Source: Pseudomonadota bacterium
GTDB taxonomy: Bacteria > Pseudomonadota > Gammaproteobacteria > Burkholderiales > SG8-39
Length of the DNA: 64,000 bases
Direction: 5' to 3'
Assembly: GCA_021811085.1 (NCBI GenBank)
Contig: JAJZPQ010000010.1
Span: forward strand, 1 to 64,000
The notes beneath the pieces are model-generated. The model ran no database searches. It was not told the origin of the DNA and saw only the letters and a list, made by a program, of their open reading frames with translations. Position 1 is the first letter of the stretch, and each line of letters starts with the position of its first letter. Positions 1 to 64,000 of the stretch are shown here, piece after piece. The translations under genes and the position numbers were made by a program.

Positions 1-683
1 AGGCCGAGCTGCTGTACGAGTTCCGCCGCCACGGCGCCCAGTTCCCGGCCTACTGGCCCATCGTCGCCGGCGGCGCCAATGCCTGCGTGCTGCACTACAA
101 CGACAACCAGGCGCGGCTCGAGGACGGCGCGCTGCTCTTGATCGATGCCGGCTGCGAACTCGACGGTTATGCGTCCGACATCACCCGCACCTTTCCCGTG
201 AACGGCAAATTCAGCGGCGCGCAAAAAGACGTGTATGAACTCGTGCTCGCCGCGCAGGCTGCCGCGATCGCGGCAACCAGACCCGGCGCGGCCTGGGACG
301 CGCCGCATGAGGCGGCCGTGCACGTACTGGCGCAAGGCATGGTCGATTTCGGCCTGTGCCGCGGCTGCCTCGACCAGGTGCTCGAAACAGGCGATTACAA
401 GCGCTTCTACATGCACCGCACCGGCCATTGGCTGGGGCTGGACGTGCACGATGCCGGCGAATACAAAGTCGAAGGCAAATGGCGGCCGCTCGTACCCGGC
501 ATGACGCTTACGGTAGAGCCGGGTTGCTACATCCGCCCCGGCGAGGGCGTGCCCGAAGCCTACTGGAACATAGGCGTACGCATCGAGGACGACGTGCTGG
601 TAACCGAGGCTGGCTGCGAAGTGATCACCGCGCAAACGCCGAAAAGCGTCGCCGACATCGAGGCCCTGGTGGGCAAGGCCTGA
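1..683 (+). CDS. pepP: Xaa-Pro aminopeptidase (M24 family), C-terminal part; 5' end lies outside the window
   Basis: Frame 3 is open from the window edge (AELLYEFRRHGAQFPAYWPIVAGGANACVLHYNDN...), with M24 metal-ligand motifs (DAGCELDGYASDITRTFP, HRTGHWLGLDVHD, EPGCYI). Confidence 0.93.
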   Translation, partial: AELLYEFRRHGAQFPAYWPIVAGGANACVLHYNDNQARLEDGALLLIDAGCELDGYASDITRTFPVNGKFSGAQKDVYELVLAAQAAAIAATRPGAAWDAPHEAAVHVLAQGMVDFGLCRGCLDQVLETGDYKRFYMHRTGHWLGLDVHDAGEYKVEGKWRPLVPGMTLTVEPGCYIRPGEGVPEAYWNIGVRIEDDVLVTEAGCEVITAQTPKSVADIEALVGKA

Positions 684-694
684 GCGCCAGTGCC

Positions 695-1879
695 ATGGAC
701 GCCGAAAGCGTAGACATTCTGATCGCCGGCGGCGGACCGGTGGGCGCTGCGTTGGCCCTGGCGCTGGAAGGCAGCGGCCACAGCGTGGTGCTGGCCGAAG
801 CACGCAGTGCCGACGCCACGGAAACGCGCAGCGCCAATGCCGGCGCCGCACGCAGTGCGCCGGCGGGCGATGCGCGCGCGCTCGCGCTGTCCTATGCGAG
901 CCGGCTCGTGCTCGAGCGCCTGCACGCTTGGTCGGGGATGCGCACCACGCCGATCGAGACCATCCACGTTTCGCAGCAAGCCGGCTTCGGCCGCACCCTG
1001 ATCAGCGCCGCCGATTGCGACGTGCCGGTGCTGGGCTATGTCGCCAATTACGACGATCTGCAGCAAAGCCTGCTCGCCGTACCCTGCTCGGCCAGGCGCC
1101 TGTTCGGCGCCCGAGTCGTCAGTTTCGATGGCGCCAAGGCCCGGCTGCAGACGCAGGAAGGCGAACGCGCGTTCGCGCCGCAGCTGACCGTATTTGCCGA
1201 CGGCGCGCGCATCGCGGACGAGCGCGCGGCGCCCGCCTACAGCAAGGACTACCGCCAGACCGCGCTCGTCGCCTGGGTACGCACCGAACAGCCGCACCGC
1301 GGCCGCGCGTGGGAACGGTTTACGCCCGAAGGCCCGCTGGCGCTGCTGCCCCACGGTGCAGGCTATGCGCTGGTCTGGACCATGGACCCTGAGCGCAGCG
1401 CGCAGCTCGCAGCGCTCGATACCCCGTCGTTTCTCGCCGCGCTGCACGCCGCGTTCGGCGACCGCCTGGGCGCCTTCCTCGAAGCGGGCGAGCGCAGCGC
1501 ATTCCCGCTCGCATTGCGCTACCGGCGCGAGGAAACGCAAACGCACAGCCTCGCCGTGGGCAATGCGGCGCAGACCCTGCATCCGGTCGCCGGACAGGGG
1601 TTCAACCTGGGCCTGCGCGACGCCTGGGAACTCGCGCGTCTCGCGCACGCGGCGCGCGATCCCGGCAGCGAGCGTTTCATCGGCGCCTATCGGCGCGCGC
1701 GCGCGCTCGACCGCCGCGCCGGCATCCGCTTCACCGACAGCCTGGTCGGCTTGTTTTCCAATTCCGACCCGCTGCTCAAGCTTGGCCGCGGCGCGGGTCT
1801 GCTGGCGCTCGACCTGCTGCCGTTCGCCCGCCGCTTCATCGCGCGGCGCATGATTTTCGGCGCACGCGCACTGCCTTGA
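695..1879 (+). CDS. UbiH/UbiF/COQ6-family FAD-dependent hydroxylase
   Basis: N-terminal dinucleotide-binding motif DILIAGGGPVGAALALALEGSG, and GNAAQTLHPVAGQGFNLGLRDAWELA near the C-terminus. ATG at 695 is preferred over the ORF-track start at 356, which lies inside pepP. Confidence 0.9.
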   Translation: MDAESVDILIAGGGPVGAALALALEGSGHSVVLAEARSADATETRSANAGAARSAPAGDARALALSYASRLVLERLHAWSGMRTTPIETIHVSQQAGFGRTLISAADCDVPVLGYVANYDDLQQSLLAVPCSARRLFGARVVSFDGAKARLQTQEGERAFAPQLTVFADGARIADERAAPAYSKDYRQTALVAWVRTEQPHRGRAWERFTPEGPLALLPHGAGYALVWTMDPERSAQLAALDTPSFLAALHAAFGDRLGAFLEAGERSAFPLALRYRREETQTHSLAVGNAAQTLHPVAGQGFNLGLRDAWELARLAHAARDPGSERFIGAYRRARALDRRAGIRFTDSLVGLFSNSDPLLKLGRGAGLLALDLLPFARRFIARRMIFGARALP

Positions 1880-1889
1880 CTTGTAGAGC

Positions 1890-1958
1890 CCGTAACAAAG
1901 GTTATTTTGTTACGGCGTTACGGCCCGATTCAGGGGGCACGAGGGGAGCGATCCCCTC
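1890..1958 (+). repeat. Two-hairpin intergenic element, copy A (CCGTAACAAA-6nt-TTTGTTACGG ... GAGGGGA-GCGA-TCCCCTC)
   Basis: Two perfect inverted repeats; same architecture as copy B at 26608-26668. Confidence 0.75.
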
Positions 1959-2076
1959 ACATCGAGGCCCGCACGCGATCAATATATTTGCGCTGCAGGC
2001 GTGAATATTTCGATTTTTCTTCGTCTGCGATTGGGTATAGAATTGCTTCCCCTCCCGCAAAAAACTCTAGAACGAA

Positions 2077-3084
2077 ATGAGAATTGGACCTCACGTGCTG
2101 CGCAACAATCTATTCGTTGCGCCGATGGCCGGGGTCACGGATAGGCCGTTCCGCCAGCTGTGCAAAACATTCGGCGCCGGCATGGCGGTGTCCGAGATGG
2201 TCGCGTCCAACTCTCTTTTGTGGGGCAGCGAAAAAACGCGGCGCCGCGCCAATCACGCAGGCGAGCCCGATCCGATTTCGGTGCAAATCGCCGGCGCGGA
2301 CCCGAAGATGATGGCTGAAGCGGCCAGTTACAACGTCGGCGAGGGCGCGCAGATCATCGACATCAATATGGGCTGTCCGGCCAAGAAGATCTGCAACGTG
2401 ATGGCCGGCTCGGCGCTGCTGAAGGATGAGCCGCTGGTCGGCCGCATTCTCGAATCCGTGGTGCGCGCGGTGGACGTGCCGGTCACGCTGAAATTGCGCA
2501 CCGGCTGGGACCAGCACAACAAGAACGCACTGACAGTGGCGCACATCGCCGAGCAAAGCGGCATCCAGCTGCTCTCCATCCATGGTCGCACGCGCGCCTG
2601 CGGCTACACCGGCCAGGCCGAATACGACACCATCGCCGCGGTCAAGCGCGCCACGCGCCTGCCGGTGATCGCCAACGGCGACATCACCTCGCCGCAGAAG
2701 GCCAAGTACGTTCTCGATTACACCCGCGCCGACGGCGTCATGATCGGCCGCGCGGCGCAGGGCAGGCCCTGGATCTTCCGCGAAATCGAGTACTACCTCA
2801 AAACCGGGGTGCAGCTGCCGCCGCCGCTGGTGAGCGAAATCCATCAGGTGCTGATTGCGCACCTGCACGATCTATATGCGTTTTACGGCACCGACACCGG
2901 CGTCAAGATCGCGCGCAAGCACATTTCCTGGTACACCAAGGGTCTTGCCGGTTCGGCCAGTTTCCGCCATGCGATGAATCAATTACAAAGCCTGGAAGAG
3001 CAGCTGGCGGCGGTGAACCGGTTTTTCGATCAACAGGCGCAGCAACACGAGCATCTGCGCTATGAGGAGGAGTTGGCAGCATGA
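2077..3084 (+). CDS. dusB: tRNA-dihydrouridine synthase B
   Basis: FVAPMAGVTDRPFRQLC, DINMGCPAKKICN, GRAAQGRPWIF; followed by fis with ATGA overlap. Confidence 0.96.
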   Translation: MRIGPHVLRNNLFVAPMAGVTDRPFRQLCKTFGAGMAVSEMVASNSLLWGSEKTRRRANHAGEPDPISVQIAGADPKMMAEAASYNVGEGAQIIDINMGCPAKKICNVMAGSALLKDEPLVGRILESVVRAVDVPVTLKLRTGWDQHNKNALTVAHIAEQSGIQLLSIHGRTRACGYTGQAEYDTIAAVKRATRLPVIANGDITSPQKAKYVLDYTRADGVMIGRAAQGRPWIFREIEYYLKTGVQLPPPLVSEIHQVLIAHLHDLYAFYGTDTGVKIARKHISWYTKGLAGSASFRHAMNQLQSLEEQLAAVNRFFDQQAQQHEHLRYEEELAA

Positions 3085-3323
3085 CACCGCGAGCCAGTGA
3101 AATCGGGGAATGCGTACGCAAGTCCCTGGAGAAATATTTCAAGGATCTGGACGGGGAGCGGCCGCGCGCCGTCCACGAGATGGTGCTGAAGAACGTCGAA
3201 CGGCCCATGATCGAGGTGGTGCTGGATTACGCCGAGGGCAACCAGACCGTCGCCGCCAAGTGGCTGGGCATCAACCGCAACACCCTGCGCAAGAAAATAG
3301 AGCAGCTGAAAATAAAGATGTAA
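3081..3323 (+). CDS. fis: Fis family nucleoid/transcription factor
   Basis: C-terminal [32 protein letters not shown]; dusB-fis order is canonical. Confidence 0.95.
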
Positions 3324-3408
3324 TAGCCGCGGCCGACGGCTGACCGACCAATCCGGGCGCTCGCCGCATCCGCATCTCCCTCAACGCACTCAAGGCCCGG
3401 GTTCCGAC

Positions 3409-4974
3409 ATGAGCATCCTCGTCAAGCAGGCCCTCATCAGCGTTTCCGACAAGACCGGCGTGGTCGAACTCGCGCGCGCGCTGGCGCAGATGCGGGTCGC
3501 CATCCTCTCCACCGGCGGCACGGCCAAGCTGCTTACGCAGAACGGCATTGCCGTGACCGAGGTGGCCGAATACACCGGCTATCCGGAAATGCTCGACGGG
3601 CGGCTGAAAACGCTGCATCCGATGATCCACGGCGGCCTGCTCGCCCGGCGCGACTTACCGGCGCACATGGCGGCGATCAAGGACGCGGGCATCGAACCCA
3701 TCGACCTGGTGGTGGTCAACCTCTACCCTTTCACCGCGACCGTAGCCAAACCCGGCTGCACCCTCGCCGATGCAATCGAGAACATCGACATCGGCGGCCC
3801 GACCATGCTGCGTTCGGCAGCCAAGAATCATGAGGGCGTCGCCGTGCTGGTCGATCCGGCCGACTATCAGCCCTTGCTCGACGAAATGCTGGCCAGCAGC
3901 GGCAGAGTCAGCGCCGCCACGCGCTTTGCGCTGGCGAAAAAGGTATTCACCCACACCGCGGCCTATGACGGCGCGATCAGCAATTATCTGACCGGCCTCG
4001 ACGCCGGCTTGAACAGCCAGGACTTCCCCGAGCGGCTGACGCTGCAGTTCGCCAAGGTCCAGGCCATGCGCTATGGCGAGAACCCGCACCAGAACGCCGC
4101 GTTCTATCGCGACATCGAGCCGGCCGCCGGCAGCCTCGCCAGCTACACCCAGCTGCAGGGCAAGGAACTCTCCTACAACAACGTCGGCGATGCGGACGCG
4201 GCCTGGGAGTGCGTGAAGACGTTCGCCGAACCGGCCTGCGTCATCGTCAAGCACGCCAATCCCTGCGGCGTCGCCATCGGCGGCAGCACGCTCGAAGCCT
4301 ACCAGCGCGCGTTCCTGACCGATCCGACCTCCGCCTTCGGCGGCATTATCGCGTTCAATCGGCCGGTCGATGCGTTCACCGCCGAAGCCGTGGCGAAACA
4401 GTTCGTCGAAGTGCTGATCGCGCCCGGCTACGACGCGGCGGCGAAAAAAGTACTCGAAGCCAGGGTCAATGTGCGCGTGCTCACCGTGCCGCTCGCGCCG
4501 GGCGCCAATCGCTACGACCTCAAGCGCGTCGGCGGCGGCCTGCTGGTGCAGACGCCGGATACGAAGAATGTGTCAGCGGCGGAGCTGCGCGTAATCACCA
4601 AGAAACAACCCACTGAGACGGAGCTGCGCGACCTGCTGTTCGCCTGGCGCGTGGCCAAGTTCGTCAAATCCAATGCGATCGTATTTTGCGGCAGCGGGTA
4701 TACCCTGGGAGTCGGCGCGGGCCAGATGAGCCGCGTCGACAGCGCGCGCATCGCCGCAATCAAGGCGAAGAACGCGGGCCTGTCGCTCGCGGGATCGGTC
4801 GTGGCTTCGGATGCGTTCTTTCCCTTCCGCGACGGCGTCGACGTGGTGGCCGAGGCCGGCGCCAAAGCGATCATCCAGCCCGGTGGCAGCGTGCGCGACG
4901 AGGAAGTCGTCGCCGCGGCCGACGAACTCGGGCTGGTCATGGTCTACACCGGCCATCGTCACTTCAGGCATTAG
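3409..4974 (+). CDS. purH: Bifunctional AICAR formyltransferase/IMP cyclohydrolase
   Basis: [47 protein letters not shown] terminus. Confidence 0.98.
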
Positions 4975-4983
4975 GCTGCCAGC

Positions 4984-6270
4984 GTGAAGCTCCTGGTCAT
5001 CGGCTCGGGCGGGCGCGAGCACGCGCTGGCGTGGAAGCTGGCGCAGGCCCCGCGCGTGCAGAAAATCTACGTCGCCCCCGGCAATGCCGGCACCGCGCTC
5101 GAGCCCGGCCTGGAAAACGTTCCGATCAGCGACATTGCGCAGCTGGCGCAATTCGCGCAGGAACATTCCGTTCATCTCACCGTGGTCGGCCCCGAAGCGC
5201 CGCTCGCGGCTGGCGTCGTGGACTTGTTCCGCGCCAAAGGGCTGAAGATCTTCGGCCCGACGCAGGCCGCGGCGCAGCTGGAGAGCTCCAAGGATTTCGC
5301 CAAGCGCTTCATGCAGCGGCATCGCATTCCCACCGCCGCTTTCGCCACCTTCAGCGATGCGCGCGAAGCGCACGCCTATATCGATGCGCAGGGTGCGCCG
5401 ATCGTGATAAAAGCGGACGGCCTCGCCGCAGGCAAGGGCGTGGTGGTCGCGATGAGCGCGCAAGAGGCGCACGCTGCCGTCGAGCTGATGCTGGTGGACA
5501 ACAAGATGGGCGATGCCGGCGCGCGCGTGGTGATCGAGGAGTTCCTCGCCGGCGAAGAAGCGAGCTTCATCGTCATGAGCGACGGCGAGCATGCGCTCGC
5601 GCTCGCGACCAGCCAGGACCACAAACGCCTCAAGGACGGCGATGCCGGGCCCAATACCGGCGGCATGGGCGCCTATTCGCCCGCGCCGGTGGTGACCCCA
5701 AGGCTGCACGCGCAGGTGATGCGCGAAATCATCATGCCCACGATCCAGGGCATGGCCGCAGACGGCATCCCCTTTAGCGGCTTTCTTTACGCCGGCCTGA
5801 TGATAGACGCGAAGGGCAATGCGAAAACGCTCGAGTTCAACTGCCGCATGGGCGATCCCGAAACCCAGCCCATCATGCTGCGGCTGAAGTCCGACTTGTT
5901 CGAACTGTTCGAGCTCGCCTGCGCCGGCACGCTCGATCAGGCCGAGACCGAATGGGACCGGCGCACGGCGCTGGGCGTGGTGCTGGCTGCGGCCAATTAT
6001 CCCGACGCGCCGCAGAAGGGCGCGGTGATCAGCGGGCTGCCCAATCATACCGAGCGCAGCGAAGACTGCATGGTGTTTCACGCCGGCACGGCGCTGGCGG
6101 GCGACAAGGTGATCGTGAACGGCGGCCGCGTGCTGTGTGTCACCGCGCTCGGCGACAGCGTCAAGATGGCGCAGCGGCGCGCCTACCAGGCCGCCGAGGG
6201 CATACGCTTCGACGGCATGCAGATGCGCCGCGACATCGGCCATCGCGCATTACCGGCGAAAAAACGATAG
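4984..6270 (+). CDS. purD: Phosphoribosylamine-glycine ligase
   Basis: MKLLVIGSGGREHALAWKLAQ, GPNTGGMGAYSPAPVV, EFNCRMGDPETQPIM. Confidence 0.98.
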   Translation: MKLLVIGSGGREHALAWKLAQAPRVQKIYVAPGNAGTALEPGLENVPISDIAQLAQFAQEHSVHLTVVGPEAPLAAGVVDLFRAKGLKIFGPTQAAAQLESSKDFAKRFMQRHRIPTAAFATFSDAREAHAYIDAQGAPIVIKADGLAAGKGVVVAMSAQEAHAAVELMLVDNKMGDAGARVVIEEFLAGEEASFIVMSDGEHALALATSQDHKRLKDGDAGPNTGGMGAYSPAPVVTPRLHAQVMREIIMPTIQGMAADGIPFSGFLYAGLMIDAKGNAKTLEFNCRMGDPETQPIMLRLKSDLFELFELACAGTLDQAETEWDRRTALGVVLAAANYPDAPQKGAVISGLPNHTERSEDCMVFHAGTALAGDKVIVNGGRVLCVTALGDSVKMAQRRAYQAAEGIRFDGMQMRRDIGHRALPAKKR

Positions 6271-6316
6271 GCGCTCGCCTCGCCCGCGATCTGCGAATTT
6301 GCGCGCTACGCGCGCC

Positions 6317-6367
6317 AACCGTGATTCCTGTACGGATAAAAAACATATCCGTACAGGAATCACGGTT
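6317..6367. repeat. Perfect 22-bp inverted repeat with 7-nt loop (hairpin H1)
   Basis: AACCGTGATTCCTGTACGGATA - AAAAACA - TATCCGTACAGGAATCACGGTT. Confidence 0.95.
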
Positions 6368-6408
6368 CTGGTTAACACCAAACAACAAGACGTGGGGGTT
6401 TTATACAA

Positions 6409-6459
6409 GATCACCGATTGTGCACGGATGTGCTGTTCATCCGTGCGCAATCGGTGATC
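6409..6459. repeat. 22-bp inverted repeat with 7-nt loop (hairpin H2; one mismatch, a G-U pair as RNA)
   Basis: GATCACCGATTGTGCACGGATG - TGCTGTT - CATCCGTGCGCAATCGGTGATC. Confidence 0.95.
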
Positions 6460-6460
6460 C

Positions 6461-6484
6461 GCGCGGACGGGTTCTCGTCCGCGC
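6461..6484. repeat. 9-bp perfect inverted repeat with 6-nt loop (hairpin H3)
   Basis: GCGCGGACG - GGTTCT - CGTCCGCGC, starting one base after H2. Confidence 0.85.
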
Positions 6485-6568
6485 AACTTCGCAATCCTGC
6501 TGCAAGGGAAGGCGCGATTTTGTTCCGTGCTGCTAGAATCCGCGTTTATCCGCCGTCGGCGCCAGCCC

Positions 6569-7465
6569 ATGAATTCTGCCGCAGTCAAAACCTACCTGCT
6601 CGCGTTGCAACAGCGCATCGTCACCGCGCTGGAGACGCTCGACGGCGAGCGCTTTCGCGAAGACCGCTGGGACCGTCCTCAGGGCGGCGGCGGCATCAGC
6701 CGCGTGATCGAAGAGGGTGGGCTGTTCGAGCGCGGCGGCGTGAATTTCTCGCATGTACAGGGCGCGGGCCTGCCACCTTCTGCCAGCGCGTCCCGCCCCG
6801 ATCTGGCCGGCCGCGCCTGGGAGGCGATGGGCGTGTCGCTGGTGCTGCACCCGCGCAACCCCTATTGCCCGACGGCGCACATGAACGTGCGCTTTTTCGT
6901 CGCGACCAAAGACGGCGCCGCACCGGTCTGGTGGTTCGGCGGCGGCATGGATCTCACGCCGTATTACGGCTATGCCGAGGACGCCGAACACTTCCATCGC
7001 AGCTGCAAGCGCGCGCTGGAACCGTTCGGCGGCGGGCATCACGCGCAATTCAAGGCCTGGTGCGACCGTTACTTTTTCCTCAAGCACCGCAACGAGCCGC
7101 GCGGCGTCGGCGGCATTTTTTTCGACGATCTCAACCGGCCCGACTTCGACACCTGTTTCGCATTGACGCAAAGCGTGGGCGATCATTTCATCGAGGCCTA
7201 TCAGCCGATACTCCTACGGCGCAAGGATCAGCCCTACGGCGAGCGCGAGCGCGACTTCCAGGCCTACCGCCGCGGGCGCTACGTCGAATTCAATCTGGTG
7301 TATGACCGCGGCACGCTGTTCGGGCTGCAGTCCGGCGGCCGCACCGAGGCGATCCTGATGTCGCTGCCGCCGGTGGTGAAATGGCGCTACGACTGGAAGC
7401 CCGAGCCGGGAAGCCCGGAAGCCAGGCTGTACAGCGATTTCCTTGTTGCGCGGGACTGGGTTTAA
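6569..7465 (+). CDS. hemF: Oxygen-dependent coproporphyrinogen III oxidase
   Basis: [71 protein letters not shown] 6569 chosen over ORF-track start 6527. Confidence 0.97.
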
Positions 7466-7548
7466 ACCAGATTCCGCGCGCGGCGTCGGCAGCGCCATCG
7501 CGCAGCGTTGACAATAATCAAAGCCCCGCGCTTGAGGACGTGCATACT

Positions 7549-7660
7549 CGAAATCGAATAGACGCCCGTTTGGGCGGTCTTCCCTAGCTTGACTGGTCCC
7601 GTGGGACCGCGAATAGCGGATGCATTCTCCTGGTAGCAGGAGGGTACAAGGGGAGACCTC
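7549..7660. other. Structured intergenic region: four or more consecutive short hairpins
   Basis: AGACGCCC-gttt-GGGCgGTCT, GGTCCC-gt-GGGACC, CTCCTG-gtag-CAGGAG and GGAGG...CCTCC in series between convergent hemF and the GH gene. Confidence 0.5.
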
Positions 7661-7674
7661 CCAAGCGGGTGTTT

Positions 7675-8883
7675 TCATTCCGGCTGCAGCGCGAATCCAG
7701 CACCTCCCTTGCGCACAGCATCCAACGCAATCAGAAATGCCGCAGCATTCCAGGACTGACCGCGCATGCCGCGCGGCTCCAGCGTCTGGCCATGCAGCCA
7801 TTCGTTGAACGACCAGTCGTCCAGCGCATTGACGCGCGCGAGCTTTAGCAGCTCCGCGCCGGCCCGCTCTTGCTCGCCCGCCAGCATCAGCGCCGCGACC
7901 CAGAATCCGCCGACGAAAGGCCAGATACCGCCGTTGTGGTATTGCCACTCCAGATTCTGCTGGTGACGCGACATGTAGTCGCGCCACAGGGAGTCCGCGG
8001 GTCGGATCGGTACACACACCGCACGCACTGGGCCGGCCTCGGCGATGCCGGCATGTTCGAGCGCACGCAGCGTGCGCTGTGCCGCCGCACCATCCGCGAG
8101 ACCGCACAGCAGCGCAAGCAGATTGCCGAAGACATCGCCTTCTTCGCCGAAGAAGGAGAAATTGACGAAAGAGAGGAAGAGCTCGCGGTTTTTCGCCTTT
8201 TCCTGCGCGTAATGCGCGAGCAAGCGCACGCGCCGGTATTCCGCCGGCGCCGCGCTGAAAGGATGGAACAGCTGGTTGAAATTCGCGCGCGTCTCCTCGC
8301 CGTGCGCGAGCCCGTAGAGCTGCTTGACGCAGTACCACAGCGCGTTGGTGTAGAGCACGAAACCCGAGCGCGGCATGATGTCGGCCCAGTCGCTCGCCTC
8401 GTTCTGCTGCAGCAGGAACAAGCGCTGGTGCTCCTGCGCGCCCAGCCACTGGATCGCCTGCGCCGCTTCGGCGGCGAAGCGCCGGCGCAGGCCGCCCGCC
8501 GGGTCGCGCCGATCGAGATAATCGAGGGCGATCAGCCACCACAGCGTGGCGTCGATGCAGCCGAGGTACCAGAAGTCGGCCTCCGGCCGCCGCGCGTCGA
8601 CAAAATTCGGGATCTGGCCGTTAGGCGCCTGATGCGCGGCCAGCGTCGCGAGCCCGGTCGCGGCCTCCCGCGCGAGCAAGGCGTCGCCCGAAAGCGCCAT
8701 GCCGATCGCGCAGATCGCGGCGTCGCGGCCGAATATCGCGGTATAGCTGCGCGATTCTGCGCGCGCACTCGGCGTCGCGGCAAGGATGCCCTGCGGCGAA
8801 AGATTGGCGCGCAGCAACTCCAGCGACTTCTGCCGACAGGTCTCGATCAGCGCTTCATCCTCAGTCGAAAACTGCGTAGTCAT
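7675..8883 (-). CDS. Glycoside hydrolase of (alpha/alpha)6-barrel type (amylo-alpha-1,6-glucosidase/GH100-like)
   Basis: SRSYTAIFGRDAAICAIGMALSGD, NFVDARRPEADFWYLGCIDATLWWLIALDYLDR; start at MTTQFSTEDEAL; last gene of the glycogen operon. Confidence 0.6.
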   Translation of the reverse strand: MTTQFSTEDEALIETCRQKSLELLRANLSPQGILAATPSARAESRSYTAIFGRDAAICAIGMALSGDALLAREAATGLATLAAHQAPNGQIPNFVDARRPEADFWYLGCIDATLWWLIALDYLDRRDPAGGLRRRFAAEAAQAIQWLGAQEHQRLFLLQQNEASDWADIMPRSGFVLYTNALWYCVKQLYGLAHGEETRANFNQLFHPFSAAPAEYRRVRLLAHYAQEKAKNRELFLSFVNFSFFGEEGDVFGNLLALLCGLADGAAAQRTLRALEHAGIAEAGPVRAVCVPIRPADSLWRDYMSRHQQNLEWQYHNGGIWPFVGGFWVAALMLAGEQERAGAELLKLARVNALDDWSFNEWLHGQTLEPRGMRGQSWNAAAFLIALDAVRKGGAGFALQPE

Positions 8884-8911
8884 GTGCGCCCCTTTTTCTG
8901 GCGACCGGCTT

Positions 8912-11097
8912 TCAGCCGCCCGCCGCGGCAGACGGCCGCAGCGCCGCGAGCAAGCGTGCGAGTTCGGCGAAACCTGCATCCTCCGGCCAGCGCTCCAGTG
9001 CGAGCGGCAGTTTGCGCCGCCAATTCGGATGCTCGCTGGTGGTGCCGGGGAGATTCATCTGCTCGCGCATGCCGAGCACGTCCTCGGGTTGCACCACCAG
9101 CACGCACGCGCTGGAGCGGGCGAGGAAGGCGTGTATCTGCAGCATAAATGCGTGCGTCATCTGCGGCAAGGATGCGGGATCCGCGCTCGCGCCCTCGGGC
9201 AGGAGGCCTTCTTGCTCAAGCGCCCGCAGCAGCCGCGCACGGTCATGCACGCGCGCCCCCACCTGCGCCTGGTGCACTTCCTCGCTCGGATACAGCCCGA
9301 GTTCCTGGCGCAGCAGCAGGTCGCGCCCTTCCCAGTAGGCGGCGAGTGTGGGCAGGTCGTGCGTAGCAGCCGTGACCAGGGCGTTCGCAGGGTAATCGGC
9401 CGGACGCTTGAACTCACCCGACTGCTGGCGTTCGAACAGCAGCACGCGATAGGACAGCGCGCCGACGCGCGCAAGCGTCGCGCGGACTTCGTCCGGCACG
9501 GTACCGAGGTCCTCGCCGATGACCATGCAACGGTTGCGATGACTCTCCAGTGCGACGATGCCGACCAGATCCTCGAACGGATAGCGCACATAGCCGCCGT
9601 CGCGCGGTTCGCCGCCCTGCGGCACCCAGAACAGCCGCGCCAGCGCCATCACATGGTCTATGCGCAATGCGCCCGCGTGGCGCATGTTGGCGCGCAGCGT
9701 AGCGACGAAAGGCGCATAGGCCGCGGCGCGCAGGCGCTCGGGCGCAAGCGGCGGCAGCCCCCAGTCCTGGCCGCGCAGATTGAAATCGTCCGGCGGTGCG
9801 CCTACGCTCGCCGCTATCGCGTACAAATCCTGGTTGGCCCAGGCTTCCGCGCCGCCGCGGTCCACCGATACTGCGAGGTCCTGGTACAAGCCCACGCCCA
9901 GGCCCAGCTCCGCGGCTTGCCGCCCTACTGCGGCAAGCTGCAGTTCGGCCTGCCATTGCAGATATTCGTAGAACTCGATGCGTTCGGCGTGTGCCGCGGC
10001 AAAGCGCGCTACCTCGGGTGAGGCGGGATCGCGGTAAGCCCCGGGCCAGGCGGGCCAGCCCCAGACCTGCGCGTCATCGCCGTGAAAATGCTCCTGCAGT
10101 GCCTCGAACAGCCCCTGCTGCCTGAGCGCCGGCGCATGCGCATGCTGGTAGGCGCGAAAGTCCTGCGCGCGCGGCGTGCCGCGGGCCAGGTGCTGCTCGC
10201 GAAAATGCGTATAGCACAGCGCAAGCAGCGGCAGCTTGACCGCGGCGACGCCCGCGTAGTCCACCAACTCGGCCTCGCGCAGCGCCTGCAGCCGCGACTG
10301 AAACTCGGGCGCATCCGTCCGCGCACGCGCCTGCGCGCACTCGCCGAAATCGGCAACAGCCTCGACGTCCAGATACAGCACATTGACGAAGCAGCGCGAC
10401 GAAGGGCTGTAAGGACTCGCATGCTCCGGGTTGTGCGGGTACAGCGCATGCAGCGGATTGACGCCGACGATGTCCGCGCCGCGCGCGCCCCATTGCGCCA
10501 GCAGCGCGGCCAGATCGGTGAAATCGCCCATGCCCCAATTGCGCTCGGAGCGCACCGCGTAGAGTTGCACCGCCGCGCCCCACACGCGGCCGCCGTGTTC
10601 GACCGCCGGCGGCCGGTAGCAGCGTGCAGGGACGACGACGAAGCTCGTTTCGCCGAGCAGTTTGCCCTCGCGCAGCAGCGCGAACCGGTGGTAGCCGCAG
10701 GGCGCGGCGGCCTGCAGCGAGGCCTCGCGCCGCGCGCTCCCGGCGCTGTTCGCACCAGCGCGCTCGAACACGCCTTCGTGGCAGGCGCCGCCCTCCTCGA
10801 TCAGACGCCAGGCGATCGGCTCGTTCGCATCGGCAGCGGCAAGATTCAGGCTCAGGGCCCACGGCGCCGCCTCTTCCCGCACCACGATCACGGGCGGGAG
10901 CACATCCTGCAGGCGCTCGGATTCGGCCTCCCTGATCGCAGTTTCGACTTCCTGCGCCGTGCGCGCATGCACGCCCAGAGCCCCGAGCAGCGCGATGTAG
11001 CTGGCGTCGGACAGCGCGTGGCGCTGGCCCCAGATGTCGTAATAATCGGGAGTGATGGCGTGCATAGCGCCGAGGCGCTCGAGGGCCTCGCGCTCGT

Positions 11098-11101
<4 letters not shown>
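8912..11101 (-). CDS. malQ: 4-alpha-glucanotransferase (amylomaltase)
   Basis: [86 protein letters not shown]. Confidence 0.95.
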
Positions 11102-13236
<2,135 letters not shown>

Positions 13237-13293
13237 GCTCGATGCCTTTAACAGAAAGCGCGTGCGCAAGCCGCGCCGAACTGAAGGTGCCGC

Positions 13294-13977
13294 CTAATTG
13301 GGGTCATCCTTGCCCTGCTTCGGCCACCAGCGATCGATCACCGCCGCTGCCGCGTCCTTCCCGCCCAGGCCGAACGCGAGCGCGAGCGCGAATACCACGC
13401 CGGCCAGGATGATGAGGAAGCTCTGCCGGATAATGTCGCCGCCCACATTCACCTGGTCGAGCGCGATCAGCACGACGAAAGTCATGATCGCATACTGCGC
13501 CAGCTTGCCCAGGACGTCGGCATCCTGCAGATCGACGTTTTTGCAGTAGGTGACCACGGCGTTGCCGACGAAGCGCGCGAAGTACGCGCCGAAAGCCAGG
13601 ATCAGAAGCGCCACGATGACCTTGGGTACGAATAATACGATCTCACCCAGCAACCCGGTGATATAGGTCAGCCCCAGGCTGTTGAAACCGATGATCAGCG
13701 CGGTCAGAATGACCAGCCAATAGATGAGCAGCCCGAGGATGTGGGTGGTATCGGTCTGGATTCCGCCCTGATGCAGGAATCCGTCCATGCCGGCGCGCTC
13801 GGTGAGGACGTTGAAATTGATCGCGCGCAGGCCTTTGACGATCGCGAACATCGCGACTTTCGCCAGCAACCAGCCTAGCAGCAGCACGCCGAGCGCCAGC
13901 GCGAGCTTGGGCAGGAATCCGGCGATCTGAAGCAGGAACGCCTGCACCGGTTGGAGCATGATGTCGACTTTTTCCAT
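13294..13977 (-). CDS. Integral membrane protein, mechanosensitive-channel-like (TM-helix repeat type)
   Basis: Several hydrophobic segments (LALALGVLLLGWLLAKVAMFAIV, ILGLLIYWLVILTALIIGFNSLGL, IVLFVPKVIVALLILAFGAYFARFVGNAVVTY), closing ALAFGLGGKDAAAAVIDRWWPK; start MEKVDIMLQPVQAFL at 13977. Confidence 0.7.
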   Translation of the reverse strand: MEKVDIMLQPVQAFLLQIAGFLPKLALALGVLLLGWLLAKVAMFAIVKGLRAINFNVLTERAGMDGFLHQGGIQTDTTHILGLLIYWLVILTALIIGFNSLGLTYITGLLGEIVLFVPKVIVALLILAFGAYFARFVGNAVVTYCKNVDLQDADVLGKLAQYAIMTFVVLIALDQVNVGGDIIRQSFLIILAGVVFALALAFGLGGKDAAAAVIDRWWPKQGKDDPN

Positions 13978-14011
13978 ATCAGCCTCCTTGTGACTGTATC
14001 GCGTTATCCGT

Positions 14012-17000
14012 TCAGGCCTGCGGTACGAACCCGCACAACTCGAGCACGCCCTGCAGCGGAACCTGGATCCAGGCCGGGCGATTGCCAAGTTCGTAGCGCA
14101 ATTCGTACAGCGCCCGCTCCAGTTCGAACAGCCCGATCAGACTCTGCGCCTGCGCTAAAGATCGGTACAGTCCGCCGTCGCGCGCAGCCTCGTCATAGGC
14201 GCGCAGGAACGTCTCGCGCGCTTCGCGCTCCCAGCTGCGTGCGAGCGGCGCAACGCGCGCCCGCTCGGCATCGCTGTGTGTGTCGCGCAGCACCGCGCTC
14301 CAGCGCGCGTAATCGAAGGAGCGCAACATGCCGGCGACATCGCTCAGGGGCGAGTGTTTGAGGCGGCGTTCGTGCAGCGGCCGCGCCGGCTCGCCCTCGA
14401 AATCCATGATGACGAAATCGTTGCTGCTCACGAGAACCTGCCCCAAGTGATAGTCGCCATGGCAGCGGGTCTTGAGCATCGCGCCCGCCGGCAGCGTGCA
14501 GGCTTCGATGCGCGCGAACAGCCGCTGCCGCGCATCGAGCAGCGCGCGTGCGTTCGCCAGCGCGGATGCATCGAGCTGGCCCGAGTGCTGCTCCAGCAGC
14601 GCGAGCGTGCCGAGCGCGTCCTCGCGCGCGCGCTGCTTCCACGCCGCGAGGTCGTCCGGCCCGACCGGCTCCGGGTCGAACGCCGGGTTGCCCGTGCGCT
14701 GCGCCAGCGCGCGGTGCAGCTCCGCGGTGCGCGTCCCCAGCGTATGCACCAGCGACAGGTAGGCGCCGTGCAGATCGGGAGGCGGCTCGCCGGCTGCGGC
14801 GAGCCGGCTCTCGAAGCAGCGCGCGAGATAGTCCTGCGTATAGGACCAGCCGTCGCCCTGGTTCGCGACATAGCCCTGCAGCAGCGCCAGGCCGCTGGCC
14901 GTGCCGTCTGCAGCGACATACTCGATCGTGCCCGCCACCGGCACGCAATTGGCAAAGTGCGCGACCTCGGTCAGAAAGCGCCCCAGCTCGAACTCCGGAT
15001 TCACGCCGACCCGCAGCCGACGGTAGCCCTTGAGGAACAGGCGCTCGCCCAGCGCCACCACGGTATTGCTGCCCTGGAATTTCGGGCGGCTGATCGGCAG
15101 CTTCGCCACTGCGCCGCCGGCGAGGCCGGGATAGGCGGCAGTCGAAGTGAAGCGCAGCCTGCCCTGGGCGCAGGGGATCTCGCCGCCGGAACCTATCGCC
15201 TCCACCAGCGCGCGGCAGAACGCTTCGTCGGCGAACGCATCGGCGAGCACCCCTACCTGGGACTGCTGGCGCACCCGCGCCAGCGTCGCAGCCGCGAGGC
15301 TGCGCGCGGGATCCTCGTCGCCAGCCTCCCAGGCGAGCGCGAGCGGCAGAAAATATGAGCTCGGAGCGGATGCCGTCTCGACCTGCAGCAGCGTCACCAG
15401 CCAGGCAGTCTGGCGCGGGCGCCACAGCACCCAGTCGCCGATCGCTGCGCGCTTGAGCGGCTCGCCCTTGCCCGCGTACCAGCGCTGCGAAGCCAGGTAG
15501 CGCGGCAGCACTTCGGTCTCGAGCTGCGCGCGCAGCTTCTCCGCCATGCGAATGCGCCACGGCACCACGCGCTCGCGGAAAAAACTGGTCCAGCCGTCGA
15601 ACAGCACCAGCACCGGCCTGTCCTCGGCTGCGACGCGCCCCTGGTGCCAGGGCGGCACCTCGACATCGGTGGCGAGGCGGAACCAGTAAAATCCGCAGGC
15701 GGGCAGCGTAAGCAGATAAGGCAATTCACCCACCGGCGGGAATGCCGTGCGCCCCATCATTTCCAGCGGCACACGGCCGCGATAGCGCGCGAGGTCCAGC
15801 TCCACCGGCTGCGCAGTGCGGCCGAGGTTGGCGACGCACAGAATGGTTTCCTCGCCGTACTCGCGCAGGTAGGCGAGAATCTTGCGGTTGCCCGGATTGA
15901 GGAAGGACAGCTTGCCGCGGCCGAACGCCTTGCTGCTCTTGCGCACCGCCAGCATGCGCCGCATCCAGTTGAGCAGCGACGAGGGTTCGCGCGTCTGCGC
16001 CTCCACGTTGACCGCCTCGTAGCCGTACACCGCATCCATGATCGGCGGCAGGTACAGCCGCTGCGGGTCGGCGCGCGAGAAGCCCGCATTGCGGTCCGGG
16101 CTCCACTGCATCGGCGTGCGCACGCCGTTGCGGTCGCCGAGGAAAATGTTGTCGCCCATGCCGATCTCGTCGCCGTAATAGATGATCGGCGAACCCGGCA
16201 TCGACAGCAGCAGGCTGTTCATGAGCTTGATGCGGTCACGGTCGTTCTCCATCAGCGGCGCGAGCCGGCGGCGGATGCCGAGATTGATGCGCGCACGCGG
16301 GTCGGCCGCGTACATGCGGTACATGTAGTCGCGCTCCTTGCTCGTCACCATCTCCAGCGTGAGCTCGTCGTGGTTGCGCAGGAAGATCGCCCACTGGCAA
16401 TTCTCCGGGATGTCCGGCGTCTGCTGCATGATCTCCACCACCGGATGCCGGTCCTCCTGCGCGATCGCCATGTAGATGCGCGGCATCAGCGGAAAGTGAT
16501 AGGCCATGTGGCACTCGTCGCCGTCGCCGAAATACTCGCGCACGTCCTCGGGCCACTGGTTGGCCTCCGCCAGCAGCAGGCGGTTGCGGTAATGCGCATC
16601 GACCAGCGCGCGGATTTCGCGGATGACCGCGTGCGTCTCGGGCAGGTTCTCGTTGCTGGTGCCCTCGCGCTCGACCAGGTACGGAATCGCGTCGAGGCGG
16701 AACCCGTCCACGCCCATGTCGAGCCAGAAGCGCATGATGCGGAACACCGTCTTCAGCACCTTCGGATTGTCGAAATTGAGATCCGGCTGGTGGCTGAAGA
16801 AGCGGTGCCAGTAGTACGCCTTGGCCACCGGGTCCCAGGTCCAGTTGGATACCTCGGTGTCGGTGAAGATGATGCGCGTGTTGTCGTATTTCTTGTCGCT
16901 GTCGCTCCAGACGTAGAAATCGCGCTTGGAGGATCCCGGCGGCGCGCGGCGCGCGGCCTGAAACCAGGGATGCTGGTCCGAGGTGTGGTTCAGCACCAGC

Positions 17001-17380
17001 TCGGTGATTACGCGCAGTCCGCGACGGTGCGCCTCGCGCACCAGCGTGCGCAGGTCGCTGCGCGTGCCGAATTGCGGGTGCACGTTGTGATAATCGGCGA
17101 CGTCGTAACCGTCGTCCTTCATCGGCGAAGGATAGAACGGCAGCAGCCAGATCGCGTTGACGCCGAGGTCGCGCACGTAGTCCAGCTTTTCGATCAGCCC
17201 GCGGAAATCGCCCAGGCCGTCGTCGTTGGAGTCGAAGAACGCCTTGACGTGCAACTGGTAGATGACGGCGTCCTTGTACCAGTGCGCCTCGTCCTGCGCG
17301 CCCGCGACGGCATCGGCCTGCCGGCCTTCAGCGTGGGAGAGGTCCGCCGGCCTGTCCATTGCCGGCTCAGCCATGCGCAT
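14012..17380 (-). CDS. treS: Maltose alpha-D-glucosyltransferase (trehalose synthase) fused to maltokinase
   Basis: N-terminal GH13 TreS ([55 protein letters not shown]); C-terminal kinase part ([53 protein letters not shown]). Confidence 0.95.
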
Positions 17381-19265
17381 CCGCGTATTTGAACATCAGC
17401 ACGGCAAGCGGCGGCAGCGTGATCGCAAGCGAATGAAAGCGCCCGTGCGCCGCGACCGGCGCCGCCACCACGCCGCCGAGATTGCCCATGCCGCTGCCGC
17501 CGTAGAGCGTGGCGTCGCTGTTCGCCAGCTCGCGCCAATAGCCGCCGCCGGGGACGCCGACGACGTAGTTCAGGCGCGGCACGGGGGTGAAGTTGCACAC
17601 GACCAGCAGCGGCGCGCTGCCGTCGCGCGGCCGACGCAGGAAGCTGAGCACGCTCTGCTCGCTGTCGTTGCAGTCCACCCATTCGAAACCGGACTGCTCG
17701 AAGTCGTTCTGGTACAGCGCGGGCTCGGCGCGGTAAAGGCGGTTGAGGTCGGCCACCCAGCGCCGCAGCCCTTCATGCTCGGGGTACTGCAGCACGTGCC
17801 ACTCCAGGCTTTCCTCGTGCGCCCATTCGCGCCGTTGCCCGAATTCGCCGCCCATGAACAGCAGTTTCTTGCCCGGATGCCCCCACAGATAGCCGTAGAG
17901 CAGGCGCATATTCGCAAATTGGCGCCAGGAATCGCCCGGCATCTTGCCGATGAGCGCGCCCTTGCCGTGCACCACTTCGTCGTGGGACAGCGGCAGCACG
18001 AAATTTTCGTAGAACGCATACCAGATCGAGAACGTGAGCTGGTCGTGGTGATACTTGCGGTGCACCGGATCCTGGCTCAGGTACTTGAGCGTGTCGTGCA
18101 TCCAGCCCATGTTCCATTTGAGGCCGAAACCGAGGCCGCCCAGATAGACCGGCCGCGACACCATCGGCCAGGAGGTGGATTCCTCGGCGATCATCTGCAC
18201 GTCGGGATGCTCGCGATAGACCGCCTGATTCAGCAGGCGCAGAAACTCGACCGCGTCGATGTTTTCCCTGCCGCCATAGCGGTTCGGCACCCACTCGCCT
18301 TCCTTGCGCGCATAGTCGAGGTAAAGCATGGAGGCCACCGCGTCCACGCGCAGGCCGTCCACGTGATAGCGGTCGAGCCAGAACAGCGCGCTCGAAACGA
18401 GGAATCCGCGCACCTCGTTGCGGCCGTAGTTGAATATCTGGCTGGTCCATTCCGGGTGGTATCCCTGCCTCGGATCGGCATGCTCGTACAGGCAGGTCCC
18501 GTCGAAGTAGGCCAGGCCGTGTTCGTCGCCCGGAAAATGCGAAGGCACCCAGTCGAGGATGACGCCGATGCCGTGCTGGTGCAGCATATCCACCAGATAC
18601 ATGAAATCCTGCGGCGTGCCGTAGCGCGCGGTCGGAGCGAAATAGCCCGTGGTCTGGTAACCCCAGGAGCCGTAGAACGGGTGCTCGGTGATCGGCATCA
18701 GCTCCACATGCGTGAAGCCCATTGCGTTAAGGTAGTCGGCCAGCGGCTGCGCGATCTCGCGGTAGCTCAGGGGCCGGTTGCCCTCGGCGGGCACACGCCG
18801 CCACGAACCCAGGTGCATTTCGTAGATCGACATCGGCGCATCGAGCGCATTGGCGCCGCGCCGCGCAGCCATCCACGCTGCATCGCCCCAGGCGTAGGCG
18901 AGATCCCAGGCGCGCGAGGCGGTGCGCGGCGGCGCCTCGGCGAGGAAGGCGAACGGATCGGCCTTGTCCACGCGGTAGCCGCCGACCCGGGACTCGATGC
19001 GATACTTGTACGCCTGCCCCCGCACCACGCCGGGTACGAACCCTTCCCAGATGCCCGACCCGTCCGCGCGCGCCTGCAGCGGATGCGGACCTGCATCCCA
19101 GCCGTTCCAGTCGCCGATCGCGGCGACGCGCTCGGCATTGGGCGCCCACAGCGCAAATTGCGCGCCGGCAGCGCCGTCACGCTCGCCCAGATGGCAGCCA
19201 AGCTTACCGTAGAGCCGGGCGTGCGTGCCTTCCTTGAACAGATAGATGTCGTGTTCGGTCAACAA
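17367..19265 (-). CDS. glgB: 1,4-alpha-glucan branching enzyme
   Basis: [94 protein letters not shown]. Confidence 0.97.
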
Positions 19266-19348
19266 GATGTTCTTCCTCTCTGACCACCATTCGCGCCGCG
19301 GGGCCGCGCGCGCATTCGAACAAGCTACTGCGAGAATCCCGGGGCCGG

Positions 19349-19696
19349 CTATCCTGCGTGCGCCTTGCGGCTGTCTGCCGGCGCCTCGGCGCGCTCGTTC
19401 ATGCCGTAGTCGCGCAGCACGCTCGCGACGCGCAGTCGGTAATCGGCAAACACGCCGTTGCGGCCGCGCGCCTGCGCCTGACGGTGGCCCTCGAACTGGC
19501 GCCAGCGCTGCACCGCCGCCTCGTCGCGCCAGTACGACAGCGACAGTATCTTGCCTTCATTGCTCAGGCTGGCAAAGCGCTCGATCGAGATGAAGCCGTC
19601 CTGTTTCTCCAGTTCGGGCCGCAGCGCCGCCGCGAGGTCCAGGTATTCCTGTTTGCGTCCGGGCGCGGGAATTACTTCGAAAATGATGGCGATCAT
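19349..19696 (-). CDS. Antibiotic biosynthesis monooxygenase (ABM)-fold protein
   Basis: [66 protein letters not shown], typical ABM signature. Confidence 0.8.
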
Positions 19697-19736
19697 GCGG
19701 ATACCTAAATTGTTGAGAGAATTGTTGAGGGCGATG

Positions 19737-20909
19737 TCAGGGCCGCAGCTTGGCGTCGGCGCTGGCGCGATAATGCCGGTTCGCCTCCTCGGGCCTGCCG
19801 ATGCGGTCGAACAGCTGCGCCAGCGCGACGTGCGCGCTGCGGCTGGCTTGTTCGGACAGACTGGCCTCGAGGTAACTCTGCGCCTTGCCCCAGAGTTCCT
19901 GCGCCAGGCACAGGCGCCCCAGCGTCAGCAGCAGTGCGCGCTCGCGCGGCCGCGATTTCAACCATTTCTCGGCGCGCTCGATTTGCGCCAGGATGTCGCT
20001 GCCCGCGCATTCGCCGTAGAGCAGAATCAGTTCCTCGTTCCATTCGGCGTCCAGCGCCGCGGCGACGATCTCGTGCGCGCGGCGGCAGTCCCCGACGCCG
20101 ATGAACAGCTGCGCGGCAGTGCGTGCGACGCGCGCATCGAGCCGGTCTTCGGTGTGCTGCCAGCATGCCGCCAGACCGGCAGGATCCCGCGCTTGCTGGC
20201 GCAGCGCCTCGATCTGCGCGGTAAGGCGCAGTTGCGTCGCCGCCGCTTCACCCAGCACGCCGCGCTTGCCCAACGCAGCGGCCAGGCGCCGCACCTCGTC
20301 CCAGTGGCCCAGGCGCTGGTGCGCTTTCATCAGCATGCGCTGGGTGGCGATACGTTTCGGGCCGCTGGCGGAGAGTTCACGCAGCACCACCAGCGCTTCG
20401 TCGTAGCGCCGCTCGTCGAGCAGCAGGCTCGCCTGTACCGCCAGCCGCGCCTGACGCGCGCTCTTGTCCTCGCCGTCGGCGCGCGCAAGCCACTGGTCGC
20501 GCCGTTCGGGCTCGCGTAGTTCGCCCGCGGCGCGCGCGGCGATCAAGGCGCTCAAGGCCGGCGCCTGCCCGAGTTCGTAGGCTTCGCCCGCCGATTTCTC
20601 GGCGCGCGCGAAGCGCCCCTCGAACAGCGCCTGCAATGCGGCGAGCAGCGCCGCGCGCCCTTTCGCTTCGCGCCGGCGCAGGCGGAAATCGCGCACGTGC
20701 AGCGGCAGGCGCAGCGTATGCGCCACCAGGCGCAGCAGCAAATAGCCCAGCGTAAAGCCGGCGAGCCCGAGCAGGATGGCAAAATTGAGCGACAGTTCGG
20801 CGCGATACGGCGGGAAAACGAGAATCGCGTAGCCGTCATTCAGATGCGCGGCGAGCGACAAACCCACCGCCAGGCCGAATACCGCCAGCACCCACATCAG
20901 GCCGCGCAC
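19737..20909 (-). CDS. hemY: HemY-family TPR membrane protein
   Basis: Two N-terminal TM helices then TPR-like helices; last gene of hemC-hemD-hemX-hemY. Confidence 0.88.
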   Translation of the reverse strand: MRGLMWVLAVFGLAVGLSLAAHLNDGYAILVFPPYRAELSLNFAILLGLAGFTLGYLLLRLVAHTLRLPLHVRDFRLRRREAKGRAALLAALQALFEGRFARAEKSAGEAYELGQAPALSALIAARAAGELREPERRDQWLARADGEDKSARQARLAVQASLLLDERRYDEALVVLRELSASGPKRIATQRMLMKAHQRLGHWDEVRRLAAALGKRGVLGEAAATQLRLTAQIEALRQQARDPAGLAACWQHTEDRLDARVARTAAQLFIGVGDCRRAHEIVAAALDAEWNEELILLYGECAGSDILAQIERAEKWLKSRPRERALLLTLGRLCLAQELWGKAQSYLEASLSEQASRSAHVALAQLFDRIGRPEEANRHYRASADAKLRP

Positions 20910-20930
20910 CTTAGCTCCCGCCTGCCGCGC

Positions 20931-22001
20931 TCACCGCACCGCCTTTTCGCGCGACACCTTGAAATTGCGCACCGCCGCCAAGCTGTCGGCGATGCTCGGC
21001 AACTCGACGTTGATGCTGGTCGCCTCGAGCTGCTTCAGGTTGGTCAGCGCCGCAGCCGTGGTCTTGGCGTGGATATCGTAATAGCGCGTGATCCAGGCGC
21101 GCGCAGTCTCCAGGTCCGAGCGGAATCGCGCCGGGTCGCGCGCGAGCAGCGCCTGGCGCGCATCGAGCAGGCGCAACTGCAGATTCTGGCGCAGGAAATA
21201 GGACTGCGTCGGCGCCAACAGCGCGGCATCGGGCTGGTCCATGCTGCGGATGCGCACCAACTGTTTCATTTCGCCCCAAACCTCGGTGAGCACCCGCGTC
21301 CACAGGCCGCTCGCGCCCGTGGGCCCGGCGGGTTTCGGCACGGTCAGCGTGCGCTCGTCGAAATGCAGCGGCATCGCGTCGACGCCGGCAATCAGCTGAT
21401 CCAGGCGCAGCGCCATGCCGGTGACATCCAGACTGGGAGCGGCCTTGAGCCGTTCGATGTCGCGGTTGAGCACACGCCGCAGCGGAATGAACTGCGGCCG
21501 GTCCGAGCGCGCAAGGCGCCCCTCGGCGGTGCGCAGCGCCAGCAGCGCCGCCTGCACATTTCCGGCGAGCTGCAACTGCTGCGAAGCCACGGTGAGCATC
21601 TGCTCGATCTCGGCCAGCGCCCATTCGTCGTGGCTGCGCGAGAGTTCCTGGTACAAAGCCTCCAGCGCCACTTGCTGGCTCTGCGATTCGGCGATTTTGT
21701 TGTCGAGCACGCTCAGCTTGCCCTGGGCCTCGCGCGCCCCTTCCAGCGCCTGCTGCGCCAGCACGCGGCTTTCGTTCGCGGCGCGGTCGCTTGCGCGCAG
21801 GCGCTGCGCCAGCTCCTCGCGGATGCCGTCGATGCGGCTGCGGGTGTCGTACCACTGCCAGCAGACCACCGCAATCGCAGCGAGCAGCACCAGCATCAGC
21901 GGCACGCGCGAGTTCTTCGCCTGCGGCTCGCGGCCGCTGCGGCCGCTGGGCTCCTCCGGCTCTGCCGCCGGCTGGACGGGATCGGGATTGCTTTCGTTCA
22001 T
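20931..22001 (-). CDS. hemX: HemX-family protein (uroporphyrinogen-III C-methyltransferase-like)
   Basis: Single TM after a polar N-terminus (RVPLMLVLLAAIAVVCWQWYDTRSRI), SHDEWALAEIEQMLTVASQQLQLAGNVQAALLALRTAEGRL; start MNESNPDP at 22001. Confidence 0.9.
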   Translation of the reverse strand: MNESNPDPVQPAAEPEEPSGRSGREPQAKNSRVPLMLVLLAAIAVVCWQWYDTRSRIDGIREELAQRLRASDRAANESRVLAQQALEGAREAQGKLSVLDNKIAESQSQQVALEALYQELSRSHDEWALAEIEQMLTVASQQLQLAGNVQAALLALRTAEGRLARSDRPQFIPLRRVLNRDIERLKAAPSLDVTGMALRLDQLIAGVDAMPLHFDERTLTVPKPAGPTGASGLWTRVLTEVWGEMKQLVRIRSMDQPDAALLAPTQSYFLRQNLQLRLLDARQALLARDPARFRSDLETARAWITRYYDIHAKTTAAALTNLKQLEATSINVELPSIADSLAAVRNFKVSREKAVR

Positions 22002-22026
22002 GAACGTCGTACGAAGTCTACCAGTT

Positions 22027-22800
22027 TCACACTCTAGCAAAAAAAGCGACCAGACCCGCGACCAGGCCTTCGTCGCCCGGACCGGTGAGCACTACGGTCT
22101 GCACCTCCAGGGCGCGCGCCGCGGCGGCGATGCGCTCGTGCGGCGCGAACAGCGGCGTGCGCTGCAGACACTCGCGCCCGGCCTCGCCCAGCATCTCGTG
22201 CAGGTTGGCCAGGCCCTCGCTCGAGGTCACGGTGAACGCATCGAGCTCTTGCCGCGCACATCGGGCCAGCAGCGGCGCGGCATCGGTATTCGGCCGGCCG
22301 CGGCGGTAGCATTCGGCGTATTCGACCGCGGCGCCGCGCGCGACAAGCGTCTCGCCCAGCAGTTCGCGCCCGCCTTCGCCGCGGAAGATCACCACGCGCT
22401 TGCCCGCGAGCTGCTGCAGCTGCGGCAGCTCGAGCAGGCCCTCGCTGTCGAAGCGCTCGGCGGGCGCGATCACGTCGGCAAAGCCATGACGCTGCAGCTC
22501 GCGTTCGCTGCCGCGGCCCACGGTGGCCACGCGCAGCCCGTCGGGCCAGTCGCGCCGCGCGCGCACCAGCGCCAGCGCCTTGCTCACCGCATTGGCACTG
22601 ATGAAGATCGCCAGGTCGAAGCTTTCCAGCCGCGCTATCAGCGCGCGCAGCGCCGGCGTATCCCCGGCGTCGAAAATTTCCAACGCGGGGAACAGCAGCG
22701 GCTCGCCGCCGGCGGCGCGTATGAGCGCAGCCATATGCGCCGCCTGCCCGGCGGGCCGCGTCACCACGACGCGGCGCCCGACCAGCGCCGTCGAACTCAT
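22027..22800 (-). CDS. hemD: Uroporphyrinogen-III synthase
   Basis: [47 protein letters not shown]; overlaps hemC stop. Confidence 0.93.
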
Positions 22801-23723
22801 AGCAGGGCTGCGAGTATGCGGTCGGCGCCTTGCGCGCGCAGTTCGCCGGCCAGGCGCAAGCCCAGTTCCTCGGGCGACGCAGACGGTCCGGAAACCTCCG
22901 CCCTGACGATGCTGTTGCCGTCAGGACTCGCGACCAGTCCGCGCAGCTCCAGCGTCGATCCGCTTACGCCGGCATAGGCGGCCAGCGGCAGCTGGCAGCT
23001 GCCGCCGAGCGCCCGGCTAACCGCACGTTCGGCGCGTACTGCAAGTTCGGTGGCGCGATGATTGAGCGCGGCCAGGCTGGCGGCGATATCGCTGCGCTCG
23101 GCGCGATATTCGATCGCGAGCGCACCCTGCCCCGCCGCGGGCAGGCTCTGCTCCACCGTCAGCACGGAGCGGATGCGCGCGCCCAGCCCCAGCCGCTTCA
23201 GGCCGGCCGCGGCGAGAATGATCGCGTCGTGTTCGCCGCGGTCGAGCTTGGCGAGGCGAGTGTCGAGATTGCCGCGCAGGCTGTTCACCACCAGCTGCGG
23301 ATAGCGGCTGCGCAGCTGCGCCTCGCGCCTCAGGCTGGAGGTGCCGACCACCGCACCCGCAGGCAGGGCGTCCAGGGCGTCGAATTTGCCGGAGACGAAG
23401 GCGTCGCGCGGATCTTCGCGCTCGAGGATCGCGCCGAGAGCGAAGCCGGCGGGCAATTCCATCGGCACGTCTTTGGCCGAGTGCACGGCCAGATCGGCAC
23501 GGCCCTCAGCCAGCGCGAGTTCGAGCTCTTTCACGAATAAACCCTTGCCGCCGATCTTGGCGAGCGAGGTATCGAGGATTTCGTCGCCGCGCGTGGACAG
23601 CGCGAGCAGCTCCACGCTGCAACCCGGATATAATCCGCGCAGCCGGTCGCGCACATGCTCGGCCTGCCACAGCGCGAGGCGGCTTTGGCGCGTGGCGATG
23701 ATGATGCGATCTGGATGATTCAA
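22797..23723 (-). CDS. hemC: Porphobilinogen deaminase
   Basis: [81 protein letters not shown]. Confidence 0.98.
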
Positions 23724-23738
23724 GGCGGGAATTTCGCT

Positions 23739-24224
23739 ATGGCTGCAAGGCAGGTGCCGACACGCTGGATTCTAGCATGCCTCGCCGCGCTGTTCCTTGC
23801 GGCGCCCGCCTGCGCGCAGATGACGGCGGCGCGCAATTTCGCGGCAGATGCGCGTCTCGCGGCCGAGCGCAATATCCCGCTGCTGGTGCTGTTCTCCGAA
23901 GCGGGCTGCGCCTGGTGCGAACGCGCACGGCAGGAATTCCTGCTGCCGATGCAGCGCAATCCGGAATACCGCGCCAAGGTGATGATGCGCGAGGTCGGTG
24001 CCGACGACTCCGCCGCGCTGGTCGATTTCGCCGGGAACACGACGACCCAGGCCGATTTTGCGCGCGCCCATCGTATAGGCATGACGCCGACGGTCATGCT
24101 GTTCAGTCCGCGCGGGGAGGCGCTGGGCGAACCGCTGGTGGGCTTCGGCAGCGCCGATTACTACGGCTATTTCCTCGACCTGCGCATCGATGCCGCGCTG
24201 GCGCAGCTGCGCACGATCCACTAG
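23739..24224 (+). CDS. Secreted thioredoxin-fold protein (CxxC)
   Basis: Signal peptide [19 protein letters not shown]; thioredoxin-like [35 protein letters not shown]. Confidence 0.8.
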
Positions 24225-24261
24225 ATCCGCCGCGCGTACCCTCGCCGCGCACAGGAATTGC

Positions 24262-25020
24262 TCAGCCGGCTGCAAGCTCCCTGACTATCGGCCACTGGCG
24301 CCGGCTCACCGGGATCTTCTCCGCGCAGCCTTCGAACAACACCAGCCAGCCCTGCTCGCCGTCCTCCAGGTCCGACTTCTCGAAGCCGCGGATATGCGAC
24401 TTCGCCACCAGGCAATTGCGGTGCACGCGCACGAAGGCCTCGGCAAACTCCTGCTCCAGGTGAGTGAGCGATTCTTCCAGCAGGTACTCGCGCTCTGCGG
24501 TACGGATGGTGACGTACTTCAGCTCCGCCTTCAAAAACAGGATGTCCGCCACCGGCACCAGCGTGATGCGCCCCCGCTCGGGCACGGGCAAATGCCGGCG
24601 CGGCGCGTTCTCCAGTCCGCGCAGCGCATCGCCGCCGGGGGCAGCCAGCCCGCGCGTTCGGGTAAGCGCGTCCAGCAGCCGCGCGCGTCGCACCGGCTTC
24701 AGCAGATAATCGAGCGCGCGCAGTTCGAACGCCTTGATCGCATACTCGTCGTAGGCGGTGACGAAGACGATCGCCGGCGGCTCCGGCAGCGCCAATGCGT
24801 GGCGCGCGAACTCGATGCCGCTCATCTGCGGCATGCGAATATCGACCAGCACCAGATCGGCCGCGACCGAGGCAAGCAGTTCCAGCGCCTCGCGCCCGTT
24901 GGCCGCTTCTCCCACCACTCGCGCCGGCACCAGCGGCGCACAATCGGCAATCAGCTCCTTCAGGCGCGCGCGCGCCGGCGCTTCGTCGTCGACCAATACG
25001 ACCCTGAGCGCGCCGCTCAT
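24262..25020 (-). CDS. algR: LytTR-family response regulator, AlgR-like
   Basis: Receiver domain VVLVDDEAPARARLKELI...LVLVDIRMPQMSGIEFARHAL, LytTR domain VADILFLKAELKYVTIRTAEREYLLEESLTHLEQEF...RVHRNCLVAKSHIRGFEK; hemC/argH neighbourhood. Start MSGALRV at 25020. Confidence 0.9.
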   Translation of the reverse strand: MSGALRVVLVDDEAPARARLKELIADCAPLVPARVVGEAANGREALELLASVAADLVLVDIRMPQMSGIEFARHALALPEPPAIVFVTAYDEYAIKAFELRALDYLLKPVRRARLLDALTRTRGLAAPGGDALRGLENAPRRHLPVPERGRITLVPVADILFLKAELKYVTIRTAEREYLLEESLTHLEQEFAEAFVRVHRNCLVAKSHIRGFEKSDLEDGEQGWLVLFEGCAEKIPVSRRQWPIVRELAAG

Positions 25021-25193
25021 TCCTCCCTCCGCCAATGCAGTGCGCGGCGCGATGTAACAGCCGCGCCGCAGAAATCCAGCAGGGAGTCGCGCGGCGCGTT
25101 TTGCTCTATACTTGTCACAGGTAAACTCTTGAAAACGTATATCAATTGGCGCGCATGCGCGCCGCCTTTTCGATTCTGACTGCATTCAGCGCA

Positions 25194-26603
25194 ATGAGCA
25201 AGAACACACAAAAGAAGAAAGCGCGGCCGCGCGCCGCCTGGTCGGGGCGCTTTGCCGAACCGGTCGCCGAGCGGGTGCAGCGCTATACCGCTTCGGTCGC
25301 ATTCGACCAACGCCTGGCCGAGCACGATATCCGCGGCTCGCTTGCGCATGCGCGCATGCTCGCCGCCTGCGCGGTAATCTCCAAGCGCGACCTCGCCGCA
25401 ATCGAATCCGGCATGCGCACCATCCTGGCGGAACTGCGCGGCGGCAAGTTCAAGTGGTCGCTGGCGAGCGAGGACGTGCACCTCAACATCGAACGCCGCC
25501 TCACCGCGCTCGCGGGCGACGCCGGCAAGCGCCTGCACACCGCGCGCTCGCGCAACGACCAGGTGGCGACCGACGTGCGCCTGTGGCTGCGCGACGCGAT
25601 CGATGCGATCAGCGTCCAGCTCGCGGCACTGCAGGCGAGCCTGCTCGGCCAGGCCGAGCACCACGCCGGCACGGTGATGCCCGGCTTCACCCATCTGCAG
25701 GTGGCGCAACCGGTGACGTTCGGCCACCACCTCATGGCCTATTTCGAGATGTTCGCGCGCGACCGCGAACGGCTGGCCGATTGCCGCAAGCGCGTGAACC
25801 GCCTGCCGCTGGGCGCAGCCGCGCTCGCCGGCACCTCCTATCCGATCGATCGCGACATGGTGGCGCAAGCCCTGGGCTTTGACGGCGTCTGCGCCAATTC
25901 GCTGGACGCAGTGTCGGACCGCGACTTCGCCATCGAGTTCTGCGCTGCGGCCGCGCTCATCATGACCCATATCTCGCGCCTGTCGGAGGAATTGGTGCTG
26001 TGGATGAGCCCGCGCTACGGCTTTATCCGGCTGCCCGACCGCTTCTGCACCGGATCTTCGATCATGCCGCAGAAAAAGAACCCGGACGTGCCCGAACTCG
26101 CGCGCGGCAAGACCGGACGCGTGGCCGGCCACCTGATGGCGCTGCTGATGCTGATGAAGGCGCAGCCGCTCGCCTACAACAAGGACAATCAGGAGGACAA
26201 GGAACCGCTGTTCGACAGCGTCGACACGGTCTCCGACACGCTCGCGATATTCACCGACATGGTCGCCGGCATCGAGGTCGACGCGGACGCAATGCGCGCG
26301 GCGGCACTGGAGGGCCACTCGACCGCGACCGATCTCGCCGACTATCTGGTGAAAAAAGGCCTGCCGTTTCGCGACGCGCACGAAGCGGTCGCGCGCGCGG
26401 TGCGCGCCGCGGATGCGCGCGGCTGCGACCTCGCCACGCTCGGACTGGATGAGTTGCGCCAGTTCTCGCCGCTGGTCGGCGCCGACGTGTTCAAGGTACT
26501 GACGCTCGAAGGCTCGCTCGCGAGCCGCAACCATGTCGGCGGCACCGCGCCCGCGCGCGTGCGCGCCGCGGTCAAGCAAGCGCACAGGAGGCTCAAGGCC
26601 TAA
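25194..26603 (+). CDS. argH: Argininosuccinate lyase
   Basis: [66 protein letters not shown] 25194 chosen over 25146. Confidence 0.97.
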
Positions 26604-26607
26604 GATT

Positions 26608-26668
26608 CCGTTGCAAAATGATTTTTGCAACGGCCAGTCTAGGGGAGTATGAGGGGATGTATCCCCTC
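26608..26668 (+). repeat. Two-hairpin intergenic element, copy B (CCGTTGCAAA-6nt-TTTGCAACGG ... GAGGGGA-TGTA-TCCCCTC)
   Basis: Same architecture as copy A at 1890-1958, with compensatory differences in stem 1; 4 nt after the argH stop. Confidence 0.75.
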
Positions 26669-26693
26669 ATTTTGAATTAGGCTTTAAGCCGTC

Positions 26694-27974
26694 ATGGAAA
26701 AAATCGGCAAGTACCAGGTCATCAAAAAGCTCGGCGAAGGCGCGACCAGCGAGGTGTACCTGTGCCACGATCCCTTCGGCAACCGCGAAGTCGCGATCAA
26801 GGTGGTGTTCCCGGACGCGCTTGCGAACGACGACGAGAACCGCAAGCTGTTCCGCAAGCTGTTCGTCACCGAAGCCTCGCTCGCGGGCAAACTCATGCAC
26901 CCGCATATCGTGCAGATCTACGACGCGGTGGTGGACGAAGGCATCAGCTATGTGGTGATGGAATACGTGGACGGCGGCACGCTCGAGCCGCACTGCAATC
27001 CGCTGACGCTGCTGCCGGTGAACCGGATCGTCGAAATCATTTTCAAGTGCACGCGGGCCCTGGATTTCGCCAACCGCGCCGGGGTGATCCATCGCGATAT
27101 CAAGCCGGCCAACATCCTGCTGCACGGCGAGACCGACATCAAGATTTCCGATTTCGGCTCCGCGCTGATCACCACCAGCATGGTGACCCAGGTGAGCGGC
27201 ATCGGCTCGCCGGCGTACATGTCGCCGCAGCAGATCAAGGAACACCCGCTCACGCTGCAGACCGACATCTACTCGCTCGGCGTGGTGATGTACCAGCTGC
27301 TCACCGGGCAATTGCCGTTCCAGGCGACCAACAACTTCAGCATGATGTACCAGATCACCAATGTCGAGCCGCAGCCGCCGGCAAGCCTGCGTCCGGAAGT
27401 TCCGCCCGCGGTGGATGCGATCGTGCGCAGGGCGATGCAGAAGGAACTGGAACAGCGCTACCCGAACTGGGATGAGTTCTCCGACGATCTGGCCGCGGTC
27501 ATCAGCAGCGAACAGGCGGCGCAGAAGAAGGACGCATTCGCCGACAGCGAGAAATTCAACATCCTGCGCGACCTGCCTTTCTTCGCCCATTTCGGCGACG
27601 CCGAACTGTGGGAAGTCATGCGCATCAGCAGCTGGGAATACTGCAAGCCGGGCAAGGCGCTGATGTTCGAGGGGCAGACCGGCGACTTCTTCTGCCTGCT
27701 CGCCTCGGGCGAAGTCAAAGTGATGAAGCAGGGCAAGCTGCTCAATATCCTCAACGCCGGCGAATGCTTCGGCGAGATGGCCTATATCTCCAGGGACAGG
27801 GGCAGCGCGCGCACCGCCGACGTCGTCGCCTTGTCCAAGTCGCGCGTGATCACCATACGCAACGAGGACCTGGACCGGGCCTCGGACATCTGCCGCCACA
27901 AATTCGACCGCGCCTTCATGGCCATCCTGGTCGAGCGCCTGTCGCTGTCCAACACCCGCCTGATCGGCGTCTAG
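26694..27974 (+). CDS. Serine/threonine protein kinase with C-terminal cyclic-nucleotide-binding-type domain
   Basis: Kinase motifs KLGEGATSEVYLC, VIHRDIKPANILL, ISDFGSA; C-terminal cNMP-like FEGQTGDFFCLLASGEVKVMKQGKLLNILNAGECFGEMAYISRDRGSARTADVVAL. Confidence 0.92.
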   Translation: MEKIGKYQVIKKLGEGATSEVYLCHDPFGNREVAIKVVFPDALANDDENRKLFRKLFVTEASLAGKLMHPHIVQIYDAVVDEGISYVVMEYVDGGTLEPHCNPLTLLPVNRIVEIIFKCTRALDFANRAGVIHRDIKPANILLHGETDIKISDFGSALITTSMVTQVSGIGSPAYMSPQQIKEHPLTLQTDIYSLGVVMYQLLTGQLPFQATNNFSMMYQITNVEPQPPASLRPEVPPAVDAIVRRAMQKELEQRYPNWDEFSDDLAAVISSEQAAQKKDAFADSEKFNILRDLPFFAHFGDAELWEVMRISSWEYCKPGKALMFEGQTGDFFCLLASGEVKVMKQGKLLNILNAGECFGEMAYISRDRGSARTADVVALSKSRVITIRNEDLDRASDICRHKFDRAFMAILVERLSLSNTRLIGV

Positions 27975-29044
27975 AGGCGCCCGCTCGCGGCGCGCCGCAA
28001 GCGGACGGCGGTGGCGAGGCGGTCGAGCACGGCGGTGGTCTGCTCCCAGCCGATGCAGCCGTCGGTGACGCTCTGGCCGTAGCGCAGATCCTCCAGCTTG
28101 TCCGGGATCGCCTGCTTGCCCTCGAACAGATGGCTCTCCAGCATCACGCCGCAGATGGCGCGCGCGCCGCCTGCGATCTGGTCTGCGACGCAGGCAGCCA
28201 CGTCGGGCTGTTTGCGATAGTCCTTGCCGCTGTTGCCGTGGCTGCAATCGACGATCAGGCGCGGCGCCAGCCCGGCCTGGCCCAGGGCGTCCGCGGCGCG
28301 GCGCACGCTCGCCGCGTCGTAGTTGGTCCCGGTATCCGAACCGCGCAAGATCAAGTGGCCGTAGGGATTGCCGGTGCTCTGCACGATCATCGCCCTGCCG
28401 TCGGTCGAGACCGAGGGGAAGGTATGCGGCTGCGCCGCCACCAGAATCGCGTCCACTGCGGTCTGCACGCTGCCGTCGGTGGCATTCTTGAATCCCACCG
28501 GAGCCGACAGCGCCGAAGCCATTTGCCGGTGCAGCGGACTCTCCACCGTGCGCGCGCCGATCGCGCCCCAGGTGAGCAGTTCGGCGTAATACTGCGGCGT
28601 CACCAAGTCGAGGATTTCAGAGGCCGCGGGAACGCCCAGGCGCGCGCAGTCGAGCAGGATGCTGCGCGCACGGCGCAGGCCGGCGCCGATGTCGCCGCGG
28701 CCGTCGAGGTCCGGATCATAGATCAGGCCCTTCCAGCCCATGCGCGTCCTGGGCTTCTCGAAATACACGCGCATGACCAGGTAAAGCGCATCGGATGCAT
28801 GCAGCGCGTAGGCGCGCAGCCGCCGCGCATATTCGAGCGCGGACTCCGGCTCGTGGATGGAGCAGGGACCGACGATCGCGAGCAGCCGCTCGTCCCCTCC
28901 GCGCAAAATGGCCTGCACCGCGGCGCGCGCCTGCGCGATATGCGCGGCTTCGGCTTCGCCTGCCGGCAGCTCGAGGTGCAGTTCGCTCGGCGCGGGCAGC
29001 AGGTCTTCGCGCGCAATGTGGAGATCTGAAATTTTTGTAGTCAT
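27971..29044 (-). CDS. aroG: 3-deoxy-7-phosphoheptulonate synthase (class I)
   Basis: AIVGPCSIHEPESALEYARRL, MRVYFEKPRTRMGWKGLIYDPDLDG, VDCSHGNSGKDYRKQ; start MTTKISDL at 29044. Confidence 0.96.
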   Translation of the reverse strand: MTTKISDLHIAREDLLPAPSELHLELPAGEAEAAHIAQARAAVQAILRGGDERLLAIVGPCSIHEPESALEYARRLRAYALHASDALYLVMRVYFEKPRTRMGWKGLIYDPDLDGRGDIGAGLRRARSILLDCARLGVPAASEILDLVTPQYYAELLTWGAIGARTVESPLHRQMASALSAPVGFKNATDGSVQTAVDAILVAAQPHTFPSVSTDGRAMIVQSTGNPYGHLILRGSDTGTNYDAASVRRAADALGQAGLAPRLIVDCSHGNSGKDYRKQPDVAACVADQIAGGARAICGVMLESHLFEGKQAIPDKLEDLRYGQSVTDGCIGWEQTTAVLDRLATAVRLRRAASGRL

Positions 29045-29082
29045 GGTTTTGCCCGGCGCGGGCGCAAGTCCGGCGCCAGCGG

Positions 29083-30636
29083 CTATTTGCTCGCAGTGAG
29101 AATTTCGCGTTTGATGTCGGTGATATCTTGGGCGCGTGTCGCCGGAGCCACGTTGCATTGCCCTTGGCGCGGACAGCGTGAACTGCGCGGGCAGATGATG
29201 CGGGCAGGCTGCTTCAGCGACTCCTCCACCCAGGCGATGCTCAGTATATTGGCAACTGCGCGTATGGCCTCCGCTTCAGCGCGTCCGATCTTCGCTTGTC
29301 CTCCCTTACGGAAGCAGTCGTCGCCGATGCGCTCCACGATCTCGGCGCCGTTGGGATCGTTCGAGGACAGCGCGGGCGCCAGGTCGATTCCTACCGAGAG
29401 CACGTGGGGAATCCCTCCCATGTCACGCGTGCGCAGCGTGTGACAGCAATAGATCTGCCAGCGGTCGTTTTGTCTGAGTACGGAAATCTGCGAACTCGAA
29501 TCGTTGTGTGCGTTGCCGACCATGCGGAACACCGCCCAATGCGGACAGGGGTCGGTCGCCTGCGTCATGTTGCCCCAGGGCAGCGGGATGCCGTTGCCCC
29601 GATACACGGCGCGGAATTGCCCCAGCGCAGTCGCGTCGAAAAAATGCCAGTACGGATAGGGGGACACCTTCGTCATTCTGCGCATGACGACCGCCGGCGT
29701 CAGTTCGAGCAGGCGCCTCGACTCGATGCGATAACGCTCTCTGGTCAGAAAGCGGCGAAACGGCACTTTCGGACAAAGCAGAGCACCGGCGAAGAAGCTG
29801 CATTCGAAGTCTCGCCACGCGAGCAGCACATCCCTCGCCTCGATGCCGCTATGAAAGGCCGAACCGCTGTCCGGACTTTCGCCCATTTCCCCGCCCGTGG
29901 CGTGGGGCGATTTCATCCCGTCGCCTCCGTGCAGCACCTTGTGCCCGATGTGAGACGCCAGATCGAACTTCAGGCGCGCCGGATCCGCCTGCAGGGCTTT
30001 GTTCACGTAGACGGTGCCGGGAGCATCGAAAAAAGACCGGATCACGCTGCGCACTCCATGATCATTGTCCCGCGCCAGCACCGGTTTGCGCTCGAACCAG
30101 CGGATCTCGAGTCCATGGCGCTTGCACAGCGCCATCAGGTCATCGACATTGAGCGGGAATGCCCGCCCGCCGACATTTTCGGCGGCGCGTTCCAAATCGG
30201 GAAATTCATTGCGCGATATTTCCTGATGCGCACGAATCAGCAGATGCGCGAACTGGCGCCCGGTGGTGCCGGTCTGCGACAAGAGCTCTGGAATCGCAGC
30301 CTGCAGCAGGTTCTTGGAAAAAAGAAACGAGGGCTCGAACGGGATGCCGGCCGCACCACCGGCGGCCCTTTCGCGGCCTGCCGGAGCGAACTCCGCATTC
30401 TGGTCGAGAAACCACGCCGGCTTGCGCTGGAACACGCTCGCGATCAAGGCGAGTACTTCCTGGGACGGGCTGCGCCGTCCGCCTTCGATCATGCTGAGAT
30501 AGGACACCGAGGGCGCCGATTTCGGATCGATCTGGGCGCAGCGCGCCGACAGATCGTCGAGCGTAATCCGGTGCTCCTTGCGCAGTGCGCGCAGTTTCGT
30601 GCCGAGAAAATGGTTGTTCCTGATGATTGCTTCCAT
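29083..30636 (-). CDS. XRE-type HTH regulator of the short-chain fatty acyl regulator/RamB-like family
   Basis: N-terminal HTH GTKLRALRKEHRITLDDLSARC...YLSMIEGGRRSPSQEVLALIASVF; ImmA/IrrE-like segment FDLASHIGHKVLHGG; C-terminal conserved region TDPCPHWAVFRMVG, RDMGGIPHVLSVGIDL, NVAPATR. Divergent from aceA. Confidence 0.85.
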   Translation of the reverse strand: MEAIIRNNHFLGTKLRALRKEHRITLDDLSARCAQIDPKSAPSVSYLSMIEGGRRSPSQEVLALIASVFQRKPAWFLDQNAEFAPAGRERAAGGAAGIPFEPSFLFSKNLLQAAIPELLSQTGTTGRQFAHLLIRAHQEISRNEFPDLERAAENVGGRAFPLNVDDLMALCKRHGLEIRWFERKPVLARDNDHGVRSVIRSFFDAPGTVYVNKALQADPARLKFDLASHIGHKVLHGGDGMKSPHATGGEMGESPDSGSAFHSGIEARDVLLAWRDFECSFFAGALLCPKVPFRRFLTRERYRIESRRLLELTPAVVMRRMTKVSPYPYWHFFDATALGQFRAVYRGNGIPLPWGNMTQATDPCPHWAVFRMVGNAHNDSSSQISVLRQNDRWQIYCCHTLRTRDMGGIPHVLSVGIDLAPALSSNDPNGAEIVERIGDDCFRKGGQAKIGRAEAEAIRAVANILSIAWVEESLKQPARIICPRSSRCPRQGQCNVAPATRAQDITDIKREILTASK

Positions 30637-30783
30637 ACGCCCTGCCTCCAGTAAAAATGGGCTTGTGAACTTGCGCCAGCATAATGCTGTGAAATTAACA
30701 TTGTCAACTTTTATTATGTGGATTTCACAAATGGCCTGCTTTAGGGTGCAGCCATCCGCTCACTCACCCAGAAGGAGATAGGC

Positions 30784-32106
30784 ATGATCAAGAACCCGAA
30801 CAAGCACGCTGCCGCGATCGAGGCGATCGAGGAAGACTGGAAAGAGAACCCGCGTTGGCGCGGCGTCAAGCGCGGCTATTCGGCCGAGGACGTGTTCCGC
30901 CTGCGCGGATCGCTGCAAATCGAGCACACCCTGGCCCACCGCGGCGCCGACAAACTGTGGCGCCTGCTCAACACCACGCCTTTCGTCAATACGCTGGGCG
31001 CGCTCACCGGCAATCAGGCGATGCAGCAGGTCAAGGCCGGACTGAAGGCGATCTACCTCTCCGGCTGGCAGGTTGCGGCCGACGGCAACGACTCCTGCCA
31101 GATGTACCCCGACCAGTCGCTGTATTCGGTGTCGAGCGTGCCCAGCGTGGTGCGCCGGATCAACAACGCTTTCATGCGCGCCGATCAGCTGCATCACGCC
31201 GAGGGCGACAATTCGGTGGACTGGTTTGCACCGATCGTGGCCGACGCGGAATCGGGATTCGGCGGCGTGCTCAACGCGCACGAGCTGATGAAAGCGATGA
31301 TCGAGGCCGGCGCGGCGGGCGTGCACTTCGAGGACCAGCTGGCGTCGGTCAAGAAATGCGGCCACATGGGCGGAAAAGTCCTGGTGCCGACGCAGGAGGC
31401 GGTGCAAAAGCTGTGTGCGGCACGGCTCGCCGCCGACGTCATGGGCGTGCCCACCGTGCTGCTTGCGCGCACGGACTCTGAAGCCGCGACGCTCGTCACC
31501 AGCGACGTCGACGAAAACGACAAGCCGTTCATTACCGGCGAGCGCACCGCGGAAGGCTACTACCGCGTGCGCGCGGGCTTCGACCAGGCGGTGTCGCGCG
31601 GCCTCGCTTATGCGGCGTACGCGGACCTGATCTGGTGCGAGACCGGGACGCCCGATCTCGCCTTTGCCAAAAAATACGCCGAAGCGATCCGCAAGGTCTA
31701 TCCGGACAAGATGCTCGCCTACAACTGCTCGCCGTCCTTCAACTGGCGCAAGAACCTCGACGCCGCGACTATCGCGAAATTCCAGCGCGAACTCGGCGCC
31801 ATGGGCTACAAGTTCCAGTTCATAACGCTCGCCGGCTTCCACGCGCTCAACTACGGCATGTTCGAACTGGCAACCGGCTATGCGCACGAGCAGATGAGCG
31901 CCTACGTGCGCCTGCAGGAAGCCGAATTCGCCGCCGAGAAACAAGGCTACACGGCGGTACGGCACCAGCGCGAAGTCGGCACCGGCTATTTCGACGCCCT
32001 GACGCAGGCCATCCAGGGCACGCAGTCTTCAACGACGGCCTTGACCGGCTCCACCGAGGAAGAACAATTCCACGACGCGCCGGCCAAAATTGCCGCGGTG
32101 GCTTAA
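30784..32106 (+). CDS. aceA: Isocitrate lyase
   Basis: [69 protein letters not shown] upstream. Confidence 0.98.
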
Positions 32107-32131
32107 GAGAGAGTCCCCGCGCTCGCACCGT

Positions 32132-32168
32132 CGAAACGCGCGTCCGCTTAGGCCGGACGCGCGTTTCG
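32132..32168. terminator. 15-bp perfect hairpin between aceA and aceB
   Basis: CGAAACGCGCGTCCG-CTTAGGC-CGGACGCGCGTTTCG; no immediate T-run, so intrinsic termination is uncertain. Confidence 0.5.
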
Positions 32169-32236
32169 CGCCGCGCGGATCAAGCGTGAGCTGGGCCGGC
32201 CAAGAGTCTTTTTTTACCGATTAGGGAGCATCTCGC

Positions 32237-33871
32237 ATGAAACACAACACGTCATTTTTGCCGGGGGTGGAGATACTCGGCCGGATCACGCCGGCGTATG
32301 CAGAGATACTCACGCCGCAGGCTCTGGCCTTCCTCGCGCTGCTGTCGCGCCGCTTCGAGCCGCGCCGGCGCGAACTGCTGGGCGCTCGCGCCCGGCGGCA
32401 ATTGGAATTCAACGCGGGCAAGCTGCCGGACTTCCTGCCTGAGACCGCGCACATACGCAACGCGGAATGGACGGTAGCGCCCTGTCCGGCCGACCTGCAG
32501 GATCGCCGCGTCGAGATTACGGGTCCGACCGACCGCAAGATGGTGATCAACGCGCTGAATTGCGGCGCCAATGTATTCATGGCGGACTTCGAGGATGCCA
32601 ATGCCCCGACTTGGGACAATATGCTCCAGGGCCAGATCAACCTGCGCGACGCAATGCGCAAGACGATCGCGTTCGAGCAAAACGGCAAGCAATACCGCCT
32701 CAAGGACAAAGTGGCGGTGCTGATGCCACGCCCGCGCGGCTGGCACCTGGACGAGAAGCACGTGCTCATCGACGGCAGCCCCGTCGCCGCCGCCATTTTC
32801 GATTTTGCGCTCTACTTCTTCCACAATGCGCAGGAGGCGCTCGCGCGCGGCACGGGTCCGTACTTCTACCTGCCGAAGCTAGAATCGCACCTCGAGGCGC
32901 GGCTGTGGAACGACATCTTCAATCTGGCGCAGGACGAACTCGGCGTGAAACGCGGCTCGATCCGGGCCACTGCGCTGATCGAAACGGTGGTCGCCGCATT
33001 CGAAATGGACGAATTCCTGTGGGAATTGCGCGAGCACTCCGCCGGCCTCAATATCGGACGCTGGGATTACATCTTCTCCTGCATCAAGAAATTCCGCGTC
33101 AACGAGAATTTCTGCCTCGCCGACCGCTCGCAGGTCACGATGACGGCGCCGTTCATGCGCGCTTATGCGCTGACGCTGGTCAAGACCTGCCATCGCCGGG
33201 ATGCGCCGGCCATGGGCGGCATGGCCGCGCAGATTCCGATCAAGAACGACCCGGCAGCGAATCTGGCTGCGCTGGAGAAAGTGCGCGCCGACAAGCTGCG
33301 CGAAGTGACGGACGGCTGCGACGGCACCTGGGTCGCGCATCCGGATCTGGTTCCAATCGCGAAAGAGGTGTTCGACCAGTACATGCCGCAGGCGAACCAG
33401 CGCGGCAAGCAGTTGCCGCAGGTGAACTACACGGCCAAAGACCTGCTCGATTTCCAGCCGCGGCGGCCGATCACGGAAGCGGGATTGCGCAACAATATCT
33501 CGGTCGGCATCCAGTATCTGGGCGCCTGGCTCGCGGGCAACGGCTGCGTGCCGGTCTACAATCTGATGGAAGACGCGGCGACCGCCGAGATCTCGCGCTC
33601 CCAGATCTGGCAATGGATCCGCAGCCCGCAAGGCGTGCTGGAGGACGGGCGCAAGGTGACCACCGAGCTTTTCCGCGAGCTCCTGGCCGAAGAACTGCCC
33701 AAAGTGAAGGCACTGCTTGGAATCAAAGCCTGGCAGGCCGGCAAATACGAGGAAGCTGCGCAGCTGTTCGACCAGATCACGACCGGCGAATACGTGGAGT
33801 TCCTGACGCTGCCCGCCTACGACTGGATCACCCAGGATCTTTCCGACGCCAAGGCGCAGAAGGCCGCCTGA
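32237..33871 (+). CDS. aceB: Malate synthase A
   Basis: [80 protein letters not shown]. Confidence 0.97.
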
Positions 33872-33942
33872 CGCGGGCTAAGAAGCCTCTTCGACCGAAG
33901 ACGCTCCTTAGACCCCCTGCTGCGACCGGCGCAGACGGGTAC

Positions 33943-34251
33943 TCAGCTGGCCAGCAGTTTCTGCAGCTCGCCCGACTGGTACATCTCGCCCATGATGTCG
34001 GAGCCGCCGACGAACTCGCCCTTGACATAGAGCTGAGGGATGGTCGGCCAATTGGCGTAGCTCTTGATGCCTTGGCGGATTTCCGCGTCCGCGAGCACAT
34101 CCACGGTGAAGATGTCCGTTGCGCCGCAGGCCTTGAGTATGGCCACAGCGTTGGCAGAAAAACCGCACTGCGGCGCCTGCGGCGTGCCCTTCATATAGAG
34201 CACCACCTGATGGCCCGTTACCTGTTCCTTGATGCGTTGTTGCGCGCTCAT
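33943..34251 (-). CDS. grxD: Monothiol glutaredoxin (CGFS type)
   Basis: HQVVLYMKGTPQAPQCGFSANAVAIL, WPTIPQLYVKGEFVGGSDIM; start MSAQQRIKEQ at 34251. Confidence 0.95.
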   Translation of the reverse strand: MSAQQRIKEQVTGHQVVLYMKGTPQAPQCGFSANAVAILKACGATDIFTVDVLADAEIRQGIKSYANWPTIPQLYVKGEFVGGSDIMGEMYQSGELQKLLAS

Positions 34252-34366
34252 TGAAAATTCCTTTGCGAATACTTGAGTAAATTGCTCAGGTTTGAATTCT
34301 ACCGGTTGGGCGACACCCAGGTCAACCCGATCGACTGCCGCGAAGGGATATCTGGGCATTTCTCCA

Positions 34367-35200
34367 TTAGGTCAAGAGGGGCGGTCCTGCTGCTGCTTTA
34401 CCGCCGCTCACGCGCGGGACCCCGGCCAGATCGGGCCAGGATTGCACCTCGGCATATCCGCGCGCCTCAAGCAGCGCGCGGCAGGGTGGGGCCTGGTCGT
34501 AGCCATGCTCGAACAGCAGCCAGGCACCCGGGAGCAAATGCGCCTGCGCCTGGGCGACGATCGCGCGTATGCAATCCAGGCCGTCGGCACCGCCCAGGAG
34601 CGCGCGCTGCGGCTCGAAGCGCACATCGCCCAGCGCGAGGTGCGGATCCTCGTGCGCGACATAGGGCGGATTGGAAACGATCAGATCGAAGCGTTCCCCG
34701 GCGAGCGCACCGAACCAGTCGCCGCAGAAGAACCGCACGCTGACGCCGTGCCGCTTCGCGTTGGCGCGCGCAAGCGTGAGTGCGGCGTAATCCACATCGA
34801 CCGCGGTGAGCCGCGCCTGCGGCCGCTGTTTCGCCAGCGTAACCGCGATCGCGCCGCTGCCCGTCCCCAGGTCGAGCACGCGCGCCGCCGCATTCGCGGG
34901 GAGGCGCTCCAGCGCGAGTTCCACCAGCAGTTCGGTCTCGGGACGCGGAATCAAGACTGCCGGCGCCACGGCAAAATCGAGACCGTAGAATTCGCGCTCG
35001 TCGAGGATGTAGGCAATGGGCTCGCCGTGGCGGCGGCGCTCGGCCATGGCGGCGAACGCCTTTTCGGCCGCGGCATCTGCGATTTCGTCCGCGTGCGCGA
35101 TCAGCCAGGCGCGCGGTTTGCCCAACGCGCGCTCGGCCAGCATGCGCGCTTCGAGCGGCGGCAGGCCGCTCTGCGCCAGGAGCTGCGCTATGGTCGTCAC
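34367..35200 (-). CDS. prmC: Peptide chain release factor N5-glutamine methyltransferase
   Basis: RVLDLGTGSGAIAVTLAKQRP, FDLIVSNPPYVA; probable GTG start at 35200 (VTTIAQLLAQ), since the ORF-track start would overlap prfA. Confidence 0.92.
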   Translation of the reverse strand: MTTIAQLLAQSGLPPLEARMLAERALGKPRAWLIAHADEIADAAAEKAFAAMAERRRHGEPIAYILDEREFYGLDFAVAPAVLIPRPETELLVELALERLPANAAARVLDLGTGSGAIAVTLAKQRPQARLTAVDVDYAALTLARANAKRHGVSVRFFCGDWFGALAGERFDLIVSNPPYVAHEDPHLALGDVRFEPQRALLGGADGLDCIRAIVAQAQAHLLPGAWLLFEHGYDQAPPCRALLEARGYAEVQSWPDLAGVPRVSGGKAAAGPPLLT

Positions 35201-35219
35201 GTCCGCACCGATGCGCAAA

Positions 35220-36308
35220 TCAGACTGCGGCTTCCTCGCCCAGCGCGGCGAGCTGCTCTGCCTGGTGCTCGGCGGCAAGCGCGCCGGTCAGCTCGGCGAG
35301 GTCGCCATCCATGATGTCCTGGATTTTGTACAGCGTCAGGTTGATGCGATGGTCGGTGACACGGCCCTGCGGGAAGTTGTAGGTGCGGATGCGCTCGGAG
35401 CGGTCGCCGCTGCCGATCAGGCTCTTGCGGGTCGCCGCCTGTTTCGCGGCCTGCTCGCGCAGCTGCTTGTCCTTGATGCGCGCCGCCAGCACCGACAGCG
35501 CCTGCGCCTTGTTCTTGTGCTGCGAGCGCCCGTCCTGGCATTCGACCACGATGCCGGTGGGCAAATGCGTCACGCGCACCGCGGAGTCGGTCTTGTTGAT
35601 GTGCTGTCCGCCCGCGCCGGAGGCGCGAAACGTGTCGACGCGGATTTCCGCCGGATTGATGATCACGTCGTTGATTTCATCGGCTTCCGGCATCACCGCG
35701 ACGGTGCAGGCCGAGGTATGGATGCGCCCCTGCGTCTCGGTTGCGGGCACGCGCTGCACGCGGTGGCCGCCGGACTCGAACTTGAGCTTGGAAAACACGC
35801 CCTGGCCGACGATCTTGGCAATCACCTCTTTGTAGCCGCCGATTTCGGACGGGTTTTCCGAAATCACTTCCACCTGCCAGCGATTGCGCTCTGCAAAGCG
35901 CGTGTACATGCGGAACAGGTCTCCGGCGAACAGCGCCGACTCGTCACCGCCGGTGCCGGCGCGGATTTCGAGGAAGGTATTGCGCTCGTCGTCGGGGTCC
36001 TTGGGCAGGAGCAGTTTCTGCAATTCGATCTCGATCGCCGCCATGCGCTCCTTCGCCTCGCGCATCTCGGTCTCGGCGAACGCTTTCATCTGCGGATCGC
36101 CCAGCATTTCCTGTGCCGTGTGCGCGTCCTCCTGCGCTTGCTTGAACGACTCGTACAGCGCGACCACCGGCGTAAGCTCGGCGTGTTCGCGCGTGAGCTT
36201 GCGGTAGCTGTCCATCACGCGCACCGAGTCCTCGCTCGACAACAGGCGCGTGAGTTCGCCCAGGCGGCGCACGAGCTGCTCCAGTTTCGAGGCAATAGAA
36301 GGCTTCAT
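35220..36308 (-). CDS. prfA: Peptide chain release factor 1
   Basis: [62 protein letters not shown]. Confidence 0.98.
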
Positions 36309-36334
36309 GGCGGCGATGCCGGGTCCGCGGCCAG

Positions 36335-37588
36335 CTAGCGCGGGCTGCGGATCTGATACAGGCGCGACACCAGCTCGGCGAGCCGGGTGCGCTCTTCAGC
36401 GGAAGCTTCGTTGAGCGCCTGCGTCGGCGCGTGCATGAGCTTGTTGGTGAGTCCGTGCGACAGCGCCTCCAGCACCTGCTTCGGGTCGTCGCCGCGCGCG
36501 AGCAGTTTCAGCGCGCGCTGCATCTCCTCGCCGCGCGCTTCCTCCGCGTGGCTGCGCAGTGCGCGTATGGTAGGCACCAGATCCCGCGACGACAGCCAGT
36601 GCAAAAAGCCGCCAACGTTGGTTTCGATGATGGCCTCGGCCTGCGCCACCGCCGATTGGCGCGCATCGGCGCCGGTCTTGACCATCTGGCCCAGGTCGTC
36701 CACGGTGTAGAGGAACACGTCGTCCATGGACGCGACTTCGGGCTCGATGTCGCGCGGTACGGCCAGATCCACCATGAACATCGGCCGGTGGCGGCGTGCC
36801 TTGATCGCGCGCTCCACCGTCCCTTTGCCCAGGATAGGGAGAGAGCTGGCGGTGCAGGACACCACGATGTCGTATTCGTGCAGCTGCTCCGACATTTCGC
36901 GCAACTCGATCGCGCGGCCGTTGAAGCGGTGCGCGAGCGAGCGCGCGCGCTCCAGCGTGCGGCTCGCCACCGTGATCGCGCGCGGCTGCTGCGCGGCGAA
37001 ATGCGTGGCGCACAGTTCGATCATTTCGCCCGCACCGATGAACAGGATCTTCTGTTCCTTCAGGCTGGGGAAAATGCGCGCCGCCAGCTTTACCGACGCC
37101 GCCGCCATCGACACCACGTTGGCGCCGATCTGGGTGTTGGTGCGCACTTCCTTGGCGACTGCAAACGAGCGCTGAAACAATTTGTGCAGCAGCGTTCCCA
37201 GCGTCCCGGCCGATTCGGCCTGGCGCACGGCCTCCTTCATCTGGCCGAGGATCTGCGGCTCGCCCAGCACCATGGATTCCAGGCCCGAAGCGACGCGGAA
37301 AGCGTGGCGCACGGCCTGTTCCTTGGGCAGGGTGTAGAGGTAAGGCTTCAACTCCTGCGGCTTCACGCGCTGATAGTCGGCGAGCCAGTGCAGCGCCTCC
37401 TGCGGCTCGGCTGCGGAGCAATACAATTCGGTGCGGTTGCAGGTGGAAAGGATCGCCGCCTCGCCCACCGGTTTGGTCTGGGTCAGTTCGCGCAGAGCGG
37501 CCTGCAGTTTTTCGGCGTGAAACACCATCTGCTCGCGGATCGCAAGCGGAGCGGTGTTGTGGTTCAGGCCGAGAGCATAAAGCTGCAT
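36335..37588 (-). CDS. hemA: Glutamyl-tRNA reductase
   Basis: [57 protein letters not shown]. Confidence 0.98.
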
Positions 37589-37701
37589 GTCGTTTCCGCA
37601 AGTTCAGACCATGGAACCGAGCCGCGCCAACCTAGCGGCGCAACGCGGACTTCCTACGGCGTAATTATAAGCCAAGTCAATAGCTTAGTCTCCGTCCGCA
37701 T

Positions 37702-37715
37702 TTGATCTGGATCAA
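37702..37715. promoter_or_regulatory. FNR/ANR-type box TTGATCTGGATCAA
   Basis: Exact match to TTGAT-N4-ATCAA in the hemA/cupin divergent intergenic region. Confidence 0.8.
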
Positions 37716-37751
37716 GAGCTAGAATAGCTCCAAACTCAGACCGAGAGCGCC

Positions 37752-38143
37752 ATGAGCCAACCGGATTCCCTGCCCAAGTATTTCGTCAACGAACGGTCGG
37801 TGACGCCTTATCACCCGGCGAACCATACCGGCACGACCAATTACCGCCTGATCGGCCCGGAAACCGTGGGTGCCGCGAAAGTCGAACTGGTCCTGGGCGT
37901 GATCGAGAAAGGCAAAGGCGCGCTGCCGCACCGCCATCCCGGCATCGAGCAGGTCTGTTACCTGCTCGAAGGCCGTGCACTGGCCGAAATCGACGGCCAG
38001 ACGCGGGAACTCGGTCCCGGCGACTGCTGCTTTTTTCCGCCGGACATGCGCCACAGCTTTACCGTGACCAGCGACACGCCGGCGCGGGTGCTGGTGATCT
38101 ACTCCCCGCCCTACGGCGAAACCCCCGGGAAAACGATATCCGG

Positions 38144-38147
<4 letters not shown>
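37752..38147 (+). CDS. Cupin-domain protein
   Basis: GVIEKGKGALPHRHPGIEQVCYLLEGRALAEIDGQTRELGPGDCCFFPPDMRHSFTV. Confidence 0.88.
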
Positions 38148-40858
<2,711 letters not shown>

Positions 40859-40879
40859 GGTGACTTCCTTGGTGCAGGT

Positions 40880-41716
40880 TCAGGACATGAATGCGCGCAG
40901 CGCCGTTTCGGTGGCCTGCCACAGTGCCTGCGCCAGCGCCGGGTCGCGCCCCGCGTCGGAGCACTGCGCTTCGCGGCAGCCGTTGAAATACTTGCCGCTA
41001 ACCCCGGCGACCGCAGCAGAGGTGGCGAGAAACACCGAAGTGCGCGCGCCCTCTTCGACCGGACTGCCGGTCACGGCGAAGCCGGCATGCAGCAGTTTGG
41101 TGTCGATCACGCCCGGGTGCAGGCAGTTGGCCGTCACCTTGCTCGCGGCCAGGCGCCTGGCCAGCTCGGCGGTGAACAGCACGTTGGCGAGCTTGGAGGC
41201 GCAATACGCGTCGTAGCCGGAGTAGCCGCCGCGCGCCCGCAGGAACGAAGGTGCGCCCAAATCGAGGCTGCCCGAGCTGTGAACCATGGAGCTGACCGTG
41301 ACCACGCGGCCGGCGGGCGCAGCCTGCACCAGATCGAGCAGCAGGCGGGTCAGGAGGAAAGGGGCGAAATGGTTGACCGCCATGGTCATCTCGAAGCCGT
41401 CCTCGCTCAGGCGGTGCTGCTTTTCCATTACCCCGGCGTTGTTGATCAGCACGTCCAGCGCCTCGCACTGGGCGCGCACCTGCTGCGCCAGAGCGGAAAT
41501 CTCGCGCAGGTGCGATAAGTCCCCCCACGCGGGCAACGCCCTGCCCTCGCCCTGGGTCTTGGCCAGCTGCATCGCAACGCGTTCGGCCTTGTCCTGGTTT
41601 CGACCGTGCACGAGCACGCAGTTGCCGAGCACAAGCAGCTGCCGCGCTGTTTCGCGGCCGATGCCGTCGGTAGCGCCGGTGACCAGGATGGTTTTCGGAT
41701 TCATGCGGCGCGGCAA
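40880..41716 (-). CDS. Short-chain dehydrogenase/reductase
   Basis: ILVTGATDGIGRETARQLL, NNAGVME, catalytic YDAYCASKLANVLFT. Confidence 0.9.
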   Translation of the reverse strand: MPRRMNPKTILVTGATDGIGRETARQLLVLGNCVLVHGRNQDKAERVAMQLAKTQGEGRALPAWGDLSHLREISALAQQVRAQCEALDVLINNAGVMEKQHRLSEDGFEMTMAVNHFAPFLLTRLLLDLVQAAPAGRVVTVSSMVHSSGSLDLGAPSFLRARGGYSGYDAYCASKLANVLFTAELARRLAASKVTANCLHPGVIDTKLLHAGFAVTGSPVEEGARTSVFLATSAAVAGVSGKYFNGCREAQCSDAGRDPALAQALWQATETALRAFMS

Positions 41717-41923
41717 TTCATTTTGCGAAACGCGGATTTAGGGGAACAGAGCGGCCAGAAACCAACAACGAGCAAGGGCTGCGCGCTGCGATCAATGTCG
41801 GGCACAGCCGGGTACGCCCGCAGCGAATCAGGGATGGCACACCGATCATTTCCTGAACAGGTTAGCGCTTGCCTCGAAAAAAAGCCAGCCGGCAGCGGGC
41901 GGCTGAAGGCCAGCACAATCCCA

Positions 41924-41952
41924 TTTACAGGCACCTCGACGCGGACTAGACT
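41924..41952 (+). promoter_or_regulatory. Candidate promoter of the AOR operon (TTTACA-17-TAGACT)
   Basis: -35 TTTACA 41924-41929, 17-nt spacer, -10 TAGACT 41947-41952, upstream of the gene at 42034. Confidence 0.5.
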
Positions 41953-41960
41953 CAAACATA

Positions 41961-41988
41961 CGAAAATCGATGAAATTCGGCATTTTCG
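41961..41988. promoter_or_regulatory. Candidate operator: CGAAAAT-N14-ATTTTCG inverted repeat
   Basis: 7-bp perfect arms, immediately downstream of the predicted start of transcription. Confidence 0.4.
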
Positions 41989-42033
41989 CCAGCATCACCC
42001 CAGTCAAGACGATACCTACCAGGAGACGAGGCT

Positions 42034-42513
42034 ATGCAGAAATCGCTGTCTATCGATGCCAACAAATGCACGGGCTGCCTGCAATGCGAGATGGCGTGTT
42101 CCTACGAGAATTACGGCGTCTTCAATATTTCCAAGTCGCGCATCAAGGTATTCAATTTCGAGCACGCGGGGCGCATGGTGCCTTACACCTGCACCCAGTG
42201 TGCCGAGGCTTGGTGCCTGCATGCCTGTCCGGTGGAGGCAATCAAGATTGACGCGGCGACCGGCGCCAAGGTTGTGAACGACGCCACCTGCGTCGGCTGC
42301 AAGGTGTGCACTATCGCCTGCCCCTTCGGCACGGTCAACTACGTCGCCGCGACCGGCAAGGTACAGAAATGCGACCTCTGCGGCGGCGATCCGGCCTGCG
42401 CCAGCGCCTGCCCCACCGGGGCCATTACCTACGTCGATTCGAACTGGACCGGTCTAGACAAGATGCAGCAGTGGGCCAGCAAGACCGACACTCAATCGCG
42501 CGCCAACGCCTAA
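42034..42513 (+). CDS. aorA: Polyferredoxin subunit of aldehyde:ferredoxin oxidoreductase (four [4Fe-4S] motifs)
   Basis: CTGCLQCEMAC, CTQCAEAWCLHACP, CVGCKVCTIACPF, CDLCGGDPACASACP; directly upstream of the AOR catalytic gene. Confidence 0.85.
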   Translation: MQKSLSIDANKCTGCLQCEMACSYENYGVFNISKSRIKVFNFEHAGRMVPYTCTQCAEAWCLHACPVEAIKIDAATGAKVVNDATCVGCKVCTIACPFGTVNYVAATGKVQKCDLCGGDPACASACPTGAITYVDSNWTGLDKMQQWASKTDTQSRANA

Positions 42514-42525
42514 AAGGAGACAGCC

Positions 42526-44373
42526 ATGGGATGGACGAAAAAAGTTCTGCGCGTTGACTTGACGAAAGGCACGTGCAAGTCCGAGCCGCTCAATATGAAA
42601 TGGGCGCAGGAATATCTGGGCCAGCGCGGACTGGCGACAAAATACTTCATCGAAGAGGTGGACCCGAAAGTCGATCCGCTATCGCCTGCCAACAAGATGA
42701 TCATGGCCACCGGCCCGCTGACCGGCACCATGGCCTCGACCGGCGGGCGTTATTCGGTGATCACCAAGGGCGCGCTGACCGGCGCGATCGCCTGCTCCAA
42801 CTCCGGCGGCTACTTCGGTGCCGAAATGAAGTTCGCCGGTTGGGACATGGTGATATTCGAGGGCAAGTCGCCCAAGCCCGTTTATCTTGCGATCGAGGAC
42901 GACAAAGCCGAACTGCGCGATGCCGCGCACCTGTGGGGCAAGTCGGTGTGGCAGACTGAGGAGATCATCAAGAAGACACACCAGGATCCGCAAACGCGCG
43001 TATGCAGCATCGGCCGCGCCGGGGAAAATGGCGTCATGTTCGCCTGCATCGTGAATGATCTGCACCGCGCCGCCGGCCGCTCCGGCGTCGGCACGGTGAT
43101 GGGCTCGAAGAACCTGAAGGCAGTGGCCATTCGCGGTACCAAAGGCGCCGGCGGCATCAGGGATGGCAAGGCGTTCATGAAAGCGACGACGGCGGCGAAG
43201 AAGGTGCTCGCCGAGAATGCGGTCACCAGCCAGGGGTTGCCCACCTATGGCACCCAGGTGCTGATGAACGTGATCAACGAAATGGGGGCGCTACCCACGC
43301 GCAATCACCGCGACGTGCAGTTCGAGGGCGCGCGCAAGATCTCGGGCGAAGCGATGCATGAGAAGCGGCCGACCGACGGCAAAGCCAATCTCGTCACCAA
43401 TGCCGCCTGCTTCGGCTGCACCATAGCCTGCGGCCGCATTTCCAAGATCGACGAAACCCATTTCAGCGTGGTCAACAAGCCGGAATACTGGGGTGCTACG
43501 GGCGGGCTCGAATACGAAGCCGCCTGGGCGCTGGGTGCGGCCAACGGCGTCGGCGACCTGGAGGCGCTGACTTACGCCAATATGCTGTGCAACGAGGAGG
43601 GGTTCGATCCGATTACGTTCGGCGCCACCGTGGGTGCGGCGATGGAACTGTACGATCTGGGCATCCTGAAGCAGGAGCAGATCGGCATGGACGCGCCCTT
43701 CGGCTCGGCCCAGGCGCTGGTAAAACTGGCTGAAATGACGGCGAAGGGCGAGGGCTTCGGCAAGGAGCTGGGCCTGGGTTCGGCGCGGCTGTGCGCCAAG
43801 TACGGCAAGCCCGAACTCTCCATGGGCGTGAAGAAGCAGGAGTTCCCCGCCTACGATTCGCGCGGCATCCAGGGTATGGGCTTGGCTTACGCAACATCCA
43901 ACCGCGGCGCCTGCCATTTGCGCGGCTACACCGTGGCCTCGGAAGTGCTGGGCATCCCGGTCAAGACCGATCCGTTGGTGACCGAAGGCAAGGCCGATCT
44001 GGTCAAGGCCTTCCAGGACGCCACCTCGGTGTTCGATTCAGCCGGCGTGTGTGTATTCACGACCTTCGCCTGGACGCTTGCCGACTTGCAGCCGCAGCTG
44101 GACGCGGCCTGCGAAGGCGGTTGGTCGATGGAAAAGCTGACGGCCGTGGGCGAGCGCATCTGGAACATGGAGCGCCTGTTCAACAATGCCGCCGGCTTTA
44201 CCGCCAAGGACGACGACCTGCCGCCGCGCCTGAAAACCGAGCCGGCCAAGACCGGCCCGGCCAAGGGCAAGGTCAACGGCATCGACAAGATGCGGCCGGA
44301 GTATTACAAAGCGCGCGGCTGGGACGACAAAGGCGTGCCTACCAAGGAAACTCTGCAGCGACTCGGACTCTAG
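42526..44373 (+). CDS. aorB: Aldehyde:ferredoxin oxidoreductase, tungsten-type catalytic subunit
   Basis: GWTKKVLRVDLTKGT, STGGRYSVITKGALTGAIACSNSGGYFGAEMKFAGWDMVIFEGKS, cluster motif CFGCTIAC, NRGACHLRGYTVASEVLG. Confidence 0.95.
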   Translation: MGWTKKVLRVDLTKGTCKSEPLNMKWAQEYLGQRGLATKYFIEEVDPKVDPLSPANKMIMATGPLTGTMASTGGRYSVITKGALTGAIACSNSGGYFGAEMKFAGWDMVIFEGKSPKPVYLAIEDDKAELRDAAHLWGKSVWQTEEIIKKTHQDPQTRVCSIGRAGENGVMFACIVNDLHRAAGRSGVGTVMGSKNLKAVAIRGTKGAGGIRDGKAFMKATTAAKKVLAENAVTSQGLPTYGTQVLMNVINEMGALPTRNHRDVQFEGARKISGEAMHEKRPTDGKANLVTNAACFGCTIACGRISKIDETHFSVVNKPEYWGATGGLEYEAAWALGAANGVGDLEALTYANMLCNEEGFDPITFGATVGAAMELYDLGILKQEQIGMDAPFGSAQALVKLAEMTAKGEGFGKELGLGSARLCAKYGKPELSMGVKKQEFPAYDSRGIQGMGLAYATSNRGACHLRGYTVASEVLGIPVKTDPLVTEGKADLVKAFQDATSVFDSAGVCVFTTFAWTLADLQPQLDAACEGGWSMEKLTAVGERIWNMERLFNNAAGFTAKDDDLPPRLKTEPAKTGPAKGKVNGIDKMRPEYYKARGWDDKGVPTKETLQRLGL

Positions 44374-44386
44374 TCTGTCCAAAACG

Positions 44387-44424
44387 GCGCCAAGGAAACC
44401 GCCGCTCGGCGGTCTCCTTGGCGC
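44387..44424 (+). terminator. Strong hairpin between aorB and the first FAD subunit gene (attenuator/processing candidate)
   Basis: GCGCCAAGGA-a-ACCGCC-GCTC-GGCGGT-c-TCCTTGGCGC followed by TTTC. Confidence 0.6.
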
Positions 44425-44445
44425 TTTCAATGAGGAGAATTTTTC

Positions 44446-45690
44446 GTGGCTTTCGTGATCGTAGGCAATGGTCCGGCCGGGGTAGTGGCAGCCGAGGCAC
44501 TGCGCAAGCAGGTTCCGGGGCAGGAGATCGTCCTTATCGGCGACGAAGACGAATCTCCGTATTCGCGCATGGCCATTCCGTATTTCCTGATGGGCAACAT
44601 TCCGGATGCGGGCACGCACTTGCGCAAGACCGATGACCATTACGGCAGCCAGAACATCCGCCTGGTCAAGGGCCGCGTAGCGCGGGTGGACACCAAGGCG
44701 CAGCGGATCCGTTTCGACGACGGGCGCGACCTCGCCTATGAGCGCTTGTTGATCGCAACCGGCTGCCATCCGGTGCGTCCGCCGATACCGGGCATGGACC
44801 TGCCCGGCGTACACACCTGCTGGACGCTCGCCGACGCCCGCGCCATCGCCGCGCGCGCTGCGAAGGGAAGCCGCGTGGTGCAGATCGGCGCCGGGTTCAT
44901 CGGCTGCATTATCATGGAAGCGCTGTCCAGCCGCGGCGTCGACCTCACCGTGGTCGAAATGGGCGACCGCATGGTGCCGCGCATGATGACCGAGAAGGCC
45001 GGCACCATGATCCGCCATTGGGTCGAAGCCAAAGGCGTTCATGTGCATGTCAATGCCACGGTGATGACCATCAGCGAGGCCGGCGGCGCCCTTTCGGTGC
45101 TGCTCAGCAGCGGCGATTCGCTGCCTGCCGATCTGGTGATCTGCGCCGCCGGGGTGCGGCCCAATGTGGCATTTCTCGCCGGCAGCGGCGTCGAGATCGG
45201 CCAGGGCGTCCGCGTCAACGATCGCATGCAGACCAACGTCCCCAATATCTTTGCCGCCGGCGACGTTACCGAGGCGGTGGGATTCCATTCCGGAACCCCG
45301 GAACTGAACGCAATACAACCGGCAGCGGCGGACCAGGCACGCGTGGCGGCGAGCAACATGGCCGGAGCCGATGCGCATTTCCAGGGCGCCCTCGCCATCA
45401 ACGTGCTCGATACCCTGGGCATGATCTCCACTTCCTTTGGTCAATGGTGGGGCGTCGAGGGCGGTCAGGGCGTGGAGTTATTGAATGAAGCGCAGCATCG
45501 CTACGTATCCCTGCAGTTCAAGGATGACGTCATGGTCGGTGCCACCTGCATCGGCTGGACCAATCACGTAGGCGCTCTGCGCGGACTGGTACAGGGACGC
45601 ACGAAGCTGGGAGCGTGGAAGGACCAGTTGCTGGTCGACCCGACGCAATTCGTCGCTGCGTATGTCGCCTGCGGCCTCAAGGCGGCATGA
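44446..45690 (+). CDS. aorC: FAD/NAD(P)H oxidoreductase subunit associated with AOR, paralog 1
   Basis: FVIVGNGPAGVVAAEALRKQVPGQEIVLIGDE, GAGFIGCIIMEALSSRG, NIFAAGDVTEAVGF. Start codon GTG at 44446. Confidence 0.88.
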   Translation: MAFVIVGNGPAGVVAAEALRKQVPGQEIVLIGDEDESPYSRMAIPYFLMGNIPDAGTHLRKTDDHYGSQNIRLVKGRVARVDTKAQRIRFDDGRDLAYERLLIATGCHPVRPPIPGMDLPGVHTCWTLADARAIAARAAKGSRVVQIGAGFIGCIIMEALSSRGVDLTVVEMGDRMVPRMMTEKAGTMIRHWVEAKGVHVHVNATVMTISEAGGALSVLLSSGDSLPADLVICAAGVRPNVAFLAGSGVEIGQGVRVNDRMQTNVPNIFAAGDVTEAVGFHSGTPELNAIQPAAADQARVAASNMAGADAHFQGALAINVLDTLGMISTSFGQWWGVEGGQGVELLNEAQHRYVSLQFKDDVMVGATCIGWTNHVGALRGLVQGRTKLGAWKDQLLVDPTQFVAAYVACGLKAA

Positions 45691-45703
45691 ACCGGAGAGC
45701 GTC

Positions 45704-47014
45704 ATGTCAGAGAACGCGTTCGCCACTTTTTCAAGCACAGGCTTGCGTCATGTAATCATCGGAGCCGGCACGGCGGGCGTAACTGCGGCAGAAACACTGC
45801 GCCACCTCGATCCCAAGGCGGTCGTTACGCTGCTCGATGGGGAGGGCGAACAGCCCTATTCGCGCATGGCGATTCCCTACCTCCTGGCCGGCCAAATCGG
45901 CGAGGAAGGTGTGCGCATACACCGCGAGCCTGATCATTACAAGAAAAACGGCATTGAACTGCTGACGCAGCGGGCGATCGCAATCGACAGCCGAGCTCAT
46001 GTCGTTACCCTGGCCGACGGTCGATCGCTGACCTATGACCGCCTGCTCATCACCACGGGGTCCACGCCCAATCGCGAGCCCGTCGCGGGTATCGACCTGC
46101 CAGGCGTTCACACCTGCTGGACCCTGAACGACGCCAGGGCCATCCTCGCGCATATCAAGCGCGGCGCACGCGTGGTCCAGATGGGTGCGGGTTTCGTCGG
46201 TTGCATCATTATGCACGGCTTGCTGGCCCAGGGCGCAAGGCTGACCGTGCTCATACGCAGCGGTCGCATGGTGTCGCGCATGATGCCACCGGCCGCAAGC
46301 GCCATGATCCAGCGCTGGTGCGAAGCGCGCGGCGTCGAAGTGAAGGGCCGCACCCAGACGCAGCGCATCGACCGACACGGCAAGGAACTCAGGATCACGC
46401 TGACTACCGGCGAGGTGCTGCCCGCCGACATGTATCTCAGCGTGGTCGGTGTGACGCCTACTCTGGACTTCGTTCAAGGCAGCGGCATCGACATCGATAC
46501 CGGAATCGTCGTCGACGAGCGCATGCGCACGAACGTACCGGACATTTACGCCGCCGGCGATGTGGTCGAAGCCCGCGATTGCGTGTCCGGTCGCAGCCAG
46601 ATCAACGCGATCCAGCCCAATGCGGTCGAGCAAGGCAGGCTCGCCGCTCACAACATGGTCGGCCAGACCACCGAATCCGCGGGCAGCTTTGCCTGCAATG
46701 TACTGGACACGCTGGGGCTCATTTCCAGTTCCTTCGGCCAATGGGCGGGAATCCCAGGCGGGGACAGCGCGGTGCTGGAGGACGGTGGCCATTTCCGCTA
46801 CTTGAACCTTCAATTCAAGGAAGACATCCTCGTCGGTGCGAGCTGCATCGGCTACACGGAGCACATCGGCGCCATGCGTGGGCTGATCGTCGGGCAGCAT
46901 CGCCTCGGCCATTGGAAAGATGCGCTGAAGGAGAATCCAACGCGCTTTGCCGATGCCTACATCGCGCTGGTAGAGCACAGGGATCTGTATTCCCATGCCG
47001 CACCTCTGGCATGA
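45704..47014 (+). CDS. FAD/NAD(P)H oxidoreductase subunit associated with AOR, paralog 2
   Basis: HVIIGAGTAGVTAAETLRHLDPKAVVTLLDGEGEQPYSRMAIPYLLAGQIG, GAGFVGCIIMHGLLAQG; collinear with the preceding gene product. ATG 45704 preferred. Confidence 0.88.
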   Translation: MSENAFATFSSTGLRHVIIGAGTAGVTAAETLRHLDPKAVVTLLDGEGEQPYSRMAIPYLLAGQIGEEGVRIHREPDHYKKNGIELLTQRAIAIDSRAHVVTLADGRSLTYDRLLITTGSTPNREPVAGIDLPGVHTCWTLNDARAILAHIKRGARVVQMGAGFVGCIIMHGLLAQGARLTVLIRSGRMVSRMMPPAASAMIQRWCEARGVEVKGRTQTQRIDRHGKELRITLTTGEVLPADMYLSVVGVTPTLDFVQGSGIDIDTGIVVDERMRTNVPDIYAAGDVVEARDCVSGRSQINAIQPNAVEQGRLAAHNMVGQTTESAGSFACNVLDTLGLISSSFGQWAGIPGGDSAVLEDGGHFRYLNLQFKEDILVGASCIGYTEHIGAMRGLIVGQHRLGHWKDALKENPTRFADAYIALVEHRDLYSHAAPLA

Positions 47015-47265
47015 AGGTCACGCTAAAGCTTTACGCCGCACTTTCGGATCACTTGCCGGAACAAGCGCGCAGGACCAACGCGCTGGAACTGGATCTTGAC
47101 CCTGGCACCACCCCGGCCAGAGTCATCGAGCGCCAGAAGCTGCCGCTCAAGCTGTGCCATCTGGTGCTGATCGATGGTGTGTTCATCCCCCCCGTTGAAC
47201 GGGCCACGCGGACGCTGAACGAAGGCGAGACGCTCGCAATCTGGCCGCCGATCGCAGGCGGTTAA
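47011..47265 (+). CDS. MoaD/ThiS-family sulfur carrier-like protein with C-terminal GG
   Basis: MKVTLKLYAALSDHLPEQARR...LVLIDGVFIPPVERATRTLNEGETLAIWPPIAGG; ATGA overlap with upstream gene. In the ORF track it appears only as the tail of 46201..47265. Confidence 0.85.
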   Translation: MKVTLKLYAALSDHLPEQARRTNALELDLDPGTTPARVIERQKLPLKLCHLVLIDGVFIPPVERATRTLNEGETLAIWPPIAGG

Positions 47266-47281
47266 ACCGCACGATTAGTCG

Positions 47282-47569
47282 ATGAAGCTGCCGCTGCGTT
47301 TCGAGATGACCATCACGCAGGCGGACTTTCGCCGCCTCTTGCCCGCCGCCGTCAACGATGTCGCTTACGCCGAGGAAGGCGCGGCGTTCGTGCATCGCGA
47401 CGGCGCACGCGGCTGGCGCATACGCATCGAACTGTTGCCGCAGCTGCGCCTGGGGCTGATCCGGCTCGAGCGCCATCTAGTCGAATTTGAATTCGACGGA
47501 TACGCGCCCAAGGAAATCGAGGATTTCATGGCGCGCTTCGAAATGTATTTCCGCCGCGGCGGGGGCTAG
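47282..47569 (+). CDS. Conserved-looking hypothetical protein at the end of the AOR operon
   Basis: 95-aa [27 protein letters not shown]..., begins 16 nt after the MoaD-like gene on the same strand. Confidence 0.65.
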
Positions 47570-47672
47570 GGTCCTGCCGCGGGGCGATCCCGCTTTCGGC
47601 TATGCTAGCGACACCGCGCCGCCGAATTCCGGCGGCGCGCCAGAACCACCGCCAATTGCGCAGGCCACTTAC

Positions 47673-48347
47673 ATGAACCTAGAACTCACGCCCCATGAAA
47701 CCCGCATCATCGGCTGCCTGATCGAAAAAGAAATCACCACGCCGGAGCAATATCCCTTGTCGCTGAACGCTCTCACCAACGCCTGCAACCAGAAGAGCAA
47801 TCGCGACCCGGTACTGGACCTGGATGAGATCACCGTGCAGCAGCTCATCGATCAACTGATCAAGAAGCGCCTGCTCAGCGAGCAAAGCGGCTATGGCAGC
47901 CGCGTGCCCAAGTACCAGCATCTGTTCTGCAACACGAATTTCGGCACGCTGAAATTCTCGCCGCAGGAACTCGCCATCGTGTGCGAATTGTTTCTGCGCG
48001 GCGCACAGACGCCGGGCGAGCTGCGCAGCCGCGCGAGCCGGCTGTGCCGCTTTGCCGACGTGAACGAAGTCGAAGCGGTGCTCGACGGCCTCGCCGCGCG
48101 CGAGGACGGCCCGTTCGTGCTGCGCCTCGCACGCGAACCGGGCAAACGCGAATCGCGCTACACCCACCTGTTCAGCGGCGCACCTGCCGCGGTTGCTGCA
48201 GACGAAATGCGGGAGCGGTCAGCCGACCAGCCGGTTGGTTCGGGCGGCGAAGGCGGGCGCGTGGATCAGCTGGAGCGGCGCATCGCAGAACTCGAGGTGG
48301 AGGTGGCGCAACTGAAGCGGCGCCTCGACGCCGCTGCCGGCGGCTGA
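47673..48347 (+). CDS. YceH/DUF480 family protein
   Basis: [48 protein letters not shown]...[13 protein letters not shown], ending in a coiled-coil. Confidence 0.92.
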
Positions 48348-48361
48348 CGCGCCCCCCCGAT

Positions 48362-48829
48362 TCACCACCAGCCAAGCGGCTGGCTGTCGCTCGTGTGGCC
48401 GGCGCCCGACCGCGTGCCCAGGTATTGAGCGCTGCGATCGTCGCCCTGTTTCGCCGCTTGCTGCAGGGCCGCCTGCAGCAGTTCTTTCCCGTCTGCCTTG
48501 AACTCGACGAACGTCATGCCCATCTTGTACGCGTTGAGCTTGGACGAATGTATGGAGTAGGTCATATCAGCCGTTGCGGTGACGATTTTTTGCGCCGCCC
48601 AGCCGTGCACCGGCGGTAACGCCAGCAGAACGGTGACTATGCCCTCATGGAACGCATTGTCCTCGACCACCATCGACAGCCCGGACATGCACAGGTCATG
48701 GGTCGTCCCATGGTAAATAGGCCGGTAGGAATCCCCTGCGCGTTGAGGATAGACGATGGCCACCCTGAATTGCAGACGTGCGCGCGGGTTCGCCCGTCTG
48801 TCTGCGTTTTGCAACTGGCTTATGGTCAT
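48362..48829 (-). CDS. PilZ-domain-like protein
   Basis: DRRANPRARLQFRVAIVYP...GTTHDLCMSGLSMVVEDN, PilZ-like RxxxR...D/NxSxxG pattern; start taken at MTISQL. Confidence 0.65.
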   Translation of the reverse strand: MTISQLQNADRRANPRARLQFRVAIVYPQRAGDSYRPIYHGTTHDLCMSGLSMVVEDNAFHEGIVTVLLALPPVHGWAAQKIVTATADMTYSIHSSKLNAYKMGMTFVEFKADGKELLQAALQQAAKQGDDRSAQYLGTRSGAGHTSDSQPLGWW

Positions 48830-49017
48830 CGCCATGGCTCGCATCCCTGTGCTTGCGACGCACGTTCCGGCGCACCGCAGCAAATCCCGCCTCCCAATCC
48901 GCGCCCGTCCCAGTGGATAAGACTCTGCACGGCGGACTTGGTTCGATTATCGACCAGGCAGCATGATCTCACCGTGAATTATTACCGCGCCCGCGCAAGA
49001 AGAGGCGCGGCTCGCCC

Positions 49018-52000
49018 TCAGTCGGCGACACTCAGCGCAAGCGCGAGCACTGCGCCAATTCCGGCTGGAATGCCGTAACGTTCCCACTTGGACACCGCGT
49101 CGCCAGCGATCAGTTCCACCGGCACCGACGTCAGCTCAAGCACCCGGTTCGTCACCGAGTTTTCGATCAGACGCGTGAGCGAATTCTTGCGCGCCGTACT
49201 CATCACGATGTAATCACAGCGCAAACGGTGCGCCGTAGCTGTGATGGCTTTCGCCCTCTCGCCCACTTCCGCATGCGCCGAATAGGGAATGCCGAAGCCC
49301 TCGAGCAGCTGCTTGGCGGGGGCCAGCGCCTTCGCGGCCTGGTCGCGGTGGTAGTCCTGCAAGCTCTTGCGGCTGAAATAGCGTGCGACGTCACGCGTGA
49401 ACGGCGGCTGCACATTCAGCAGATGAATCTCCATTGCGGTATTGTTCACGAACTCCTTGATCACCTGCTTTACTGCGAACTGGCTATTGCGCGAAGCGTC
49501 TACCGGGATTAGTACCTTCAACATGGCATTCCCTCCTGCAAATTGCTGCGACACTGATGCAAGACGTGGCTGCTGCTGCGTAGGGCCGATGTAGGGCGCG
49601 CCCGACACCGATGGTTGCACGGCTTCCGTCGCCTCCGCCTTGCGACCGCGAAAGTAAACCTTGAGCAGCTCCATCGCCGCCGGGGATGCGAAGAAGAACG
49701 GCAGCATGAACAGCCAATCGCCCGCGGACAGCGGCACAGTATCGAAGAACGGCGCGAGGAACGGCAGGTACACCACCATCAGCACCAGCAGCAGCGACCC
49801 CCCCACCGCCCAGACCATCCAGCGATTGGAAAACACACCGATGGAAAAAATGCTGTGATACTCGGAGCGTGCGGTAAAGGCACGGATGAGTTCCGAGATG
49901 CACAGGGTGACGAAAGCCATGGTCTGCGCCGCCTCCAGATGGCCCGGGTAGCGCTGCAGCGCGAGCCAGAACACGGCCAAAATTGCGACGGCGTCCACCA
50001 AGCCCACTATGCCGATACCCAGCGCCATGTCCCGGTTGATGACCGGTTCGGCCGGAGAGCGCGGCGGCTGCTTCATGATGTCGCGATCGCCCTTCTCCAG
50101 TCCGAGCGCGAGCGCCGGCGCGCCGTCGCTGACCAGATTCAGCCATAGCAGCTGCACCGGCCGCAACGGTATCGGAAGGCCGAACAGCATGGCCCCGAAC
50201 ACGATGAGGATTTCGCCGATATTGCAGGCGAGCAGGAAGTACACGAATTTGCGGATATTCGAATAGATGATCCGCCCCTGTTCGATCGCCGCGACGATGC
50301 TGGCGAAATTGTCGTCGGTCAGGACCATGTCCGCGGTCTGCTTGGCCACGTCCGTGCCGGTGATGCCCATCGCCACGCCGATGTTCGCGCGCTTGAGCGC
50401 CGGCGCGTCGTTAACGCCATCCCCGGTCATCGCCACCACATGATTGCGCGCCTTGAGCGCCTCGACGATACGCGTCTTGTGCTGGGGCGAGACGCGGCAG
50501 CATACATCGAGCTTCTCCGCCTTCGCTTCAAGCTCCGCATCGCTGAGTTTTTCGATTTCGGCGCCGGTAAGCACCAACCCGCCCGGCGTAAGCAAGCCGA
50601 TGTCGCGCGCGATGGCCTCAGCCGTATCCTTGTAATCGCCGGTCACCATGATGCTCTTGAGCCCGGCGCCGCGCGCCACCTTGAGCGCTTCGATCACCTC
50701 CGGCCGCGGCGGATCTATCATGCCTAGCAGACCGACGAATACGAGATCCCTCTCGAGCGTCTCCGGACTCAGGTTTGCGGGCATTTCCTGCAGCGGGCGG
50801 CAGGCCACGGCGAGCACGCGCAGGGCCTTGCCCGCCATGTCGCGGTTCCGCTCGAGTATTGCCGCGCGCATGTTCCCGTCCATCGCAACGGGCTTACCGC
50901 CGTCCAGTCGGTGGCCGCAGAGATCCAGGATGACGTCGGGCGCCCCTTTGACGAACGCAAGGAGCGGCGCATTGCCGAAGCCGGAGGCGGCGGCGCCGGT
51001 CCAGGTATGTATCGTAGTCATCCGCTTTCTGTCGGAGTCGAACGGAATTTCCTGCACCCGCGGCAAAGTCTGTTCCAGCTCGTCGCGGTAGTATCCGCTC
51101 TTCGCGGCGGCGACGACCAGTGCGCCTTCGGTGGGATCGCCTATGATCTGCCACGAGCGCCTGCCGGCTTCTTCGCTGATTTCCGCCAGCTTCGCATCGT
51201 TGCAGACCAGCGCGCCCTGCAGCAACAGCGCCGCGTCCGGATCGGTGCGCGGGTCGAAGGCTTCGGTCCCGTCGAGAAATTGTCCATTTGGGCTGTATCC
51301 TTCACCCGTTACGCGCAAGCGTCTGCCGCCTGCCCAGGCCTGGACCACGGTCATCTCGTTTTGCGTCAAGGTGCCGGTCTTGTCCGAGCACACCACGGTA
51401 GCGCAGCCCAGCGTTTCCACTGCAGGGAGTTTACGGATCAGGGCGTGATGCTTGATCATGCGCTGCATCCCGAGGGCGAGGCAGATGGTTACGATCGCCG
51501 GCAGCCCTTCCGGCACCGCGGCGATGGCGAGGCTCACCGCAGTCATGAACAGGTTGACGATGTCCTTCTTTTCCGCGTGCAGATAATCGAGGAATCCGCC
51601 GTTCAGGGCATCGGCAAGGTGCGTGTCGCGGAACAGGCCGTAGACGAACACCAGCGCGCAGATCGCAAGGCAGGCAGTTCCGAGCACTTTCCCCAGGTGT
51701 TCGAGTTTCTTCTGCAGCGGCGTGTCCTCGGACTCGAACGACTGAATCATCTCGGCGATGAGGCCGATCTGCGTATTCATGCCCGTGCCGGTCACCAGTC
51801 CCTTGCCGCGTCCGTAGGTGATCAGCGTGCCCATGAACGCCGTATTCCTGCGGTCGCCCAGCGGGATTTCCTTGTCCAGAACCACGCCCGCGTTCTTCTC
51901 CACCGGCACCGATTCGCCCGTCAGCGAGGCCTCCTCGATCTTGAGGTTGACGCTCTCGACCAGACGCAGGTCGGCGGGGACATAGTTTCCGGCTTCGAGC

Positions 52001-52425
52001 AGCACGATGTCGCCCGCTACGATGTCCCGGCCCGGGATCGTGAGCTGCTGGCCGTCGCGGATGACTTGGGCGCTGGGCGCGGACATTTTCTTCAGCGCCG
52101 CGAGGGCCTGTTCCGCCTTGGATTCCTGGATCACGCCGACCACCGCGTTCAGCACCACGATGAACATGATGGCGATGGAGTCAACGTACTCGCCCAGCGC
52201 CAGGGAGACCAGCGCCGCAACGATCAGTATGATCACGAGGTAATTGTTGAACTGATCCCAGAGCAGCGCGAGGAATCCGGGCCGCGGCCGCTCGCTCAGC
52301 TCGTTGGCGCCGAACTGCGCCAGTCGCTTGGCGGCCTCCTGCCGGCTCAGGCCGCGCTCGAGGTGGGTCTGCAGGCCGCTGACGATTTCGTCGATCGACT
52401 TGCCGTGGGCTTCTTTGTCTTGCAT
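49018..52425 (-). CDS. P-type cation-transporting ATPase fused to a C-terminal UspA domain
   Basis: VVCSDKTGTLTQNEMTVVQAW, TGDGVNDAPALKRANIGVAMG, then MLKVLIPVDASRNSQFAVKQVIKEF...CDYIVMSTARKNSLTRLIENSVTNRVLELTSVPVELI (UspA). Confidence 0.93.
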   Translation of the reverse strand: MQDKEAHGKSIDEIVSGLQTHLERGLSRQEAAKRLAQFGANELSERPRPGFLALLWDQFNNYLVIILIVAALVSLALGEYVDSIAIMFIVVLNAVVGVIQESKAEQALAALKKMSAPSAQVIRDGQQLTIPGRDIVAGDIVLLEAGNYVPADLRLVESVNLKIEEASLTGESVPVEKNAGVVLDKEIPLGDRRNTAFMGTLITYGRGKGLVTGTGMNTQIGLIAEMIQSFESEDTPLQKKLEHLGKVLGTACLAICALVFVYGLFRDTHLADALNGGFLDYLHAEKKDIVNLFMTAVSLAIAAVPEGLPAIVTICLALGMQRMIKHHALIRKLPAVETLGCATVVCSDKTGTLTQNEMTVVQAWAGGRRLRVTGEGYSPNGQFLDGTEAFDPRTDPDAALLLQGALVCNDAKLAEISEEAGRRSWQIIGDPTEGALVVAAAKSGYYRDELEQTLPRVQEIPFDSDRKRMTTIHTWTGAAASGFGNAPLLAFVKGAPDVILDLCGHRLDGGKPVAMDGNMRAAILERNRDMAGKALRVLAVACRPLQEMPANLSPETLERDLVFVGLLGMIDPPRPEVIEALKVARGAGLKSIMVTGDYKDTAEAIARDIGLLTPGGLVLTGAEIEKLSDAELEAKAEKLDVCCRVSPQHKTRIVEALKARNHVVAMTGDGVNDAPALKRANIGVAMGITGTDVAKQTADMVLTDDNFASIVAAIEQGRIIYSNIRKFVYFLLACNIGEILIVFGAMLFGLPIPLRPVQLLWLNLVSDGAPALALGLEKGDRDIMKQPPRSPAEPVINRDMALGIGIVGLVDAVAILAVFWLALQRYPGHLEAAQTMAFVTLCISELIRAFTARSEYHSIFSIGVFSNRWMVWAVGGSLLLVLMVVYLPFLAPFFDTVPLSAGDWLFMLPFFFASPAAMELLKVYFRGRKAEATEAVQPSVSGAPYIGPTQQQPRLASVSQQFAGGNAMLKVLIPVDASRNSQFAVKQVIKEFVNNTAMEIHLLNVQPPFTRDVARYFSRKSLQDYHRDQAAKALAPAKQLLEGFGIPYSAHAEVGERAKAITATAHRLRCDYIVMSTARKNSLTRLIENSVTNRVLELTSVPVELIAGDAVSKWERYGIPAGIGAVLALALSVAD

Positions 52426-52627
52426 GACGGCCTCCTTTTGCTTCGCTAATGTGGCGGCGGACAATCGCCGTCCCCCGCATTTCTCTGGTCCAATTCAAGT
52501 ATGGATGCCCTGCCGCGGAAGAAAATTTGAAGTTTGTGATGCCTGCCATTACAAAAGGCTCAGGCTGCCGATAAGATGGCAATGGCTGGCATTGCGATTC
52601 GTAATGGAATTGGGGCGCAATCAGCCC

Positions 52628-52656
52628 TTGATGGGCGCGGGCGGCTCTGCTATAAA
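52628..52656 (+). promoter_or_regulatory. Sigma70-like promoter TTGATG-17-TATAAA
   Basis: -35 TTGATG 52628-52633, 17-nt spacer, -10 TATAAA 52651-52656, directly before the riboswitch-like leader. Confidence 0.75.
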
Positions 52657-52689
52657 TAAATTGCGTGTCCCGGCGGGAGCCGGGCGCCC

Positions 52690-52806
52690 CTCCAAAGGGG
52701 AGTAGCTTCGACAGCGGCTGGCTGTTGTGGCGCGGTCGTCAATACGGGCCTTCGGCTCCGGTCGCGCCAGCATCGTAGCAACGTGCAAGCGAGACCTTTG
52801 CCCATA
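52690..52806 (+). promoter_or_regulatory. yybP-ykoY (Mn2+) riboswitch-like aptamer
   Basis: Hallmarks CAAAGGGGAGTAGC (52693-52706) and GCAAGCGAGACCTTTG (52785-52800); P1 pairing CAAAGG/CCTTTG; internal GGCGCG/CGCGCC helix. Confidence 0.82.
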
Positions 52807-52827
52807 GGGTGAAGGTTTGTTAATCAA

Positions 52828-52855
52828 GCGGCCTTCATCCCGAGGTGAAGGCCGC
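52828..52855 (+). terminator. 10-bp perfect hairpin, candidate riboswitch expression platform
   Basis: GCGGCCTTCA-TCCCGAGG-TGAAGGCCGC; left arm can alternatively pair with GGGTGAAGG at 52807-52815. Confidence 0.6.
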
Positions 52856-52904
52856 TGTGCGTTTACGGCACGGCGGTATGGCCACCGAATCAGGAGGAAT
52901 CGCC

Positions 52905-53858
52905 ATGCTGCAAACGAATATCCGCCGCTATCTAAAACACGGAATGCTGCCCCAGCTTCGCGTTTTCGAGGCAAGCGCGCGCCTCGGTAACTTCAGCCGC
53001 GCAGCGCAGGAACTGCACATGGCCCAGCCTACCGCTTCGGTGCAGATCAAGAAACTCACCGAGACCGTGGGCCTGCCCCTGTTCGAACAGGTAGGCAGGC
53101 GCGTGTACCTCACCGACGCGGGTCGGCAGCTCTACGCCGGCTGCCATGAGATCTTCCGCGCCTTGTCGACGTTGGAAGAGACTCTCGACGGTCTGCGCGC
53201 AGTGGAGAACGGGCACCTGAGGCTCGCGGTGTGCTCCACCGGCAAATATTTCGCCCCGCGCCTGCTCGGCGCCTTTATTCAGCGCTATCCGGGCGTGCAG
53301 GCGGCGCTGGCCATTCACAGCCGCAGCACGCTGCTCGACCGGCTCGCACGCAATGAGGACGACCTGTACATCTTCGCCTCGCCGCTGGAGCGCGAAGACG
53401 TCGTGACCCAGGCGCTGCTGCCCAACCCGCTGGTGGTGTTTGCGCGCGACGACCATGCGCTCGCCCACGCGCGCCACATCGGCTTCGAGCGCCTCGCCGC
53501 CGAGCCGTTTCTCATGCGCGAGGCGGGGTCCGGTACGCGCTTGCTCGCCACGCATCTGTTCGAGCGGCATGGACTCACCCCGAAAATCAAGCTGGAGCTG
53601 AGCGACGACGAAGCAGTCAAGGAAGCGATCCTGGCCGGCCTGGGCGTCGCCATCATGTCGCGCTACACGCTCGGCCTTGAATCCGAGGTGTCGCGCCTGA
53701 TCTGTCTGGACGTGGAAGGCTTTCCTCTAGAGAACCACTGGTACCTTGCCTACCCGGTGGGCAAGCAACTATCGGCAATCTCCCGCGCGTTCATGGATTT
53801 TGCCCGTATCGAGGCCAAGGCCCTGGTGCAAGACCGCATCTCGCCTCGCCGCCAATAA
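52905..53858 (+). CDS. LysR-family transcriptional regulator
   Basis: LPQLRVFEASARLGNFSRAAQELHMAQPTASVQIKKLTETVGLPLFEQVGRRVYLTDAGRQL; SD AGGAGGA before ATG 52905. Confidence 0.93.
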   Translation: MLQTNIRRYLKHGMLPQLRVFEASARLGNFSRAAQELHMAQPTASVQIKKLTETVGLPLFEQVGRRVYLTDAGRQLYAGCHEIFRALSTLEETLDGLRAVENGHLRLAVCSTGKYFAPRLLGAFIQRYPGVQAALAIHSRSTLLDRLARNEDDLYIFASPLEREDVVTQALLPNPLVVFARDDHALAHARHIGFERLAAEPFLMREAGSGTRLLATHLFERHGLTPKIKLELSDDEAVKEAILAGLGVAIMSRYTLGLESEVSRLICLDVEGFPLENHWYLAYPVGKQLSAISRAFMDFARIEAKALVQDRISPRRQ

Positions 53859-53926
53859 AGCCGCCCCGGACCCAGCCGGAATTTCACTGCACGCTTGCCT
53901 GATCGCCGACTCTGCGCGCGATCGCG

Positions 53927-54745
53927 CTAGGGGCGGGTTGCGAGCGCCTGCGCCTCCGCCGCACAATTCAGAGCGGACTTGAGGCCCGTAGCGCGCGCAT
54001 GCTCGATTTCCTTGCGCGCGCCCGCCATTTGCGCTGCAAACATCGGATTCGCGTGCAGGCGGCTCACCACCGAGGCACCTACCACGCGTCCCGCTTCGAC
54101 GTCGCTCGTCCAATGCACGCCGCAGACGACGCGGCTTTGTCCAAATGCGAGTCCGCGCGCAAGGACGGCATTGGCGCGTTCGGGCGCGATTTCGGCGAGC
54201 GTCAATGCCCAGGCCCAGCCGATCGAGGAATGCCCGGAAGGATAGGAGTCGTCCTTGAGTTTTTCCTGCGGCGTGCAGCTCGCCTCGCCGTGCGCCAGGT
54301 AGGGCCGCCGGCGCTTGTAAAAATCTTTGGTTGTGTCATTCGCGCGGCTCGCGTCGGCGCGCACACGGCGCAGCAGCATGTTCAGGTGCGGCGTGGCCGC
54401 CTCGGAAATCGTCAGATCGAGTGCGCAGGAGAAGACCTTGGTGGCTTGCGGGAATGCAAGGTTCGCGTCACGCGTCGCCAGCACCCAACGCGGCGTGTCG
54501 CGTAGCTTGCGTGTAGCTCGATATGTTTCCTCGTCGGCCGCGAGCGCGGCGGAACCGGTCGCGGGCGGCGGCGGCAGCAGCGACTTGCTGTCCGGCAGTT
54601 CCTCCGCCTGCAGGTATCCGATCACATAGCCGGGGCGCACTTGCGGCAGATCGGCCGGAGAGGTGGGTGCCACCACGCTGGCACAAGCCGCCGCCAACGC
54701 GGCGAGCACCATCAGCACGGAGGTTCTTACACTCTGCATGAACAT
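53927..54745 (-). CDS. Class A non-specific acid phosphatase (PAP2 superfamily), exported
   Basis: Signal/lipoprotein-like N-terminus; PAP2 motifs KLKDDSYPSGHSSIGWAWALTLAEIAPERA and SRVVCGVHWTSDVEAGR. Confidence 0.9.
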   Translation of the reverse strand: MFMQSVRTSVLMVLAALAAACASVVAPTSPADLPQVRPGYVIGYLQAEELPDSKSLLPPPPATGSAALAADEETYRATRKLRDTPRWVLATRDANLAFPQATKVFSCALDLTISEAATPHLNMLLRRVRADASRANDTTKDFYKRRRPYLAHGEASCTPQEKLKDDSYPSGHSSIGWAWALTLAEIAPERANAVLARGLAFGQSRVVCGVHWTSDVEAGRVVGASVVSRLHANPMFAAQMAGARKEIEHARATGLKSALNCAAEAQALATRP

Positions 54746-54943
54746 GCTTGCACTCCATTCTGCACCATGACAAGAGCGAAGGTGCGCGCCATCAAACTCG
54801 GCGTCAATTAGTCCCGGCCGAAAAATTGCGTGCTCTATTGATCAATCGCAAACGCGCTCAGTACCGGCTTGCGAAGCTAATCGGGCATGCGCCCGCCAGC
54901 ACCTCTTGTTTCAGCCTGTGCGGCGGCGCAGAGGGAGAACGCG

Positions 54944-56557
54944 ATGCAACGGAGCGAAGAGCGGCGTTACGAGGGCCTCAGCCCGTTCGAGCTCAAGAAC
55001 AAGCTGGTCGAACTCGCCAAGCACCGCGGCGAGCGCATGATGCTCAACGCCGGGCGCGGCAACCCGAACTGGCTTGCGCTCGAGCCGCGCGCAGCATTCT
55101 TTCACCTGGGCGAATTCGCCCTCGCGGAATCGCAGCGCGTTGCCCTCGCACCAGGCTTCGGCGGCCTGCCGAAAAAGCGCGGCATCGCCGCCCGTCTGCG
55201 CGCTTTCCTCGCAGCGCGCCCGGACGCATGCGGCAACGCGCTGCTTGCGCGCGGCATCGATTACGCCTGCGGCACTTATGGCTTCGACGCAGACCTGCTC
55301 GTAGGCGAATGGGCGGACGGCGTACTCGGCGACCACTATCCGTTGCCGGTGCGTATGCTCGCTCACGCCGAGCAGCTGGTGCGCGCGCATCTCGTCGCCG
55401 AGCTTTTTGGCGGCGATGCGGCAAGCGGCCACTTTGATCTATTCGCGGTGGAGGGCGCAAGCGCCGGCATCACCTATGCGTTCCGATCGCTGCTGCAATC
55501 GCAGCTGCTCGCGCCGGGCGATCGCATTGCGCTCGGCGTGCCGATCTTCACGCCCTACCTCGAACTGCCGCGGCTCGCCGAGTACCGTTTCGAACTCGTG
55601 GAAATCGCGCAGGATGAGACGGCGCTGTGGCGCTACCCGGCGGCGCAGCTGGACAAGCTGCGCGACCCGACGGTGAAGGCTTTTCTGGTCGTAAACCCGT
55701 CCAACCCCACTGCCATGGCCGTCGATGCTGCTTCGGCCGCGCACATCGGCGAGCTCGTGCGCGAGCGGCCGGAACTGATCCTGATCACGGACGACGTCTA
55801 CGCGCCGTTCGTCGAGGGCTTTCGCTCACTCGCGGCGGTCGCGCCCGCCAACACGATATTGATTTATTCGTTCTCCAAGTACTGGGGCGCGACCGGCCTG
55901 CGGCTGGGCGTGGTCGGCCTGCATGCGTCGAACGCGCTCGACGCGCGCATCGCAGCAATGCCAGCCGGAGCGCAGGCAAGCGCGCGTTCGCGCTACCGTG
56001 CCATTTCGGCCGAACCCGAGCGCATGAAGCTCATCGACAGGATGGTGGCCGACAGCCGCGCCATCGGCCTGAACCACACCGCCGGCCTGTCCGCCCCGCA
56101 GCAGGTACAGATGGCGCTGTTCGCGCTCGACGGACTGCTCGATGCAGCCGGCGTGCGCAAGCGGGCGGCGCGCGCGCTGGTGCGTGCGCGCTTCGAGCGG
56201 CTGTACCGCGGCGCAGGGCTCGACGCACCCGGCGACCCGCTGCTGACCGGCTACTACGCCACGCTCGACGTGCCCGCGCTCGCGCGTGCGCGCTACGGCG
56301 ATGCGTTCGCGCTATGGCTTGCAACGAATTTCGAACCGATAGACTTCGTCGTGCGCCTGGCCGAGGAGCGCGGTGTCGTGCTCATGGACGGCGGCGGCTT
56401 CGATGCGCCGAAAATGTCGGTGCGGGTTTCGCTCGCGAATCTGCCGGACGACGGCTACGAACCGATAGGCCGCGCGATCGCCGGCCTGCTCGCCGACTAT
56501 CACGCCCAATGGTGCGCGCAGGGTCTGCCGCGTCCGGACGGACAGGGCAGAGATTAA
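54944..56557 (+). CDS. Aspartate 4-decarboxylase / bifunctional aspartate aminotransferase (PLP, fold type I)
   Basis: LNAGRGNPNWLALEPRAAFF, VVNPSNPTAMAVD, SFSKYWGATGLRLGVVGLH. Confidence 0.88.
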   Translation: MQRSEERRYEGLSPFELKNKLVELAKHRGERMMLNAGRGNPNWLALEPRAAFFHLGEFALAESQRVALAPGFGGLPKKRGIAARLRAFLAARPDACGNALLARGIDYACGTYGFDADLLVGEWADGVLGDHYPLPVRMLAHAEQLVRAHLVAELFGGDAASGHFDLFAVEGASAGITYAFRSLLQSQLLAPGDRIALGVPIFTPYLELPRLAEYRFELVEIAQDETALWRYPAAQLDKLRDPTVKAFLVVNPSNPTAMAVDAASAAHIGELVRERPELILITDDVYAPFVEGFRSLAAVAPANTILIYSFSKYWGATGLRLGVVGLHASNALDARIAAMPAGAQASARSRYRAISAEPERMKLIDRMVADSRAIGLNHTAGLSAPQQVQMALFALDGLLDAAGVRKRAARALVRARFERLYRGAGLDAPGDPLLTGYYATLDVPALARARYGDAFALWLATNFEPIDFVVRLAEERGVVLMDGGGFDAPKMSVRVSLANLPDDGYEPIGRAIAGLLADYHAQWCAQGLPRPDGQGRD

Positions 56558-56646
56558 CGACGATCAGGCGGCCAACCTGCCGCCGCGCGCCCTTCTGCAT
56601 TCGACAACACTTTCTCCGAAGCGCGGCTCCGGCGAGGAAGAATATG

Positions 56647-56677
56647 TTGACAATACAAATGAGAATCGTTATTATTA
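56647..56677 (+). promoter_or_regulatory. Promoter with overlapping Fur box
   Basis: TTGACA 56647-56652, 17-nt spacer, TATTAT 56670-56675; overlapping AAATGAGAATCGTTATTATTA resembles the Fur 7-1-7 consensus. Confidence 0.75.
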
Positions 56678-56693
56678 TGGCAAAGGAGCTGCC

Positions 56694-57020
56694 ATGAATA
56701 AACTTTTCCACATTCTTTCAGTACTTTGCCTGCTTCCCCTGCCCGCGATGGCGGACTACCCGGAGTTCGCCCTGGTCATACGCGACCACCGCTTCGAGCC
56801 GGCAGAAATCCGTGTTCCCGCCGGCCAGAAGATCAGGCTGGTCGTGCACAACCAAGACGGCAGTCCGGAGGAATTCGAAAGCTATGAACTCAAGCGGGAG
56901 AAAATCATCCCGCCGGGCGCCAAAGCACAAATCTTCGTCGGTCCGCTGAGCCCCGGCCGTTACCCCTTCTTCGGCGATTTCCACGAAAAAACGGCGCGCG
57001 GCGCCATCATCGCCGAGTAA
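56694..57020 (+). CDS. Exported cupredoxin-like protein (iron-transport associated type)
   Basis: Signal peptide plus FALVIRDHRFEPAEIRVPAGQKIRLVVHNQDGSPEEFESYELKREKIIPPGAKAQIFVGPLSPGRYPFFGDFHEKTARGAIIAE. Confidence 0.85.
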   Translation: MNKLFHILSVLCLLPLPAMADYPEFALVIRDHRFEPAEIRVPAGQKIRLVVHNQDGSPEEFESYELKREKIIPPGAKAQIFVGPLSPGRYPFFGDFHEKTARGAIIAE

Positions 57021-57066
57021 TCGGCATGCGGCCATACGCTACTGCAATTAACTGAAAGGAAAACCA

Positions 57067-57801
57067 ATGAAGTCCTATGCGCCGCTGCTGCTTGCGGGTG
57101 CACTCCTCGGTCCGCTCATTGCCCGCGCCGAGCCGGCCGATTACGTCTACACGCCCGCGGTCGAGTACGGCGAGAAAGAAATCGACTTCAAGGCAGGCAG
57201 CGCGCGCAAAGGCGAGGACCCGCGCGAATCCGCCAGCAGCCTGGGCTTTGGCTACGGCGCGAAGGAATGGTGGTTTACCGAGATTTACTTGAAGTACAAA
57301 CGGGAAAACAACGAGGGCACCAAGCCGGACGCCTTCGAGTGGGAAAACAAGTTCCAGCTTACCGAGACCGGCAAATACCCGGTCGATGTCGGATTTATTC
57401 TTGAAATCGAACGCCCGCGCGATCATGCCGAGGGCTGGGAAGTAAAGTGGGGTCCGCTGTTCGAAACCGATTTCGGCAAGATCCAGCTCAACGCGAACGC
57501 GCTGTTCAAGCGCAACTACCGCGCCGAGGGCCCCAGCGAAACCCAGTTCCTCTACCAGTGGCAGGCGAAGTATCGCTGGATGCCCCAGTTCGAATTCGGC
57601 TTCCAGGGATTCGGCGAGATGGGCAAGTGGGATCAATGGGCGGCGGCGGACGAACGCTCGCATCGCATCGGGCCCGCGGTGTTCGGCAAACTGCCGCTAG
57701 GCGGACGCAAGGCCATTCGCTACAACGCCGCCTGGCTATTGGGCGCATCACAGGCTGCCCCGGACCATAGCTTTCGCCTGCAGGTCGAATACGAGTATTA
57801 A
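57067..57801 (+). CDS. Exported hypothetical protein, probable outer-membrane beta-barrel
   Basis: Signal peptide; alternating aromatic/polar strands; C-terminal VEYEY ending in aromatic residue; 46 nt downstream of the cupredoxin gene. Confidence 0.7.
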   Translation: MKSYAPLLLAGALLGPLIARAEPADYVYTPAVEYGEKEIDFKAGSARKGEDPRESASSLGFGYGAKEWWFTEIYLKYKRENNEGTKPDAFEWENKFQLTETGKYPVDVGFILEIERPRDHAEGWEVKWGPLFETDFGKIQLNANALFKRNYRAEGPSETQFLYQWQAKYRWMPQFEFGFQGFGEMGKWDQWAAADERSHRIGPAVFGKLPLGGRKAIRYNAAWLLGASQAAPDHSFRLQVEYEY

Positions 57802-57936
57802 CGCTCCGAGCGGGAGGAGCGGCAACACCTGCTGATCATGCGTCAGTCCTGACGCACGCGCGCGCAGCCGGCCGCATACAGCAGAAGCTTCTTCGATTAC
57901 ACTGCGCGCTTTCGCGCTCAACAACAGGGTAGTCGC

Positions 57937-59112
57937 CTGAAGCCTCCGCGTTTCCCGTTCTTTTATGGTTGGGCCGTTGTCGCCGTGGCGTTCGTCACCA
58001 TGGGCGTGGCGGTCAACGCGCGCACCGCATTCTCGCTGCTGTTCCCGCCCATACTCGCGGAGTTCGGCTGGGAGCGAGGCGTAACCGCCGGCGCCTTCTC
58101 GTTCGGTTTTATTATTTCTGCGGTACTCAGCCCGCTGCTCGGTCGCCTGATGGACCGCCACGGACCGCTGCTGGTGCTCGAGGCAGGCGTGGGCATCATG
58201 GGCATCGGACTGCTCGCCGCCGCGCACGTGAGCCAGCCCTGGCATCTTTATCTCACGCTGGGCGTGCTCGTAGGCGCGGGCAGCGTGGCCCTGGGTTTCA
58301 CCGGCCAGGCGCTGCATTTGCCGAACTGGTTCGTGCGCCGACGCGGCCTCGCGATGAGCATCGCCTTTTCCGGCGTCGGCATTGGCTCCATCGTGCTCCT
58401 CCCGTGGCTGCAGAGCATGATCGCGCACGCGGGCTGGCGCGCCGCCTGCACCGGCATGGGCATTCTCGTGTTCGGCCTGCTCGCGCCGCTCAATCTGCTG
58501 GTGCGGCGCCGGCCCGAGGATCTGGGCACGGGTCCGGACGGCGATCGCGTCGCGCCGGCATCGGCCGCGGCCAAGCCGCACGCGAACGTCGTCGATCACG
58601 CCTGGGCAGCGATCGACTGGACGCTCGCGCGGGCGCTGGGCTTCGTCAGCTTCGCCGCGATTCCGGGACAGATCGCACTCGGGCACATTTCCGATCGCAT
58701 CGGACGCGAGTGGGTCTGGACCGTAGGCAACGCGGGCTTCGTGCTGTGCTATGCCGCGCTGCTCATGATGGGCGTCTCGCCCAGTCCCGCGCTGCTGTGG
58801 TTCATGGTGGCGGTGCAGGGCTTTCTCGGCTACGGCCTGACTTCGGTCCTAGGCGCGATTCCGGCCGAGATCTTCGCCGGCCGCCATTACGGCGGCATAT
58901 TCGGCACCCTCATGGGCATTGCCATCTTCGGCGGCGCGCTGGGTCCCTGGGTCACCGGCGCGCTCTACGATGCGCGCCACAGCTATACGCTCGCGTTCTC
59001 GCTTGCGCTGGGCTGCAGCCTCGTTTCGACTGCGTGCATCTGGCTCGCCGCGCCGCGCCAGATACGCGCCGTGGCCGGACGCATCGGCCGCAGCAGCAGC
59101 GCAAAAGATTAA
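57937..59112 (+). CDS. MFS transporter; start uncertain
   Basis: RFPFFYGWAVVAVAFVTMGVAVNARTAFSLLFPPILAEFGW, 12-TM-like; the frame is open upstream of the ORF-track GTG at 57985 and TM1 begins before it. Confidence 0.85.
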   Translation: MKPPRFPFFYGWAVVAVAFVTMGVAVNARTAFSLLFPPILAEFGWERGVTAGAFSFGFIISAVLSPLLGRLMDRHGPLLVLEAGVGIMGIGLLAAAHVSQPWHLYLTLGVLVGAGSVALGFTGQALHLPNWFVRRRGLAMSIAFSGVGIGSIVLLPWLQSMIAHAGWRAACTGMGILVFGLLAPLNLLVRRRPEDLGTGPDGDRVAPASAAAKPHANVVDHAWAAIDWTLARALGFVSFAAIPGQIALGHISDRIGREWVWTVGNAGFVLCYAALLMMGVSPSPALLWFMVAVQGFLGYGLTSVLGAIPAEIFAGRHYGGIFGTLMGIAIFGGALGPWVTGALYDARHSYTLAFSLALGCSLVSTACIWLAAPRQIRAVAGRIGRSSSAKD

Positions 59113-59173
59113 TCCGCTGCATCAGTAAGGTATCATGAGCGAAAAATCGTTTTAATCGTCGTGGTGGCAGTTC

Positions 59174-60523
59174 ATGCGTGTTGCAATCATCGGTTCCGGC
59201 CCGGCCGGCTTCTACGCAGCGGAAGCGCTGCTCAAGCGCACCGACACGGTGGTCGAGGTGGACATGTTCGACCGCCTCCCCACTCCCTACGGGTTGGTCC
59301 GCGGCGGCGTCGCGCCGGACCACCAGAAGATCAAGACCGTTGCGCGCGTGTTCGCGAGCACTGCGGCACGCCCGACGTTCCGCTTTCTTGGCAACGTGTG
59401 CCTCGGGCGTGATCTCAGCGTGGAGGATTTGCGCCGGCATTACCATCAGATCATCTACGCCACCGGCAACGAAGCCGACCGCCGCCTCGGCATTCCGGGC
59501 GAAGGCATCGCGCGCTGCACGCCGGCGACGGTGTTCGTCGGCTGGTACAACGGGCATCCCGATTACCGCAAAGCGCAGATCGATCTGTCGGTCGAGCGCG
59601 TCGCCATCGTGGGCAACGGCAACGTCGCCATCGATGCCGCGCGCATCCTGCTGCGCACCGTGGCCGAACTGGAAAAAACCGACATCGCCGCGCACGCGCT
59701 CGAAACCCTGCGCGCGAGCCGCGTGCGCGAAGTATTTCTCCTCGGGCGGCGCGGGCCGGAGCAGGCCGCGTTTTCCTCGGCGGAACTCAAGGAACTCGGT
59801 GCGATGGAAGCGGCCGACCCGGTCGTCGCCGCGAGCGAACTTGCTGCCTGCGCGGAATCGACGGGTAACGCCGAAACCGACAGAAACCTGAAACTGCTGC
59901 GCGCCTACGCCGCGCGCGTGCCGCGCGCGGACACGAAGAAGCTGCACCTGCGCTTCCTCGTCTCGCCCGTCGAGATACTCGCCGACGCCGCAGGCAAGGT
60001 GGCCGGACTGCGCCTGGAGAAGAATCGCCTGGAGGCGCGGCCCGACGGCTCGCTCGCCGCGCGCGGCAGCGGCGAATACGAACACCTGGACGTAGGCATG
60101 GTGCTGCCCGCGATCGGTTATGCCGCGGAGCGCATCGCCGGCGTTCCCTACGACGAAAAGGCGCGCATCATTGCGAACGCAGACGGGCGCGTCGTCGATG
60201 CCGCGAGCCGCACCGTGATCGCGAATGAATATGTCGTCGGCTGGGCGCGCAGCGGCCCGCAGGGGCTGATCGGCGAGCACAAGCGCGCCTCCGCCGACGC
60301 GGTCAAGCACCTGATCGCCGACGGTGCCGGACTCGAAGCGCGGGTGCTGCCGGGGCGCGACGCGATTCTCGCGCTGCTGCGCGAGCGCGGCGTGCAGCCG
60401 GTTTCGTTCGAAGACTGGAAGCAGCTCGACGACGTCGAGGTGGAACGCGGCACGCGCCGCGGTGCGCCGCGCGACAAGATTGTCGACGTCGCGGCGATGC
60501 TCGCACTGCTGGGGCAACACTGA
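59174..60523 (+). CDS. Ferredoxin-NADP+ reductase, adrenodoxin-reductase/FprA type
   Basis: MRVAIIGSGPAGFYAAEALLKR...VDMFDRLPTPYGLVRGGVAPDHQKIK, VAIVGNGNVAIDAARIL, VGWARSGPQGLIGEHK. Confidence 0.92.
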   Translation: MRVAIIGSGPAGFYAAEALLKRTDTVVEVDMFDRLPTPYGLVRGGVAPDHQKIKTVARVFASTAARPTFRFLGNVCLGRDLSVEDLRRHYHQIIYATGNEADRRLGIPGEGIARCTPATVFVGWYNGHPDYRKAQIDLSVERVAIVGNGNVAIDAARILLRTVAELEKTDIAAHALETLRASRVREVFLLGRRGPEQAAFSSAELKELGAMEAADPVVAASELAACAESTGNAETDRNLKLLRAYAARVPRADTKKLHLRFLVSPVEILADAAGKVAGLRLEKNRLEARPDGSLAARGSGEYEHLDVGMVLPAIGYAAERIAGVPYDEKARIIANADGRVVDAASRTVIANEYVVGWARSGPQGLIGEHKRASADAVKHLIADGAGLEARVLPGRDAILALLRERGVQPVSFEDWKQLDDVEVERGTRRGAPRDKIVDVAAMLALLGQH

Positions 60524-60588
60524 GCGCAGACCGCAATTAGCAGGCGACGGTCGCCCGGAAACGCAGATCTGACGCGGATTTCCGCGGA

Positions 60589-61899
60589 TTACCAGTAGCG
60601 CATCGCGCCGCGGTAGAGTTGGCTCAAGTCGCTCTGGCTGATGTCGCGCGGCGCATTGGTCAACAAGCGCTGCTGCGCCCAGGCACCCTTGGTGAGGCCG
60701 GCGACATCCGCCTCGCCATAGCCTACGCCGGCGACGCCGTTCGGGATGCCGGTGGCTTGCATCATCTTGATCAACTGCGCCGCGATGATTTCGGCCGCAT
60801 CGTCGTCAGTCGCACCGCTGATCTCCGCGCCGAGACAAGCCGCGCCGTGGATGTGGCGTTCTGGGCAGGCGCTCGCGGTGAAGCGGAATACCGCGGGCGC
60901 ATTGACGATCACGCTCATGCCGTGCGGTACCATCGGTTCGTCCTGCGGATAGCCCTCGGGACGGAAGTCGCGCACTAGGCCCGCGACCGAGTAAGCCATG
61001 CCGTGAGGCACATGCACACCCGAGTTGCCGAAAGCGATGCCGGCGAGCGTGGCCGCGTACATCATCTGGTCGCGCGCCTCGTGGTCGCTCGCATCGTTGA
61101 CTGCGCGCTCGAGGTACAGACCCAGGCGCTTGAGCGCCGCCTCGCAGCCGATATCGCTCCAGGGATTTGCGCCCTGGCTCATCGGCCGCAGCGCGGGCTT
61201 GCCCGGCGCGGCGCGGCGCGTGTAGGGCCGGGCGGTGTAGGACTCGAGCGCGTGCGACAGCACGTCGAAGCCGCTCGCGGCGACCACGTTTTTCGGCAGC
61301 GTGTAAGTCGTGGCCGGATCGATCAGCGCCATCGACGGTTTGAGGCGCTTCGAGGCGATGCCGGTCTTCACCTGCAGCGCAAGCAAGTCGAAGATGGTGA
61401 TGCCGGTGCATTCGGAGCCGGTGCCGCAGGTCGTGGGGCAGGCGATGTGCGGCTTGAGCGCGCCGGGCACAGGCTTGCCCGCGCCTATCGGCGCGTTGAC
61501 GTAATCGAGGAAGTCCGCGGGCCAGGTCGCATATAGGTTGGCCGCCTTGCAGGTGTCGATCACCGAACCGCCGCCCAGCGACACATAGCCGTCGAATTTG
61601 CCTTCGGCGGCGAATTTCGCCGCCGCGATGAACGACTGATCGGTAGGCTCGACTTTGACCTCGTCGTAGATCACCACGTCCATGCCCGCCGCGCGCAGCG
61701 AATCGCGCAGCTGCGCCACATAAGGCAGGGCGGCCAGGCGCTTGTCGGTAAACAGCGCGACGCGGCTCATGCCCAGGGCCTTGGCGTGCTCGCCCGCCTC
61801 CTTGAGCACGCCGTGGCCGAAGCTGATGCTGGCGATGTCGACCGAAAAGACGCTTTCATTGCCTTCGGTCGCGACGTAATAGTTGTGGCAGCAGGACAT
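60589..61899 (-). CDS. Iron-containing alcohol dehydrogenase, hydroxyacid-oxoacid transhydrogenase-like
   Basis: [76 protein letters not shown]. Confidence 0.88.
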
Positions 61900-61919
61900 G
61901 TGAACTCCTAAAAGTGTAT

Positions 61920-62522
61920 TTATAGTTGGCGCAGCAGTGCCGCACGCAGCAGCGGCAGCCGGTCGTTGCCGAAATACATGTCCGCGCCGTTGACGAACAT
62001 CGTCGGCGAGCCGAAGCCGCCGCGGCGGATCAGTTCGTCAGTGTTGGCCTTGAGCGCATCCTTGATCGGCTGCGGCGCGATGCCGGCGAAGAACGCGGCC
62101 GCGTCCACGCCGGCGCGCGCGCACACATCGGCGAGCACCGCGTCACTCGATATGTCGCGATCCTCGCCCCAGTAGGCTTCGAACGCGGCCTGAGCGAACG
62201 GCACCAGCTTGCCCTGCGGCTCGAGCAGGATGCAGCCGCGCATGGCTTTGACGCTGTTGACCGGAAACACGCTCGGCGGGAATTTGAGCGCGAGCCCCGC
62301 CTGTCGCGCCCAGTCCTGCATGTCCTTCAGCTGGTAAGCCTGTTTCGCCGGCACCGGGTGCTCGCGCGCGAAGTAGACGCTCGGGTTCACGCTGTTGAAC
62401 ACGCCGCCGACCAGGAACGGCCGCCAGCGTATCTTTGCCCCGAGCTCGGCCGCGAGCGGCTGGATGTTGTGGAACGCAAGGTAGGTCCAGGGGCTGGAGC
62501 AATCGAAAAAGAATTCGATCAT
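61920..62522 (-). CDS. 2-hydroxychromene-2-carboxylate isomerase/DsbA-family protein
   Basis: [42 protein letters not shown]...[31 protein letters not shown]. Confidence 0.9.
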
Positions 62523-63241
62523 GGTTCGCTCCTATGTGCGCCTGCGCGCACGCTTTGCGCCGTCTGCCCGAACAGGGCCTGGCGTGCTGCGTCATCCATT
62601 TTCGGCAGCCTGAGTTCCTTGCCCAGGTCGAGGCCGCGCTTCGCCGCCGGGCGCTCGAACAGCCTGTCGTACCAGCGCTCGACGTGAGGAAACTCGGCGA
62701 GCGCGATCTGCTGCGCCTTGTGCGTGCGTATCCAGGGGAAAATGGCGATGTCGGCGATCGTATAGTCGCGACCGGCCACGTAAGCCCCGGTGCGCGCGAG
62801 CTGCGCATCGAGTACGCCGTACAAGCGATTGACCTCCTTCGCGTAGCGCTCGAGCGCGTAGGGGATTTTCTCCGGCGCATAGAGCAGGAAATGCCCGTTC
62901 TGCCCGGCCATCGGCCCGAGGCCGCCCATTTGCCACATCAGCCATTGCAGCGTCGCGTGCCGGCCGCGCAGGTCCGCAGGCAGAAAACGCCCGGTTTTCT
63001 CGGCGAGATAGATCAGAATTGCGCCGCTCTCGAACAGCGCGATCGGCGCGCCGCCTCCGGGCGGATCGTGATCGACGATGGCCGGCATGCGGTTGTTCGG
63101 GCTGAGTGCAAGGAACTCCGGACTGAACTGCTCGCCGCGCCCGATGTTCACCGGCTTCAGTGTATAGGGCAGGCCGCATTCCTCGAGCATGATGGAAATC
63201 TTCCAGCCGTTGGGCGTCGGCCAGTAATGCAAATCGATCAT
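62519..63241 (-). CDS. Glutathione S-transferase (YfcG/Ure2-like)
   Basis: LHYWPTPNGWKISIMLEECGLPYTLKPVNIGRGEQFSPEFLALSPNNRMPAIVD, FESGAILIYLAEKTGRFLP. Confidence 0.92.
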   Translation of the reverse strand: MIDLHYWPTPNGWKISIMLEECGLPYTLKPVNIGRGEQFSPEFLALSPNNRMPAIVDHDPPGGGAPIALFESGAILIYLAEKTGRFLPADLRGRHATLQWLMWQMGGLGPMAGQNGHFLLYAPEKIPYALERYAKEVNRLYGVLDAQLARTGAYVAGRDYTIADIAIFPWIRTHKAQQIALAEFPHVERWYDRLFERPAAKRGLDLGKELRLPKMDDAARQALFGQTAQSVRAGAHRSEP

Positions 63242-63366
63242 CGGGACTCCTTCGAAGCGCGCGTCGGGCGTAGTTTAGCGCGTCTGCGCCGCCCGGCAGA
63301 GCTTCACGTTTGCCCTAGCGGGCAGCGGGAGTCCGGGCAGCAAGCAGCAGTGTGCGAGCTGCCCTG

Positions 63367-63933
63367 CTATTTCACGCTGGGCAGCACGCCGGCGCGCAGC
63401 CTCACGCCTCCCAGCTTGAGCGTGCGCGGCTGTTCCTTGCAGGGTTCGGCATCCGGAATGGCGACGATCACGCTGCGTGCCAGCCGGTTCACGAGGTCGA
63501 GACTGATAAAACGCGTTGTGCACTTGCCGTTCTCGGGCTTGGTCACAATTTCCTCATCGGTCCAGCGCTCGACCTCGAATACCGTGGGTATCGAGTCAAG
63601 CAATCTATTCTCCTTCAACGCCACGGCTGCGGTCGATTCCACGCATTCCAGACGCGACTTCCTGCATTCGATGGAAGTGGTCTGCAGATTGTCTACTGCT
63701 GCCGGACCGTCCGTGACATACCAGGTGCCCATGGCCTGCACCACGCTGGCCTTTTCCGGGTTGTCGATGATGTAAAAAGCGTAATGCGGCAGGATAACGG
63801 GGATATTGCGCTGCCGCTGCAGTTCCTGGTAGGTCAGCAGGGCAAACGCCGCCAATGCGATAACGACGGAGACATAGACAAAGCGTATGGCTTTGTCGGC
63901 GCGGAAAGCAAATTTGATCGCAGCTTTTTCCAT
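63367..63933 (-). CDS. Membrane-anchored hypothetical protein
   Basis: One N-terminal TM segment (FVYVSVVIALAAFALLTY), periplasmic-like remainder with paired Cys; start MEKAAIKFAFR. Confidence 0.65.
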   Translation of the reverse strand: MEKAAIKFAFRADKAIRFVYVSVVIALAAFALLTYQELQRQRNIPVILPHYAFYIIDNPEKASVVQAMGTWYVTDGPAAVDNLQTTSIECRKSRLECVESTAAVALKENRLLDSIPTVFEVERWTDEEIVTKPENGKCTTRFISLDLVNRLARSVIVAIPDAEPCKEQPRTLKLGGVRLRAGVLPSVK

Positions 63934-64000
63934 GTTTGCCACTTGGTAGACCTTGCCCGGCAAGCGGCGGCCCGTGGCAGGCGCGTCACGGGGCCTTGAA

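Follow-up and report, generated by a model that had tools for sequence, protein, structure and literature searches.

A two-hairpin intergenic repeat of Burkholderiales genomes is a short mobile DNA element, very probably of the IS5 type, that often lies on stop codons

Results

The window, by which we mean the whole 64,000-nt stretch of DNA analysed, carries two intergenic loci (copies A and B) that a preliminary description had presented as a pair of hairpins each. Copy A is located between a gene for a UbiH-like FAD monooxygenase and a dus (dusB-like) gene, as judged by Pfam domains of the neighbours, and copy B has argH on one side and a Ser/Thr kinase gene on the other. Each is a copy of a mobile, non-coding DNA element of ∼91 bp with the following parts:

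1881..1979 (approximate ends), + strand: copy A of the element, match to covariance model R1 at 43.5 bits, 3′ inverted repeat decayed
1890..1915, + strand: hairpin 1 of copy A, made up of the left terminal inverted repeat and, after it, an inverted copy of that repeat
1916..1923, + strand: 8-nt CGTTACGG, a duplication of the hairpin arm in copy A
1941..1958, + strand: hairpin 2 of copy A, GAGGGGA-GCGA-TCCCCTC
26599..26689, + strand: copy B, the full-length element, R1 match at 92.8 bits (E 1.7e–32)
26601..26603, + strand: left TNA target copy (TAA) of copy B, doubling as the argH stop codon, with the ASL_C2 domain just upstream
26604..26618, + strand: left terminal inverted repeat of copy B, GATTCCGTTGCAAAA
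26608..26633, + strand: hairpin 1 of copy B
26651..26668, + strand: hairpin 2 of copy B, extending to 26649–26670
26669..26684, + strand: right terminal inverted repeat of copy B (ATTTTGAATTAGGCTT)
26685..26687, + strand: right TNA target copy (TAA) of copy B

The element is bounded by inverted repeats that follow the target bases (TNA, then GARNCYGTTKCAAAATGA); the terminal repeats read GAACCCGTTGCAAAATGA at the left end and GAGTCTGTTGCAA(A/T)ATGA, read inward, at the right. When copies are oriented, the 5′ half runs from TNA through the left repeat GARYCYGTTGCAAAATGA (variants GTAACAAA, GTTGCAAA, CATTTC and GCTGCAAA) to an inverted copy of that repeat, the two together making hairpin 1, and the 3′ half consists of a spacer TTTAGGGGAG(CAC or TAT), hairpin 2, the right repeat (the hairpin-1 arm in a third version) and TNA. 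The sequences and coordinates first given for hairpin 1 (1890–1915 and 26608–26633) and hairpin 2 (1941–1958 and 26651–26668) proved exact, as did the 8-nt arm duplication of copy A, which is absent from the other copies read. Stem and loop sizes are also as described, except that hairpin 1 of copy B is better drawn with 11 bp and a 4-nt loop and that its hairpin 2 reaches 9 bp. The two-hairpin unit is real but had been drawn too short: beyond hairpin 2, on the 3′ side, it extends into a stretch that repeats its 5′ end in inverted form. Long forms of 118–140 bp have nested hairpins inside the hairpin-2 loop; loci L055, L059, L080, L104 and L113 are of this kind, with one or two extra GC-rich hairpins whose sequence type is common across copies. 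At another locus (L099 640–816, G004:C199) two copies lie head to tail with a common end and a period of 85 bp.

Hairpin 2, with up to two mismatches allowed, is found twice in the window versus 0.15 expected, and the palindrome GAGGGGANNNNTCCCCTC, with at most one mismatch, 32 times in the own genome (4.48 Mb, 148 contigs) versus once for the reversed pattern. Since these counts are far above expectation, the hairpin pairs are not a matter of chance. Covariance model R1, used to find copies, confirms that there are more of them, with ∼60 in the own genome, and gives matches in all 13 same-genus genomes (30 to at least 71 each) and, patchily, in 13 of 22 genomes from other genera of the host family (at least one match each). 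None of 24 genomes from other families of the order matches R1, so that 27 of the 60 genomes searched carry the element and none of these lies outside the host family; the viral contigs searched gave no match either. Named carriers are uncultured Burkholderiales or Betaproteobacteria assemblies. Metagenome assemblies titled Klebsiella pneumoniae and Bordetella parapertussis (L214, L215, L260 and others) also carry it and look mislabelled. In line with the preliminary description, which recognised no named family, Rfam covariance models gave no hit at gathering score in the window and, for the element itself at 12 loci, no hit with E ≤ 1.

Comparison with relatives shows many of these sites empty. 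At the copy B site nine same-genus genomes lack the element, with flanks about 81–87% identical, and there the argH stop codon runs directly into the kinase gene; two further genomes (G008 and G010) have what looks like a degenerate longer insert. The element is also missing from the copy A site in most same-genus genomes, and when the joined flanks of twelve further copies were used as queries, several gave continuous matches in relatives, that is empty sites. The copies are insertions, since close relatives have neither B nor A, nor the majority of the others tested, at the corresponding positions. At the ubiH–dusB junction, the copy A site, genome G005 (L157) has a different two-hairpin insert of ∼100 bp, perhaps a divergent relative.

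The middle base of TNA is concordant between the two ends in 34 of 55 copies versus 20.5 after shuffling (P ∼ 1e–4). This target duplication is often degraded, with 16 of 29 clean TNA pairs in agreement. A TA duplication, suggested by copy B alone, was dropped when more empty sites showed TNA.

Element ends often coincide with stop codons. On the left, the element provides the upstream gene's stop codon, or overlaps it, in 42 of 99 cases; on the right, it does so for an opposite-strand gene running towards it in 35 of 74. This amounts to 42–47% of cases where the neighbouring gene ends at the element, and only three of 179 copies are inside an ORF (gene calls for these counts are based on open frames and codon-position GC only). 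A literature search on bacterial MITEs with stop codons returned related cases, the family of copies A and B not being among them.

The covariation between arms noticed in the preliminary description is significant across copies, its score being reached by none of 500 shuffles. A best 10-bp stem with at least nine pairs is present in 77% of 214 copies, versus 22% after exchange of arms among copies and 0.5% after shuffling of letters. Agreement of the left arm is better with the inner arm (9.3 of 10 positions) than with the right repeat (6.1 of 10), the former value being favoured by the choice of hairpins for pairing. The pair just outside hairpin 2 covaries as well (T-A in 105 copies, C-G in 79). 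Mismatches in stem 1 comprise 44 G-U versus 68 A-C, the opposite of what RNA selection on the element's strand predicts; in stem 2 they are 27 G-U versus 15 A-C (P = 0.09). Across 13 shared insertion sites stem 1 diverges by 11.9% and non-stem parts by 15.1% (P = 0.22), and stem 2 by 3.3%, a conservation inflated by the fetching of many copies through an exact stem-2 match. Paired double changes that keep Watson–Crick pairing are few and confined to three shared sites, one of which may represent two separate insertions. A supposed compensatory pair in L140 versus L354 was rejected, as its two changes sit in neighbouring pairs and break them. These two loci are one shared insertion, in which the G001 copy differs from the G012 copy, mostly by A-to-G changes, beyond what the 95–96% identical flanks show.

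No intact transposase with exactly the element's ends was found in the genus among PF13358, PF13340 and PF01609 loci. An IS630/Tc1-mariner partner was rejected, as the PF13358 (DDE_3) loci lack such ends; PF13340 and PF01609 transposases have different inverted repeats of their own, with one exception. This exception, the PF01609 locus L335 of sister genome G002, retains the last ∼90 residues of a transposase (PF13586, 9.6e–9; PF01609, 4e–7) followed directly by CATTTTGAAATGGGTTC and TAA, the end reading ..TTCATTTTGAAATGGGTTC and TAA. Its relatives on plasmids are annotated as IS5 family and include ISJp4 and ISBugl2. ISJp4 on pJP4 has two overlapping open frames and ends in TTA-GAGACCGTTTCAAAA and TTA-GAGACTGTTTCAAAA, so the MITE, the remnant and ISJp4-type elements of Burkholderiales have ends of one kind. 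Relatives of the remnant occur in five of 98 host-family genomes and not in the own genome; draft metagenome assemblies often lose multi-copy IS, and this absence is therefore weak evidence. Locus L246 was considered as an autonomous copy and dropped, since its two MITEs flank a gene unlike a transposase.

Discussion

The two loci are copies of a new MITE family of a known kind of element, and a new RNA would be the wrong label for them. Very probably the family is a non-autonomous IS5-family MITE of the ISJp4/IS427 type. Short terminal repeats with a 2–3-bp target duplication, as found here, are those by which the IS427 group of the IS5 family is recognised, and a TNA target is a feature of that group. 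Placing ISJp4 under IS427 is our own reading; IS427-group elements are described with two overlapping open frames, and those of Paracoccus have inverted repeats of 13–21 bp and mostly 2-bp direct repeats (PMC3281130). Several observations weigh against the MITE reading: the interior differs from that of the IS and only the ends are common, a partner with the exact ends was not found intact in the genus, and the target duplication is imperfect in many copies.

The simplest reading had at first been selection on structure. As RNA, this would mean a 3′-UTR, riboregulator or small RNA with both hairpins under host selection that spread as a repeat, and the arm-to-arm covariation, the stable folds (z –3.7 to –5.0), the few paired double changes at shared sites and the slow change of stem 2 relative to non-stem parts (3.3% versus 15.1%) all speak for it, together with a slight excess of copies between two same-sense genes (53 versus 32). 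However, stem-2 conservation owes part of its strength to how copies were fetched, no Rfam family matches, and presence or absence of the element differs among close relatives. Host-RNA selection is not supported, because in stem 1 G-U is not favoured over A-C and, at shared sites, the stem evolves at roughly the rate of the remaining element; the lack of a G-U excess, together with the near-symmetric seating on stop codons of genes of either strand at both ends, leads us to read the element as DNA rather than RNA. Given also the transposon ends, the TNA target duplication and the empty sites, we consider selection on RNA structure improbable. Function as intrinsic or bidirectional transcription terminators at gene ends would account for the many copies at gene 3′ ends, and a loose terminator scan accepts hairpin 2 of copy B; it rejects that of copy A, the uninterrupted T-run after the copy B stem is short, and 27 of 179 copies lie between divergent genes, which makes this function highly improbable. 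Two palindromes per unit, intergenic position and high copy number would also suit a REP/BIME-type palindrome mobilised by a RAYT (TnpA-REP) protein. We know of no REPs with terminal inverted repeats, TNA duplication or IS5-type ends, whereas the element has all three, and we give this origin hardly any credence.

A different matter is how the arms of hairpin 1 stay matched. Template-switch (quasipalindrome) replication errors rewrite one arm from the other and so mimic compensatory change, an established mechanism (PMC8794818). They could produce the paired changes of hairpin 1 with no selection at all and are compatible with the MITE reading. Such errors fit the alike behaviour of both strands, the adjacency of paired changes (AA/TG in stem 1 when copies A and B are compared, and several pairs at L409/L039) and the local duplication in copy A. 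On the other side, one-sided changes outnumber paired ones at shared sites, so template-switch repair would have to be inefficient, and very different elements at one site may be either orthologous or separate insertions. This origin of the paired changes is quite possible, short of being probable. At a few loci a single site has stem-1 variants that differ and yet are each paired, so that structural selection may still play some part. It looks as if arm matching in stem 1 belongs to the lineage as it spreads, or results from template switching, and owes less to host selection acting on individual copies; a requirement at the level of transposition, or template-switch repair, fits the paired arms better than host RNA selection does.

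For the IS5-type MITE we propose that a transposase provided in trans binds to the repeats at the ends of the unit and integrates it at (Y)TNA(R), a target that in GC-rich host genomes would often be a stop codon. The stop could be restored by the duplicated TNA, or by TTA joined to the G that opens the repeat, which yields TAG, and such insertions would therefore be harmless and persist. In hairpin 1, the left repeat with its own inverted copy, the match between arms is probably maintained on DNA, by an advantage of the internal palindrome for transposition or by template-switch errors that re-perfect the hairpin. A further idea, which we regard as rather doubtful, is that the inverted copy of the left repeat inside the element has a function of its own, forming a hairpin or cruciform at the element's end that stays matched across diverging subfamilies because transposition needs it, with the (Y)TNA(R) target and the first base restoring the stop codon of the gene at the insertion site.

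The closest known systems are ISJp4 and ISBugl2 (IS5 family; IS427-like, with two overlapping transposase ORFs). The terminal repeats of ISJp4, flanked by TTA/TAA, match the MITE ends GARNCYGTTKCAAAA plus TNA, and a transposase relative with such ends survives as the remnant in the sister genome; ISJp4, however, is ∼0.9 kb and transposase-coding, whereas the MITE is non-coding and resembles it in the ends only. To our knowledge neither Correia elements of Neisseria nor RUP of Streptococcus pneumoniae are of IS5/TNA type, and their sequence is unrelated to that of copies A and B. They are alike in being abundant short MITEs, mostly intergenic, and MITE transcripts in general can form hairpins (review PMC10969869). 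MITEAba12 of Acinetobacter (113 bp, related to ISAba12; PMC6382973) is likewise short, non-autonomous and derived from an IS, and has terminal repeats. One of its copies is fused to a gene 3′ end and provides the stop codon of that gene, but ends, target and host of MITEAba12 are different.

A mobile element family can thus mimic a covarying structured RNA, with three related arms, compensatory changes and stable folds, and yet lack the strand signature that RNA selection would leave. The family also clearly illustrates a MITE for which, because of its target, the stop codon is the safest place to land at either end, and should be useful for annotation of gene ends in a poorly known Burkholderiales family.

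Another repeat is present in the window as a remnant at 6297–6486, with large palindromes (TACGGAT.. and GATCACCGATTG.. hairpins). At L309 (1928–2205) and L310 there are fuller relatives of ∼270 bp, whose ends (GAAACGGTTGCAAAATGAG / GAGTTCGTTTCAAAATGAG) are of the type seen in copies A and B. Judging from these ends, the repeat probably represents another MITE family, larger than the first and served by a partner of similar kind.
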